Of a stretch of DNA of 64,000 nucleotides, positions 1-64,000 are shown in pieces. The translations under genes were made by a program, and so were the position numbers. Below the pieces are notes generated by a model, which had not been told where the DNA came from, searched no databases, and saw nothing but the letters and a program-made list of their open reading frames with translations. Every line of letters begins with the position of its first letter. Position 1 is the first letter of the stretch. Source of the DNA: an uncultured Polaribacter sp. (GTDB lineage: Bacteria > Bacteroidota > Bacteroidia > Flavobacteriales > Flavobacteriaceae); contig NZ_CANLXV010000013.1 in NCBI RefSeq assembly GCF_947495205.1, positions 34,802 through 98,801 of the forward strand. Reading direction: 5' to 3'.

Positions 1-476
1 GTAGAAATTAAACGATACGTATTATTTGCTTTTTTTTGAATTATAAATCCTCTTTCATTCTCATCTGAATTAGCTGCTGCTGTACCTCTTAATCTAGCTC
101 TAGTACCACCAGTGGCTGTAGTATTACTAAATTCAATAAAATTAGTAGTATTAACTGTAGATTGAAAGTAATATTCAGCATACTGGTCACCATTAAATTC
201 AAATGAATCACCAGATCTAATGACACGCCATTCTTGACTTAAAACATTTTGGGTTGTTCCAGGGACGGTTGTTGCGCCTAAAGGCGTTAAACGCATAACT
301 TTTCCATTATCATTATTTTCATTTCCACTTACAACGTTGGAAAGATAGAGACTAGAACCACTTCGTTCATTTCTAATTCTATACGTTCCCTCTCCTAAAA
401 ACTGTTGAGCTGTAGCTTGTAAAACGGTTAAGCTAAAAAATAAAAAGGCGTACCTTTTCAAAGTAATTTTTTTCAT
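1..476 (-). CDS. Secreted ricin-type lectin-like domain protein, N-terminal part (runs off the window edge)
   Basis: Not in the ORF track. Reverse strand from ATG at 476 reads MKKITLKRYAFLFFSLTVLQATAQQFLGEGTYRIRNERSGSSLYLSNVVSG..., a signal peptide followed by a RICIN-like fold, open to position 1. Confidence 0.7.
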   Translation of the reverse strand, partial: MKKITLKRYAFLFFSLTVLQATAQQFLGEGTYRIRNERSGSSLYLSNVVSGNENNDNGKVMRLTPLGATTVPGTTQNVLSQEWRVIRSGDSFEFNGDQYAEYYFQSTVNTTNFIEFSNTTATGGTRARLRGTAAANSDENERGFIIQKKANNTYRLIS

Positions 477-551
477 AATTGTTCTGAGTTTTAACTAAAA
501 ATCATTAGAGGCTTGGGTTGATTATCAGTTTTGTTTAATTGAAAATTTAGA

Positions 552-597
552 CAATTTTAACCGTTATTTACAAAATCAGTATCCTGTACTGTTATGG
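552..597 (-). promoter_or_regulatory. Composite promoter/operator site 1 (CAGTACAGGATAC-N19-TAAAATTG)
   Basis: Coding strand CCATAACAGTACAGGATAC TGATTTTGTAAATAACGGT TAAAATTG, upstream of the lectin-like CDS at 476; same architecture as four other sites. Confidence 0.65.
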
Positions 598-1214
598 CTT
601 AATGGATAATAATATAAACTTTTTAGTTAATTTTGAATAGTTTTTCAAATTCATATATTCAAAATTAACCTTAAAATATACTAAATATACTTTAAAAGTT
701 TAAGTGAGAAAAAACTCTTTTTACCAATAAACTCGGGCGTTTAAAAGTTTGTTTAATTATTTTAAACTAATAAAACTAATTTATCTTTTATAGAAGCTAG
801 GATAAATAAATCCTCTTTTTTTTCAGTTGGAAGGTTCCCAAAAAAATTAGCACTTTTTTAATTATTTTAGTTTTAAACTGACTTGTGCATTCATCAATTT
901 TGCTTTTGAAGTCTTTTTTAAAGGATGTAGAATAGCTCTGTTCACTAATTTTATTTGGTACTAAGTTTACTTACGAAATACTTATTTTTGTATTGTTCGT
1001 TTCTTTAGCAACTCCATCGGCACCAAAAAAAGCTGGTGTTAATTTTTTTTTTTGAACTTTTTGTAAAAGTTACCTCTAACCAACAATTGAGAAGTGGATT
1101 CTTCTTACTAATTTCATTAGCACCCTTCTCTTAAAAATTTGAAACAACACTATAACAATTTCTAAGTTTGCTTTAAATTTTTTACTTCTTTTTGTGATGT
1201 TTAGGCATAAAAAA

Positions 1215-1265
1215 ACACCATGAATAAAATAAGACGTATTTGTCTTAAATTTTTATTCATGGTGT
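1215..1265. terminator. Long hairpin downstream of the BNR-4 gene
   Basis: ACACCATGAATAAAA ... TTTTATTCATGGTGT inverted repeat (15-bp arms) with inner AAGAC/GTCTT stem. Confidence 0.6.
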
Positions 1266-1286
1266 ACTATTTTAAGTATACGTATT

Positions 1287-3395
1287 CTATTCTATAAAGA
1301 TTCGTTTTATAAAAGTATTGTTATTTTCTGAATTTAAACGTAAGATATATATCCCTTTAGCCTTGTTCGAAAAATCTATACTATTTTTATCTACAACACC
1401 TTGCTGTAATACTCTACCTTGTAAACTTATTAATTGATAATTTACACTTTTTTCAGCTGTATTAATAGTAATAATTCCGTTGCTTGGGTTTGGATATACG
1501 TTAATTGCGTTTTTATTAAAACTAGCTGTACTTAACACGGCATTTGAAAAAATTTCTATTCTATCTGGCTCACTAGATAGAGACCTTTTTTGTGTAAGTC
1601 TAATTCTATTTTCTCCCTGATTTAAAGTTACATTTTCAATTCTATTTTCGCCATAAATATTCCAATCTCCTGTTTTAGCAATAGGAAAATTATTAAACAA
1701 TTGGCCATTAATTAGCACATCCATCGCAGAGTCTTCTCTATTTCTAACGGCTACAAATAAGACAATATCATAATCTCCAGCTTCTGTAATATTAAATTGA
1801 TATTCTAAAAACTGGTTACTCGCAAAAGCATCTATATATTTTCCATTTGAAGCTACATCATTTGTACCAATATTAATATCATTTGAACCTGTTGTAAACT
1901 CTTCTGCTTCTATAAGTAATAAAGGTGTTTCTTCTTCTGGTTTTATTTCTTGTCCTAAATTAAATTCTTGAAAATATAAAGGACGTGTGTCTCCACTACC
2001 AGGCACATTATTACGTGTATCTTCCATAAGATATACGTACAATTTATTATTTTCTACAAAAGCATCAAAATGCCCATATCTTCTAGACTCTTCTCCTGTA
2101 TATATAATTGACCAATTATTTTGCCCCTCTAAAGTAGTTTTAATAGTTACACTACCATTTATAAGTTCTACCATAAACACATGGTTTTTATAACTATAAA
2201 CCTCTCCTCTAACCTCAGGATTTGGAATTAAACCACCTACATTCATAGAAAAATTAGCATCTGTAGCATTCTTATAATAATGTACGTTTCTATTATCTAC
2301 TCTTTGCACAAAATGAATTGCTCCATTTTCTGTAACTGTAAAAGCTGGATCGGATGATGATCTTGGAAGTGTAGCTGTACCAAAATCATTTCCTGGTTGC
2401 GCAATTTGAACAGGGTCTTGTGATTGATTTATATTATTTTTAATTGGTAGAGAAATAGGATTATCATTAACATCAAACCATTGTGTAGATTGATTTCTTG
2501 GAATACCATTTGTATAGGCATAATACAAACCGCTGTTTAATGAAAAACCGTTACTTGTAGTTGCATCATTGTTTGTTGAATAACGTATAGAAAATCCTGC
2601 ATAAAATTTACCGTTTATAAAACGCTCTCCACCATAAAGACTATTTCTATTAGGAAGTGGCAAACTACCATCTTGAAACAACCAGTTATTAGACCAAGAT
2701 GTACCATTATAATGCGCCATTAAAATATCTCCATTTCCAGAACCGCCTCTTCTATATCTTGCTATTAAACTACCATCTTTTGCCCTATGAATCATTGGAT
2801 ACGTCATGCGCTCATAATTCTGACCAGATTTAAGTTCGGTTTGTTTCGGTTTAAAAATATCTAATTTAAAATCTTCGTCTGGCACAAAAGCCTTTTCTTT
2901 TTCAGATACAGAGTAATTAAAAAATACCGTTGGTAAAGAACTTCTTCTATAGGCATGTAAATCGTAGATAATATGAATGGTATTGTCTATAGTACTAATG
3001 CCAATTGCTGCAGTATTATGAGAATCTCCTCTAATTCCTGTTCCTTTAAACAGTTCTCCTCCTTGACCTACATGTTGATGTGGAAATTCTATAGTTACCC
3101 AAGGTGAATTTTCTACATTTAAATTCTTTCTGGATAACATTAAGTTTCGGTTGTTCAAACCACCTTTATACCAGGTAACAAAAGCATAACCGTTAACTAC
3201 GTCTACACAATCTCCATGTGGAGAAATTCTTTGGCTAAATCTATAATTTACATTTCTTTCTCCTGCAAAAAACAAAGCCCCTTCATTTTGATTTGTAACA
3301 CTAGTAGCACTATTTAATGTTGCTGTTAATATTTGCTGCGCTGTAACTGTGTTTATAAAACTTACAACAAAAATGTAAAATATTATTTTTTTCAT
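1287..3395 (-). CDS. BNR-4 repeat protein, probable ulvan lyase (PL24/PL25-like) with CBM6/35-like module and T9SS sorting domain
   Basis: Signal peptide; GDSHNTAAIGIS and IHIIYDLHAY motifs of the BNR-4 family; C-terminal LLLIEAEEFTTG... carbohydrate-binding-like domain; NVYPNPSNGIITI...GIYILRL...FIKRIFIE sorting domain. Confidence 0.7.
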   Translation of the reverse strand: MKKIIFYIFVVSFINTVTAQQILTATLNSATSVTNQNEGALFFAGERNVNYRFSQRISPHGDCVDVVNGYAFVTWYKGGLNNRNLMLSRKNLNVENSPWVTIEFPHQHVGQGGELFKGTGIRGDSHNTAAIGISTIDNTIHIIYDLHAYRRSSLPTVFFNYSVSEKEKAFVPDEDFKLDIFKPKQTELKSGQNYERMTYPMIHRAKDGSLIARYRRGGSGNGDILMAHYNGTSWSNNWLFQDGSLPLPNRNSLYGGERFINGKFYAGFSIRYSTNNDATTSNGFSLNSGLYYAYTNGIPRNQSTQWFDVNDNPISLPIKNNINQSQDPVQIAQPGNDFGTATLPRSSSDPAFTVTENGAIHFVQRVDNRNVHYYKNATDANFSMNVGGLIPNPEVRGEVYSYKNHVFMVELINGSVTIKTTLEGQNNWSIIYTGEESRRYGHFDAFVENNKLYVYLMEDTRNNVPGSGDTRPLYFQEFNLGQEIKPEEETPLLLIEAEEFTTGSNDINIGTNDVASNGKYIDAFASNQFLEYQFNITEAGDYDIVLFVAVRNREDSAMDVLINGQLFNNFPIAKTGDWNIYGENRIENVTLNQGENRIRLTQKRSLSSEPDRIEIFSNAVLSTASFNKNAINVYPNPSNGIITINTAEKSVNYQLISLQGRVLQQGVVDKNSIDFSNKAKGIYILRLNSENNNTFIKRIFIE

Positions 3396-3451
3396 GATGA
3401 TAAGAATAATTTGTTCGAATAAAATCTCTGATTTATGTTAATATATAAAAC

Positions 3452-3485
3452 AAAAAAAAGGTAGTGATTACTACCTCTTTTTTGT
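3452..3485. terminator. Rho-independent terminator-like hairpin between the sulfatase-GH78 gene and the BNR-4 gene
   Basis: aaaaaaaaGGTAGTgattACTACCtctttttt. Confidence 0.6.
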
Positions 3486-3513
3486 CGATTATAATTTCAT
3501 ATGATTACAAAAT

Positions 3514-6500
3514 TTAAAAAGAATTTATTTTTAATTGAATGGTATGTTTACCTGGTGTTAATCTTACAATTTTAAATGCAGATGGTACACTTTTTCCATT
3601 ATGGATAAATTCTTTTCCTTCTGAACCATTTAAAGAAAATTCTGCAACCATATTTCCTGGAATTTCAATTTCATAAGTCTGTAATCTTTTTCCGTTATAG
3701 GTATATTTTGCTTTAATAGTTCCTCTTACTGTAGGTACTTCTATTTCGCTATTTTTTAAATTACTCATTTGAGGTTTAATCGTAGCAATACCAAAACCTG
3801 GTGTTTTAGGTTTTATACCCCATAAACCTCTAGGAATTACGTTTGCTGGCACTGCACCCCATGCATGATTCCAATCTAGGTTGTTTTTATATTTATTATC
3901 CCAAGCCTCTAAAGTAATCGTTGACCCAATTTTAATCATGTTGTACCAACTTCTGTCTGAAGTATCTGTTAATAAATCTAAAGCATAATCCTCTTCGCCT
4001 GCATTATACAAACCGTCCATTAAAAATTGGGCTCCATAAACGCTACAAGCCAAACCTCTAGACTTAACGTAATTTACTACAGATTCATAATGTTCTTCTG
4101 GAACTAAACCAAAAGCTAAAGGCATCATATTTGCGTGTAGAGAAGCGTGATCTGTACCAATACCATCAACATAAACACCTCTTTCTTTATCAAACATTTG
4201 TTCGTTTACGGCTTTTTTAGCTTTTACAGCTCTGTATTCAAAATCTAAAGCCTCTTGGGTTTTTCCTAAGATTTTTGCAAACTCTGCCATAATTTTCATG
4301 TTTTCATAGAAAAATGAATTGATTACGGTACTGTAAGGTTTAAATACAAAACCATCACGTTCGCCTTTTGTTTTACTTCTGTTAAAGTTTTTACCTGGCC
4401 AATCTACGATGTCTGTTAATGGCTTTTTGTATCCATCAGGAAAGCCTAATTTTCTCATAAATTCTTTATCTACCTTGGTTGAAGTAATTAATCCATCTTC
4501 GTTAGATAATTCAAATAAAGATTTGTGTTTTAACGGCTCGTAATAACGCTCTACTAATTCTGTATTACCAGTATACATGTAATCCGCATAAATTAATAAT
4601 GGTACATGTTGTTGCCATTCTGTTGGCCATGTAGGGTTTTTCATAAAATACTCAATAGTTCTTCTTGCCATAGCAAATTCTCTATCTGTTGTATAATGAC
4701 TTAACTGATTTAAATATGCGTCTGCTTCGTAAGGAATACGTTCTCTGTCTCCATCTACATACAAACCATTAAAGGTAGTGGCTTTGATTGAGTATTTACA
4801 TAAATCCCAAACTTGGTCTAAAATGTTGTTATTACTTTTAAAGCTACTCGCTTCCTCATCCCAATAGGTATGAAAAGCCAATTGTGTAAAGTCCTCTGCT
4901 TTCAACTCTCCTTCAAAACCTTCTATTTCTGCATATCTGTAAGGAACTAATGGAGGAAAACCATCTGGTAAAGCAATCGCTTTGTTAGGTCTGGTATTTC
5001 GTTCGTCTGTTTGAACTTTAATCTGATACTGGGTTTTACCAGGTTTTACATCAACCTTAATTTCTTGATATCTTATGTTACTTACTTTTGGTGGTGTTCT
5101 GTTTACACTACCATCTTTGTTTACCATTTCTCCAACTCTTACAGTTACTGTGTGAGGAGTTGTTGCTTTGTAGTTGAAGTTTAGTGTTGCAAAAGCTGCT
5201 TTGCCAAAATCCATCACATATAAATCGCCTAACTTTTGGAATTTCTTTGGTTGAACATATGTGGTTACAAATTTATTTTCTGTTGAAATGATATAGCTAT
5301 CACTTTTACCTGTTGTAAATTTTTGTGGTTCAGCATAATCTACCAATCTGTTAGCTTCGTCCCAAATTCTAACTTTCCAGAAATACGTTTTACCTACTTC
5401 TAACTCTTTTCCTCCATATTCCACATCTGTAGATTTTGAAGACGCTACTCTTTTGCTATCCCAAACATCACCATTATTTGCATCTATACTTGCTTTGTTT
5501 GATGCTACTAAAATTTGATATGCACCTTGGTATTTTGCACCTAAAGGAACTGTCCACCCAAACTCTGGTTTTAAGTCAAAAACTTTAACTTCTGTGCTTG
5601 GTTCTCTAATTAACTCAACTGTTAAATCTGTTGGAGCAGCTCTAAAATGGTTTCCGTTCTTTTTGATTAATTCTTCTGTTTTAGCTCTTAAGTTTGCTAG
5701 AACTTTTCTGTATTTTCTTTTACCAACTAAATTTTTAATTTCTTGTGGATCTTTTTCTAAATTGTAAAGCTCTTCTATAGTTTTGTCATTTACATATCTA
5801 AAATATTTCCATTTTTTTGTACGTACACCTTCACTTGGCGGAATGTTATCAAAATCCCAAATGTGTTCGATTAAAATGGTATCTCTTTCGATAGATTGTT
5901 TCTCTTTTCTAACAATTGGCATTAAACTTTTACCTTGCCAAGATTCTGGTGCTTTTACACCTGCTAAATCTGCAATGGTTTGCGTAACATCAATATTTAA
6001 CACCATATCATCTATATCTTGATGCGTGTTTTCTCTTGGATCAAAAACAATTAAAGGTACTCTAACTGAGTTATCGTACATTAACCATTTTCCTGCAAAT
6101 TGACGTTCACCTAAGAAATACCCATTATCTCCCATTACAATGATAACCGTATTTTTATCTTGTCCTTTTTCTTTTAGTTTTGCACGTATTTTTTTGATTT
6201 CTAAGTCAATTCCAGAAATCATTCTATAATATCCTTTTAAACTGTGTTGGTATTTTTCTGGAGTATCATATCTCCATGTCCAACGTAATCTGTTAAACCC
6301 ATCTCTTACAATTTTTGGCTGTGCTAAAAAATATTTATCATCTGCCAATTCTGGCTCAGGCATTGTAGTACCTTCTAACATAGCATCTAAAGGTTCTTGC
6401 CAAAAATATTGTTTTGGAGCACCATCGTGTGCGTGTGGTGCACTAAAACTTAATGATAAACAAAAAGGCTCTTTATTATCTGCATTTTTATCAATAAAAT

Positions 6501-7032
6501 CTAAAGCTTTTTGACCAGTATATCTTGTTAAGTGAACAATTTCGCCATTTAATTTTTTATAATAGTATCCTCTTCTATCCTTAAATCTATTATTTCTATC
6601 GTAAGATTCATACTCATCAAATTGCTTATCTAAATGGTTATATCTTGTCCCATATTTTCCATAAAAACCAGTGTAATATCCATTATCTTTTAATAATCTT
6701 GGATAAGATTCATCCATATATTCATCTCTAACATTACCAGTTTGAAAGTTGAAATTATGCGATCTTTCATACAATCCTGTTAAAATACTGGTTCTACTAG
6801 CTGCACAAATTGGTGTGGTAACAATTGCTGTTTTAAAATAAGTACCTTTTTTTGCTAAATCGTCCATTTCTGGCGTTTCCACAAATTTATTCCCTGCATA
6901 ACCAATGGCATCAAAACGTTGATCATCTGTTAAAATAAAGATGATATTTGGTTTTTCTGAAGTTGCTTGACTCTGAGCATTTACCGCACAATAAGCACAT
7001 ATTAGTATAAATAAAAAACTGTTTTTAAACAT
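3514..7032 (-). CDS. Bifunctional sulfatase (S1 family) / alpha-L-rhamnosidase (GH78) fusion
   Basis: N-terminus [18 protein letters not shown] with formylglycine motif [12 protein letters not shown]-terminal half has GH78 features ([45 protein letters not shown]). Confidence 0.9.
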
Positions 7033-7092
7033 AAGTGATTCCTTAATTGTTATCTAAATTTTATTTTGCGTTACACAAAAATTTCATAAGGT

Positions 7093-7140
7093 TAAAAATA
7101 TAATTACAAGGTTGGATTAGCATCCTGTCCTGTCCTGAAA
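7093..7140 (-). promoter_or_regulatory. Composite promoter/operator site 2 (CAGGACAGGACAGGATGC-N19-TATTTTTA)
   Basis: Coding strand TTTCAGGACAGGACAGGATGC TAATCCAACCTTGTAATTA TATTTTTA, about 88 bp upstream of the sulfatase-GH78 start. Confidence 0.7.
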
Positions 7141-7328
7141 AAGTATTCCCAATTATCTGTTCTAAATGCAGAAATTGGCTAACATAAATTGATTTATAAA
7201 TTACTTTTGAAACATGCTTTAAAACCATTGCTAACTAAAGTAAAATTAGTACCTCTTGTTATTCTAAAAAATACTCCAATATTTTTCATGCAACTCTTTT
7301 TAAATTAAAGAAAATATAACCCATAAAA

Positions 7329-7359
7329 AACCCATTACTATTTAAAATAGTAATGGGTT
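7329..7359. terminator. Hairpin downstream of the SusCD-DUF1735 operon
   Basis: AACCCATTACTATTTaAAATAGTAATGGGTT inverted repeat. Confidence 0.65.
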
Positions 7360-7429
7360 ATAAACTTACCAAATATAAGTGTAGTTTTTATTTTTGTACT
7401 GCAATTAAATAGGTTTCTATTTCTTGTAA

Positions 7430-8554
7430 TTACTCTTGTAACTCTAAAACAAATTCCTCAAACTTAACGTCTCTATTTCTAATTACTAAGGTATCTCTAA
7501 CCGTATGTAATAAATCAACTGTGGTTTGAGAAACCAAAGATCCGAAAGATGTTACTGACACAACTTCAACATCTCTATATTGATATTCTAAGTAAATTGC
7601 ATTTCGTCTTTCTCCACCCCATTCATCTCCATCTTCTACCCATCTTCCAGTACCTGTTACTACAAGTGGTTCTCCTTCTGCACTAGAAACTGTAATGTCT
7701 CCGTTATCGCTAAAATCTAATTCTAAAGCCACTTCTGAATTACTTGCAATTGCACCTCTTCTAACACGATTAAAAACAGTAGCACTATTTCTTCCACTAG
7801 TTACTACAGGTGCTAACTCATCTTGTACAACAAATTCTGCACGATAAACTGATGTAGTATCAATGCTACTAGTTACTGGTTGACCAGAGAAGTCATCAAA
7901 AGTAGATGTTCCTACTACATTATCTTCTCCACGGCGTAAATAAACTCCGCTATATTTGTTCATGAATTTAACACCAAAAAGTGTATAATCTTTAGGAGCA
8001 GGATTCCAATCTGCATCTTTAATTCTAATAGGGTTATCAACAATAGGAATTCCAGTTAAAAGAGAATCTAAATTTTGAATTTGTGTGATTTTTAATGGAA
8101 TTACATAATGTACTTCTCCAAAAGGAGCAAAAGATAAAGGATCATCAAAAAAAGCATCATTCAATTGAATAGAAACTCTACCATCTATAGAACCCGCAGG
8201 AATAACTATTGGACTTTCTCCTATAGTATAATAAGATTCTGGTAATGCTTGTACGTTTACAGAATCAACTCCAATAGCCATTGCATCTATTAATTCTGGT
8301 GCAAGTTCAAAACTAACACGTCTGTCCTCTTTGTTTTCAATAACACCAGACATTACCACGCCAATTTCAAAACGACCTTCATTATCATTGTCATTAAATC
8401 CTAGATCAAAATCTCCTTGTAATATTGTTCTTACAGGTGTCTGAAAAGGAAAAAACACAGACTCTGAACCAAAATCATCAGAGACAAAAACTTGATTCTC
8501 GCAAGACATAAAACCAAGTACTATTGCAAATATTACTATTAATTTAATTTTCAT
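7430..8554 (-). CDS. PUL surface lipoprotein, DUF1735/BT_3987-like
   Basis: Lipobox (GFMSC|ENQ); DUF1735-like N-terminus (VVMSGVIENKEDRRVSFELAPEL); position directly after SusD. Confidence 0.65.
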   Translation of the reverse strand: MKIKLIVIFAIVLGFMSCENQVFVSDDFGSESVFFPFQTPVRTILQGDFDLGFNDNDNEGRFEIGVVMSGVIENKEDRRVSFELAPELIDAMAIGVDSVNVQALPESYYTIGESPIVIPAGSIDGRVSIQLNDAFFDDPLSFAPFGEVHYVIPLKITQIQNLDSLLTGIPIVDNPIRIKDADWNPAPKDYTLFGVKFMNKYSGVYLRRGEDNVVGTSTFDDFSGQPVTSSIDTTSVYRAEFVVQDELAPVVTSGRNSATVFNRVRRGAIASNSEVALELDFSDNGDITVSSAEGEPLVVTGTGRWVEDGDEWGGERRNAIYLEYQYRDVEVVSVTSFGSLVSQTTVDLLHTVRDTLVIRNRDVKFEEFVLELQE

Positions 8555-8591
8555 TTCTTTGTTTTTTATTATAAATATTTCTTTGGTTCAA

Positions 8592-10319
8592 TTACCAACC
8601 ACTGTTTTGTTCGATTGCTGGAAATTTAAAAACCTCATCATTTGGTATTGGCAAATAATTAGCGTGTGCTGGGTAATTTCTTGCCTCAACTGAAGGAATT
8701 TCTATATAACTATTTCCATCGAAAAAATTTCCTCTTATCGTTTCATTTAATGGCGCTTGCCATCTTCTTAAATCCCAAAATCTATGACCTTCAAAACTTA
8801 ATTCTAAACGTCTTTCATTTCTAATAAGTTGACGCATATCTTCTCGACTTGTAATTGAGTTTAAATATTCTGAAGGATTTGAAATCTCCGCTCTTACTCG
8901 TATTGCTTCAATAACTTGTTTTGCAGTTATACCATTTGCTGCTGGCGTATCTGGACCTAATAATTCATTCGCTGCTTCTGCAAAGATTAAAAACAATTCT
9001 GTGTATCTAAAATAAACATCAAAATGTCTTTGATCTACGGTTGTATTATCATTATTAATTCTAACATCTGGTCTTAATAACTTTTTTAAGTAATACCCAG
9101 TTGTTGTTGATCTTTCTGGGATAGAATCAAGTCTATCTATACCCCCACCAAAACCAGTGTTTATCGTTCCTCCTCCAAAAGAAGATGCATTAACTACCAC
9201 AAACTTCTGTAATCTTGGATCTCTATTTGAGAAAGGATTTTGAGGATCATAAGCCATTGACTCCTCTATTGGAGTACCATCTGCCATTGGAAAAGCATCT
9301 ACAAAATTTTGTGAAGGATTAATTTCTCCTCTACCATTTACAGAAGGTGGAAACATTCTTGCTTCAATAGAAGAATTAGGACCTTCAATATTTCCTCTAA
9401 AAATTGCTTCACTAACATTGCTTTCTGAAAGATAAAACTCCAAACCATTTGGGTTTAAACCTCCTAAACCACCGTTCAATTCTAAAACTTCAATTGCATT
9501 ATCTAAAGCAGTTTGATACAAAGCTTGATCATTTAAATAAGCAGGACTTGCTGCAAATAAAGCAACTCTTGCTTTTAATGCTTTTACAATTCTACCTGTA
9601 ATTCGTAAATTATAACGAGAACCGTTAGCTACATCATATTGTAAGAATCTATCTCCAGTAAAGTCTGCGTAGATAGGGTCTAAATTACTTTCACTTAAAC
9701 CATAATCTGTTGGTAATAAAGTTAAAGCTTCATCAAAATCGTTTAAGATGGCATCTACAGTTTCTCTAAACGGTAATCTTGGTGTATTAAAGTCCCCATC
9801 AGATGCTATAAACTCTGTAAAATATGGAACACCCAATAACTCCCCAGAAGTACCTACACCTGCATGGGCTTGTAGCACATAAAAGTGATGTAAAGCTCTT
9901 AAAGCAAGTGCCTCTCCTTTTAATCTTTTGTTAAACAAATCACTAATTACTTCGTCTCTGTTCCAAACAATTTCACCAGCATTTACAATTTCTAAAAATC
10001 TGTTTAAAAAGAAAACGTTTTGGTAATTATTCCAACGTGAAGTAGGATTAAATTGTGCATTTAACTCTCCAAGTGCCATACGTTTAAAACCATTATTCAA
10101 CTGATTATTAACAGCATCATCTGTTGCTGCCTCAGTAAAAGAATATTGATCTACTAAACGAGAGTAACCCTGTAAAAGTAAACCTTCTGCAGATTCTGGA
10201 TCACCACTTACATACTCAAAATCTAGCCTATTTTCATCAATAGGTTCGAAGAAGTTTTCACAAGCCACTAAGCAAGTAAAAAACAACGTAGCTAACAAAT
10301 ATTTTGTATAATTTTTCAT
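8592..10319 (-). CDS. RagB/SusD family nutrient-uptake outer-membrane lipoprotein (pair 2)
   Basis: Lipobox LVAC|ENF; SusD motifs (ALRALHHFYVLQAHAG, RNERRLELSFEGHRFWDLRRW). Confidence 0.92.
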   Translation of the reverse strand: MKNYTKYLLATLFFTCLVACENFFEPIDENRLDFEYVSGDPESAEGLLLQGYSRLVDQYSFTEAATDDAVNNQLNNGFKRMALGELNAQFNPTSRWNNYQNVFFLNRFLEIVNAGEIVWNRDEVISDLFNKRLKGEALALRALHHFYVLQAHAGVGTSGELLGVPYFTEFIASDGDFNTPRLPFRETVDAILNDFDEALTLLPTDYGLSESNLDPIYADFTGDRFLQYDVANGSRYNLRITGRIVKALKARVALFAASPAYLNDQALYQTALDNAIEVLELNGGLGGLNPNGLEFYLSESNVSEAIFRGNIEGPNSSIEARMFPPSVNGRGEINPSQNFVDAFPMADGTPIEESMAYDPQNPFSNRDPRLQKFVVVNASSFGGGTINTGFGGGIDRLDSIPERSTTTGYYLKKLLRPDVRINNDNTTVDQRHFDVYFRYTELFLIFAEAANELLGPDTPAANGITAKQVIEAIRVRAEISNPSEYLNSITSREDMRQLIRNERRLELSFEGHRFWDLRRWQAPLNETIRGNFFDGNSYIEIPSVEARNYPAHANYLPIPNDEVFKFPAIEQNSGW

Positions 10320-10346
10320 TCTATTTATCTATATTTTCTATTTGTA

Positions 10347-13300
10347 TTAAAATGATATTCTCGCTCCAAATGTGTACGCTTTCGTCTGAGGAATTCCTCC
10401 AATATTTAATTGACGAATTTCTCTGTTTTTAGAGATTTCTAAAATATTGTTTCCTTGAAAGTTTAAACTAAAATCTTTTGCTCCTATAGATTTACAAACA
10501 TTATCTGCAAATTCATAAGTTAATTGAATACGGTTAAGTCTAAAGAAACTATTGTCGTACAACCAAAACGTTGAATTTCTAAAGTTATTTTGGTTGGCTA
10601 CAGAAGACAATCTTGGAAACGTAGCTGTATTAGCAGTTTCTGGTGTCCAACGCCCTAAAACAACCTCAGAATATTTATCGTTACCATCTACTCTAAAGTA
10701 GTTATTTGATCTATTTGCAACAGCTCCGTTTTGTGCAGTTCCTAATAAAAATAAATTGAAATTTTTATACTTCATATTTAAATTTAAACCGTAAGTCCAA
10801 GGACTACTTCCCTGCCCTATTGCTACTTGATCATCATTATCAATAATATTATCATCGTTCTGATCTCTATATTTTATATCACCTGGTTGTACAGCACCAA
10901 AATTAGGTACAGGAAGGTCACTATTTAAAATAAAATTACCTTCTACATCTTGTGTAAAGTCGGCTGCTGAATAGAACCCTTGATCTTCCAAACCAAATAT
11001 TGTAGATAATTCTGTACCCACTCTATTTTGATAATCAAACTCATTAATCTCAGATCTCTTTAATGCCTCTGTTTGACTGTATAAAACATTTGCTCCAACT
11101 GCTATAGAAAAATCTTTAAAAGATTTATTGAAATTTGCACCCAATTCAAAACCTGTAAACAAATTACTATTAAAGTTATCTCTAGGTCTAAATGTATTGT
11201 AGAAAGAAGGATATTCAGCATTTAAGAATCCTAATTGCTTATCTAACTCAGATCTAAAGTAATTAAAATCTAAGAAAAGAGAATTCATAACTAGTGCTTC
11301 AAAACCAAAATTCAAATCAATTCTATCTTCGTAAGTTGTATTAGGATTTGCTCCTTGTGTAATATTTTGTCTTCTGTTAGAACTACGGTCATCATCCCAT
11401 GTAAAAGTAGATCCTCTTGTAAAATTCTCTTGGTACAAAAAGTATCCATCAATACCAGCATCAGATTTTATAATACCACCTGTAGCTTTTACTTTTAAAT
11501 AGTTGATGAATTTATTATCCTTTAAAAATGGCTCTTCACTTAAAATGTAAGCAAGACCTACAGTTGGTGAGAAACCACCTCTATTACCTTCTGGTAATTT
11601 AATAGAATGCACGTAAGCACCACTAAAATCTGCAAAAAATTTCTTCTTAAAGTCATAAGTTGCTTGAAAACCTATATGCGCATCTTTGTCTGTTTGTAAA
11701 ACATTATTACTTTTTTGAGTGTTGTAATATGCTAATAATGTAGAATTAATAGAATGGTTTTGTGCGAATGTTTTTTTGTAATTTAATAAACCATAAAAAG
11801 CCAATCTCGAAACAAAATCATTTGTACTAACTCGTTCTATCTGATCTCTTTCATTTACACCAAACTCAGTTAATCCTACGATCTTATCGTTTTCCCATTC
11901 TGGTTCGTATACAATATAATCATTTTGTACAAATTCTCTGAAAGAATCGAAAAAGTCGAAACTTAGGTACGTCTTTGCAGTTAAACCTTCTGCAATCATT
12001 GATAAATCAAAGTTAATTGTATTATTAAACTGTGTTACACGGAATATATTTTCTTGAGTACCACCAGCAATTGCTTCAGCAACTGGAGTATTATTTTGAA
12101 ATTGTTGTGTACCCCCTAATAAGAAACCATCAAAAGATTGTGCAGCACCTAGAATATCAATTAGATTAGAACCTGGTCTTGCATTAACATCAAGCAAGCT
12201 TATTGGTAATAAAGGAGCATAATCATTTGGTCTAAATGAAGTACCTGCATTTAATAAACTAGAAAATGCACTTTTATTTGAATCTAAAATAGCAATACCA
12301 TCAAGGCTACTTGTAATCCAATCATTTACTCTAAAATCTATATTACCTCTAACATTAAAACGGTTTCTTCCTTTATTCGCATCTGGACTAATATTTTCCC
12401 AAGATTCTTCTCTGTTCCAACCGGCGTTAACATAATATTGAGATTTTTCATTACCTCCAGAAAATTCAGTAATAACGTTAAACGTATTAATTAAAGGTTT
12501 TACAAATTCTTTAGAATAGAAATCTACATCTGGATACTGGAAAGGGTTGTTACCACTTCTTGTGTTTGCAATAAGATCATCTGAAAATTGAGCTGGTTGA
12601 CCATCATTATCTAAAGCCTCATTAAACAATTCCATATAATCTGCAGAACCTAAATAATTTGGAAGTTCTAAAGGTGTACGGAATCCAGTAATCACATTTA
12701 CATTAAATTCTTTTTGATTTACTTTACCACGTTTGGTATTAATTACAATAACACCATTTCTTCCTTGGCTCCCATATAAAGCTACGGCATTTGCATCTCT
12801 TAAAACGGTAATTTGTTCTACCTCCTCCATATTTAAGAAGTTAGGATTACGTCCAAAAACACCATCAATAACAAAAATAGCATTACCTAAACCTCTAACA
12901 TTTGAAGAACCTCTTACCCCTAACATTAATCCATTAATGTAATTTCTAACAAATTGTGTATTGTCAAAAGTAAGTCTGTCTGCTGGTCTGATACTAGAAA
13001 CAGCTCCAATAATTTCACGTCTGTTTTTTGTAGTTACGCCCATCTTAATTTCATCATCTTCAGATGCTAAAAACACAGACTTTTTTAACGTAATCTTATC
13101 AGTAATATTCGCAAAAGATACTAATACTGAATCGAATCCCTTTTTTTGAATAACTAAAGAACCATTATCTGATAATGCAATCTTAAATTTACCATTTAAA
13201 TTTGTAGAAGTTTGACTTCCCTTAGGACCAAAAACTGCTACGTTGTTTAAAGGCTTTCCTTGCTCATCTATCACAATAGAAGACACTTCCGTACCTTTTG

Positions 13301-13382
13301 ATTGTGCTGTTAACATATTACTAGAACATAACATAGTAATACAAACTAAAGCAAATAACCTATATATTTTATTTATTTTCAT
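10347..13382 (-). CDS. SusC/RagA family TonB-dependent transporter (pair 2), divergent plug; start re-assigned to MKINKIYRLF
   Basis: Carboxypeptidase-regulatory-like N-terminus, plug (AIFVIDGVFGRNPNFLNMEEVEQITVLRDANAVALYGSQGRNGVIVINTKRG), C-terminal aromatic ARISF. The track start at 13427 is probably 15 codons too early and overlaps SusD. Confidence 0.9.
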   Translation of the reverse strand: MKINKIYRLFALVCITMLCSSNMLTAQSKGTEVSSIVIDEQGKPLNNVAVFGPKGSQTSTNLNGKFKIALSDNGSLVIQKKGFDSVLVSFANITDKITLKKSVFLASEDDEIKMGVTTKNRREIIGAVSSIRPADRLTFDNTQFVRNYINGLMLGVRGSSNVRGLGNAIFVIDGVFGRNPNFLNMEEVEQITVLRDANAVALYGSQGRNGVIVINTKRGKVNQKEFNVNVITGFRTPLELPNYLGSADYMELFNEALDNDGQPAQFSDDLIANTRSGNNPFQYPDVDFYSKEFVKPLINTFNVITEFSGGNEKSQYYVNAGWNREESWENISPDANKGRNRFNVRGNIDFRVNDWITSSLDGIAILDSNKSAFSSLLNAGTSFRPNDYAPLLPISLLDVNARPGSNLIDILGAAQSFDGFLLGGTQQFQNNTPVAEAIAGGTQENIFRVTQFNNTINFDLSMIAEGLTAKTYLSFDFFDSFREFVQNDYIVYEPEWENDKIVGLTEFGVNERDQIERVSTNDFVSRLAFYGLLNYKKTFAQNHSINSTLLAYYNTQKSNNVLQTDKDAHIGFQATYDFKKKFFADFSGAYVHSIKLPEGNRGGFSPTVGLAYILSEEPFLKDNKFINYLKVKATGGIIKSDAGIDGYFLYQENFTRGSTFTWDDDRSSNRRQNITQGANPNTTYEDRIDLNFGFEALVMNSLFLDFNYFRSELDKQLGFLNAEYPSFYNTFRPRDNFNSNLFTGFELGANFNKSFKDFSIAVGANVLYSQTEALKRSEINEFDYQNRVGTELSTIFGLEDQGFYSAADFTQDVEGNFILNSDLPVPNFGAVQPGDIKYRDQNDDNIIDNDDQVAIGQGSSPWTYGLNLNMKYKNFNLFLLGTAQNGAVANRSNNYFRVDGNDKYSEVVLGRWTPETANTATFPRLSSVANQNNFRNSTFWLYDNSFFRLNRIQLTYEFADNVCKSIGAKDFSLNFQGNNILEISKNREIRQLNIGGIPQTKAYTFGARISF

Positions 13383-13420
13383 TGTTTTCTCTTTAATATT
13401 TTTAGAAGAATTTTTTAAGC

Positions 13421-15283
13421 TTACCAACCCGGGTTTTGAGGGAAGCCTTCATAAAATTGAGTTTGATTTGCTTCAAATGGTAACCAATATTGTTTTGGGT
13501 ATTCACAAACCCTAGTTGTTAATACACTTTCTCTAAAGAAAGTATAGCTTCTATCAAAATCTAAAGCTGTTTTAACCTTATACTTATCTAAATGCGCTAC
13601 ACCCCATCTTCTAATATCTACCCATCTATGTGCTTCTAAAGACAATTCAATTGCTCTTTGTCTTCTAATTTCATCCATAAACTTATTATTGTCGTTTACA
13701 ATATCTTCATGAACATTTTGTACATTTACTCTTGCACGAATTTCATTAATAATTTGCTCTGCCGTCTTAGGATAAGATGCTGGAGCCGTTCTTGCACCTT
13801 GCGCCACATGCAAAGCCTCAGCATACATTAAATAAACATCTGTTACTCTCATGTGGTAACGTCTACCATTAAATTGGTTAAACAAACCATTTGAATTTGT
13901 ACCAAGATCACCATTATCATCAATAGGTAAAAACTTTTTGTGTAAATAACCTGTAATTGATGAGTTATTTGACCTGTGACGACCTGGTCTACCAGCACCA
14001 TTATCTGAAAAAAGTTGAAAATTACTAGAGGCATTAATTCTGTCTCCATCAACAATTATCCATTTGTAAAAACGTGGATCTCTATTGTCAAATGGTCTTA
14101 AAGGATTATAAGTAGGTTCTCCAAAAGCACCACTTAAATCTTCCTCTATAGATAAACCATTTGCCATACCAAAGTTATTCTGTATGTAGTTATGCGTGAT
14201 ATTGCTTACTGCACCACCACCTATACCATGTATAGATCTTGGTATACCCGTAACCATAAAACGTCTATTTTCTACAATATTACCTCCTGGTGAACCAAAT
14301 ACCATTTCTCTTGCTCCTGGAGAAATACCAGGCCACATGTTACCATTTGGCGTCTTCCAAAAAACAGCATCATAATTTTCTGCTGATGCAAAATCGTAAA
14401 ATCCTTGATCTACCAGTTTTAAAAATTCAGCAAAAGCATCTGTTGCCATTTGTGCTAATTCAACATCGTATTGGTATGTGTTAATACCTGGTTGATTGTT
14501 AAAGAACATCAACGGACTTGCCGCCAATAACAAATTTTTACCTTGAAATGCATACGCTGTTCCCTTTGTAATTCTAGCTTGATTGTTTCCTACCGTTCTT
14601 TGACCGTAAGTTTCGTTATCCCAATTTAAAGGAAGTAACTCTATAGCTCTTTTGTAATCTTCGTTAACAGAAAGTGCTGCTTCTCTATATGTTTCTGGCC
14701 TTGGAATAGTAATTTCTCCAGAAAAAACTTCTTGAATATGAGGAAAACGTCCCCAGAATTTCATGATTTCATTGTGAAAAAACGCTCTAAAGAAATAAGC
14801 CTGACCTAAAATCACATCTCTTTCTGCTTGAGATAGGTTTACTAATAAATCTTCGTTTGCAATAACAAGATTTGCCTTACGAATACCATCCATACTTCCC
14901 CTCCAAACACGAGGTCTACCTCTAGCCGTTTGATGCGTTGTATTACCTAGGGTACCTCCAGTTCTTACATTTTTACCTAAATAACTTAAAGTGTTTCTAA
15001 ACCAAAAATCTAAAGTACCATTGTCTATTTGACCACTTGCTTTCCATGCTTGAGGATGATAAGAATCATCACCAAACATATAATCTTGAAACGTATGACC
15101 TGCAGTACCATAATCTACTACTAAAGCGTACATTTCTTCTACGAAACCCTGTGTGTTCTCAAAATTTTCGAATACATCCTCCACAGAAACCTCTACTTCA
15201 GGTGCGATATCTAAATAATCCTCACAAGAGAATGTAAATAAGAACCCGAATGATATAACTACTATTTTTAAATATTTTTTCAT
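13421..15283 (-). CDS. RagB/SusD family lipoprotein (pair 1)
   Basis: Lipobox TFSC|EDY; QAYFFRAFFHNEIMKFWGRFPH; IRRQRAIELSLEAHRWVDIRRW. Confidence 0.92.
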   Translation of the reverse strand: MKKYLKIVVISFGFLFTFSCEDYLDIAPEVEVSVEDVFENFENTQGFVEEMYALVVDYGTAGHTFQDYMFGDDSYHPQAWKASGQIDNGTLDFWFRNTLSYLGKNVRTGGTLGNTTHQTARGRPRVWRGSMDGIRKANLVIANEDLLVNLSQAERDVILGQAYFFRAFFHNEIMKFWGRFPHIQEVFSGEITIPRPETYREAALSVNEDYKRAIELLPLNWDNETYGQRTVGNNQARITKGTAYAFQGKNLLLAASPLMFFNNQPGINTYQYDVELAQMATDAFAEFLKLVDQGFYDFASAENYDAVFWKTPNGNMWPGISPGAREMVFGSPGGNIVENRRFMVTGIPRSIHGIGGGAVSNITHNYIQNNFGMANGLSIEEDLSGAFGEPTYNPLRPFDNRDPRFYKWIIVDGDRINASSNFQLFSDNGAGRPGRHRSNNSSITGYLHKKFLPIDDNGDLGTNSNGLFNQFNGRRYHMRVTDVYLMYAEALHVAQGARTAPASYPKTAEQIINEIRARVNVQNVHEDIVNDNNKFMDEIRRQRAIELSLEAHRWVDIRRWGVAHLDKYKVKTALDFDRSYTFFRESVLTTRVCEYPKQYWLPFEANQTQFYEGFPQNPGW

Positions 15284-15296
15284 TGTTCGTTATTTT

Positions 15297-18200
15297 TTAA
15301 AAATTTAAATTAAAACCTAAATTAAACCTTCTTAGTGTAGGATAATCTCCCCTAAAACTAGAATCCGCTGTTATATTTCCATTAAATTCTCTATCATCTG
15401 GTAAATCTGTCCATAATAACAAGTTTGTACCATTTGCAAAAAAGTTTAAAGAACTTACCCCAAGATTCTTACAGATTTTCTTTGGAATTTTGTAAGAAAG
15501 TGAAACGTTTCTTAATCTTACTAAAGAAGCGTCAAAGAAATTTTGTCTTCCATTAACAGATCCTTGTGGCAAATTAAAGTCTGGCTGCACATTTGTTGCA
15601 GTAGGATTGTCTTTAGTCCAATAATTTAAGTCTTGTGTAAAGAACACATCCGTTTGATTATTAAAAGTTCTACTTGCAAAGTTTCTATTTGTATTTTGCG
15701 TTCCAGTAACTTGTGCAGAAAGACTCAATCCTTTGTAACGCATACCTAAAGTTGCATTCCAAGATCTTTGTGGTCTATTTGGGAATCCAAACGGCACATT
15801 ATCAAAATTACCATCGTAAGCACCACTTCCATCATAATCTATTAAATTGTAATAACCAATTCTAACTGATTCTTGTCCGTTTATTCTTGGCGTAGAACTG
15901 TACACATCATCCCAATTTGTAATTATTTCACCTGGAATACCAGATCTAGGTTGCCCAATTGTAAAACCTGCTGCTTTTTGATAATCTGGTCTCAAAGCAG
16001 GATCTTCTCTATTAATTACAACATCTTTTGCTTCCGTAAAAAAGAAATTACCAAATACATTTAAATCATTAGCAAAAGTATAATTTGCCTTTACTACAAG
16101 CTCGTAACCTCTTACTTCTGTTGCACCTAAATTAAAAGGTGGTGGCGCTGTACCAAACCATTCTGGTACTGCTCTTTGATTTTCTGGAATAAGTATGTTG
16201 TCTCTATTTTCTCCAAAATAATCAAATTCTAATGAAACTAAATTATTAAACAAACTAACTTCTGCAGCAATGTTATATTTTACGGCAGTCTCCCATTGAA
16301 GATTAGGATTACCTACTCTAGTTTCATTTAAAAACACATAAGAATCTCTACTACTATATTCATTTGGATTTAAGTAAGTTGTACCTCCTTGAGAAAAATT
16401 AGCTTGATATGCAAATCTACTTCCTCCTTGATCATCTCCAATTAAACCATAAGAACCTCTAAACTTTAACTTGTTTATCCATTCTACATCTTCCATGAAA
16501 GCTTCGTTAGAAACTGTCCACCCTGCACCAACTGCTGGAAAGAAATCAAATCTAAAACCTGGCCCGAATTTTTCAGAACCGTTATAAGCACCACTTACAT
16601 CTAAGAAATATCTGCTATCATAATCATACGTTGCTCTTGCAACCCAATCTTCACGATGAATATCAAATTGCTGGTTACCTGTAGCAAACTCTCTACGTCT
16701 TACCAAAAATAAACCAGTAACATTATGAACATCTGCAAAGGTATTCACATAATTTAGAGAAAAATCATATAAAAAGTTACGATATCTACGCTGATTTCTT
16801 GAACCTTCATTACCATCTCGAATCTGAGCTGCACCTACAGTCCAAGGAAAAGGCACAAAAGCAAAATCGTTCACACCTTGTGGGCTTTCAAAAAATTCTA
16901 CACCATTTGAATCAAAAATACGGTAGACCACATTTTCTTGTCCATCTCCTCCTGGATCATTTAAGCTCTGAAGACTTGTAGACCTGCTATCTACAGATAC
17001 ACGACTTTCAAATCTTAATCCTTTTGTTAGAAAATCTAAATTCTGCTTTAAAATAACATCTGTATTAATTTCAAACGTTGTGAATCTATTGTAACCTGTA
17101 TTGGTTAAACTAACAATAGGATTTGTTAATCCAAAAAGATCTAATTCATCCCTTCCAAAAGTACCATCGTCATATACAGGTGTATATGCATTCGGAGCAA
17201 TTTCATAAATACCATTGGTTACTACATTTAAGTTGGCTGGAGCCTCTCTTGTACCTAAATAACCACCCAAATTTACAGAAACCTCTGTAGTCTTAGAAAT
17301 ATTAAAATCTATATTAGTTCTATAATTAAATCTATCGTATTTAAATTCACTTGAATACCCCTTACCATTATCATATCTAGAACCATCAAATATATCGTCA
17401 ACAGTTTGGTATGCTAAACTACCAAAATATTTCGCATTATCACCACCACCACGTACAGATAAATTTACTCTGTAATCTTGAGCAAAATCTTTTAAAGTTT
17501 CTTCTCTCCAATCAATATTAGGATACAAAGGATCATTTGGCACTAAATAACGTTCAGCAACACCTAAAGGGCGATAAGCATCCCAAGATCCTGGCACATA
17601 TGGCAATTCTCTTAAAATTGCTGAATTTGCCTCTAAAATTGCATCATAAGAATCTAACTTTTGCGGTAACTTAGAAATTGTTTTTATAGCTGTATTAAAA
17701 TTTAAAGATAACTGCGCTTTACCTTTTTTACCTCTTTTTGTAGTAATTAATATTACACCGTTTGCACCCTGAACACCAAAAACTGCTGTTGCAGAAGCAT
17801 CTTTAAGAACTGAAACGTTTTCAATATCATTAAAATCTATATCTGTGATTGTTCTTGGCACACCATCTACAAGTATTAATGGTTGTCCACCACCATTCCA
17901 AGAAGCTTGACCACGAATAAAAATTTGCACATCTGATTGACCTGGTATACCACTACCCTGAATAGCAGTTACCCCTGGCAAGTTACCTTGTAAGGCTTCC
18001 TCTACATTAGTTATACCTCCTGCAGCGGTCTGTAAATCAGCACCTTTAATTTGGGTAATTGCACCAACCACACTTTCTTTCTTTTGTGTACCATAACCAA
18101 CAATTACAATTTCCTCTAAACTTTCAGATTCTATCTTCATGCTAACGTTAATGGTAGTTTTACCATTAACAGGTACTTCAACAGTTTTATATCCTAAATA

Positions 18201-18452
18201 AGAGAATACTAAAATCTTTTGGCCAGCAGTTAAACTAATTGAGTATTTACCATCAAAATCTGTTGATGTTCCTCTAGTAGTTCCTTTTTGTATTACACTT
18301 ACACCTGGTAAAGTTATACCATCAACATCTTTAACAATACCAGTAATTTTATCCTGGGCCTGTATATTAAAAGATATGAAACCCGAAAACAGGAGAAAAA
18401 GCCCTAGCTTTAAACCTAATAGTGGATTTCTTTTTTTTAAATTTTGTTTCAT
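15297..18452 (-). CDS. SusC/RagA family TonB-dependent transporter (pair 1)
   Basis: GIVKDVDGITLPGVSVIQKGTTRGTSTDFDGKYSI; SLEEIVIVGYGTQKKESVVGAI; LNFNF C-terminus. Confidence 0.95.
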   Translation of the reverse strand: MKQNLKKRNPLLGLKLGLFLLFSGFISFNIQAQDKITGIVKDVDGITLPGVSVIQKGTTRGTSTDFDGKYSISLTAGQKILVFSYLGYKTVEVPVNGKTTINVSMKIESESLEEIVIVGYGTQKKESVVGAITQIKGADLQTAAGGITNVEEALQGNLPGVTAIQGSGIPGQSDVQIFIRGQASWNGGGQPLILVDGVPRTITDIDFNDIENVSVLKDASATAVFGVQGANGVILITTKRGKKGKAQLSLNFNTAIKTISKLPQKLDSYDAILEANSAILRELPYVPGSWDAYRPLGVAERYLVPNDPLYPNIDWREETLKDFAQDYRVNLSVRGGGDNAKYFGSLAYQTVDDIFDGSRYDNGKGYSSEFKYDRFNYRTNIDFNISKTTEVSVNLGGYLGTREAPANLNVVTNGIYEIAPNAYTPVYDDGTFGRDELDLFGLTNPIVSLTNTGYNRFTTFEINTDVILKQNLDFLTKGLRFESRVSVDSRSTSLQSLNDPGGDGQENVVYRIFDSNGVEFFESPQGVNDFAFVPFPWTVGAAQIRDGNEGSRNQRRYRNFLYDFSLNYVNTFADVHNVTGLFLVRRREFATGNQQFDIHREDWVARATYDYDSRYFLDVSGAYNGSEKFGPGFRFDFFPAVGAGWTVSNEAFMEDVEWINKLKFRGSYGLIGDDQGGSRFAYQANFSQGGTTYLNPNEYSSRDSYVFLNETRVGNPNLQWETAVKYNIAAEVSLFNNLVSLEFDYFGENRDNILIPENQRAVPEWFGTAPPPFNLGATEVRGYELVVKANYTFANDLNVFGNFFFTEAKDVVINREDPALRPDYQKAAGFTIGQPRSGIPGEIITNWDDVYSSTPRINGQESVRIGYYNLIDYDGSGAYDGNFDNVPFGFPNRPQRSWNATLGMRYKGLSLSAQVTGTQNTNRNFASRTFNNQTDVFFTQDLNYWTKDNPTATNVQPDFNLPQGSVNGRQNFFDASLVRLRNVSLSYKIPKKICKNLGVSSLNFFANGTNLLLWTDLPDDREFNGNITADSSFRGDYPTLRRFNLGFNLNF

Positions 18453-18513
18453 GTTTACAATAAATTATTTTTTGGATTAACTATTATGTTAAGAGTATCT
18501 TAAAAACATAACA

Positions 18514-18562
18514 CAATATTACAAACAAGAGACTTTTCCTGTATCCTGTACTGTACTGAAAA
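18514..18562 (-). promoter_or_regulatory. Composite promoter/operator site 3 (CAGTACAGTACAGGATAC-N19-TAATATTG)
   Basis: Coding strand TTTTCAGTACAGTACAGGATAC AGGAAAAGTCTCTTGTTTG TAATATTG, about 89 bp upstream of SusC. Confidence 0.72.
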
Positions 18563-18850
18563 TATGTATTATTTTACCCTTTTTGTATATAAATTTAATT
18601 CATTTTGCTTTTGATTTGTTTTTTCAACTCAAAAACCTCCTCTAATTCAGTTCTTTAAGCGTTGAACACAATTATACAAATCGATTGAAAAAAAATTCTA
18701 ATTTTCATACACCTGGAAAATAATGGCAATGAAAGATAAAAAGATATTTGTTAAAATATAAGAAATTTAACATTTTTTTCCACTTTGAAGTAATAATATT
18801 AGAAGAAAAATAAGGATTTACCAACATTAAAACAAAGAAAACAGTGAAGA

Positions 18851-19696
18851 CTACGAATCTGACTTTCGTTTGATGTAGATATTATAAATTAATCCTGAAA
18901 GTATGAGCAAAATTCCAAAAAGCGTCCACCAATTGTATATATCTCCAAACCAAAAGGTGCCAATAATTATGGTAATTATAACTTCTAAATACTTTATAGG
19001 CGCCACTAAATTAGTTTCTGCCAACTGAAAAGCTTTCGTCATATACAACTGACCAAAATAACCAAAAACACCCGTACTTATAAATAAAACCCATTGCGTA
19101 AGGGTTGGTTGTTCCCAGTATTTTAGACACATTAAACCACCAAACACAAATGCCATTAACATAAAGTAATTAATAATTACCAAAGGATTTTCTGTATTGC
19201 CTATTTTACGAATAACTACAAAAATGATGCCCAGAAAAACGGCGGATAAAATCACGAAAACCAATCCTATTAATTCTACATCTGCACCAAAACCTTTAAT
19301 AATTAAAACCCCCAAAAAGGCAATAAAAAACAAAAACCATTGAATGGGTTTTATTTTTTCTTTTAAAAAAAATAATGCAAAAATTGCGGCAAAAATTGGA
19401 GCTGTATATCTTAACGAAACGGCTGTACCAATACTTAAGTAATTCAACGATTGAAAAAAGCAGGTTAGTGATATTACACCTGTTATCCCTCTTATAATCA
19501 ACCATTTTTTATTAGTACCCCAAAAAGGAACTTTTTGTTTTAACACCAAAGGTACTGTAAACAACAATGTTCCTACAGATCTAAAAAAAACAACTTGATA
19601 CACATTAAATGTGCTTAAATATTTTACAACAGAACCCATTAGTGCGAACGCAATTGCACTAAAAATCATATATAAAATAGCCTTGTTCTGTGTCAT
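18851..19696 (-). CDS. EamA/DMT-family transporter
   Basis: About 10 hydrophobic segments; two EamA-like halves (FRSVGTLLFTVPL...; APIKYLEVIITIIIGTFWFGD). Confidence 0.85.
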   Translation of the reverse strand: MTQNKAILYMIFSAIAFALMGSVVKYLSTFNVYQVVFFRSVGTLLFTVPLVLKQKVPFWGTNKKWLIIRGITGVISLTCFFQSLNYLSIGTAVSLRYTAPIFAAIFALFFLKEKIKPIQWFLFFIAFLGVLIIKGFGADVELIGLVFVILSAVFLGIIFVVIRKIGNTENPLVIINYFMLMAFVFGGLMCLKYWEQPTLTQWVLFISTGVFGYFGQLYMTKAFQLAETNLVAPIKYLEVIITIIIGTFWFGDIYNWWTLFGILLILSGLIYNIYIKRKSDS

Positions 19697-19760
19697 TTAT
19701 TTTGATACAAATATAACCTAAAACATTTCTTATCTTACTTAATAACAAAGCAAATTAATC

Positions 19761-21059
19761 TTATACTAAATCAAAAACTCTAGGCAACCAAAGCGTTAAA
19801 TCTGGGAAATACGTAATTAAAAGGAGCACCCCAATCATCACTAAAAATAAAGGTAATAATGGTTTTATTACTTGTTGTATTTTTAAATCAGCTACACTAC
19901 AACCTACAAAAAGTACGGAGCCAACTGGTGGCGTACATAATCCAATACATAAATTCATGATCATAATAATACCAAAGTGAATAGGATCCATACCTAATTC
20001 TGTTACAATTGGTAAAAAGATGGGTGTAAAGATTAAAACGGCTGGTGTCATGTCCATAAAAACACCAACAAATAATAAGATTAAATTGATAATAATTAAA
20101 ATTACAATTGGGTTATCGCTAATTGACAATAACGTATTGCTAATTTCTTGAGGTATGTTTTCATAACTCATTACCCAAGACATGGCTATAGATGTAGATA
20201 CTAATAATAAAACAATTGCTGATGTTTTAATGGTTTCTAACAAAATTGGGGAAATATCTTTAACAGTTATTTCTTTATACACAAAACCTAAAACTAAAGT
20301 ATAAATTACTGCTATTGCTGAAGCTTCTGTAGCTGTAAAAATTCCGGCTACAATACCACCAATTACCACTACTAACAACATTAAACTAGGAAAAGCATCT
20401 ATAAATCTTTTAAAGAATTCTTTAAAGCCTACCATTTTATCTGTTGGATATTTTTTAATAATTGAATAAATTAAAGCTACAATCATTAATGCCAAACCAA
20501 TTAACAATCCAGGTACATAACCTGCAATAAATAATGCCGCTATAGAAACACCACCACTGGCTAAAGAATATACAATTAACACGTTACTTGGTGGTATAAT
20601 TAAACCTGTGGTTGCACTTGTAATGTTAACGGCAGCACTAAAAGATTTGTCATAACCATCTTTTTCCATCATTGGATTCATAAAACCACCAATAGCAGAT
20701 GCTGCTGCTACCGCCGATCCTGAAATAGCGCCAAACAACATACACGAAATAATGTTTACAAAAGCCAAACCACCAGGAAGTGGCCCAACTATAGCTTTGG
20801 CAAAGTTTATGAGGCGCACGGCGATTCCTCCTCTATTCATAATTTGACCTGCCAATATAAAAAATGGAATGGCAGACAAGGTAAAACTGTCTAAACTGGT
20901 TGCCATTCTTTGTGCTAAAGTTGTAACACTTGGTAAAAAAGGCATTGCACTTAATAAGGTAAATAAAGCTGCTAAACCAATTGCAAAAGCAATAGGAACT
21001 CTTAAAGATAAAAAAACTAAAAAGCTAACAACTAAAATAAGGACTTCTACTAGATTCAT
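19761..21059 (-). CDS. dctM: TRAP transporter large permease subunit
   Basis: RVPIAFAIGLAAL; PFFILAGQIMNRGGI; GAISGSAVAAASAIGG; NLCIGLCTPPVGSVLFVG. Confidence 0.93.
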   Translation of the reverse strand: MNLVEVLILVVSFLVFLSLRVPIAFAIGLAALFTLLSAMPFLPSVTTLAQRMATSLDSFTLSAIPFFILAGQIMNRGGIAVRLINFAKAIVGPLPGGLAFVNIISCMLFGAISGSAVAAASAIGGFMNPMMEKDGYDKSFSAAVNITSATTGLIIPPSNVLIVYSLASGGVSIAALFIAGYVPGLLIGLALMIVALIYSIIKKYPTDKMVGFKEFFKRFIDAFPSLMLLVVVIGGIVAGIFTATEASAIAVIYTLVLGFVYKEITVKDISPILLETIKTSAIVLLLVSTSIAMSWVMSYENIPQEISNTLLSISDNPIVILIIINLILLFVGVFMDMTPAVLIFTPIFLPIVTELGMDPIHFGIIMIMNLCIGLCTPPVGSVLFVGCSVADLKIQQVIKPLLPLFLVMIGVLLLITYFPDLTLWLPRVFDLV

Positions 21060-21062
21060 AAT

Positions 21063-21533
21063 TTATGCTTTGTTTAATTTTCTTAAGTTTAAAAGTGTAT
21101 CAATACTATAATAGCAAATTAATATTCCTGAAATTGGCACCACCAAGTAAATAAATCCTAATGGAATTTCTAAGGTTGCAGATGTTTGCCCAAATTGAAA
21201 ACTCAATTGACATAATCTTGCTCCTCCAATAATCATAACCGTTAATGCAAATACCGCAATTGATATAAATACAATGCCGTTGAATAAATTTTGTCTTTTT
21301 TGAACTGTTTGTTCTGGTATTAAATCAATTGCCAAATGTAAATTTTTTCCTGCAGCGTATGCAGCACCTAATAAACCAACCCAAATTAATGAGAAACTAG
21401 AAACTTCATCTGTGATGGTACTTGGTGCTCTCAATACAAACCTAGAAAAAACTTGCCAAACTACGCTTACCAACATTATTACTAATATTAAAAGCACTAA
21501 CTTTTCTAAAACACTATCTATTTTTGCTCTCAT
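21063..21533 (-). CDS. dctQ: TRAP transporter small permease subunit
   Basis: VVWQVFSRFVLRAPSTITDEVSSFSLIWVGLLGAAYAAGKNLHLAIDLI; position next to DctM. Confidence 0.9.
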   Translation of the reverse strand: MRAKIDSVLEKLVLLILVIMLVSVVWQVFSRFVLRAPSTITDEVSSFSLIWVGLLGAAYAAGKNLHLAIDLIPEQTVQKRQNLFNGIVFISIAVFALTVMIIGGARLCQLSFQFGQTSATLEIPLGFIYLVVPISGILICYYSIDTLLNLRKLNKA

Positions 21534-22519
21534 TATTGTTTATTTTTTATAGAAGAAATTAGCGTTTTCATTTCTTTATTTCCATTAAACATTTCTAAAA
21601 TTCCTTTGGTTTGTTCTTCAAATGGTTTTTTCTCTGGATAAACAACCTGCACACCAGCAGCCTTTACTGCAGCAATTGATTCTTTTTCTGAAGCTGCCCA
21701 TAATTTACGTTGTGCATTAGTACTTACTTTTACTGCACTTTTTAACCATTGTTTTTCCTTATCGTTTAAACGACTCCAAGTATCTGTACCAATCAATAAA
21801 ACATCGGGTACTGCCGTGTGTTCGTCTAAACTGTAAAATTTACAAACTTCGTAGTGTTTAGAAGTGTAAAAACTTGGCGGGTTATTCTCTGCACCGTCTA
21901 CAACTCCTTGTTGTAAAGCAGTATATAATTCTCCCCAAGAAATTGGAGTTGGTGAGCCTCCTAAATCATTTACCATAGCTACTGCCATGTTACTTTTTTG
22001 TACTCTAATTTTTTTTCCTTTTAAATCTGCTGGAGATTTTATTGGCGCTTCTTTCATGTAAAAACTTCTACTTCCTGCATCATAAAAGGTTAAGCCTCTT
22101 AGCCTAAATTTTTCTCCTTTTAGTAATAAACTTTCGCCTATTTCACTATCAAAAACACTAAACGTATGTGCTTTATCTCTAAACATATAAGGCACACTAA
22201 ACACCTTATATTCTGGAATAAAATTTTCTAAAACGGCTGCAGATACTTTGGTAATATCTAAACTACCAATTTGCAACAATTCTAAACATTCTCTTTCTCC
22301 TCCTAACTGTCCACTAGGATAAATGTTTAATTGCAGTTTACCTTGAGATTGTTTTTTTAATTCTTCACCTAAGATTACCATTGCTTTGTGCACTGGATGT
22401 TGTGTATCTAAAGCATGCCCCAAACGTATGGTTTTTATAGTAGATTTAGATTGACAACCTAGAAAAAATAGGGTGGTAATTGCTATAATTAAATATTGAA
22501 AAAAATGTGATTTTCTCAT
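21533..22519 (-). CDS. dctP: TRAP transporter substrate-binding lipoprotein (DctP family)
   Basis: IRLGHALDTQHPVHKAM; GQLGGERECLELLQIGSLDI; LQQGVVDGAENNPPSFYTSKHYEV. Start probably MRKSHFFQ (22519). Confidence 0.92.
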   Translation of the reverse strand: MRKSHFFQYLIIAITTLFFLGCQSKSTIKTIRLGHALDTQHPVHKAMVILGEELKKQSQGKLQLNIYPSGQLGGERECLELLQIGSLDITKVSAAVLENFIPEYKVFSVPYMFRDKAHTFSVFDSEIGESLLLKGEKFRLRGLTFYDAGSRSFYMKEAPIKSPADLKGKKIRVQKSNMAVAMVNDLGGSPTPISWGELYTALQQGVVDGAENNPPSFYTSKHYEVCKFYSLDEHTAVPDVLLIGTDTWSRLNDKEKQWLKSAVKVSTNAQRKLWAASEKESIAAVKAAGVQVVYPEKKPFEEQTKGILEMFNGNKEMKTLISSIKNKQ

Positions 22520-22532
22520 TTTTATGGTGCGA

Positions 22533-23696
22533 TTAAAGTTTGGTAACAATTAATGGGTTATTGATCTTTTCTGAGAAATCTGTTAAGTAATTTTCCCATT
22601 CTTTTTGCGTGCTGAATTGTTTGCTTTTTTTCCATCCAAAGCCACTATAAAAAACAACTTTATTATCGATTACGTTTAAATGTAAAAAATGATTACTCTC
22701 ATCTTTTCTAGAAGTTACGTATTTCTCTGATCCTGCAAAATAAGGTTTTGTAGTTACTATTCCTGTGCCTACTTCAGAATCATCTAAAGTTTCCCAATGA
22801 CTTACCCAGAAACTGGCATCATTTTGATTGGTTAACCCTGTTTTTTTGTGCAACGTAATTCCTGATGAAATTGTATCTGTACCTGTAACATCAATTTCAA
22901 AACGCGTTAAGTTTTGGCCGTAATCTAAAGAAATGTGTTTGGTTTCGTTAATTGGTTTTCCATTTGCATTCCAGGTAGCATAGGTTAATACAAAACTGGT
23001 TCTTAATGGGCCTGTTGTAATGGTTTTATAAGAAGTAAAGTTTCTAGAAAAATAGTAAGAAGTATCTACTTTTACAGCAGTACCACCAATTCCTCTACTT
23101 ACACCTACATGAAAATTATCTAAGCCTTCACCATGGTCTTTATGGTAAGCACCTTTTTTGGCATCGTTTCTTTTGTACCATTTGTTGATAATTGGATATT
23201 CTACACGTTTTAACCAAGCATCAATTCCGCTAGATAAAGTACCTCCTTTAACACCATCTTCTATCATTTTTTGTGCTACTGGTCCAAAAGTTCTAAAAGC
23301 AACTCTATTGTTTTCCCATGTATAATCGTCTGTTCTTTCTGGTACAAAACGTGAATAACAATATGCGGTATCTACCTTTTTCTCAACTTTTGATGTTGCT
23401 AAAGTGTATGTATTGGTTGTATTTGCTTTAATATGGGGTTGAAAAAGGATAACATCCTCTTTTCCATCCAAATCTTTATCTACAAGTTGAACTATTAATT
23501 GTTTATTTTCCTCATCTAAAATTACAAGATTCGCTACTTTTTCAACATTCACATCAGAAATATCAACAGAAACGGTTTCAAATTGTCTACTTGAATTTAA
23601 GGTATTTTTTACCGTAATTGTTGTTATTACTTCAGGGCTTTCTTTACAGGATGTAAAAAATGAAAAACCCATTAATAAAAGTGCTATTTTCTTCAT
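22533..23696 (-). CDS. DUF4861-like protein, putative lipoprotein, in uronate operon
   Basis: Lipobox FFTSC|KES; AYCYSRFVPERTDDYTWENNRVAFRTFGP, typical of the DUF4861 family. Start probably MKKIALLLMG (23696). Confidence 0.7.
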   Translation of the reverse strand: MKKIALLLMGFSFFTSCKESPEVITTITVKNTLNSSRQFETVSVDISDVNVEKVANLVILDEENKQLIVQLVDKDLDGKEDVILFQPHIKANTTNTYTLATSKVEKKVDTAYCYSRFVPERTDDYTWENNRVAFRTFGPVAQKMIEDGVKGGTLSSGIDAWLKRVEYPIINKWYKRNDAKKGAYHKDHGEGLDNFHVGVSRGIGGTAVKVDTSYYFSRNFTSYKTITTGPLRTSFVLTYATWNANGKPINETKHISLDYGQNLTRFEIDVTGTDTISSGITLHKKTGLTNQNDASFWVSHWETLDDSEVGTGIVTTKPYFAGSEKYVTSRKDESNHFLHLNVIDNKVVFYSGFGWKKSKQFSTQKEWENYLTDFSEKINNPLIVTKL

Positions 23697-23750
23697 AATT
23701 AAAGTGCTAAAAACTCCACAAAACAATTATTTTATGGAGCTGAAATTTAT

Positions 23751-24545
23751 TTATTCTTCGTTTGATGGTTTTCCTATAGTTGCTAAAATTCCTCCATCAA
23801 CATATAAAATATGTCCGTTTACAAAATCACTCGCTTTAGAAGATAAGAATACTGCTGCTCCTGCTAAATCGTCTGGATCTCCCCATTTTTTTGCTGGGGT
23901 TCTGTTCACAATAAAATCGTTAAAAGGATGTCCTTCTACTCTTATTGGTGCTGTTTGCGAAGTTGCAAAATAGCCTGGTCCTATTCCGTTAACTTGTACA
24001 CCAAAACGAGCCCATTCTGTTGCCATATTTTTAGTTAACATCACTAAACCACCTTTTGCAGCTGCATAAGCTCCTACGGTATTTCTACCCAATTCGCTCA
24101 TCATAGAACAAATATTAATTATTTTTCCTGCCTTTCTTTCCATCATGCCTTTAATTACATGTTTAGAAACAATAAAAGGACTTACCAAATCAATATCTAT
24201 TACTTGCTTAAAGTCTTCAACTTCCATTTCTGCTAATGGAGTTCTTTTAATGATTCCTGCGTTGTTTACCAAAATATCAATAGCACCAACTTCGCTTTCT
24301 ATTTTGTTAATGGCTGCAATTACTTGTGCTTCATCTGCTACATTAAATTTGTAGCCCACAGCATTAATTCCTGCTTCTTTGTATAAAGCTACAGCTTTGT
24401 CTATTTTTTCTTGTGATGAATTTCCGTTCACCACAATAGTTGCACCTGCTTTTCCTAAACCCATGGCCATAGACATTCCTAAACCATGTGTAGAACCAGT
24501 TACCAAGGCTACTTTACCTGTAATATCAAATAATGTTTGAGACAT
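23751..24545 (-). CDS. kduD: SDR oxidoreductase, KduD/gluconate 5-dehydrogenase-like
   Basis: TGSTHGLGMSMAMGLGKAG; NNAGI; YAAAKGG; adjacent to kduI. Confidence 0.8.
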   Translation of the reverse strand: MSQTLFDITGKVALVTGSTHGLGMSMAMGLGKAGATIVVNGNSSQEKIDKAVALYKEAGINAVGYKFNVADEAQVIAAINKIESEVGAIDILVNNAGIIKRTPLAEMEVEDFKQVIDIDLVSPFIVSKHVIKGMMERKAGKIINICSMMSELGRNTVGAYAAAKGGLVMLTKNMATEWARFGVQVNGIGPGYFATSQTAPIRVEGHPFNDFIVNRTPAKKWGDPDDLAGAAVFLSSKASDFVNGHILYVDGGILATIGKPSNEE

Positions 24546-24554
24546 ATTTTTATC

Positions 24555-25397
24555 TTATCTTAAATCTGTAATTTTCGCAACATCCATATCATTATAATCT
24601 AGGTTTTCTCCTGCCATACCCCAAATAAAAGTATAATTAGAAGTACCAGAACCAGAGTGAATAGACCATGGTGGTGAAATTACAGCTTCATGATTTTGCA
24701 TCCAAATATGACGCGTTTCTTGTGGTTCGCCCATAAAATGACATACAGATTGCTCTTCCATAATGTCCATATAATAATAAATTTCCATTCTTCTATCATG
24801 CACATGAGCTGGCATGGTATTCCAAACAGAACCTGTTTTCAACTCAGTCATTCCCATTTGTAATTGACAAGTAGTTACAATACCACCAATAATCATCTGG
24901 TTTACTGTTCTATGATTAGCTGTCTCTAAACTTCCTAATTCAATTTTATTTGCTTCCTCTTTAGTAACTTGCTTCGTTGGGTAAGCGCTGTGTGCTGGTG
25001 CAGAGTTCATGTAAAACTTTGCAGGGTTATTGGCATCTTCACTAGTAAAAGTTACTTCTTTTACACCTTTTCCTAAGTATAAAGCATCTTTATGCAACAT
25101 TTTGTAGCTTTCTCCATCTGCAGTAATGGTTCCTGTACCACCAACATTAATAACACCAACCTCTCTTCTGTCCAAAAAGTTTTCTGATTTTAAAGAATCT
25201 ATGGTTTCTAATGTTAATGCATCAGTTGTAGGAACAGCACCTCCTGCCATATATCTATCATAATGTGTATATACCCATTTAATATGACCTGCATTCATTA
25301 AATCTGGTATTAAAAACTCATTTCTTAATTCTTGTGTGTCGTATTTTTTAACTGCTTGCGGACTTGAAGCGTATCTTGTTTCAAAAGTTGTTGCCAT
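24555..25397 (-). CDS. kduI: 5-dehydro-4-deoxy-D-glucuronate isomerase
   Basis: RYASSPQAVKKYDTQELRNEFLI; WNTMPAHVHDRRMEIYYYMDI; PPWSIHSGSGTSNYTFIWGM. Confidence 0.95.
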   Translation of the reverse strand: MATTFETRYASSPQAVKKYDTQELRNEFLIPDLMNAGHIKWVYTHYDRYMAGGAVPTTDALTLETIDSLKSENFLDRREVGVINVGGTGTITADGESYKMLHKDALYLGKGVKEVTFTSEDANNPAKFYMNSAPAHSAYPTKQVTKEEANKIELGSLETANHRTVNQMIIGGIVTTCQLQMGMTELKTGSVWNTMPAHVHDRRMEIYYYMDIMEEQSVCHFMGEPQETRHIWMQNHEAVISPPWSIHSGSGTSNYTFIWGMAGENLDYNDMDVAKITDLR

Positions 25398-25437
25398 AGT
25401 TTTTCTTTTAATATTTTATTTTAATTGTAACGTTTAA

Positions 25438-25470
25438 GGTATCATGCTGAATTTAGTTCAGTATGATACC
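25438..25470. repeat. REP-like intergenic hairpin between uxuA and kduI
   Basis: GGTATCATGCTGAA TTTAG TTCAGTATGATACC, near-perfect 14-bp arms with one G:T, no T-tract. Confidence 0.55.
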
Positions 25471-25478
25471 CAAACAGT

Positions 25479-26666
25479 TTATAATGAACGTCTAATTCCT
25501 AGTTCTAGACCTCTTAATTCTGCTAAACCTCGTAAACGACCAATTCCAGAATATCCTGGATTCGTCTTCTTTTTTAAATCGTCTAACATTTTATGTCCAT
25601 GATCTGGTCTAAAAGGCATTCTAACATCTTGTCTACCTGCTGCAATTCGTTTTTGTTGTTCTAAAACCAATTCTTTCATAACTGCGTACATGTCTACATC
25701 ACCTTCTAAATGATCTGCTTCATGGAAATTTCCTTCTGCATCTCGTTTTGTAGCACGTAAATGAATAAAATGAATTCTATCTCCTAAACGTTTTACCATT
25801 CCTGCCAAATCATTATCTGCTCTTACACCAAAAGAACCTGTACAAAAGGTTAATCCGTTATTTGGAGATTTTACAGCATCGTATAAATCTACAATATCTT
25901 GCTCTGTAGATACAACTCTTGGTAAACCTAAAATAGGAAAAGGTGGATCATCTGGATGAATACACATTAACACACCTGCTTGCTCTGCTGCAGGTATAAT
26001 TTCTGATAAGAAAGAGAATAAATTTGCTTTTAATTCTTTTGGACCAATATTATTATAAGTGGCTAAAATTGCATTAAATTCTTCTAAAGAATAACCTTCT
26101 TCTGCGCCTGGTAAACCAGCAATAATATTTCTTATAAGTTTGGTTTGCTCTTCTTCTGAAGTGTTTTTAATAAAGTCTGCAGCTTCTTGTTTTTGCGCAT
26201 CAGAATAATCATTTTCTGCTCCTGGTCTTTTTAACAAATACAGTTCAAAAGCTGCAAAAGCTGCTGCTTCAAAACGTAAAGCAGTAGATTGATCTGAAAC
26301 TTCATAATCTAAATTGGTACGTGTCCAATCTAAAACCGGCATAAAATTATAACATACAATATCAATACCACAAGCACCTAAATTTAAAAGCGTTTGTTTG
26401 TAATTTTGATAATATTTTTTATAGTCGCCTGTTTTGGTTTTTATATTTTCATGAATTGGCACAGATTCTACCACAGACCAAGTTAAGCCTACTTCTTCTA
26501 TTTGTGCAATTCTTTTCTGAATTTCTGCTACCGTCCAAACTTCTCCATTTGGAATGTGATGTAATGCAGATACAATACCTGTTGCACCTGACTGTTTGAT
26601 ATCAGCTAAAGAAACCGGGTCATTTGGACCATACCAACGCCATGTTTGTTCTAAATTCATACTCAT
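25479..26666 (-). CDS. uxuA: D-mannonate dehydratase
   Basis: [73 protein letters not shown]. Confidence 0.96.
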
Positions 26667-26771
26667 AATTCCATCTTAACCTTCCTAAAGTGAAGGGATT
26701 TTATTTATTATTAATACTAATTATTTTTTTTGAATAGATTGATTCTAAATCATCAAAATACTACTGAAATT

Positions 26772-27599
26772 TTAAACACCACTATATGCTGAAAAACCAC
26801 CATCAATTGGAATTACAATTCCAGTAACAAATGCTGATGCATCATCACATAAAAATAGTGTAGAACTTACCAAATCATCTGCAGTACCATAACGTCCCAT
26901 AGGTGTTTGATCTATAATTTGTTGCCCTCTTTGCGTTAAGCTTCCATCTTCATTAGTTAATAAAGCACGGTTTTGATCTGTTAAGAAAAAACCTGGCGCC
27001 AATGCATTTACACGAATACCAACTTTAGAAAAATGTACTGCCAACCATTGTGTAAAGTTTGATATAGCTGCCTTTGCACCACTATATGCAGGTATTTTAG
27101 TTAATGGTGTATAAGCATTCATTGATGAAATATTTAAAACCGAACAACCTTCACGACCAACCATATCTTTAGCAAAAACTTGAGTAGGAATTAACGTTCC
27201 TAAAAAGTTTAAATTAAAGGTAAATTCTATTCCTTTAGGATCTAAATCAAAAAAAGTTTTAAAACCTTCTACTGTACTTTGTAAATCTTCCATTGCAAAA
27301 AACGGATTAGATGTAGTTCCTAAAGGATGATTACCTCCTGCTCCATTTACCAAAATATCTACCTTACCAAAGGCAGCATTAATTGTTTCTTTGGCTTTTT
27401 CTAAAGAATCTTTTTCTAAAACATTCGCAGCAACTCCTATAGCCTCTCCTCCTGCTTCTTTAATTGCTGTAGCAACATTATTTGCTGCTTCTTCTCTTAA
27501 GTCTAAAACTGCTATTTTATTACCTTGCTTTGCAAGAGCCATAGCCATTGTGCTACATAAAACGCCTCCTGCACCTGTTAATACGATTGTTTTACTCAT
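26772..27599 (-). CDS. SDR oxidoreductase, probable D-mannonate oxidoreductase/fructuronate reductase (UxuB-type function)
   Basis: TGAGGVLCSTMAMALAKQG; VNGAGGNHP; YSGAKAAISNFTQWLAVHFSKVGIRVNALAPGFFLTDQNRALL; adjacent to uxuA. Confidence 0.78.
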   Translation of the reverse strand: MSKTIVLTGAGGVLCSTMAMALAKQGNKIAVLDLREEAANNVATAIKEAGGEAIGVAANVLEKDSLEKAKETINAAFGKVDILVNGAGGNHPLGTTSNPFFAMEDLQSTVEGFKTFFDLDPKGIEFTFNLNFLGTLIPTQVFAKDMVGREGCSVLNISSMNAYTPLTKIPAYSGAKAAISNFTQWLAVHFSKVGIRVNALAPGFFLTDQNRALLTNEDGSLTQRGQQIIDQTPMGRYGTADDLVSSTLFLCDDASAFVTGIVIPIDGGFSAYSGV

Positions 27600-27949
27600 T
27601 GATAGTTTTCTTATTTGTAATTATAATATTAATATATTTATTTTATGTAATGATTCAAAAAAGGGTAAATAACATCCAACCATCTTATTTAAAGCTAGTT
27701 ATATTCCTGTAAATAATCTTAAACTGTATTTTTATTAAAATCAAAAATACGTAAATTAAATTATTTTTACTTGAAATAATAGCATCGTTTATAATTTTTT
27801 ATGACCGTTTAAATTTATCTTTATCAAAAAGATAATACATGAGATTCAACTTAAAATTTTTCTTGTTATAAAAGATTTATTTCAAGATGAATCAAAAAAA
27901 CTATTTAAAAAAATAAACGATATTATGCCGATATTTTATAAATGAAGAA

Positions 27950-28000
27950 AATTATATTGTTTTATAAATTGAATATTCAAACTTACAAAACAATATAATT
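27950..28000. terminator. Hairpin downstream of the 55-aa ORF
   Basis: AATTATATTGTTTT ... AAAACAATATAATT, 14-bp perfect inverted repeat. Confidence 0.5.
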
Positions 28001-28060
28001 CTTAAAGCACGTTGTATTTCTTATGCAACTTCTTAAAATAAGTGGTAATGTTACAAAGTC

Positions 28061-28228
28061 TTATTCTTCTTTCAGCCAAAAAGGCGTAGCAATAAACCAT
28101 AAAACCGTACCAATTAGCATAAACATTTTCAATTTAGATGCATCTATTGTTCCTAAGAATAAAAGTATACTTGCTAGCAATATTAAAACACCTATAGCTA
28201 ATGCACTTATTAATTTTAGTATTTTCAT
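28061..28228 (-). CDS. Small (55 aa) two-TM membrane protein downstream of the permease
   Basis: Not in the ORF track. MKILKLISALAIGVLILLASILLFLGTIDASKLKMFMLIGTVLWFIATPFWLKEE*; starts 3 bp after the permease stop; two hydrophobic helices. Confidence 0.7.
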   Translation of the reverse strand: MKILKLISALAIGVLILLASILLFLGTIDASKLKMFMLIGTVLWFIATPFWLKEE

Positions 28229-28231
28229 AAT

Positions 28232-29617
28232 TTAAGATTTTTGAAGTTTCATAATAATAACATATAATATACTTGAGGCAACCCAACAAGGAATTACGGC
28301 ATACGCTGGAAATAAGTTTTGCATAAAAATAAAATATAATCCTAATGCTACTGGAAGTACCCAAGCTAACAAAACTGCAGGATTAAATACAGAACCTTTT
28401 TGATCTGCATAATCTTGGGTGAAATTCATTTTCTTTGCAAGGTAATGGTTTACAAAAATAACCCCTCCCATTGGCCCTAAAATAGTACCATATAAACCTA
28501 CAAAATCAAGTAATTTTCCTGAAAGTGCAGGAAAAATACCGGCAGCTGTAGCCACTAAACCAGCTAAAATTACACCTGAATATGACTTTGCTTTTGCAGG
28601 AAATAGACTTTGAAAAGCAAGACCTGCTCTATATATAGTTGGGTTTGCAGTTGTCCAACCTGCTACAATTACACAAATAATACCTGTCCAACCAACTGCA
28701 CTCCAAGCTAGTGCACCTGGATTTGCAGAAATATCTCCTGTTAATTTTATTTGGGCAGCTAACATAAATGATGCACAAATCCAAGCCATATAATGCCCTA
28801 AAAACATACCTACAGAAGGTCCCCATCCTGCACGACTATCTTTAGCAAAACGCATAATACTTAAATCTGCCATACCAAAATGCATTGCCGCGTTACATAA
28901 CCAAGAGAATATTACAATTTTCCAAAATCCGAAATCTACTTTCCCGTTAGCAGCTTGTACTACACTTACTCCTTTATCCCATTCTGTTAACAAACTATCC
29001 CAAGAATCTACATTCATTTGCGCTAAAGCAGATAATCCGCAGGCTGCAAATACAACAATCATCCATGGAGCTGCAATATTTGCAAACTTAGAAACAGTAT
29101 TATAACCAGCAGCAGCAACAATTGCCATTACTACACCTACAATAACTACAATTAATGAAAAAGCAGGACTACTTAAACCAAAAATATTTTCTGGTACAGA
29201 AAAGCTTATCCCAAAAGGAATACCCACTGCACTTGCAGAGACCGTAATCATTGCGCCAGCCAAAAAGCAAAAAAGAACGCCGTTTACCACGTTATAAACT
29301 TTTACCAAGTGTTTTCCAGCAATTTTTTCTAATTGATAATATAACGTGAGTTTACTAGAAACTGCTATTGGAGCTACTATATATCTCCAAGTAAGAATTG
29401 CTAAAATATTACCAATTAATAAACCAAATATCAAATCTTTTAAACTTGCACCGGCCGCTAAAAATAAAGGACCAATCATAAACTCTGTACCTGCAGCATG
29501 TTCCCCAGCATACATTCCTAGAAAAGATTTCCAACCTTTTAATTTTGAAGATGGTACTGGAGTTCTTGCAAACTCTCCTCCACCAACTTCTTGTACTTCT
29601 ACTGATGTTTCACTCAT
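28232..29617 (-). CDS. NCS1/purine-cytosine permease-like transporter
   Basis: About 12 hydrophobic segments; GMYAGEHAAGTEFMIGPLFLAAGASLKDLIFGLLIGNILAILTWRYI resembles NCS1-type permeases. Confidence 0.65.
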   Translation of the reverse strand: MSETSVEVQEVGGGEFARTPVPSSKLKGWKSFLGMYAGEHAAGTEFMIGPLFLAAGASLKDLIFGLLIGNILAILTWRYIVAPIAVSSKLTLYYQLEKIAGKHLVKVYNVVNGVLFCFLAGAMITVSASAVGIPFGISFSVPENIFGLSSPAFSLIVVIVGVVMAIVAAAGYNTVSKFANIAAPWMIVVFAACGLSALAQMNVDSWDSLLTEWDKGVSVVQAANGKVDFGFWKIVIFSWLCNAAMHFGMADLSIMRFAKDSRAGWGPSVGMFLGHYMAWICASFMLAAQIKLTGDISANPGALAWSAVGWTGIICVIVAGWTTANPTIYRAGLAFQSLFPAKAKSYSGVILAGLVATAAGIFPALSGKLLDFVGLYGTILGPMGGVIFVNHYLAKKMNFTQDYADQKGSVFNPAVLLAWVLPVALGLYFIFMQNLFPAYAVIPCWVASSILYVIIMKLQKS

Positions 29618-29677
29618 ATTAAGTATATTTTTATTAATTGTATTTGGTTAATTTACCTTCAAATAAAGGCGCAAAAA

Positions 29678-29725
29678 CTAAAGTAATCTTCTTGTAATGT
29701 TTTTGCATCCTGCACTATACTGTTT
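29678..29725 (-). promoter_or_regulatory. Composite promoter/operator site 4 (CAGTATAGTGCAGGATGC-N19-TACTTTAG)
   Basis: Coding strand AAACAGTATAGTGCAGGATGC AAAAACATTACAAGAAGAT TACTTTAG, about 88 bp upstream of the permease start. Confidence 0.65.
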
Positions 29726-29886
29726 CTTATTGATAATAGGCTCTTTAAAGATGAACTATTCTTAAAATAGTAGATAAGCTGTATTTCTAAAACCCAAAAT
29801 ACAAAGAGCTATTAAAAAAATTACTAGAAACAATTGAGTTTATAAAAGCTATTTATGTAATTGAATTTTTTTATACTAGACAAAAA

Positions 29887-29919
29887 AAGCCCTATTAAAA
29901 TTTAATTTTAATAGGGCTT
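29887..29919. terminator. Terminator hairpin downstream of lldD
   Basis: AAGCCCTATTAAAA TTTAA TTTTAATAGGGCTT, perfect 14-bp arms. Confidence 0.7.
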
Positions 29920-29942
29920 GAAAATCATATTATATTGCAATA

Positions 29943-31091
29943 TTATTTCACCAAATGCTCTGGAAAATCTGAAGTTTTCTCACAACACAACTGCTCCATA
30001 ACTTGTTGCAATTCTGTTTTTAGTAAAGAAATAGTATGGTTACCACCTTTTTTACCTAATGCAGATACACCATACATAAATGAACGACCCATGAATGTAA
30101 ATTTAGCGCCACTTGCCATAGCTCTTGCTACATCTGGCCCTGAACGTACACCACTATCCATCATTACTTCTATTTGATCACCATATTTTTCTGCAATTGT
30201 TGCTAAAGGTTTAATTGTAGATTGCCCTGCATCTAATTGACGCCCACCATGATTGGATACAATAATACCGTCTAAACCTAAACGAATTGCTTGTTCTGCG
30301 TCATATTCTGAAGCCACACCTTTTAAAACAATCTTACCTTTCCACATATCGCGAATTGGCTTTATTTTTTCTTCATTTAACCTACCAGAAAACGTTTGAT
30401 CCATAAATTTACCCAACTGCTTTAAGTCTAAGTTTTTAGGCATATATGGTAGTAAGTTTGCAAAGTTAGGAATACCATGTTTTAAAGTTTGTAAACTCCA
30501 ATGTGGTCTACCAAATGCTTGTAAAATGTTAGCAATATTCATTTTTGGTGGCATTGCCAAACCGTTTCTAATATCTCTAGGTCTAAAACCAAAACTAGGT
30601 ACATCACATAAAATAACTAAAACAGGACATTCTGCTGCGGCTGCTCTGTTAATAATATCGTCTCTTAATTTATCTTCTGTTGGATGATATAATTGAAACC
30701 AAGCTTTACCCTCTGTTAATTCTGCTGCACGCTCTATACTAGTAGTTGTAACGGTACTTAATATAAAGGGAACATTGTGTTCAAAAGCGGCTTTTGCCAA
30801 AATTTCTGGAGAATTTGGCCACATTAAACCTTGTAAACCTACTGGTGCAATACCAAAGGGCGCATCATATTCTATACCAAACAAGTTGGTTTTTAAAGAA
30901 GAACCATGATGTTTTCTAAGATAATTTGGTTTTAATTGTACTTCTCTTAATTCTGATGTATTTCTAATTAAATTTACATCTTCATTACAACCTCCATCTA
31001 AATATTCAAATGCAAATTTTGGTATTTTTTTCTGAGCTTTTGCTCTTAAATCGTCTATAGACGGATAACGTGTATCGATACTTATTGCCAT
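29943..31091 (-). CDS. lldD: FMN-dependent alpha-hydroxy-acid oxidase, L-lactate dehydrogenase-like
   Basis: AKKIPKFAFEYLDGGCNEDVNLIRN; GLDGIIVSNHGGRQLD; VMMDSGVRSGPDVARAMASGAKFTFMGRSFMYG. Confidence 0.92.
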   Translation of the reverse strand: MAISIDTRYPSIDDLRAKAQKKIPKFAFEYLDGGCNEDVNLIRNTSELREVQLKPNYLRKHHGSSLKTNLFGIEYDAPFGIAPVGLQGLMWPNSPEILAKAAFEHNVPFILSTVTTTSIERAAELTEGKAWFQLYHPTEDKLRDDIINRAAAAECPVLVILCDVPSFGFRPRDIRNGLAMPPKMNIANILQAFGRPHWSLQTLKHGIPNFANLLPYMPKNLDLKQLGKFMDQTFSGRLNEEKIKPIRDMWKGKIVLKGVASEYDAEQAIRLGLDGIIVSNHGGRQLDAGQSTIKPLATIAEKYGDQIEVMMDSGVRSGPDVARAMASGAKFTFMGRSFMYGVSALGKKGGNHTISLLKTELQQVMEQLCCEKTSDFPEHLVK

Positions 31092-31098
31092 ATTTTTT

Positions 31099-32388
31099 TT
31101 ATGCTAAAAACTTTTCTCTTAATTCTTCTACTTGATCATCATTTATAGGCACCATTTTCCCTAAAGAATGGCCTAATACAATAGATTTAGCGCTAAATTC
31201 TGCTACTTCTAAATAATCGAATGTTTGTAATAATTTATCTCCTGTAATAATTACAGAATCATTTTCAATAATTAATGCGGTATCACAATTTTCTACAATT
31301 TCAGAATTGTTATTTTTTCTAAAATGATTTCCATATTTCACAGTATGAATATCTTGTAGAAAAATCCAACTTTCTGGAATGGTACGCACATCTAAATATT
31401 CTTGTGTTACACCAAATGCCATTAAATATGGAGATTGAGTCATTATAATAGAATTTACTTTTGGATTGCGTTTATAAATTTCCTGATGTATCCAAGTTGC
31501 ACGACTTGGCACTTTTCCTTTTTCTCTTTTACCGTCTTTAATTTGAACGATATCTTCAATTTCTAAATCCCAACGATCTACACCAGTTGGCGTAATAATA
31601 AAATCATTATCTTTCCATCGCATAGAAACCGTTCCGTAAGAACCTATCATTAAACCTTGTTGGCAAGAGCGTTGTACAATTTTACAAATTTCTAACCTTT
31701 TTTCTAATTCATCAGAAGGATGTTCTGTTTCTTCCATTTCTGGTAAAACTCCTTTAGCCTGTGTTTCAAAGTTTTCTATTTGTTCATCAGACAAATATTT
31801 TGGAGTTCCTATTTGAGAGCCATATAAAATAGTTTTTGCACAAAATTCTAGTGCCTCAAAACGCTCATAAGCATCTGTTAAATCACTACCTCCTAAAACT
31901 GTACCATGGTTTTCCATGATAATTGCTTTAAAGCCTTTTTTAAATTCTTCTGCAATTACTTCTCCAAGCTCATTACTACCAGGTACTTTGTATTTTGCAT
32001 AACCTATGGGACCACAGATGTGTTTTGCCTGCGAAATAATATTGGTGTTTGGTATTTGTCTAACAATACTAAAAGAAACCAAAGCTGGCGGATGCGCATG
32101 AATAACGGATCTAATATCTGGTCTTGCTTCATAAATTGCTTTATGAAATGGAAATTCAGATGAGGGTTTATGTTTCCCTATAATTTCTCCATTACTTTTT
32201 ACACAGATAATATCTGAAGCTCTTAAAGAACCTTTGTCTACGGCAGATGGAGTTACCCATATGTCTCCTTGATCATCAATTATAGAAATGTTACCACCAG
32301 AAGTGGTAGTCATTCCTCTTTTGTAAATTCGATCAATTATTGTTACAATTTGATCTCTTGGATGCTGAAAATTGATTTTTATAGCCAT
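31099..32388 (-). CDS. Tandem class II aldolase/adducin-domain protein, second domain degenerate
   Basis: Domain 1 TTSGGNISI...VIHAHPPALVSFS...IIMENHGTVLGG; domain 2 MIGSYGTVSMRW...SIIMTQSPYLMAFG...LIIENDSVIITG. Confidence 0.88.
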   Translation of the reverse strand: MAIKINFQHPRDQIVTIIDRIYKRGMTTTSGGNISIIDDQGDIWVTPSAVDKGSLRASDIICVKSNGEIIGKHKPSSEFPFHKAIYEARPDIRSVIHAHPPALVSFSIVRQIPNTNIISQAKHICGPIGYAKYKVPGSNELGEVIAEEFKKGFKAIIMENHGTVLGGSDLTDAYERFEALEFCAKTILYGSQIGTPKYLSDEQIENFETQAKGVLPEMEETEHPSDELEKRLEICKIVQRSCQQGLMIGSYGTVSMRWKDNDFIITPTGVDRWDLEIEDIVQIKDGKREKGKVPSRATWIHQEIYKRNPKVNSIIMTQSPYLMAFGVTQEYLDVRTIPESWIFLQDIHTVKYGNHFRKNNNSEIVENCDTALIIENDSVIITGDKLLQTFDYLEVAEFSAKSIVLGHSLGKMVPINDDQVEELREKFLA

Positions 32389-32403
32389 AACTAACGTTTT
32401 TTA

Positions 32404-33780
32404 CTAACCCACTATAAAGGGAACATGCTTTTTTAACGCATAATTCTTCCTTAAAAACTTAGAATTTAACTTGGTATCTGAAATAGCAATTGCAGCTCCT
32501 AGGGCAGAACCTAAAGCAGCTTTTGTTGTTCTTAATTTCATACCTCTTAAATAATGTGACAATAATTTTATGTAAACATCATTATCTGTAAAACCACCAT
32601 CTACATAAAGTCTGTGTATATTTTGTGTATCAGAAATTCTTTTGATATTTTCTACCTGTAGCATCACCAATTCAATCATTAAGTGATGGTAGGCATGCTC
32701 AAAACTATCATACAAGTATTTGGTAACTTTTGGCATGTCTTTATGTTCAAAAGATTCCCATTTAAATGTGTGTACAAAGTCTTGCAAAATTTCTGAATAT
32801 GCATCATAATTAAATACAACTGTTTTGTGATAATCTTTATCTTTACCAAAATGTTGAGATAATTTTTCTACTTGTATTTGATATTCTTTACCTAAAAAAA
32901 GTCTAGAAGATTTAACGGGTTTTCCGTTAATTCTCATGTAATTAATACAATCTGCTTTAACATCATCATTCGTTAAAGGTGTATCTACAAAAGGGTTTAA
33001 AGCAATACTCCAAGTACCTGTAGAAACTAATACAAATGGTTTTTTTACACTTCTTACGTAAGGTAATAATGCTGAAGAACTATCGTGAATACCTACACCA
33101 ATTTTAATTCTTTTACCATTATAATTCATATTTACACTAGTTTCTGTAGAAACAATAGGAGGTAAAATGGTATTAATTTTTTCTTTGTAAACCCAATCTT
33201 GGTAATCTCTAGTTTCGTAATTCCACAAAGTGGTATGGCAACCAATACTGGTATATTCACTTAATGGCACTCCAGAGAAAATATAACTTAAATATTGTGG
33301 TAAATGCAACGAATATTTAATTTTTTTAAAAACCTCTGGTTTTGAGTGTTTAATCCAATACAATTGCAAACCAGAATTTAATAAACCAGGAGATCTTGTA
33401 GAACCACTTGTTCTGGTGAGTTCTAAATCATCTCCATAAGTTGCATAAAACTGGTCTGCAATTTTTGAATCTATTTCTTTAGTGTAGTTGTATAGAGGTG
33501 TTAAAACCTCTCCATCTTCATCTAAATGCACAAAACTTGCGCCATAGGTAGAGAAGTTTATTGCTTTTACACTAAATTCATCTGACTTTAAAATTTTATG
33601 AAAAACGTCTTTCAACCAATTTTGTAACGCACGCAAATCTTCCGTTGGATGCCCATCTTCATCTTCTATTTCATCAAAAGAAGCGTATTCTTTGTGCACT
33701 TCTTTAAACTCTTTGTCAAAAAGAAAAAATTTCTTGTTTGTTTTACCAATATCAAAAACTGCGGTTACCTTTTTTTTCAT
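32404..33780 (-). CDS. rhaB: FGGY-family carbohydrate kinase, probable L-rhamnulokinase
   Basis: AVFDIGKTNKKFFLFD; STYGASFVHLD; VLVSTGTWSIALNPF; LYVDGGFTDNDVYIKLLSHYL; operon with rhamnose isomerase. Confidence 0.85.
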   Translation of the reverse strand: MKKKVTAVFDIGKTNKKFFLFDKEFKEVHKEYASFDEIEDEDGHPTEDLRALQNWLKDVFHKILKSDEFSVKAINFSTYGASFVHLDEDGEVLTPLYNYTKEIDSKIADQFYATYGDDLELTRTSGSTRSPGLLNSGLQLYWIKHSKPEVFKKIKYSLHLPQYLSYIFSGVPLSEYTSIGCHTTLWNYETRDYQDWVYKEKINTILPPIVSTETSVNMNYNGKRIKIGVGIHDSSSALLPYVRSVKKPFVLVSTGTWSIALNPFVDTPLTNDDVKADCINYMRINGKPVKSSRLFLGKEYQIQVEKLSQHFGKDKDYHKTVVFNYDAYSEILQDFVHTFKWESFEHKDMPKVTKYLYDSFEHAYHHLMIELVMLQVENIKRISDTQNIHRLYVDGGFTDNDVYIKLLSHYLRGMKLRTTKAALGSALGAAIAISDTKLNSKFLRKNYALKKHVPFIVG

Positions 33781-33791
33781 AACTAATAATA

Positions 33792-35072
33792 TTATAAACC
33801 AGTTGCTACTGTATGTTTACCTCTTTCTTTGATTAATTGTTCTCTAACTCCTAAAGATCTGTATGCATCTATTGGGCTTATAACTCCGCCAGCGTTTACC
33901 CTTGCTTTTTCTAACAATGGTCTTACATCTGTTCTATAAGCACCTTGTAAGATTTCTTGACATTTTACAACATCATTTTCTAATTGCGCAGTTCTTAATG
34001 CTTTTTGATCTATTAATAAAGCCTTTGCATATGCTTCTTGTATCGCTTCTAAAGATTGTATTAAATCTTCTAAAGGATCTTTTACGTTATGACTTGCATC
34101 AATCATCCACGCTAAATCTGGATTTTGCGGATTATTTTCCATTCCGTAAACCAATTCATTAAAGATTAAGAATAATGCATATGGCTTAATACTACCTACA
34201 GTTACATCATCATCTCCATATTTACTATCATTAAAATGGAAACCACCTAATTTACCTTTTAATTGTAAAATAGATACAATTTGTTCTATATTAGAGTTTG
34301 GTAAATGGTGTCCTAAATCTACTAAAGTATACGCTTTATCTCCACAACCGTTAGCTAACATTAAAGATGCTCCCCAATCTTGAATAACTGTGCTGTAAAA
34401 ATTAGGCTCGTATGGTTTATATTCTACTAATAATTTCCAATCGTCTGGTAAACCTTTATAGATATCTATTAAACTATCTTGAGTATTTTGAAAAGCTGTT
34501 TGAAAATTGTTTTGACCAGGAAAACAAGAACCATCTGCCAACCAAACCGTTAATGCTTTAGAACCTAATTTGTCTCCAATTTTAATTACATCTAAATTAT
34601 GTTGTATCGCTTGTTCTCTAACTGCTTTACTTGTATTACTTAAAGAACCGTATTTGTAGCTTTCTGCTGCGCCTTGTTGGTCTTGAAAAGTATTTGAATT
34701 TACGGCATCAAATTTAATATTTAAAGCTGTTGCTTTTTCTTTAATTGCAGCGTAATCAGATGGAATATCCCAAGGAATATGTAAAGATACAGCACCTGCA
34801 GTTTGTGTTAAACTATGTAAGATACCAATATCTTCTATTTTTTGCTCTAAATTGGTTGGTTCTCCATAAAAAGAAAAACGCCCAAAACGAGTACCTCCAG
34901 CACCTAAAGCCCAACTAGGAATAGCTATTTGAAATGCAGCCAACTTGTCTACAATACTATTTACATCTTTACCTTTATTGGTTAATTTATTAGCTAAAAA
35001 ATCGAAGTTTTCTTTATGATCTTTTACGACTTTTTGATTAAAATCGGAAATTTCTGATTGATTAATTTTCAT
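33792..35072 (-). CDS. rhaI: L-rhamnose isomerase-type sugar isomerase (TIM barrel)
   Basis: IAIPSWALGAGGTRFGRFSFYGEPTNLEQKIEDIGILHSLTQTAGAVSLHIPWD; LVDLGHHLPNSNIEQIV; GGFHFNDSKYGDDD. Confidence 0.88.
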   Translation of the reverse strand: MKINQSEISDFNQKVVKDHKENFDFLANKLTNKGKDVNSIVDKLAAFQIAIPSWALGAGGTRFGRFSFYGEPTNLEQKIEDIGILHSLTQTAGAVSLHIPWDIPSDYAAIKEKATALNIKFDAVNSNTFQDQQGAAESYKYGSLSNTSKAVREQAIQHNLDVIKIGDKLGSKALTVWLADGSCFPGQNNFQTAFQNTQDSLIDIYKGLPDDWKLLVEYKPYEPNFYSTVIQDWGASLMLANGCGDKAYTLVDLGHHLPNSNIEQIVSILQLKGKLGGFHFNDSKYGDDDVTVGSIKPYALFLIFNELVYGMENNPQNPDLAWMIDASHNVKDPLEDLIQSLEAIQEAYAKALLIDQKALRTAQLENDVVKCQEILQGAYRTDVRPLLEKARVNAGGVISPIDAYRSLGVREQLIKERGKHTVATGL

Positions 35073-35164
35073 ACTTGTATTATGTTCTTAATTAAGGAAG
35101 ACTTCTATAAACTGTAATTCAATTTATAGAAGTCTTAAACTTAATTCAAATTAAATTATTTTTG

Positions 35165-37261
35165 TTATCTGACAAATGCATTTGCCATTCCACCATCTAC
35201 ATTTATTATGTTACCTGTAGATTTGTCTAGAATTCCTACTAAAGAGAAAACTCCGTTTGCAATATCATTTGGTGTAATAATTTCATGTAGCAAGTTTCTT
35301 TTTGCATAAAAGGCTGGTAACTCTTCTACAGTAATACCGTTTGCTTTTGCACGTCCTTCTGCCCAAGCGCCTTCCCAAATTTTACTTCCTACAATAACGC
35401 CATCAGGATTTACTGTATTTACTCTTACTTTATCTTTAGCTAATTCTGCTGCCAATAAACGCACCATATGTTGTTGTGCTGCTTTCGCAGTACCATATGC
35501 CACATTGTTAGGTCCAGCAACTAATCCGTTTTTACTAGCAATAGCAATGTAATCTCCTCCTAAATTTTGCTTACGCACAATTGCAGAGAATTGCTTCGCT
35601 AAATCAAACTGACCTTTTACTAAAATATTCTGTAAAATATTCCAATCTTTATCTGTTGTATCTTCAATTGGCTTAGAAATTGCTAAACCTGCACTGTGTA
35701 CAATTATATCTACACCACCAAACTCAACAATAGCTTTTTTGTATGCACTTTCAATAGATTCTGTACTTGTAACATCACAAACTGCATAAGAAGATACGTC
35801 TCTTTTATAAGTTCCGTTTGCCTCAATTAAAGCTTCTTCATTAATATCTGTTAAAACTACATTAGCACCTTCTGCTGCTAATTTATCTGCGATAGCTTTA
35901 CCAATACCTCCACCAGCACCTGTTACCAAAGCAACTTTTCTAGATAATGGCTGTTCTTTTGGCATACGTTGTAATTTTGCTTCTTCTAACAACCAGTACT
36001 CAATATCAAAAGCCTCTTGTCTTGGTAAAGAAGTATAAGCTGTAATAGCCTCTGCACCACGCATTACATTTATTGCGTTAATGTAAAACTCACTTGCAAC
36101 ACGTGTAGTTTGTTTGTTCTTAGCAAAACTAAACATACCAACTCCAGGGTAAATAATAATTACTGGATTTGCATCACGTATAGCAGGACTATTATCTTTT
36201 TTACAAGTATTATAGTAATCTGCATATTCTTGGCGGTATGCTTCAAAAGCTGGCTCTAATTTTGCTGCAATAGCAGTAGCATCAGATAAGTCTTCATTCT
36301 TATCTAATTCTAATACTAAAGGCTGAATTTTAGTTCTTAAGAAGTGATCTGGACAAGAAGTTCCCATTGGAGCTAATCTTTCTAAATCGTTACTGTTGAT
36401 GTATTGCATTACAACTTCAGTATCTGAGAAATGACCGATCATTCTATTTTCTGAAGAACATAAACCTCTTAATAAAGGCATAATTTGAGCTGCTTTCTCT
36501 AAACGCTCTTCTTTAGGTAAACTTTCAACTTTTTGACCACCAAAAACTTCACCTTGTTCTTTTAATTTTTGTTCTATATATTCAGAAGCCATTTCAATAA
36601 CCTCTAAACTGTTCATGTAACACTCGTAAGAAGTATCTCCCCAAGTAAATAAACCATGACTACCTAACACAATACCTCTAATACCAGGGTTATCTGCTAA
36701 ACATTTTTCTAATTGTAAACCTAAATCGAAACCTGGCTTTTGCCAAGGCACCCATCCCATTGTATCTCCCCAAATTTCTTTGGTTACTTTTTCACTATCT
36801 TTAGCTGCAGCAACTGCAATTAAAGCATCTGGATGTAAATGATCTATGTGCGCGAAAGGTAATAAACCATGCAATGGCGTATCAATAGAAGGTGCTTTAC
36901 TATCTAAATCATAGATACAATGATTAAATAAACCAACCATTCTATCTTCATCATGTAAACCTTGGTATACGTTTTTAAGATCACGTAGTCTATTGGTATA
37001 CAAACCAGCAATACCAGAACGTGTTAAAGTACCTATGTCTCCACCAGAACCTTTAACCCACATTACCTCAACCTCTTCATTAGTTAAAGGATCTTTTTCT
37101 ATGGTTTTACAACTTGTATTTCCTCCACCGTAATTTGTAATTCTTAAATCTGCTCCTAAAATATTAGAACGATATAAGAACAATTCAACTTGATTATCTC
37201 CTAAAGCTGCAGCTTTTTGGTCATCCCACAGGTAATCAACGTATTTAAAAGTTTTAGTCAT
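35165..37261 (-). CDS. Bifunctional rhamnulose-1-phosphate aldolase / SDR (lactaldehyde dehydrogenase) fusion
   Basis: N-terminal class II aldolase (NYGGGNTSCKTIEKDPLTNEEVEVMWVKGSGGD; FAHIDHLHPDALIA) plus C-terminal SDR (RKVALVTGAGGGIGKAIADKLAAEGANVVLTDIN; YGTAKAAQQHMVRLL). Confidence 0.93.
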   Translation of the reverse strand: MTKTFKYVDYLWDDQKAAALGDNQVELFLYRSNILGADLRITNYGGGNTSCKTIEKDPLTNEEVEVMWVKGSGGDIGTLTRSGIAGLYTNRLRDLKNVYQGLHDEDRMVGLFNHCIYDLDSKAPSIDTPLHGLLPFAHIDHLHPDALIAVAAAKDSEKVTKEIWGDTMGWVPWQKPGFDLGLQLEKCLADNPGIRGIVLGSHGLFTWGDTSYECYMNSLEVIEMASEYIEQKLKEQGEVFGGQKVESLPKEERLEKAAQIMPLLRGLCSSENRMIGHFSDTEVVMQYINSNDLERLAPMGTSCPDHFLRTKIQPLVLELDKNEDLSDATAIAAKLEPAFEAYRQEYADYYNTCKKDNSPAIRDANPVIIIYPGVGMFSFAKNKQTTRVASEFYINAINVMRGAEAITAYTSLPRQEAFDIEYWLLEEAKLQRMPKEQPLSRKVALVTGAGGGIGKAIADKLAAEGANVVLTDINEEALIEANGTYKRDVSSYAVCDVTSTESIESAYKKAIVEFGGVDIIVHSAGLAISKPIEDTTDKDWNILQNILVKGQFDLAKQFSAIVRKQNLGGDYIAIASKNGLVAGPNNVAYGTAKAAQQHMVRLLAAELAKDKVRVNTVNPDGVIVGSKIWEGAWAEGRAKANGITVEELPAFYAKRNLLHEIITPNDIANGVFSLVGILDKSTGNIINVDGGMANAFVR

Positions 37262-37294
37262 TTTCGCTTTTTTTATAAGTAAGTTTTATGAAAT

Positions 37295-37344
37295 CAAAAA
37301 TACTCCTGAATTCAAACTTTTGTATCCTGTACTATGCCGTAAAA
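37295..37344 (-). promoter_or_regulatory. Composite promoter/operator site 5 (CGGCATAGTACAGGATAC-N19-TATTTTTG)
   Basis: Coding strand TTTTACGGCATAGTACAGGATAC AAAAGTTTGAATTCAGGAG TATTTTTG, upstream of the rhamnose operon, in the divergent intergenic region with the GntR gene. Confidence 0.7.
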
Positions 37345-37482
37345 TGCAAAACTGAGTTAAAATTTTAACTTTTGATTCCCTTTAGTGTAAGAAATTAAGA
37401 AAATACTTGACAATAAAGAGTGTATTTTACTTGGTTATTACACAAGTTTTAATAATATTTGACTGTCGTTAACAATAACACT

Positions 37483-38529
37483 ATGAATTTAATAAAATTA
37501 ATAAGCATAGATGAAAATTCTAGAATTCCTAAATACCAACAAATAATAGATTCTATTATTCATAATATTTCTGAGGGAAATCTAAAAATGGATGAAAAAA
37601 TACCTTCCATAAATGTGTTTAGCGAAGAGTTTTATTTATCTAGAGACACTGTTGAAAAAGCTTACAGCATTTTAAAAGAACGTAAAATAATAGTTTCTAT
37701 TAGGGGTAAAGGGTTTTATATTTCTAGAACTAAATTAATTTCTAAAATTAACATCTTATTTTTAATAAACAAACTAAGCTCTTACAAACTAAGGACTTAC
37801 AATTATTTCATAAACAGCATAGGAGCTAATGCTCATACGGACTTGCATATTTACCATTGTAATGAGGCACTATTTTTAAACTTAATTGAAAAAAACAAAG
37901 GCGCTTATGACTATTTTGTAATAATGCCGCATTTTAAAACGAATGATTTTAAACATATTAGTTTAACAGAAAAAGTTATAGATGCATTAAAACTAATACC
38001 AAAAGAGAAATTGGTAATTTTAGACAACGCAAAATCTGTACCTAATGCAAAAATAACTCAAATTTACCAAGATTTTGAAAATGATATTTATGATGCATTA
38101 AATAAAGGGATTGCTAAAATTAAGAAATACAAAAAAATAATGCTAGTTTACCCTAAAAAAGCAATTTACCCTTACCCTAAAAGAATTTTACACGGTTTTA
38201 GAAAGTTTTGCGTAGAACATGATTTAGATTTTGAAGTTATAGAAAAGATTTATCAAGATATGGTTATTAAAAAGGGCGATTTATTTGTTACCATAGAAGA
38301 AGAAGATCTTGTAAACTTAGTAAAACAAGTAAGAGAAGATGAGTTTAAATTAGGTACTGATGTGGGTATAATTTCATATAATGATACTCCTTTAAAAGAA
38401 CTTTTAGGAATTACTGTAATTTCTACAGATTTTAAGGTAATGGGAGAAACAGCTGCAAAAATGATACTAGATAAAACGAATAAGAAAATAAAAGTACCTT
38501 TTAATTTTATTGATAGGGAGTCTTTGTAA
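37483..38529 (+). CDS. GntR-family regulator with LacI-like (periplasmic-binding-protein) effector domain
   Basis: RIPKYQQIIDSIIHNISEGNLKMDEKIPSINVFSEEFYLSRDTVEKAYSILKERKIIVSIRGKGFYI, then a sugar-binding-type domain. ATG at 37483 preferred to TTG at 37459. Confidence 0.9.
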   Translation: MNLIKLISIDENSRIPKYQQIIDSIIHNISEGNLKMDEKIPSINVFSEEFYLSRDTVEKAYSILKERKIIVSIRGKGFYISRTKLISKINILFLINKLSSYKLRTYNYFINSIGANAHTDLHIYHCNEALFLNLIEKNKGAYDYFVIMPHFKTNDFKHISLTEKVIDALKLIPKEKLVILDNAKSVPNAKITQIYQDFENDIYDALNKGIAKIKKYKKIMLVYPKKAIYPYPKRILHGFRKFCVEHDLDFEVIEKIYQDMVIKKGDLFVTIEEEDLVNLVKQVREDEFKLGTDVGIISYNDTPLKELLGITVISTDFKVMGETAAKMILDKTNKKIKVPFNFIDRESL

Positions 38530-38550
38530 AGTAAAAAAGAATTTTCAAAT

Positions 38551-38586
38551 AAAAAGCTCAAAATCTTAAAGATTTTGAGCTTTTTT
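38551..38586. terminator. Bidirectional terminator between the GntR gene and tRNA-Gln
   Basis: AAAAAGCTCAAAATCTTaAAGATTTTGAGCTTTTTT. Confidence 0.85.
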
Positions 38587-38589
38587 AGT

Positions 38590-38660
38590 TGGCCTACAAG
38601 GACTCGAACCTTGAATGTCGGTACCAAAAACCGGTGTGTTACCAATTACACCATAGGCCA
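38590..38660 (-). tRNA. tRNA-Gln (TTG anticodon)
   Basis: TGGCCTATGGTGTAATTGGTAACACACCGGTTTTTGGTACCGACATTCAAGGTTCGAGTCCTTGTAGGCCA: acceptor TGGCCTA/TAGGCCA, T-arm GGTTCGAGTCC, anticodon loop TTTTGGT. Confidence 0.93.
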
Positions 38661-38828
38661 ATGCTTTTATGCGGGTGCAAATTTAATCTATTCTTTTAAA
38701 CTTGCAAGTATTTTTTTAAAAATTTTGAATTTAACAAAGTTTTGTGAGCAATTTAAAACCTATAAAAACTTAAATCATCCTTTTCTTCAGATTTATTATT
38801 AAATTCGCCCCACATTATTTGTTTATTT

Positions 38829-41800
38829 ATGACACCAAACAACTTTAAAAAGTGGAACATCATTTTAGGATGGTTAACTTTTGTTATTGCATTAATTACT
38901 TATGGCTTAACCATAGAACCAACGGTAAGCTCATGGGATGTTGGAGAATATATTGCAACTGCCATTAAACTACAAGTTGGTCACCCACCAGGTGCACCTC
39001 TTTTTCAGATGTTAGGTGCGTTTTTTGCAATGTTTACCTCAGATGTTTCAGAAATTGCAAAAATGGTAAATTTCATGTCTGCCCTGGCCAGTGCATTTAC
39101 CATATTGTTCATGTTTTGGACAATTACAAACTTAGCTGAAAAACTTGCAAATAAAACAAGTGAAATTAACATTGGTAGCCAAATAGCTATTTTAGGAAGT
39201 AGTGTTGTAGGTGCTCTAGCCTATACTTTTTCAGACAGTTTTTGGTTTAGTGCTGTAGAAGGTGAAGTATATGCAATGTCGTCTTTTTTAATGGCATTAT
39301 TATTTTGGTTAGGCTTAAAATGGGAGAGCGAAATTTATACTGCAAGAGGTAACAAATGGTTAATCTTAATAAGTTTTGTAGTAGGTTTATCTTTTGGAGT
39401 ACACATTCTTTCTTTATTGGTTATACCTGCAATTGTAATGTTGTATTTCTTTAAAACCTATAAAAACATCAACATTAAAACTACAGCAATAGCAACTATT
39501 ATTTCTGTATTGGTATTAGCTTTTGTGTTTAAATTTCTGTTTCCATTTACGTTAAAATTCTTTAGTGCTTCTGAGTTGTTCTTTATAAATACAATTGGTT
39601 TACCGTACAATTCAGGTTCTATAATAGCAGGAATTATATTAGTAGCTCTTTTTTACTTCGGATTAAAGCAAACGCGCAAAAAAAACAAAGTACATGCAAA
39701 TACACTAATTTTATCTGTATTGTTTATAATGATAGGTTTTTCTTCTTGGATGATGCTTCCTATTAGAGCAAATGCAAATACTACAATTAACGAGAACAAT
39801 CCTTCTAGTGCAAGAGAATTACTTGCCTATTATGAAAGAGAACAATATGGCGATGCTAATGTTTTTTATGACACCTATTATTCTAACACTTACAATAATA
39901 ATGTAGATCCAGAACAACCTTTTACAGATGACAAACCAAAATATGAAAAACAAAATGGCAAATATGTAATTGTAAATCAATATAAAAATGTAAACCGTAA
40001 TTGGTCTAGTAAGCATAAAGGTTTTATTCCTAGAATGGTGAATCCTGCATCAGAAAAAATGTACAAAGCCATTGCTGGCATCCCTGCAAAATCTAAAAGA
40101 AGACCAACCTTTGCAGAAAACATCAAGTTTATGATGAGTTTCCAATTTGGTTACATGTATGGCCGTTATTTTATGTGGAATTTTGTTGGAAGACAAAATG
40201 ATATACAAGGTAGATTAGACATTTTTAATGGAAATTGGCTTAGTGGTATAGATGCTATTGACGAGTTACGTTTAGGATCTCAAAAACAATTACCAAGTCA
40301 GGTTTTAGAAAATAAAGGACGCAACAAATACTACTTTTTACCACTAATTTTAGGACTAATTGGTTTACTATTTCAAATACAATGGGATAAAGAAAATTTC
40401 TTTGTTCTTTTATTATTTTTCCTTTTTACTGGAGCAGCAATTATCTTTTACACCAACCCTAAACCTTTTGAACCTAGAGAAAGAGATTATGCAGTAGTGG
40501 GTAGTTTCTACATTTTTGCAATATGGATAGGCTTTGGAGTTTTAGCTTTATTTGAATATTTAAAAAAATATGCCAACCCAAAAACCATCGCAATTGCTGT
40601 AAGCATTGTTTCACTTTTAGCGGTGCCTACTTTAATGGCTTCCCAAAATTGGGACGACCATGATAGAGGCAATAGATACACAACCCGATTAAACGCGCAA
40701 GCTTATATAGAAAGTACAGATAAAAATGCCATAATGTTTACCATAGGAGATAATGATACTTTTCCGCTTTGGTATATGCAAGAAGTAGAAGGCATTAGAA
40801 CCGATGTAAAATTGGTAAACACAAGTCTTTTTGCAACAGATTGGTATATAGATCAAATGAAACGCGCTACTTATGATGCACCTCCAATACCATCACAATT
40901 AACACATGAAAAATACAAATATGGTAGTTTAGATGTAGCTTATTATTTTGACGAATTAAAAGCAGTACCTAAAGATTCTGTTATTTCTATTAGTGATTTT
41001 ATGCGTTGGATAGAAAGTGATAACAAACGTACTTTCTATGATTTAGATGATAATGGAATCCCAGAAAAAATATTACCTGCTAATAAAATTAGAATCCCAG
41101 TTAATAAAGAAAATGTTTTAAAAAACGGAGTTGTAAAACCAGAAGATGCAGACAAAATTGTACCTTATATAGACATTACAATAGACAGAGGTTTAACAAA
41201 AAACCGAATTTTAATGCTAGATATTTTAGCAAATAACGATTGGGTTAGGCCTATTTATTTTACAGGTGGTGCAAATGCCGACGAAGAATACATTTGGTTA
41301 AAAGATTATCTACAATTAGACGGTTTAGCTTTTAAATTGGTACCTATTAGAACACCAGCAAAATATTTAGATGCCAATGGAAGACCAAGAGAAGTTAGTT
41401 TATTTGATATTGGTAGAATAGATACCAAAAAAATGTATACTAACATTCAGAAATTAGAATGGAGAAACATAAATAGCGGAGAAATTTATTTAGATGAACA
41501 AACCAAAAGAAATGCAATTTCGTTAAGAAATAGCTTAATGCGTTTGTCTGAAGCCTTTTCTAAAGAAGGAGATACCATAAAAGCAATAGAAGTTTTAGAT
41601 TTATCTTTAAACAAAATGCCTATAGAAGATTTTGATCATTATAGTTTGTCTTTAGGATATCCAGAAATGTATTATAATTTGGGTGAAGTAGAAAAAGCAG
41701 AGCAAACCACAAATACTTTAATGCGCTTAATTAAAGAAAAATTAGTTTGGCTAAGTACTTTTGATGACATTCAAAATGAAGCAATTTTTGATGAAATAGA

Positions 41801-41975
41801 CACCTCTTTATACATGTTTAAAAATCTAATAGATCAAACAGAAAGAGGCAGTAAAAACAAAGCTTTTGTATCTAACATTCAGCAAGAATTTATGGCAACA
41901 CTAAATCTATTTAGTGATTTAATGCCAGATACCGAAGAAGAAAAACCTACAGATGTTGAATATATAAAAGAATAA
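38829..41975 (+). CDS. DUF2723 family multi-TM membrane protein
   Basis: LTIEPTVSSWDVGEYIATAIKLQVGHPPGAPLFQMLGAFFAMF, family hallmark; large C-terminal soluble region. Confidence 0.9.
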   Translation: MTPNNFKKWNIILGWLTFVIALITYGLTIEPTVSSWDVGEYIATAIKLQVGHPPGAPLFQMLGAFFAMFTSDVSEIAKMVNFMSALASAFTILFMFWTITNLAEKLANKTSEINIGSQIAILGSSVVGALAYTFSDSFWFSAVEGEVYAMSSFLMALLFWLGLKWESEIYTARGNKWLILISFVVGLSFGVHILSLLVIPAIVMLYFFKTYKNINIKTTAIATIISVLVLAFVFKFLFPFTLKFFSASELFFINTIGLPYNSGSIIAGIILVALFYFGLKQTRKKNKVHANTLILSVLFIMIGFSSWMMLPIRANANTTINENNPSSARELLAYYEREQYGDANVFYDTYYSNTYNNNVDPEQPFTDDKPKYEKQNGKYVIVNQYKNVNRNWSSKHKGFIPRMVNPASEKMYKAIAGIPAKSKRRPTFAENIKFMMSFQFGYMYGRYFMWNFVGRQNDIQGRLDIFNGNWLSGIDAIDELRLGSQKQLPSQVLENKGRNKYYFLPLILGLIGLLFQIQWDKENFFVLLLFFLFTGAAIIFYTNPKPFEPRERDYAVVGSFYIFAIWIGFGVLALFEYLKKYANPKTIAIAVSIVSLLAVPTLMASQNWDDHDRGNRYTTRLNAQAYIESTDKNAIMFTIGDNDTFPLWYMQEVEGIRTDVKLVNTSLFATDWYIDQMKRATYDAPPIPSQLTHEKYKYGSLDVAYYFDELKAVPKDSVISISDFMRWIESDNKRTFYDLDDNGIPEKILPANKIRIPVNKENVLKNGVVKPEDADKIVPYIDITIDRGLTKNRILMLDILANNDWVRPIYFTGGANADEEYIWLKDYLQLDGLAFKLVPIRTPAKYLDANGRPREVSLFDIGRIDTKKMYTNIQKLEWRNINSGEIYLDEQTKRNAISLRNSLMRLSEAFSKEGDTIKAIEVLDLSLNKMPIEDFDHYSLSLGYPEMYYNLGEVEKAEQTTNTLMRLIKEKLVWLSTFDDIQNEAIFDEIDTSLYMFKNLIDQTERGSKNKAFVSNIQQEFMATLNLFSDLMPDTEEEKPTDVEYIKE

Positions 41976-41976
41976 A

Positions 41977-42621
41977 TTGAAATTCTATTTACCAAAAACG
42001 CCACTTATAGTTATGAGATTTTTCTCTAGCTACATTTGGCGTTTTTCAACCAAAAAAAAAGAAATTTTTTTAACTTTTGATGATGGCCCAACACCAAAAG
42101 TAACAACATTTGTCCTAGAAGAACTTAAAAAATACGAAGCAAAAGCTACTTTTTTTTGTATCGGGAAAAACATACAGCATCATCCATCTTTATTTAGAAA
42201 AATAATTACAGAAGGCCATACAATAGGCAATCACACACAAAATCATGCAAATGGTTGGCAAAGCAATACTGCAAATTATATTGATAATGTTTTAAGGTGT
42301 GAAGAAACAATTCAACAATTTAACCAGAAACCAACCAAGGAAAAATTATTTAGACCACCTTATGGTAAAATTAAAAACAAACAAGCAAAACAACTCATTA
42401 AAAAAGGTTATAAAATTATAATGTGGTCTGTGCTTTCCGCAGATTTTGATACTACTATTACTAAAGAAAATTGTTTAAAAAATGTAGTACAAAATACAGA
42501 AAACGGTAGCATACTAGTATTTCATGACAGCGATAAAGCTTTCAAAAAGCTTTGTTTTGTATTACCTAAAATATTAAAAGAATTTGCTGAAAAAGGTTTT
42601 ACTTTTAAAGCAATTGAATAA
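41977..42621 (+). CDS. Polysaccharide deacetylase (NodB-like) family protein, TTG start
   Basis: EIFLTFDDGPTPKVT; GHTIGNHTQNH; LFRPPYGK. Confidence 0.88.
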   Translation: MKFYLPKTPLIVMRFFSSYIWRFSTKKKEIFLTFDDGPTPKVTTFVLEELKKYEAKATFFCIGKNIQHHPSLFRKIITEGHTIGNHTQNHANGWQSNTANYIDNVLRCEETIQQFNQKPTKEKLFRPPYGKIKNKQAKQLIKKGYKIIMWSVLSADFDTTITKENCLKNVVQNTENGSILVFHDSDKAFKKLCFVLPKILKEFAEKGFTFKAIE

Positions 42622-42648
42622 AACAAATACTAAAAAGAGTACAAAGGT

Positions 42649-42942
42649 TTATATAAATTGTTGCACCATATTTAATAAGGTGCTTTCATCTAAATAACCG
42701 GTTTCTCTCCATTTCATTTCTCCTTGTTTATAGATCATAAACGTAGGGTTTACCTTAATACCTAACGCATCTGCAAGTAGTTCATTTTTAGAAATATCAA
42801 TCTTAATAACTTTAGCTTTATTTCCTAAAACTTTTACAATATTTCGCAAAACACTTACATTACGCTCTGCATCTTCCCAATTTTTATAAAAGTCTAATAA
42901 AACTGGTTTTTCTACGGAAATTAGCTCTCCAAATTTTGTCAT
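42649..42942 (-). CDS. Thioredoxin-fold protein lacking the CxxC motif
   Basis: KPVLLDFYKNWEDAERNVSVL...ADALGIKVNPTFMIYKQGE: Trx fold with cis-Pro but no cysteine in the whole protein. Confidence 0.8.
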   Translation of the reverse strand: MTKFGELISVEKPVLLDFYKNWEDAERNVSVLRNIVKVLGNKAKVIKIDISKNELLADALGIKVNPTFMIYKQGEMKWRETGYLDESTLLNMVQQFI

Positions 42943-43027
42943 TTCGTATAAATTTAAAGGGGGAAATGTTAAAAAATAAAGTTGTAATTACAACAAATAT
43001 AATAAATCTTATGTAAAAACCTTATAA

Positions 43028-44248
43028 TCAAGCTTTTTTAAGTTCTATAACCGTAATTTCTGGCCAAATACCTACTCTACCAGGAAATGCATGATAACCA
43101 AAACCACGGTTTACATTTATATACCTGCCCGCTTCTTCATACAAACCTGCCCATTGTTTGTAAACAAATTGCGACGGACTAAATTTAAACCAACCCGGAA
43201 TTTCTATACCCATTTGTAAACCATGTGTATGGCCACTTAATGTAAGTTGATAATTTAAAGCATCTTTTTTTACTTTTTCCTGCCAGTGGCTTGGGTCATG
43301 AGACATTAATATTTTAAAATCTTCTTTTTTAATATTTTTTGATGCTTTTTGCAAATCTCCAGCCTTGTTAAAACCTTTTCCCCAATTTTCTACTCCTAAA
43401 AGTGCTATTTTTTGTCCATCTTTTTCTAAATATCTGTGTTCATCTAGCAATAAATCAAAACCAATTTTTTGATGAATTTCTTTTACCTTTTTAAAATTAG
43501 CTATTTTATCTTGTGGGCTTTCCCAATCCATATAATCTCCATAATCGTGGTTTCCTAACACAGAATATTTACCATCTTTTGCTTTTAACTTGTCAAAAAC
43601 ATTCAACCAATTATCCATTTCATCTGCTTTATTATTTACAATATCTCCTGTAAATAAAATCACATCAGATTTTTGTTGATTAATTAAATCTACACCATAT
43701 TGTATTTTTTCTTTATTCGTAAAACTTCCAGAATGTATGTCTGATATTTGTGTAATGGTAAAACCATTAAAAGCCTCTGGCAAATCTTTAAAACTCAACT
43801 GGTATTTTAAAACTTTGTAATTGTATTTACCCTGTATAATGCCATAAATAAAACTTGCAAAAGGTATGGCTGCTAAACCTAATGCAATTTGTGAAACAAA
43901 TTTTCTTCTACCTACTAATGGTTTTGTTTCTCCTGTCATTGTAGTTATCAACTTTAAAACACCTCTATAGATATCTTCTCCAAAAAGCACTAAAATAACC
44001 ACCAATTTTGGTATAGAAATGGTAAGCAATAAACCCATTGCCATTTGAAATTGTGGTGTTTGCCCATTGCTTCTATCATAAGTAATTAACGTAAAAAAAA
44101 AGTTGAGATACACTGCAATACTTATTGCCACAAAAGAAAAACGAATAATTTTATTCTTAGAAATGGTTTTAAAAGCTTGAAATGTGTAGAATTCTACTGC
44201 AACAATAAGTACAATTAAGAGCAATACAGGAATTAACCAACGTGGCAT
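43028..44248 (-). CDS. Membrane-anchored metallophosphoesterase
   Basis: ITQISDIHSGSF; LFTGDIVNN; VLGNHDYGDY; MSHDPSHW; LSGHTHGLQMG. Confidence 0.92.
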   Translation of the reverse strand: MPRWLIPVLLLIVLIVAVEFYTFQAFKTISKNKIIRFSFVAISIAVYLNFFFTLITYDRSNGQTPQFQMAMGLLLTISIPKLVVILVLFGEDIYRGVLKLITTMTGETKPLVGRRKFVSQIALGLAAIPFASFIYGIIQGKYNYKVLKYQLSFKDLPEAFNGFTITQISDIHSGSFTNKEKIQYGVDLINQQKSDVILFTGDIVNNKADEMDNWLNVFDKLKAKDGKYSVLGNHDYGDYMDWESPQDKIANFKKVKEIHQKIGFDLLLDEHRYLEKDGQKIALLGVENWGKGFNKAGDLQKASKNIKKEDFKILMSHDPSHWQEKVKKDALNYQLTLSGHTHGLQMGIEIPGWFKFSPSQFVYKQWAGLYEEAGRYINVNRGFGYHAFPGRVGIWPEITVIELKKA

Positions 44249-44381
44249 AAAATTTATTTTTTACAAATTTAGTTCTAATAAATAGGTAAAGATTTTATTT
44301 TTGGAAGACTTTAACAAAAAACAATGAAAACTAGGTCATTAATATTTGATATCTCTCTTAAAAATCTTGCTAAAATTTTCT

Positions 44382-45515
44382 TCACTTTAAAACTTTTACC
44401 AATTCTGCACTCATCTTATGTATAACCAAACTAGAAGAATTATCAAGAATTACCATGCAGTTTTTTAGTTGTTCATTTCTAATAATTAGCGTTCTTGCGC
44501 CCAACCAAGAGCCGTCGTGAGAATGTGCAACAGGGTTTAAAACTACCCATCCAAAACCATAATTAGATGCTGTTCCATTATTAAGAATTGGTTTTTTAAA
44601 GGCTTCATTCATGGTTTGTTGAGACAATAAACTATTTGAGCTCCAAAATTTATTCCAAATCACAAAATCATCAATTGCACTAAAAACTCCGCCATCTCCA
44701 GCAACACCATCTAAAACTCCAGGTTTTAATTCTGAAATATTACCTGAAAAATTAAAAAAAGAACCAGTTTTATTGGTAAAATCTAAATCTTTAGACGCTA
44801 AGTTCCAAACCCGAGTGTTTTTCATGTTTAATTTATCAAACAACTCTTTTTGCATAAAGGTTTCAAACGTTTGTTGCGAAATTACCTCAATAATGCCTGC
44901 CAATAGCACATAACCTGTATTGTTGTATTTATAAACTTCATTGGGTGCATTTTCTAAGGGGAAATTATCTTCACCTAGAAATGAAATCATTTTTTTAATT
45001 GTTAAAAAATCTCCTGTTTTTTCTTTTTTAGTCTCAGAAAAATTCATGTAAACATCTGGTATTCCAGAAGTATTATTTAATAAATTTCTTATGGTTACCT
45101 TATTATACGGCAAATTTGGCAAATATTTGGTAATGGCATCATCAAAAGCTAACTTTCCTTGTTCTTTTAACAACATTATTCCTACTGCTGTAAACTGTTT
45201 AGAAAGTGAAGCTAACCTAAAAGAAGATTGATGGCTTAATTTTTTATCTCTTTTAAAATCTGTAAAACCAAATGTTTCTTTTAATAAAATAGAATCATTC
45301 TTAATCAACAAAACTGCGCCATTAAATTTATTTTCTTTTTGAAGTTTTGCTAACCATTTTTGTGCTTTATCAATTTTTTGTTGCTCAGAGTCCGTCTCCA
45401 CAACTTCTAAAACATCAACCTTTAACATTTTATTGTAAAACCAAAAACCAACAACTCCAACCCCAATTAAAAGTGCTAATGTTAAAGCAATTGTTATTTT
45501 CCAAAAAAGCTTCAT
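44382..45515 (-). CDS. Serine hydrolase (beta-lactamase/class C-like)
   Basis: SFRLASLSKQFTAVGIMLL (SxxK) and YKYNNTGYVLL (YxN). Confidence 0.9.
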   Translation of the reverse strand: MKLFWKITIALTLALLIGVGVVGFWFYNKMLKVDVLEVVETDSEQQKIDKAQKWLAKLQKENKFNGAVLLIKNDSILLKETFGFTDFKRDKKLSHQSSFRLASLSKQFTAVGIMLLKEQGKLAFDDAITKYLPNLPYNKVTIRNLLNNTSGIPDVYMNFSETKKEKTGDFLTIKKMISFLGEDNFPLENAPNEVYKYNNTGYVLLAGIIEVISQQTFETFMQKELFDKLNMKNTRVWNLASKDLDFTNKTGSFFNFSGNISELKPGVLDGVAGDGGVFSAIDDFVIWNKFWSSNSLLSQQTMNEAFKKPILNNGTASNYGFGWVVLNPVAHSHDGSWLGARTLIIRNEQLKNCMVILDNSSSLVIHKMSAELVKVLK

Positions 45516-45636
45516 AGAAATATTTTTTGTTTTTAAAGTGTCAAATATTGGTTTGAATCCCTTGTTTCAAATTTCTTCATTTTTTTTTATATGGACGTTA
45601 TATTTCGTAATTTTATCGATCTCAATATAAAATACA

Positions 45637-48483
45637 ATGTCAGATCAAAAAAGAGTTTTTTTAGTAGATGCTTACGCACTAATTTTTAGAGGATATTATG
45701 CCTTTATAAAAAACCCAAGAATAAACTCTAAAGGTTTAGACACCTCTGCAATTATGGGTTTTATGAACTCGCTTTTAGACGTAATTAAACGCGAAAGACC
45801 AGATAAGTTAGCCGTTTGTTTTGACAAAGGTGGAAGCACAGATAGAGTAGAAATGTTTGAAGCTTACAAAGCCAATAGAGATGAAACCCCAGAAGCCATA
45901 AAATTAGCAATACCTTATATTTATGAGATTTTAAATGCCATGCATATTCCCATAATGGTTAAAGAAGGTTTTGAGGCAGATGATGTTATTGGAACACTTT
46001 CTAAACAAGCAGAAAAAGAAGGTTATAAAACCTATATGGTTACACCAGATAAAGATTTTGCACAATTGGTTTCTGAAAATATTTTTATGTATAAACCACG
46101 TTTTGGCGGTGGTTATGACATTTGGGGTGTGCCAGAAGTACAAGAAAAATTTGGTGTAGAAAAGCCAGAGCAAGTAATTGACTTTTTAGGAATGATGGGA
46201 GATTCTGCAGATAACATTCCTGGTTTGCCTGGTGTTGGAGAAAAAACTGCAAAAAAGTTTTTAGCCGCTTATGGTTCTATGGAAAACCTTTTAGCAAACA
46301 CGCATGAGTTAAAAGGTAAAATGAAGGAAAAATTAGAAGCCAATGGCGAATTAGGGTTACTTTCTAAAAAACTAGCTACTATAATGTTAGATGTTCCTGT
46401 AACTTTTAATGCCGAAGATTTTGAGTTAGAACAACCCGATACAGAAAAGGTAACCGAACTTTTTAACGAATTAGAATTCAGGAATTTATTAACCAATTTC
46501 CTAAAAACATTTGCAGTAAAAAATGTAGCAAGAGTAAATTCTGTTGAAGACAGTGCTAATGTTATTGCTAGCGAAGTTGAAAAATCTAAACCCAAAACTA
46601 CAGAAGGACAATTTGATTTATTTGCAACGCCTGGTGCTGGTAATGTTTCAGAAACAGAATTAGCAAGTGGCTTTAAAACCATTGCAAATACAGATCATTT
46701 TTATCAACATATAGATTCTCCATTTTCTAGAAAACTATTAATTCAGAAATTAATGCAACAAACTTCGGTTTGTTTTGATACGGAAACTACTGGTTTAAAA
46801 GCTTTAGAAGTTGAGTTAATTGGTATTGCATTTTCTTTTGAAATTGGCAAAGGTTACTACGTCTCTTTTCCAGAAAATCAAGAAGAAACACAAGCAATTT
46901 TAGAAGAATTTAGACCATTTTTTACCTCAGCAATTGAAAAAGTAGGACATAATTTAAAATACGATATCAAAGTATTATCCAATTATAATATTCCTGTAAA
47001 AGGAAAATTATTTGACACCATGATTGCGCATTATCTTATTAATCCTGATATGCGCCATAATATGGATGTTTTAGCGGAAACCTATTTAAATTATCAACCC
47101 GTTTCTATAACAGATTTAATTGGTAAAAAAGGAAAAAACCAGCTTTCTATGCGTGTTGTTCCTTTAAAAGAACAAACAGAATACGCTGTAGAAGATGCAG
47201 ATATTACCTTTCAATTGAAACAAATTTTTTCGGGAGAATTAGAAAGTGGTAACGTTACAAAATTATTTAATGAGATTGAGTTGCCATTGGTATCTGTTTT
47301 AACAGCAATGGAAATTGAAGGAATTAACCTAAATACAGACTTTCTAAAAACACTTTCAACTGCTCTAACAGAAGACATTAACAGGTTAGAAAAAGCAATT
47401 TACCAAGAAGCTGGTGAGGAATTTAATATTGCATCGCCAAAACAATTAGGTATTGTACTTTTTGAAAAACTAGCGTTGGTAAAAAAACCAAAAAAAACAA
47501 AAACTGGGCAATACAAAACCGGAGAAGATATTTTATCCGCTTTAGCGAAAGAACACGAAATTATAAGAAATATACAAGAATACCGTCAGTATAAAAAACT
47601 ACAAAGCACCTATGTAGATGCTTTACCAAATGAGATTAATCCAAAAACTGGCAGAGTGCATACACAATACATGCAAGCTGTTGCTGCCACTGGCCGTTTA
47701 AGTTCTAACAATCCTAATTTACAAAACATTCCTATTAGAACTGCACGTGGTAGAGAAGTTAGAAAAGCGTTTGTGCCAAGAGACGAAAATTATGTTTTAT
47801 TAGCTGCAGATTATTCTCAAATAGAATTAAGAATTATTGCTGCTGTAAGTGAAGAAGAAAATATGATTAATGCTTTTAAAAACGGAGAAGACATTCATGC
47901 TTCTACTGCTGCAAAAGTATTTAATGTTCCTTTACAGGAAGTTACTAGAGAACAACGTAGCAATGCAAAAACGGTTAATTTTGGTATTGTTTATGGTGTT
48001 TCTGCATTTGGTTTAAGCAACCAAACCAACTTATCTAGAGGAGAAGCAAAAGAATTAATAGACACGTATTATGAAACCTATCCAAAATTAAAAGCATACA
48101 TGACAAAACAGGTAGCCTTTGCCAGAAAACATGGTTATGTAGAAACTGTTTTAAACAGACGTAGGTATTTAAAAGATATTAATTCTAGAAATGCAATGGT
48201 TAGATCTGGCGCAGAAAGAAACGCTGTAAATGCACCTATACAAGGTTCTGCAGCAGATATTATTAAATTGGCAATGATACATATTCACAAGCGTTTTGAA
48301 ACAGAAAATTTTAAATCGAAAATGTTATTGCAAGTGCATGATGAATTGGTTTTTGACGCGCATAAAGACGAATTAGAAATTATAAAACCAATTATTAAAC
48401 AAGAAATGGAAAACGCCTTTAAAATGAGTGTGCCATTAGATGTTGAAATGGGAATTGGACAAAATTGGTTGGAAGCGCATTAA
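45637..48483 (+). CDS. polA: DNA polymerase I
   Basis: 5'-exonuclease, 3'-5' exonuclease (CFDTETTGLKALEVELIGI) and polymerase (LLAADYSQIELRIIAAVS; VHDELVFDAH) domains. Confidence 0.98.
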   Translation: MSDQKRVFLVDAYALIFRGYYAFIKNPRINSKGLDTSAIMGFMNSLLDVIKRERPDKLAVCFDKGGSTDRVEMFEAYKANRDETPEAIKLAIPYIYEILNAMHIPIMVKEGFEADDVIGTLSKQAEKEGYKTYMVTPDKDFAQLVSENIFMYKPRFGGGYDIWGVPEVQEKFGVEKPEQVIDFLGMMGDSADNIPGLPGVGEKTAKKFLAAYGSMENLLANTHELKGKMKEKLEANGELGLLSKKLATIMLDVPVTFNAEDFELEQPDTEKVTELFNELEFRNLLTNFLKTFAVKNVARVNSVEDSANVIASEVEKSKPKTTEGQFDLFATPGAGNVSETELASGFKTIANTDHFYQHIDSPFSRKLLIQKLMQQTSVCFDTETTGLKALEVELIGIAFSFEIGKGYYVSFPENQEETQAILEEFRPFFTSAIEKVGHNLKYDIKVLSNYNIPVKGKLFDTMIAHYLINPDMRHNMDVLAETYLNYQPVSITDLIGKKGKNQLSMRVVPLKEQTEYAVEDADITFQLKQIFSGELESGNVTKLFNEIELPLVSVLTAMEIEGINLNTDFLKTLSTALTEDINRLEKAIYQEAGEEFNIASPKQLGIVLFEKLALVKKPKKTKTGQYKTGEDILSALAKEHEIIRNIQEYRQYKKLQSTYVDALPNEINPKTGRVHTQYMQAVAATGRLSSNNPNLQNIPIRTARGREVRKAFVPRDENYVLLAADYSQIELRIIAAVSEEENMINAFKNGEDIHASTAAKVFNVPLQEVTREQRSNAKTVNFGIVYGVSAFGLSNQTNLSRGEAKELIDTYYETYPKLKAYMTKQVAFARKHGYVETVLNRRRYLKDINSRNAMVRSGAERNAVNAPIQGSAADIIKLAMIHIHKRFETENFKSKMLLQVHDELVFDAHKDELEIIKPIIKQEMENAFKMSVPLDVEMGIGQNWLEAH

Positions 48484-48583
48484 TTTTTTTGATTTTTTAG
48501 TTATCAGTTTTTCTGAAAAAATCAACTAAAAAAACAGCAAAGAAAGTAGAATTATAAGATACTAAACAAGTTCAGTACAAAAA

Positions 48584-48967
48584 ATGGAACTAGATTATAT
48601 AGACAATTATAACGGATTAAATGAAAACATTGTTCGTTTGTTTGATTTTGATAAAGCACAAGCCATACAATTTAGAGATTTAATTCAAAATGTAGTTATT
48701 GAGCAAAAACAAAAATTAGATTTATCTCAAATTGATTTTATAAATACAGAAGATTACAATTTAATTTTTGGTTTATTTAAAACCGATGAAGGCATTTTAA
48801 CCAAAGACAACCAAACCTTTTTTTGTATTTTAACTTTAAACGGTTTTAAAGAAATGTTACGTCTTTTAGCGCCTTTTTGTGCTAAAGAAACCAAAGCACA
48901 CCAATATTTATATGATTTAGATACACCAACAGATTTATTATTTGCACCTTATGCAACTGCTATTTAA
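48584..48967 (+). CDS. Hypothetical protein (127 aa)
   Basis: Open frame between polA and a Sua5-type gene, both on the same strand. Confidence 0.65.
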   Translation: MELDYIDNYNGLNENIVRLFDFDKAQAIQFRDLIQNVVIEQKQKLDLSQIDFINTEDYNLIFGLFKTDEGILTKDNQTFFCILTLNGFKEMLRLLAPFCAKETKAHQYLYDLDTPTDLLFAPYATAI

Positions 48968-49045
48968 AAGAATTTATACTTAAAATTGAACAAGAATTAA
49001 TCTGTTTAAAATTCTTTAAATTAATTGTAATTTTGCGATTGAATT

Positions 49046-50005
49046 ATGAGCATTATTTCTAAAGACATACAAAAAGCGGTACAATTATTAAACGAAGAAC
49101 ATTTGGTTGCCATACCAACAGAAACCGTTTATGGTTTAGCAGGAAATATTTTTAGCGAAAAAGCCATTAAAAGTATTTTTGCAACCAAAAAGCGTCCGTT
49201 TTTTAACCCGTTAATTGTGCATGTGCCTTCTGTGGCAAGTTTAAACGGAATTGTAACGCATATTCCTGAAAAAGCAAAATTATTAGCAAATGCTTTCTGG
49301 CCAGGTGCTATGACTTTAGTTTTAAAAAAACACAAAAACATTCCAGATTTAATAACCGCTGGTAAAGATACTGTTGCTGTTCGTGTGCCAAATCATCCTG
49401 TAACTTTAGAATTATTAAAACAATTGCCTTTTCCTTTGGCTGCGCCCAGTGCAAATCCTTTTGGGAGCATTAGCCCCACAAAAGCAAAACACGTAGCAAA
49501 TTATTTTAAAAACCAACTTCCAATGGTTTTAGATGGTGGTGCTTGCCAAAACGGAATAGAATCTACCATAATTGGTTTTGAAAATGAAGTCCCTGTAATT
49601 TATAGATTGGGTGCTTTGGCTTTAGAAGATATTGAGGCTGTTATTGGTAAAATTGAAGTAAAAAACAAAAAAGAAGACAAACCAGATGCTCCTGGAATGT
49701 TGGCAAGACATTATGCACCACAAACTACTACTTTTTTAGTTGATGATGTAAATTATGAAATTGCAAAACATCGTCATAAAAAAATAGGTGTTATTGTATT
49801 TGAAAAATCCGTAAACAATGCAAATGTTACAGAATTTATTTTGTCTGAAAAAGGTTCTAAAAAAGAAGCCGCCGCAAAATTATACGACACCATGCATACT
49901 TTAGATCATTTAAATTTAGATGTAATTATTGCAGAACGTTTTACAGAAGATGGTTTGGGAAAATCAATAAACGACCGTTTGCAAAGAGCTACTTTTAGTA
50001 GTTAG
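49046..50005 (+). CDS. L-threonylcarbamoyladenylate synthase (Sua5/YwlC/TsaC family)
   Basis: VAIPTETVYGLAGN; KKRPFFNPLIVHV; FPLAAPSANPFGSISPT; C-terminal Sua5 domain DAPGMLARHYAPQT. Confidence 0.94.
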   Translation: MSIISKDIQKAVQLLNEEHLVAIPTETVYGLAGNIFSEKAIKSIFATKKRPFFNPLIVHVPSVASLNGIVTHIPEKAKLLANAFWPGAMTLVLKKHKNIPDLITAGKDTVAVRVPNHPVTLELLKQLPFPLAAPSANPFGSISPTKAKHVANYFKNQLPMVLDGGACQNGIESTIIGFENEVPVIYRLGALALEDIEAVIGKIEVKNKKEDKPDAPGMLARHYAPQTTTFLVDDVNYEIAKHRHKKIGVIVFEKSVNNANVTEFILSEKGSKKEAAAKLYDTMHTLDHLNLDVIIAERFTEDGLGKSINDRLQRATFSS

Positions 50006-50029
50006 TTTTATTTACTTAATATCTTTTTA

Positions 50030-51697
50030 TTGAAACAACTGCATTCCTTTTCAACTGATATTTCTGGAATAAAACCTCCAGAAAAATTTACGTTTCCTTT
50101 TTATTATCAACCACATGCATTAGCAAAACTTGCAACAAAACAATTGCAAGACTATTTAGAACATCAAAAAGATTTTACACACAATTTTGGTTTTGCTAAA
50201 GATAAAGCAAATGCTATTGGTAAAATGTTTGGTGTTTTAGTAGTTAAAGATTTAAATAACAATTTTGGCTTTTTAGCTGCCTTTTCCGGAAAATTAGAAG
50301 ATGAATCTTGTCCGGATTATTTTGTTCCGCATGTTTTTAATTTAAGAAGTAAAAATAGTTTCTACAGAAAAGGAGAAATTGAAATAGAAAAATTAAGTGA
50401 ACAATTAGTTGCTTTAGAAAATAATATTGATTTTTTAAAACTTAAAAAAAGAGTTTATAAACGAACTAAAACTATTGAAGAAGATTTAGCATTTCAGCGA
50501 AAAAAAATGAAAGCTGCTAAAAAAAACAGAAAAGCTCGTAAAAAAGAAGGCGCAATAACGCTTTCTGAAAAAGATTTTAAAGCCTTACTTCAAACATTAG
50601 CGCAAGAAAGTTTTAATGATCAGTTTTTTTATAAAGAGTTGGTAATTTATTATGATGATAAAATTGCCAAAGACAAAACAAAACTCAATAACTTAGAAGA
50701 AAAAATTGCTTTCTTAAAAAGTGAACGCAAAAGAATTTCTGCAAATTTACAACACACATTATTTGAGAAGTTTCAATTTCTAAATCAACAAAAAGAAAGC
50801 AAAGCGTTAATTGCTATTTTTAATAATCCTGAAATAAAACCACCTGCAGGTGCTGGAGAATGTGCAGCTCCTAAACTTTTACAATTTGCTTTTTTAAACA
50901 ATTTAAAACCTGTTTGCATGGCAGAGTTTTGGTGGGGAATTTCACCAAACTCGGCAATTAGAAAGCATAAAAATTATTATCCTGCTTGCCAAAGCAGATG
51001 TAAACCCATTTTAAATCACATGCTAAAAGGCATTAAAATGGATGAGAATTTACTGCTAAAACAAGCTGCTGACAATTTAAATTTAGAAATTATTTTTGAA
51101 GATGATGCCATTCTTGTTGTTAACAAACCTGCTGAATTTTTATCGGTTCCTGGCAAAGAATTAACAGATTCTGTTTACACTAGAATTAAAGAAAAATATC
51201 CCAATGCAACTGGTCCTTTAATTGTGCATCGTTTAGACATGTCTACTTCTGGTATTTTAGTTTTAACCAAAACCAAAGAAGCTAACAAAATACTACAAAG
51301 TCAGTTTATAAATAGAACGATTAAAAAACGCTATGTTGCTTTATTAGATGGCACAATTAACAAAGAAAAAGGCACTATAAATTTACCTTTGCGCGTAGAT
51401 TTAGAAGATAGACCTAAACAATTGGTGTGTTTTGAACATGGTAAACCTGCAGAAACATATTATGAAGTTATTGAAAGAAAAAACAACAAAACCCGAATTT
51501 ATTTTTATCCAATAACAGGAAGAACGCATCAATTAAGAGTGCATGCAGCGCATAAAAACGGATTAAACACTCCCATAATTGGAGACGATTTGTATGGTAA
51601 AAAACAAAACAGATTGCATTTACATGCAGAATTTATTAGTTTTTTACATCCATCAACAAGAGAAAAAATGAGTTTTAGTATTGAACCCAACTTCTAA
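50030..51697 (+). CDS. RluA-family pseudouridine synthase with long N-terminal extension
   Basis: LVVNKPAEFLSVPG; LIVHRLDMSTSGILVLTKT; ITGRTHQLRVHAAHK; roughly 350-aa extension containing PPAGAGECAAPKLL and CQSRCKPIL. Confidence 0.9.
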   Translation: MKQLHSFSTDISGIKPPEKFTFPFYYQPHALAKLATKQLQDYLEHQKDFTHNFGFAKDKANAIGKMFGVLVVKDLNNNFGFLAAFSGKLEDESCPDYFVPHVFNLRSKNSFYRKGEIEIEKLSEQLVALENNIDFLKLKKRVYKRTKTIEEDLAFQRKKMKAAKKNRKARKKEGAITLSEKDFKALLQTLAQESFNDQFFYKELVIYYDDKIAKDKTKLNNLEEKIAFLKSERKRISANLQHTLFEKFQFLNQQKESKALIAIFNNPEIKPPAGAGECAAPKLLQFAFLNNLKPVCMAEFWWGISPNSAIRKHKNYYPACQSRCKPILNHMLKGIKMDENLLLKQAADNLNLEIIFEDDAILVVNKPAEFLSVPGKELTDSVYTRIKEKYPNATGPLIVHRLDMSTSGILVLTKTKEANKILQSQFINRTIKKRYVALLDGTINKEKGTINLPLRVDLEDRPKQLVCFEHGKPAETYYEVIERKNNKTRIYFYPITGRTHQLRVHAAHKNGLNTPIIGDDLYGKKQNRLHLHAEFISFLHPSTREKMSFSIEPNF

Positions 51698-51699
51698 AA

Positions 51700-54348
51700 T
51701 TATCTTACAAATCTGTACGTAGCCTTTATTAAAAAAGTATCTTCTGCTGGTGTATTAAACACCTGTTCTCTAATTCCGTCAGATAAAGAATCTCTTGTAT
51801 TTGTGTTACCAACAGAACCTCTAGCCCAAACAAAAAACAACTCAGAACCTGGTATATATTCCCAACGAACAACTAAATTGGTTTGCAATTGTGCAAAAGA
51901 AAAATTAGGATTATTAAAACTATAATCTTCTATTTGATCTCTATTTTCATCAACACTAAAAATGGAACTACCTGAAGTATTTGTAACTTCTTGAATTTGG
52001 TTTTCATCATAAAAATTTACACGATCTGTAAACTTTTCTGCTGTAGCTTCATTTACAAAATTAAAGTTAGAAAACCTTCCTCTAGAAATAAAAGGTTGGC
52101 CATAAAACTGAATGGAAAAATCTGGATTGATGCTATAAGTAAACCTTAATGTAGAAGTAAATTGGTCGTTTTTAATATTCCCTAAAATATACCTTCTTCC
52201 TTCTTGAGTATCTAAAGCAGTTACGTACTGAGATCTATCTTTAGTAATTTCAAATTCGTTTTCAAAAGAAATATTTAAAGCATCTGTAGGTTGATATGCC
52301 AAACCAATACTGTACCTATTTCTACCCAATACATTTTCATCTGAATGTACATTTAAATAGTTTAAAGAATATCTAAAAATTTTACTATTATCAGAACCAA
52401 AAGAAGCAAAAACATACCTACTATTAGCACGTCTCCATCTTGGGCCACCTCTTAGAAAAAAGTTAGAAAATCTTTTAAAATTTGCTCCAAAACCAATTCT
52501 TGTTCTTGCATTATTAATCCAATTGATATCTCCAGAACCTTCAAAACGCAACCTGTTTAAATTTCCTTGAAAATCATACTCTGTTAACTGTTCTAAATTT
52601 ACACCTGCATTTCTATAGGTTTCCGTAGGAATTTGCCACAAATAAGAGGCATTTGCAAACTGTATTACTTCGTCTGTATTTCTTAAAAAACCAACATCAT
52701 TTAGTTCTAACTCTGGAGAACGCCAAATTACACCACCATTATAACGCCAATTTCCACCACCTGCTTTCCCCAACTCTACTCTACCACCAGAACCCGATAA
52801 AGACGTTCTGGTAGGATCTACAGCAACATGTGTTGCACCAGGTCTTTGAAACAAACGCGTTATAGATCTTTGTGTTCTTTCTATAGCTTCTGCGCTACCT
52901 AAAACATGACTAAAAATTACGTTTCCGTCTAAAAAGTAATCTCTGTTTTTCCAGTTGTGTTGAAAATCAATTCCGCCAGAATAAGCCGCTTTATGCAATT
53001 CATTAAAATTACCACCTAAACTTCTGTTTGTTGCCGTAAAAATTGCGCCTAAAAAAGAATTTCTCTCATTAAAATCTTTCTGCGCTCTTGCAACAAAAAA
53101 GTTAGTTAACGGTTCTACAATTTCTTCTCTTGTATCTCCATCTACCTCTCTAATTTCTGCAAATTCATTAGCAGTTACTGTTTCTAAAACTCCTAAAGAC
53201 CAACCGTCTTGTGTTTTTCCAGAGAATTTTGCAGCACCTAAAATTCTAGAATTTAAAGGCTCGTTCGCAAATTCGCCTTCTTGTAAGTTTGCACTTCTGT
53301 GAGGATTTCTACCTATTCTTCTGCTGTAAAATAAATTGTCTTGTCCGTTTGCAAACTGAAAATCAAAAATGTTTCTATTTTCTACAAAGAAAGGGCGTTG
53401 TTCTCTAAAGAAAATCTGAAAACCATCTAAAGCAATGGCTCCTGGATCTGCTTCTACTTGACCAAAATCTGGATTTACGGTTAAATCTAAAGTTAAATCA
53501 TTAGTAACACCAATTTTAGCATCTAAACCAAGATTTACTTTAAAATCTGAACCCGTTCTAAAAGGATTTCCAGCTTCTGCTGGATAATTATCATATTGTA
53601 AAACAGTATAAGGTTGAATTTCTAATTGCTTTTGTGATGGCAAATCTACCAAACCGTGCAATTCTCCTGCTTCACTAATAAAACCTGCTTGATTGTTAGG
53701 TATTCTTTGCCAAAGCGAACGTTCTTGTACTCTAAAAATAGTTCTATTAATATTAAAACCCCAAATTTGTTCTTTTGCTTTACCAAATCTTAATTGACTA
53801 AAAGGAATTTTCATTTCTATGGTATAACCCTTTTCATCTACATTAGCATCTGTGTACCAAACAGGATTCCAACTATCATCCCAATTGTTACCGTTTTCAG
53901 ACACAAACTCTTCGCCTTTTACCCCAGCTGCCGTGGTTGTAAAAACAAATGCAGTTCTTTTATCATGGTAACTATCTATAATTACATTTACGCGGTCTCC
54001 TGCAAAACCATCTCTTCTACTTAATCTTTTTTCTATTAAATCTGGTTCGCCATCATAAGCACGAATAGCAATGTACAAATATTTGTCATCATACATTACC
54101 TTAAACTTTGTTTGGTATAAAGGCGGTGTACCTTCATCTGGTACTCTTTCTACAAAGTCTGAAGACCATGGTACAGCATCCCAAGCATCTTCATTAACTA
54201 GGCCATCTATTACAGGAACTTTTTCTAATTTGTTGGTAGTATAAATTCGTTTTTCTATGAAGATATCTTCTGCAACCGTTAACTCTTGAGTTACACTATT
54301 TAATGCAAAGAAAATACTTAAAAACAGAGAAAAATGTATAAATTTCAT
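51700..54348 (-). CDS. DUF5916 / CBM9-like N-terminal outer-membrane protein
   Basis: VPVIDGLVNEDAWDAVPWSSDFVERVPDEGTPPLYQTKFKVMYDDKYLYIAIRAYD; beta-rich C-terminal barrel-like region. Confidence 0.85.
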   Translation of the reverse strand: MKFIHFSLFLSIFFALNSVTQELTVAEDIFIEKRIYTTNKLEKVPVIDGLVNEDAWDAVPWSSDFVERVPDEGTPPLYQTKFKVMYDDKYLYIAIRAYDGEPDLIEKRLSRRDGFAGDRVNVIIDSYHDKRTAFVFTTTAAGVKGEEFVSENGNNWDDSWNPVWYTDANVDEKGYTIEMKIPFSQLRFGKAKEQIWGFNINRTIFRVQERSLWQRIPNNQAGFISEAGELHGLVDLPSQKQLEIQPYTVLQYDNYPAEAGNPFRTGSDFKVNLGLDAKIGVTNDLTLDLTVNPDFGQVEADPGAIALDGFQIFFREQRPFFVENRNIFDFQFANGQDNLFYSRRIGRNPHRSANLQEGEFANEPLNSRILGAAKFSGKTQDGWSLGVLETVTANEFAEIREVDGDTREEIVEPLTNFFVARAQKDFNERNSFLGAIFTATNRSLGGNFNELHKAAYSGGIDFQHNWKNRDYFLDGNVIFSHVLGSAEAIERTQRSITRLFQRPGATHVAVDPTRTSLSGSGGRVELGKAGGGNWRYNGGVIWRSPELELNDVGFLRNTDEVIQFANASYLWQIPTETYRNAGVNLEQLTEYDFQGNLNRLRFEGSGDINWINNARTRIGFGANFKRFSNFFLRGGPRWRRANSRYVFASFGSDNSKIFRYSLNYLNVHSDENVLGRNRYSIGLAYQPTDALNISFENEFEITKDRSQYVTALDTQEGRRYILGNIKNDQFTSTLRFTYSINPDFSIQFYGQPFISRGRFSNFNFVNEATAEKFTDRVNFYDENQIQEVTNTSGSSIFSVDENRDQIEDYSFNNPNFSFAQLQTNLVVRWEYIPGSELFFVWARGSVGNTNTRDSLSDGIREQVFNTPAEDTFLIKATYRFVR

Positions 54349-54486
54349 TGTAATAGCTTAATTTTTTATGAATTTTTCAAAGAAAATAAAGCACAAAAGT
54401 AGTTTACTTTTTTATTAAGTTTATGTTAATTCGTGCCTTCCTATTTTAACGGATTTTTTCAACAAAAAAATTATTGTAAAACACTA

Positions 54487-54517
54487 TTTGTCAATCAAAT
54501 AAAAAACTATACATTTG
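54487..54517 (+). promoter_or_regulatory. Canonical Bacteroidota promoter for rplM-rpsI (TTTG-N19-TACATTTG)
   Basis: TTTG TCAATCAAATAAAAAACTA TACATTTG. Confidence 0.75.
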
Positions 54518-54573
54518 CACTCCTTTTTTAAGGAAAATTTAATTATTAATAAACAAAAACTAAAAGTGTAATT

Positions 54574-55029
54574 ATGAACACATTAAGTTACAAAACTGTA
54601 TCAGCAAACAGCGCTACTGTAAACAAGGAGTGGGTTTTAGTTGATGCAGACGGTCAAACGTTGGGTCGTCTAGCTTCTAAAGTTGCAAAACTAATTAGAG
54701 GTAAATACAAGCCAAATTACACTCCTCATGTAGATTGTGGAGACAACGTGGTTATTATCAACGCAGAAAAAATTAACCTAACTGGAAACAAGTGGAGAGA
54801 CAAATCTTACATTCGTCACACAGGTTACCCAGGAGGACAAAGATCATTAACTGCAACAGAAATGTTTGAGAAAGATCCTACAAGATTAATCGAAAAAGCA
54901 GTAAAAGGTATGTTACCAAAGAATACTTTAGGTAGCGCTTTGTACAGAAACTTGTATGTATATGCAGGTACTGAGCACAAACAAGATGGGCAAACGCCTA
55001 AAGCTATTAACCTTAACGATCTTATATAA
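54574..55029 (+). CDS. rplM: 50S ribosomal protein L13
   Basis: EWVLVDADGQTLGRLASKVAKLIRGKYKPNYTPHVDCGDNVVIINA. Confidence 0.98.
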   Translation: MNTLSYKTVSANSATVNKEWVLVDADGQTLGRLASKVAKLIRGKYKPNYTPHVDCGDNVVIINAEKINLTGNKWRDKSYIRHTGYPGGQRSLTATEMFEKDPTRLIEKAVKGMLPKNTLGSALYRNLYVYAGTEHKQDGQTPKAINLNDLI

Positions 55030-55031
55030 TA

Positions 55032-55418
55032 ATGGATACAGTTCACAAAATAGGTAGAAGAAAAACAGCAGTTGCTCGTATTTACTTAAATGAAGGTAAA
55101 GGTAACATTACTGTAAACAAGAAAGATTACAAAGATTATTTTTCAACAGGAACTTTACAATATAAAGTACAACAGCCATTAATGTTAACAGAAAACTTAG
55201 AATCTTATGATATCAAAGTTAATGTTTACGGTGGTGGTATTACTGGTCAAGCAGAAGCTATTCGTTTAGCAATTACTAGAGCATTAGTTGCTATAGATGC
55301 AGATCACAGAGCAGTCTTAAAACCAGAAGGATTATTAACGAGAGACCCAAGAATGGTTGAACGTAAGAAATTTGGTCAGAAGAAAGCACGTAAGAAATTT
55401 CAATTCTCTAAACGTTAA
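55032..55418 (+). CDS. rpsI: 30S ribosomal protein S9
   Basis: GRRKTAVARIYLNEGKGNITVN...KKARKKFQFSKR. Confidence 0.98.
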   Translation: MDTVHKIGRRKTAVARIYLNEGKGNITVNKKDYKDYFSTGTLQYKVQQPLMLTENLESYDIKVNVYGGGITGQAEAIRLAITRALVAIDADHRAVLKPEGLLTRDPRMVERKKFGQKKARKKFQFSKR

Positions 55419-55598
55419 TATTTTTTTGAAAGTTACACATAGCTTGTCTAAGTGTATTTCAAAATTTATTAAACCATACAGAGAACTGTTATTATTACAC
55501 AATTATAATATTAAACAGTTTAGTATCTAAATAGTTAAGACTCGCAAGACTACTTAATTATTGATTTCAAAAAACAGAAAGTAAACACATTTTAAAAA

Positions 55599-56381
55599 AT
55601 GGCAAACGTAAACATTCAAGAATTATTAGACAATGGTGTACATTTTGGTCACTTAACAAGAAAGTGGAATCCAAACATGGCTCCTTATATTTATACAGAA
55701 CGTAATGGTGTACACATCATTGATTTGTATAAAACTGCTGCAAAAATAGAAGAGACTTCAGAAGCTTTAAAAAAGATTGCAAACTCTGGTCGTAAAATTT
55801 TATTTGTTGCAACAAAAAAGCAAGCAAAAGATATTGTATCAGAAAAAGCAAAAGCTGTAAACATGCCTTTCATTACAGAAAGATGGCCAGGTGGTATGTT
55901 AACAAACTTTGTTACTATTAGAAAAGCTGTTAAAAAAATGGCTCAAATTGATAGAATGAAGACTGATGGATCTTTTGACGCATTGTCTAAAAGAGAAAAA
56001 TTACAAATTAACCGTCAGAGAGAAAAATTAGAGAAGAATTTAGGTTCTATTTCTGATATGACTCGTTTACCTGGTGCTTTATTTGTAATTGACATTAAGA
56101 AAGAGCATATTGCAGTTGCAGAAGCGCAAAAATTAAACATTCCAATTTTTGCAATGGTAGATACAAACTCTGACCCAAGACAGGTAGATTTTGTTATACC
56201 AGCAAATGATGATGCTTCTAAGTCTATAGACAAAGTATTATCTTTTGTTACTGATGCTATCGCAGAAGGTTTATCTGACAGAAAAGCAGATAAAGAAAAA
56301 ACAAAAGAAGCTAAAGCTGCTCCTGTAAAAGAAGAAGCTAAAGCAGAAGTTGCTGAAAAAGCTACTGAAGAAAAAAAATAA
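55599..56381 (+). CDS. rpsB: 30S ribosomal protein S2
   Basis: NVNIQELLDNGVHFGHLTRKWNPNMAPYIY. Confidence 0.98.
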   Translation: MANVNIQELLDNGVHFGHLTRKWNPNMAPYIYTERNGVHIIDLYKTAAKIEETSEALKKIANSGRKILFVATKKQAKDIVSEKAKAVNMPFITERWPGGMLTNFVTIRKAVKKMAQIDRMKTDGSFDALSKREKLQINRQREKLEKNLGSISDMTRLPGALFVIDIKKEHIAVAEAQKLNIPIFAMVDTNSDPRQVDFVIPANDDASKSIDKVLSFVTDAIAEGLSDRKADKEKTKEAKAAPVKEEAKAEVAEKATEEKK

Positions 56382-56429
56382 TTGAATAACAATTTAGAAA
56401 CATTACGTTTCTTTAAAAATATAAGTAAC

Positions 56430-57395
56430 ATGGTAAAAGTAAGTGCTGCTGATGTTAAAAAATTAAGAGAAGCTACTGGAGCTGGAATGATGGACTGTAA
56501 AAAGGCATTAGTTGAAGCAGAAGGTAACTTTGATCAAGCAATAGACGTTTTACGTAAAAAAGGACAGAAAATTGCTGCAAAAAGAGCTGATAGAGAATCT
56601 ACAGAAGGTGTTGCAGTAACTAGAATTAACGACGCAAAAACAGAAGGTGTTGCAATTGTATTAGCTTGTGAAACAGACTTTGTTGGTAAAAACGAAAAGT
56701 TTGTTGCTTTAGGTGGTGAGTTTGCAGATATCGCTTTAAATTACAACAGTAAAGAAGATTTCTTAGCTGCAGATTTTGGAGGTATGACAGTTGCTGATAA
56801 ATTAGTTGAACAAACTGGTGTTATTGGAGAAAAATTAGAAATTACTGCTTTTGAAAAAGTAAGTGCTGCCTATGTTGGTGCTTATACACACATTGGTAAA
56901 ATTGCTGCATTAGTAGGTTTATCTAATGCTGTAGATAAAGCAGATGAATTATCTAAAGATATTGCAATGCAAGTTGCCTCTATGGGTGCTAGCATTTTAT
57001 CTTACAAAGATTTTGATCCTGCTTATGTAGCTGCAGAAACTGAAGCTAGAATTGCAGTGATTGAAAAAGATAACATCGAGTTAGGTAGATTGGGTAAAAC
57101 ATTAAAAAATGTACCTCAGTTTATTTCTATGTCTCAATTAACTCCAGAAGTTTTAGCTAACGCTGAAGAAGCTGCAAAAGCTGAGTTGAAAGCAGAAGGA
57201 AAACCAGAGCAAATCTGGGATAGAATCTTACCAGGTAAAATGGAAAGATTTATTTCTGATAACACAACGTTAGATACAGAGCAGTGTCTTTTAGACCAAG
57301 CTTTTATTAAAGATGAAAAGAAAAATGTTGCACAATATGTTGCTACATTTGGTGATGTTGCTGTTTCTTCTTTTAAAAGAGTAACTTTAGGATAA
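56430..57395 (+). CDS. tsf: Elongation factor Ts (start re-assigned to MVKVSAADVK)
   Basis: VKKLREATGAGMMDCKKALVEAEGNFDQAIDVLRKKG. Confidence 0.97.
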   Translation: MVKVSAADVKKLREATGAGMMDCKKALVEAEGNFDQAIDVLRKKGQKIAAKRADRESTEGVAVTRINDAKTEGVAIVLACETDFVGKNEKFVALGGEFADIALNYNSKEDFLAADFGGMTVADKLVEQTGVIGEKLEITAFEKVSAAYVGAYTHIGKIAALVGLSNAVDKADELSKDIAMQVASMGASILSYKDFDPAYVAAETEARIAVIEKDNIELGRLGKTLKNVPQFISMSQLTPEVLANAEEAAKAELKAEGKPEQIWDRILPGKMERFISDNTTLDTEQCLLDQAFIKDEKKNVAQYVATFGDVAVSSFKRVTLG

Positions 57396-57461
57396 GACAA
57401 ACTTATAATTCCTTTATTCACTGAAACCAATTCAGTGTAAGCTTAAGAATTTAAATATTTT

Positions 57462-57501
57462 AAACCTCATAATTCTACAAATAGAATTGTGAGGTTTTTT
57501 T
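57462..57501 (+). terminator. Terminator downstream of tsf
   Basis: AAACCTCATAATTCTAcaaaTAGAATTGTGAGGTTTTTTT. Confidence 0.85.
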
Positions 57502-57529
57502 GTGTTTCAAAAAAGAAACTGTAATTTTG
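57499..57529 (+). promoter_or_regulatory. Canonical promoter for pyrH-frr (TTTG-N19-TAATTTTG)
   Basis: TTTG TGTTTCAAAAAAGAAACTG TAATTTTG; the -33 box overlaps the tsf terminator T-tract. Confidence 0.7.
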
Positions 57530-57578
57530 CACAACCTTATTCTCACCAAAGTGAGAATTTCAAAAAATAAAAAGCTAC

Positions 57579-58289
57579 ATGCAATACAAAAGAATTCTTT
57601 TAAAACTCAGTGGAGAAGCTTTAATGGGCGATAGACAATACGGTATAGACCCCAAAAGACTCTCAGAATATGCTAAAGAAATTAAACAAGTAGTTGCAAA
57701 AGGCATAGAAGTTGCTATTGTAATTGGCGGTGGAAACATTTTTAGAGGTGTTGCAGGTGCAGCCAATGGTATGGATCGCGTGCAAGGAGATCATATGGGA
57801 ATGCTAGCCACTTGTATAAATGGTTTAGCCTTACAAAGCGCCTTAGAAGAAGAAGGCGTTTATACACGTTTGCAAACGGCTCTAGAAATTAAAGAAGTTG
57901 CAGAACCTTATATTAAAAGAAAAGCGATTCGTCATTTAGAAAAAGGACGTGTAGTAATTTTTGGTGCAGGAACAGGTAACCCGTACTTTACAACAGATAC
58001 AGCTGCTGTATTAAGAGCTATAGAAATAGATGCAGATGCAATTTTAAAAGGTACACGAGTAAACGGCATTTACAATGTAGATCCAGAAAAAGATAAAAAT
58101 GCCATAAAATTTGAAAGTATTTCTTTTAAAGACGTTATTTCTAAAGGCTTAAAAGTTATGGATATGACTGCTTTTACATTAAGTGAAGAAAATAAATTAC
58201 CAATTATTGTTTTTGATATGAATACGAATGGAAATTTATTAAAGTTGGTTTCTGGAGAAAAAATTGGTACTATTGTTGATAATATTTAA
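57579..58289 (+). CDS. pyrH: UMP kinase
   Basis: [46 protein letters not shown]. Confidence 0.97.
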
Positions 58290-58350
58290 GTAAATACAGC
58301 TTTATAATTTCCAAAATTAGGATTTTTAGAAGCAGTAAAACATTTTTAAA

Positions 58351-58905
58351 ATGAACGAAGAAATAGAATTTATATTAGACACTGCTAAAGAAGCAATGAA
58401 TAAAGCCATTGCTCACTTAGAAAAAGAATTAGTTTCTATTAGAGCAGGTAGGGCAACTCCTGCTATGTTAAGTACAGTTATGGTAGATTATTATGGTGCA
58501 CAAACTCCTTTAGGGCAAGTTGCTAACGTAAATACGCCAGATGCTAGAACCTTAAGCATTCAGCCTTGGGAAAAGAATATGCTACAAGAAATTGAAAAAG
58601 CAATTCAGCTTGCCAACTTAGGTTTTAATCCTATGAATAATGGAGATATTATAATGATTAATGTACCGCCTTTAACAGAAGAACGCAGAAAAGGTTTAGC
58701 TAAGCAAGCTAAAGCAGAAGCAGAAGACGCTAAAGTTGGTATTAGAAATGCCCGTAAAGAAGCGAATAACGACATCAAAAAAACAGATATATCTGACGAT
58801 ATGAAAAAAATTTCGGAAGATGATGTGCAAAAATTAACAGATACATTTGTAAAGGTTATCGAAGAAAAATTAGCCGTTAAAGAAAAAGAAATTATGACAA
58901 TATAA
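58351..58905 (+). CDS. frr: Ribosome recycling factor
   Basis: SIRAGRATPAMLSTVMVDYYGAQTPLGQVANV; PPLTEERRKGLAKQAK. Confidence 0.97.
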   Translation: MNEEIEFILDTAKEAMNKAIAHLEKELVSIRAGRATPAMLSTVMVDYYGAQTPLGQVANVNTPDARTLSIQPWEKNMLQEIEKAIQLANLGFNPMNNGDIIMINVPPLTEERRKGLAKQAKAEAEDAKVGIRNARKEANNDIKKTDISDDMKKISEDDVQKLTDTFVKVIEEKLAVKEKEIMTI

Positions 58906-58929
58906 TTTCATATAACCATATCTTTTAAA

Positions 58930-58962
58930 GAAAGAGTGTTTTTTAAAACACTCTTTTTTTTT
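58930..58962 (+). terminator. Terminator downstream of frr
   Basis: AAAGAGTGTTTTttAAAACACTCTTTTTTTT. Confidence 0.85.
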
Positions 58963-59008
58963 GTGCCTTACCCTAGTAATTTAACTACCTTTGCAAAAAT
59001 TTTTCTAC

Positions 59009-61387
59009 ATGAATTTTTGGACAAAAGCTGCCGGTTTAATACTTAGAAACCGCTTTTTAGTTTTATTTTTAATTGCTATTGCAACAGGTCTGTTATCTAC
59101 ACAGATGAAGTATATGCAATTTTCTTATTCTGAGGCCAACCTACTTCCAGAAGACCATGAAGCCAATTTAGAGTATAACAAATTCCTAGAAATTTTTGGA
59201 GAAGAAGGTAATTTAGTAATTCTTGGAGTAAAAGATACTACTGTTTTTACACCACAAAAATTTAATGCGTGGAATAATTTAGTAGCGCAATTTAACGATA
59301 GACAAGAAGTTGATTTTACCATTTCTATTGCTGATGTAAAAAAATTAAAAGCCGATAGAAAACAAAGAAAATTTGTTTTAGAACCACTTTACGAAGAGAA
59401 TCCTACAACAGCAGAAGAAGTAAATGCCATAAAAAAAGAGCTTTTTGAGAAATTGCCTTTCTATGAGAATTTACTATTCAATAAAGAAACTGGTACATTA
59501 CAAACGGCCATCTACATTAAAAAAGAAATTATAAACACGCCCAAACGTAGAGATTTTATTTTTGATGTGCTTATTCCTAAAATTGAAAAATTTGAAAAAG
59601 AAAATGGATTAGATGTTCGTGTTTCTGGTATGCCATATATTAGAACATTAAATGCGCAAAATATACAAGATGAAATTTTAATTTTTGTGGTGGGCGCATT
59701 ATTAATTACTGCCGTAATTTTCTTTTTCTTTTTCAGATCTTTTAGAGCCACATTTATTACACTTTTAGTAGTTATGATTGGTGTTACTTGGGCCTTTGGT
59801 TTTATTGGTTTATTCCGTTATGAAATCACTGTTTTATCTGCTTTAATTCCGCCTTTAATTATTGTAATTGGGGTACCCAATGCTGTTTTTTTAATTAATA
59901 AATATCAACAAGAAGTAAAAAAACATGGCATGCAAGCCAAAGCTTTACAAAGGGTAATTGCTAAAATTGGTAATGCTACATTAATGACTAATATTACTAC
60001 AGCCTCTGGTTTTGCAACCTTTGTATTTGTAAAAAGTAGTTTGTTAAGAGAATTCGGTATTTTAGCTTCTGTTAACATCATTAGTATCTTTGTTTTAGCA
60101 CTGTTAATTATACCAATTATTTACAGTTTTATGCCACTTCCAAAGAAAAAACATTTAAATCACTTAGAAAAAAAGTGGATTGAAAATGTAGTAGATTGGA
60201 TGGAACGAATGGTAAAAAACCAAAGAATTACAGTTTATATTACTACAGTAATCGTTATTATTTTAGGCATTATAGGCGTTTATCAAATTAACGTTTCTGG
60301 TAGTTTAATTGAAGATATTCCTAAAAAAACTTCATTTTATAAAGATATTAAATTCTTTGAGAAAGAATTTGGTGGCATTATGCCTTTAGAAATTTTAATA
60401 GATACCAAAAAAGAAAAAGGCGTAATGAAACTTTCTGTCTTAAAGAAGATGGAAAAACTAAATGATATTATAGAAAGTTTCCCAGAATTATCTAAACCAA
60501 TCTCTGTAACTAACATTGTAAAATACTCCAAACAAGCTTATTACAAAGGAAATCCTAAATACTACCAATTACCAACAAGACAAGAACAAGGCTATATCTT
60601 TTCTTATAATAAAAACTCTAATAGTGATGCTAGTATGCTAAAAACCTTTGTAGATGCTACAGGACGTTATGCTCGTATTACTACGTTTATGAAAGATATT
60701 GGTACAGATAAGATGGATATAATTCAACAACGTTTAAAAACAGTAATTGATAAAGAATTTCCATCAGAAAAATATACGGTTTCTTTAACAGGAAAAGCAT
60801 TGGTTTTTATAAAAGGAACCAATTACTTAATTAAAAACTTAGTCATTTCATTATCATTAGCTATCTTTTTAATTGCCATTTTTATGGCATGGATGTTTAG
60901 ATCTCCACAAATGATTTTAATCTCTTTGGTGCCTAACATGTTGCCACTTTTAATTACTGCAGGTTTAATGGGCTTTTTTAACATTCCAATAAAACCTTCT
61001 ACCATTTTAGTATTTAGCATTGCTTTTGGTATTTCTGTAGATGATACCATTCACTTTTTAGCAAAATACAGGCAAGAGTTAATTGCCAACAAATGGAAAA
61101 TTAAACCATCTGTTTATGCCGCTTTAAGAGAAACAGGTGTAAGTATGTTTTATACTTCTATAGTATTGTTTTTTGGCTTCTTAACCTTTACGTTATCTAG
61201 CTTTGGTGGTACAATTGCACTAGGTGGTTTGGTTTCTGTTACACTACTTTTAGCAATGATATCTAACTTGTTATTGTTGCCTTCTCTTTTATTAACATTC
61301 GAGAAAAAAATTGCGAATAAAAAAGTATTTAAGGAACCCAAAATAGAGATTTTTCCTGAGAATAAGGGTAAACAAGATATAAAATAA
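59009..61387 (+). CDS. RND/MMPL-family transporter
   Basis: Two sets of TMs (LIFVVGALLITAVIFFFFFRSF; STILVFSIAFGISVDDTIHFLAKYRQE). Start at MNFWTK preferred because TACCTTTG (58986-58993) lies just upstream. Confidence 0.9.
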   Translation: MNFWTKAAGLILRNRFLVLFLIAIATGLLSTQMKYMQFSYSEANLLPEDHEANLEYNKFLEIFGEEGNLVILGVKDTTVFTPQKFNAWNNLVAQFNDRQEVDFTISIADVKKLKADRKQRKFVLEPLYEENPTTAEEVNAIKKELFEKLPFYENLLFNKETGTLQTAIYIKKEIINTPKRRDFIFDVLIPKIEKFEKENGLDVRVSGMPYIRTLNAQNIQDEILIFVVGALLITAVIFFFFFRSFRATFITLLVVMIGVTWAFGFIGLFRYEITVLSALIPPLIIVIGVPNAVFLINKYQQEVKKHGMQAKALQRVIAKIGNATLMTNITTASGFATFVFVKSSLLREFGILASVNIISIFVLALLIIPIIYSFMPLPKKKHLNHLEKKWIENVVDWMERMVKNQRITVYITTVIVIILGIIGVYQINVSGSLIEDIPKKTSFYKDIKFFEKEFGGIMPLEILIDTKKEKGVMKLSVLKKMEKLNDIIESFPELSKPISVTNIVKYSKQAYYKGNPKYYQLPTRQEQGYIFSYNKNSNSDASMLKTFVDATGRYARITTFMKDIGTDKMDIIQQRLKTVIDKEFPSEKYTVSLTGKALVFIKGTNYLIKNLVISLSLAIFLIAIFMAWMFRSPQMILISLVPNMLPLLITAGLMGFFNIPIKPSTILVFSIAFGISVDDTIHFLAKYRQELIANKWKIKPSVYAALRETGVSMFYTSIVLFFGFLTFTLSSFGGTIALGGLVSVTLLLAMISNLLLLPSLLLTFEKKIANKKVFKEPKIEIFPENKGKQDIK

Positions 61388-61422
61388 ATAGTTTATTTAG
61401 TTTAAAAAAATTAATAATCATA

Positions 61423-61457
61423 AAAAAAATCGGATGTTTTTTAAACATCCGATTTTT
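61423..61457. terminator. Bidirectional terminator between the MMPL and LRR genes
   Basis: AAAATCGGATGTTTttTAAACATCCGATTTTT. Confidence 0.8.
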
Positions 61458-61477
61458 ACATTTAACAAAAACTCTTT

Positions 61478-64000
61478 TTACTTTTTCATGATTCTTTTAG
61501 TTACTTTCCCTTTTTCTGTAATAATATTTAAGAGATAAATACCAGGTACCAATTCAGATACATCTATTCTTTGATTTGGATTTCTAATTGATTTTATTTT
61601 CTTACCAATAGTATTGTAAACTTCAATGCTTTTAATATCTATATTTTCTGAATTTCTAATTTGCAATAAATTAACTACTGGATTAGGATATAGTTGAAAT
61701 GTTCGCGCTAATACATTATCTTCTGTAGATAATGTAGCATCATAATTTAATGTAATTCTTTCTGTTTCTATATTAAAATCATTTACAACACTATTAGAAA
61801 CTACACAGTAATAAAAAGCTGCATCTTGCTGGGTTGCATCAGCTAGAGTATAAGTTTTATCTGTTGCCCCTTCTATCTTAGACCAGTTCCTATACCATTG
61901 ATACTCATTATTAGCTCCACGAACTTCGGCTGTAAAAACAGTATCAAAACCATCTCCAAAATCTATGGTTTTTTCCTCTCCTACTTTTGCTTGACCTGTA
62001 TACGAAAATGAAGAAACATTGTCTTTATAATATTGGAATTCATCTTCAAAATCGCCAAAATGTAATTGATTATCATTAAAATTAAGTTGAGATAAATTTG
62101 CAGCTTTCGTAAAATTTGGAATTTTACTAGACAACTGGTTACTCTGTAAATAAACAATTTCTAAATTTACCAAAGCATTCATTTCTGTTGGCAAACCTGT
62201 AAATTGGTTGTTGTTTAACGAAAGTCTTTTTAAGGCTGTTAAGTTTCCAAAATTTGTAGGTAACACTCCAGTAATTTCATTAGAACTTAATTGCAAGTTT
62301 TCTAATTTAGTAAGATTACCAATAGATTCTGAAAGCGCTCCTTTTAATTGATTTGAAGATAGAGAAATATCAGTAATATGTTTACCACCATCTACAATTT
62401 TTGTGGTAACTCCTTGCCACTTTGTAGCATTGTATGGATTATTTATTAGTGCCTTAGCTAAATTACCATTCCAATTACTATTATTTCGCCAATTTGCTCC
62501 ATCTAAATTATTATATAGATCTACCAGAGCTTGTATCTCATTTTGTGGCACATTATTGTAAGCAGTACAATCTTGACCCCAAACAATATTCGGTCTGTTT
62601 TGAGCAAAAGAACTTGTTTCCCAATCTGAAATGGTATTTTGTGGCACTGCAATACAATTTAAATATGGATTACTTGAAAAACTAAAACTTCTACTATACA
62701 ATCTTTCAGAATCATAACCATTATCAAAAATTGAAGGTGAAACACCTATTTTTAAACCTGTAATTTGATTAGATGAAACCGATAAATTATCTAAATTAAT
62801 TAAGTTTGAAAAATCTAAATTTCCTTCTAATTGATTAGAACTTATATCTAATCTTCGTAAAGAGGTGATATTATTAATTTCTGCAGGAATTGTTTTTAAA
62901 ACATATTCAGCCTTATCAGAATCATATTGCCTTGTAAAGGTCAATTGTTCTAAATTTTCCAACTCACCAATTTCTAGAGCAATTTCTGAAACTGTATTAC
63001 TATTAAATTCTAATTCTTTTAATTGTGTTAAATTTTTAATTACTGATGGAATTGTACCATCTAATTGATTAGAATTCAATTCAACTTTAGTTACATGTTT
63101 TTGACCATTAATAATTGCAGTAGTTACACCATACCATGATCCTACATTTCTTTTTAGTGTGTTGTCTGTTTCCCAAAGAACACCATTGTATGAACTAGAC
63201 AAATCATTTTTCCAATCTGTACCTTTTGTCTTATTATAGATTGCTATTAAAGCATCTCTTTCTTTATCTGGAATGGAATTATTAGTTACTGCACTACAAT
63301 TGTCTGAATAGATTACGCCATTGTCAATAAAATTTTGCGTCCCATTTGCATCAGATAATTGCCACGAAACTAACTCATCTTGTGGCACTTCTATACAACC
63401 TAATGCATTTCTTTTTGTACTAAAATAAGAGCTACCAGAAAAAGTATTATCACTTCTAATATTAAAAGCTGTTGGTGCTAAATTTAATTTTAAACCTGTA
63501 ATTGTATTATATTCTAATTTTAACCTATCTAAAACGTCTAAATTGCTTAAATCTAAAACACCATCAATAAAATTATTATTTGCAATTAATTCATCTAACA
63601 TAGTTAGATTATTAATTGTTGTTGGTAAACTTGTTAGAGCATTATACTCTATATTTAGATTTTCTAAATTTACCAAATTACCTATTGTAGTTGGTATATT
63701 CTCTAACTTGTTTTGATTTAAATATAACTTTTTTAAACTCCCAATATTCCCAATTTCATCTGGTAAAGTCGTTAAGGTTTTTGTATTATCTGTTCTATCT
63801 ATTTGATTAGATACATTAAGTTCTTCTAATACTGCAAAATTCCCTATTCCTGTTGGTAAATTGGTTAACCCATTCCTACTTAAATTTAAATACGTTAAAC
63901 TTGATAAATTACCAATCTCTGGGGGTAAACTTGTTAAGTTATTACCGGTTAAATCTAATTTGGTTAATTTGCTTAACTCGCCAATCTCTGGCTTTAACTC
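61478..64000 (-). CDS. Secreted leucine-rich-repeat protein with T9SS sorting domain, 5' end beyond the window
   Basis: LRR units (LTSLPPEIGNLSSLTYLNLSRNGLTNLP...); same frame remains open from 63676 to 64000, so the track start (a TTG) is internal; C-terminal QLYPNPVVNLLQI...GIYLLNIITEKGKVTKRIMKK. Confidence 0.88.
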   Translation of the reverse strand, partial: ELKPEIGELSKLTKLDLTGNNLTSLPPEIGNLSSLTYLNLSRNGLTNLPTGIGNFAVLEELNVSNQIDRTDNTKTLTTLPDEIGNIGSLKKLYLNQNKLENIPTTIGNLVNLENLNIEYNALTSLPTTINNLTMLDELIANNNFIDGVLDLSNLDVLDRLKLEYNTITGLKLNLAPTAFNIRSDNTFSGSSYFSTKRNALGCIEVPQDELVSWQLSDANGTQNFIDNGVIYSDNCSAVTNNSIPDKERDALIAIYNKTKGTDWKNDLSSSYNGVLWETDNTLKRNVGSWYGVTTAIINGQKHVTKVELNSNQLDGTIPSVIKNLTQLKELEFNSNTVSEIALEIGELENLEQLTFTRQYDSDKAEYVLKTIPAEINNITSLRRLDISSNQLEGNLDFSNLINLDNLSVSSNQITGLKIGVSPSIFDNGYDSERLYSRSFSFSSNPYLNCIAVPQNTISDWETSSFAQNRPNIVWGQDCTAYNNVPQNEIQALVDLYNNLDGANWRNNSNWNGNLAKALINNPYNATKWQGVTTKIVDGGKHITDISLSSNQLKGALSESIGNLTKLENLQLSSNEITGVLPTNFGNLTALKRLSLNNNQFTGLPTEMNALVNLEIVYLQSNQLSSKIPNFTKAANLSQLNFNDNQLHFGDFEDEFQYYKDNVSSFSYTGQAKVGEEKTIDFGDGFDTVFTAEVRGANNEYQWYRNWSKIEGATDKTYTLADATQQDAAFYYCVVSNSVVNDFNIETERITLNYDATLSTEDNVLARTFQLYPNPVVNLLQIRNSENIDIKSIEVYNTIGKKIKSIRNPNQRIDVSELVPGIYLLNIITEKGKVTKRIMKK

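Follow-up and report, generated by a model that had tools for sequence, protein, structure and literature searches.

Several described regulatory systems resemble the one reported here. AraR of Bacillus subtilis likewise combines a GntR helix-turn-helix (HTH) domain with a LacI-like sensor and governs a sugar regulon. MocR, GabR, PdxR and TauR share the GntR HTH and direct-repeat operators, and are activators, often encoded divergently from the genes that they control (PMC5320631). Short direct repeats also serve as operators of the GntR proteins NanR, FarR and NagQ, in a family whose members are usually palindrome-binding repressors (PMC4494728). FucR and ManR of Bacteroides thetaiotaomicron are GntR-family sugar regulators from the Bacteroidota (PMC3878776). 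Rhamnose catabolism itself is controlled by RhaS and RhaR of E. coli, by RhaR of Bacteroides, and by regulators of DeoR and LacI types; RhaS and RhaR are activators, and the survey describing them mentions neither a GntR rhamnose regulator nor Flavobacteria (PMC3870299). In the open-access literature searched, neither a GntR regulator of rhamnose or ulvan use nor the motif described below is reported in Flavobacteria.

We analysed a window of 64,000 nucleotides (C13:34802-98801) from a 3.14-Mb Polaribacter genome. A sequence-only reading had proposed five composite promoters on its minus strand, each with an element containing CAGGATRC placed 19 bp before a TAnnTTTG-type -7 box. All five are where that reading put them, and CAGGATRC occurs nowhere else on either strand of the 64 kb. 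The spacer is exactly 19 bp in 5/5 sites, and CAGGATRC-N19-TA is matched five times against 0.09 expected from dinucleotide shuffles, none of which held five. The distances from element to ATG are 102, 87, 88, 87 and 60 nt for sites 1-5, so that the 88-89 nt claimed for three of them is right to within 1-2 nt.

Table 1. Promoter elements, -7 boxes and associated genes in the window
Feature	Position	Strand	Sequence	Context
Element 1	579..596	-	CATAACAGTACAGGATAC	precedes T9SS/lectin-like gene cut by left window edge
-7 box, site 1	552..559	-	TAAAATTG	after N19
Element 2	7120..7137	-	CAGGACAGGACAGGATGC	precedes sulfatase-GH78 gene 3514-7032
-7 box, site 2	7093..7100	-	TATTTTTA	after N19
Element 3	18541..18558	-	CAGTACAGTACAGGATAC	precedes SusC 15297-18452 and downstream SusD/SusC genes
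-7 box, site 3	18514..18521	-	TAATATTG	after N19
Element 4	29705..29722	-	CAGTATAGTGCAGGATGC	precedes permease-like gene 28232-29617 (NCS1-type match, weak)
-7 box, site 4	29678..29685	-	TACTTTAG	after N19
Element 5	37322..37339	-	CGGCATAGTACAGGATAC	precedes rhamnose operon; conserved in congeners
-7 box, site 5	37295..37302	-	TATTTTTG	after N19
Rhamnose operon	37261-29943	-		RhaAD, RhaI, RhaK, class II aldolase, FMN-dependent dehydrogenase
RhaAD (bifunctional rhamnulose-1-phosphate aldolase/short-chain dehydrogenase)	35165..37261	-		rhamnose operon gene 1; commonest element target
Candidate regulator	37483..38529	+		GntR winged HTH and LacI-like sensor; divergent from rhamnose operon

A uronate-type cluster (TRAP transporter, DUF4861, KduI, UxuA and SDR genes; 18851-27599) lies within this seaweed-polysaccharide island but carries no separate element. 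Its transcription may start from the permease promoter or be separately controlled.

The element is an 18-bp direct repeat with a 10-bp period, CRGKAYAG-TA-CAGGATRS. We compiled 117 sites from 60 regulator-centred loci, stretches of the window's own genome and congeners, requiring TA..TT at N19; their consensus is CRGKAYAGTACAGGATRS followed at N19 by a TAnnTTTG-type box. When the site matrix is compared directly with itself, a shift of 10 scores +0.77 bits per column and is the sole positive value, against -0.03 at a shift of 5. Thus, the CAG-like unit of 5-bp period, or half a helical turn, that had been read from the five window sites gives way to a repeat of twice that period. One locus (L096) carries four units at the 10-bp period, and several N29 matches from a separate scan are sites extended by one such unit. 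In site 1 the first half-site is degenerate (CATAAC). We also considered a palindromic site and rejected it, as every inverted offset of the matrix scores zero or less; the matrix does not take the usual palindromic form of GntR superfamily operators. An exception is a perfect inverted copy, GTATCCTGCAGGATAC, at L142, which counts against our preferred explanation. Of the 117 sites, 63 end in C and 51 in G (sites in L092-L151); G is frequent at RhaAD promoters and C predominates at SusC promoters.

Element and -7 box are rigidly phased. Strong 18-mers found without requiring a -7 box have TA..TT at N19 in 72/84 cases, compared with a mean of 1.3 at other spacings, and strict TAnnTTTG near strong 18-mers is found 37 times at N19, with a single case at N18 and none at any other spacing within reach. 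Across the 117 sites, the upstream flank and the spacer hold almost no information, and the spacer contains no other conserved -33-like element. TAnnTTTG is the ordinary housekeeping -7 box, placed at -12 to -5 (PMC9723704). If the box here is placed likewise, the element covers -49 to -32 as counted from the predicted start, with its centre at -40.5, as in class II activator sites, which are centred near -41 and overlap the -35/-33 region. The downstream half-site therefore takes the place of the -33 box. Two housekeeping promoters of the window had been offered for comparison as TTTG-N19-TAnnTTTG: rplM has this form (TTTG-N19-TACATTTG), while at pyrH a TAATTTTG box is preceded by T-rich sequence.

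The gene divergent from the rhamnose operon is a strong candidate for the regulator. Its reading frame opens at TTG 37459, with the first ATG at 37483. The N-terminus matches the GntR winged HTH (PF00392, E 1.8e-11, above the curated cut-off), and the protein model has a winged HTH there. The rest is a LacI-like sugar sensor as in AraR-type hybrids (PF13377; the model fold matches LacI, RbsR and CcpA), not the aminotransferase-like C-terminal domain of MocR proteins. This gene adjoins RhaAD in the element-bearing congeneric loci that we examined. A paralogue of the same GntR/LacI type, 53% identical, stands beside a hybrid two-component regulator in a second ulvan locus on C2 (L051:10687-15925), where the two could share or divide the regulatory work, a point against our preferred explanation.

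Element and regulator clade occur together across the Flavobacteriaceae. Among 400 genomes of the family, 58 have both, 9 the element alone, 21 the regulator clade alone and 312 neither (Fisher p 4e-42, with kinship ignored). The 9 genomes with a pattern match but no clade gene count against our preferred explanation; the matches seen in full lack the upstream half-site. Where site and clade gene share a contig, 78/103 sites lie within 50 kb of the gene and 21/103 within 500 bp. We also chose 60 loci by the regulator alone; 20 came from genomes that have no exact pattern match. The element is present in 58/60, and the site matrix gives 128 matches against 19 in reversed sequence; 2/60 show no element at the threshold used, which counts against our preferred explanation. 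A further 16 loci from named genomes (Algibacter, Seonamhaeicola, Maribacter, Flavicella and others) stand outside the site counts. Upstream of orthologous rhamnose operons, the element is present in many genera with N19 fixed, and matches are not scattered relative to start codons, as the sequence-only reading requires. Because the element recurs family-wide beside one type of sugar-sensing regulator, it is most likely where an activator of ulvan and rhamnose digestion lands.

Site sequence changes with the regulator clade. A sister GntR clade, about 39-47% identical, is also found beside RhaAD, with CAGAAC-AGTA-CAGAAC-type sites at the same N19; the count of these CAGA sites is not independent, since a consensus taken from earlier sister-clade sites served as the seed of that scan. 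One recognition-helix position is V in seven sister-clade members and E in 77/77 of the main clade; it is residue 55 when counted from codon 37492, or about 58 from the ATG. G043 lacks both the GntR gene and the element over the stretch read. Two RhaAD loci where an AraC gene lies nearby (G026:C4 and G306; L057 and L174) have a different upstream region containing TTGTTTGTT, which is possibly an AraC operator.

The element predicts regulon members across the genome. In pattern scans, CAGGATRC-N19-TA has 16 matches against 1 in the reversed control, 9 of them on C13 and all of these on the same strand, and the 18-mer CRGKAYAGTACAGGATRS with up to three mismatches has 27 against 1; of its best 15 matches, 14 are on C13 and C2. 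The best sites outside the window lie upstream of ulvan-lyase, rhamnosidase and sulfatase genes. Targets on C13 include a BNR_4 lyase with an ulvan-lyase lectin domain, GH3 and GH43, and those on C2 a sulfatase, secreted proteins, a PL28 gene and a GH106 and GH78 locus. The genes behind the best genome sites are of rhamnan/ulvan type. A lone element on C4, far from the ulvan loci, led us to a PL28 ulvan-lyase gene 40 nt downstream (L189:7014-8044), which suggests a dispersed regulon member. A three-mismatch site with N19 and TAATTTTGA lies upstream of an aldehyde dehydrogenase gene (L190:9560; C2:179542), a possible weak member. RhaAD is the target at 54 of the 117 sites; SusC, GH106, permease, sulfatase and GH78 genes are among the others.

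We consider it likely that the element is the operator of this GntR-HTH/LacI-sensor protein, which would probably act as a class II activator. Motif, spacing, direct-repeat form, regulon content, regulator-clade linkage and clade-dependent site sequence are computed results; that the protein physically binds the site, that it activates instead of repressing, and which ligand it senses are inferred. Two head-to-tail half-sites 10 bp apart would let the protein sit along a single DNA face, over -49 to -32, with the downstream half replacing the -33 box. With a rhamnose-related ligand, the regulator would hold the housekeeping sigma factor on a TAnnTTTG box that alone is presumably used inefficiently. 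One signal would thereby switch on ulvan lyases, rhamnosidases, sulfatases, a SusCD importer and the rhamnose pathway. The fixed N19, the centre at -40.5 and the lack of any other visible -33 box together fit class II activation in concert with the housekeeping sigma factor. The earlier proposal of an activator site replacing or overlapping -33 and defining an ulvan/rhamnose regulon is supported in every computable part; the 10-bp repeat anatomy, the likely regulator and the larger regulon outside the window go beyond it.

The main rival is that the same GntR protein is a repressor, blocking RNA polymerase at the -33 region until rhamnose or a derivative releases it. Repression that ends when sugar binding takes the protein off the DNA is the rule among characterised GntR proteins and is also the mode of AraR, whose domains are the same (PMC4218819); the element overlaps -33, where a repressor would work too. 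For a repressor, however, phasing need not be exact, whereas N19 stays constant through dozens of genera; moreover, with no other -33 box visible, the promoters look activator-dependent. We therefore regard repression as unlikely.

Binding by a different regulator, of AraC or hybrid two-component type, is improbable. AraC proteins also bind direct repeats overlapping the -35 region, the element is similar in geometry to class II sites of AraC type, and the C2 ulvan locus contains a hybrid two-component regulator. Rhamnose control as described in Bacteroides is of AraC type (PMC3870299). We rejected such a binder because AraC-type domains occur in just 11/60 regulator-centred loci, against 58/60 for the element; in addition, the two RhaAD loci named above for their AraC neighbour (G026:C4 and G306) lack the element, and site sequence shifts with the GntR clade. 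Two boxes at fixed spacing would also be expected if an alternative sigma factor read CAGGATRC directly as its -33 element, but this is barely credible: the downstream box is the housekeeping TAnnTTTG (PMC9723704), the site is a tandem repeat extendable to more units, and the element tracks the GntR gene.

GntR activation through the element would supply a likely regulator and operator for ulvan/rhamnose digestion in Flavobacteriaceae, and would let activator-dependent promoters be put to the test in a phylum where the -33 box is hard to detect (PMC7366714). There is about an even chance that the principle is family-wide: GntR/LacI-hybrid activators on a one-turn head-to-tail repeat replacing -33, operator and promoter forming one N19 unit, and a single position of the recognition helix largely deciding the half-site (E with CAGG, V with CAGA). 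Rhamnose regulators covered by the survey to date differ in belonging to the AraC, DeoR or LacI families (PMC3870299), and FucR controls a single operon in Bacteroides thetaiotaomicron. NanR, FarR and NagQ have FadR/HutC-type sensors and other repeat sequences, with no fixed distance to TAnnTTTG described in the literature consulted. MocR, GabR, PdxR and TauR have aminotransferase-like sensors and repeats two or three helical turns apart, compared with one here. AraR represses from a palindromic operator (PMC4218819), whereas the element described here repeats head to tail, keeps a fixed phase with the promoter and is predicted to serve activation; it would be a case of a direct-repeat operator read by a GntR protein whose sensor is of LacI type.
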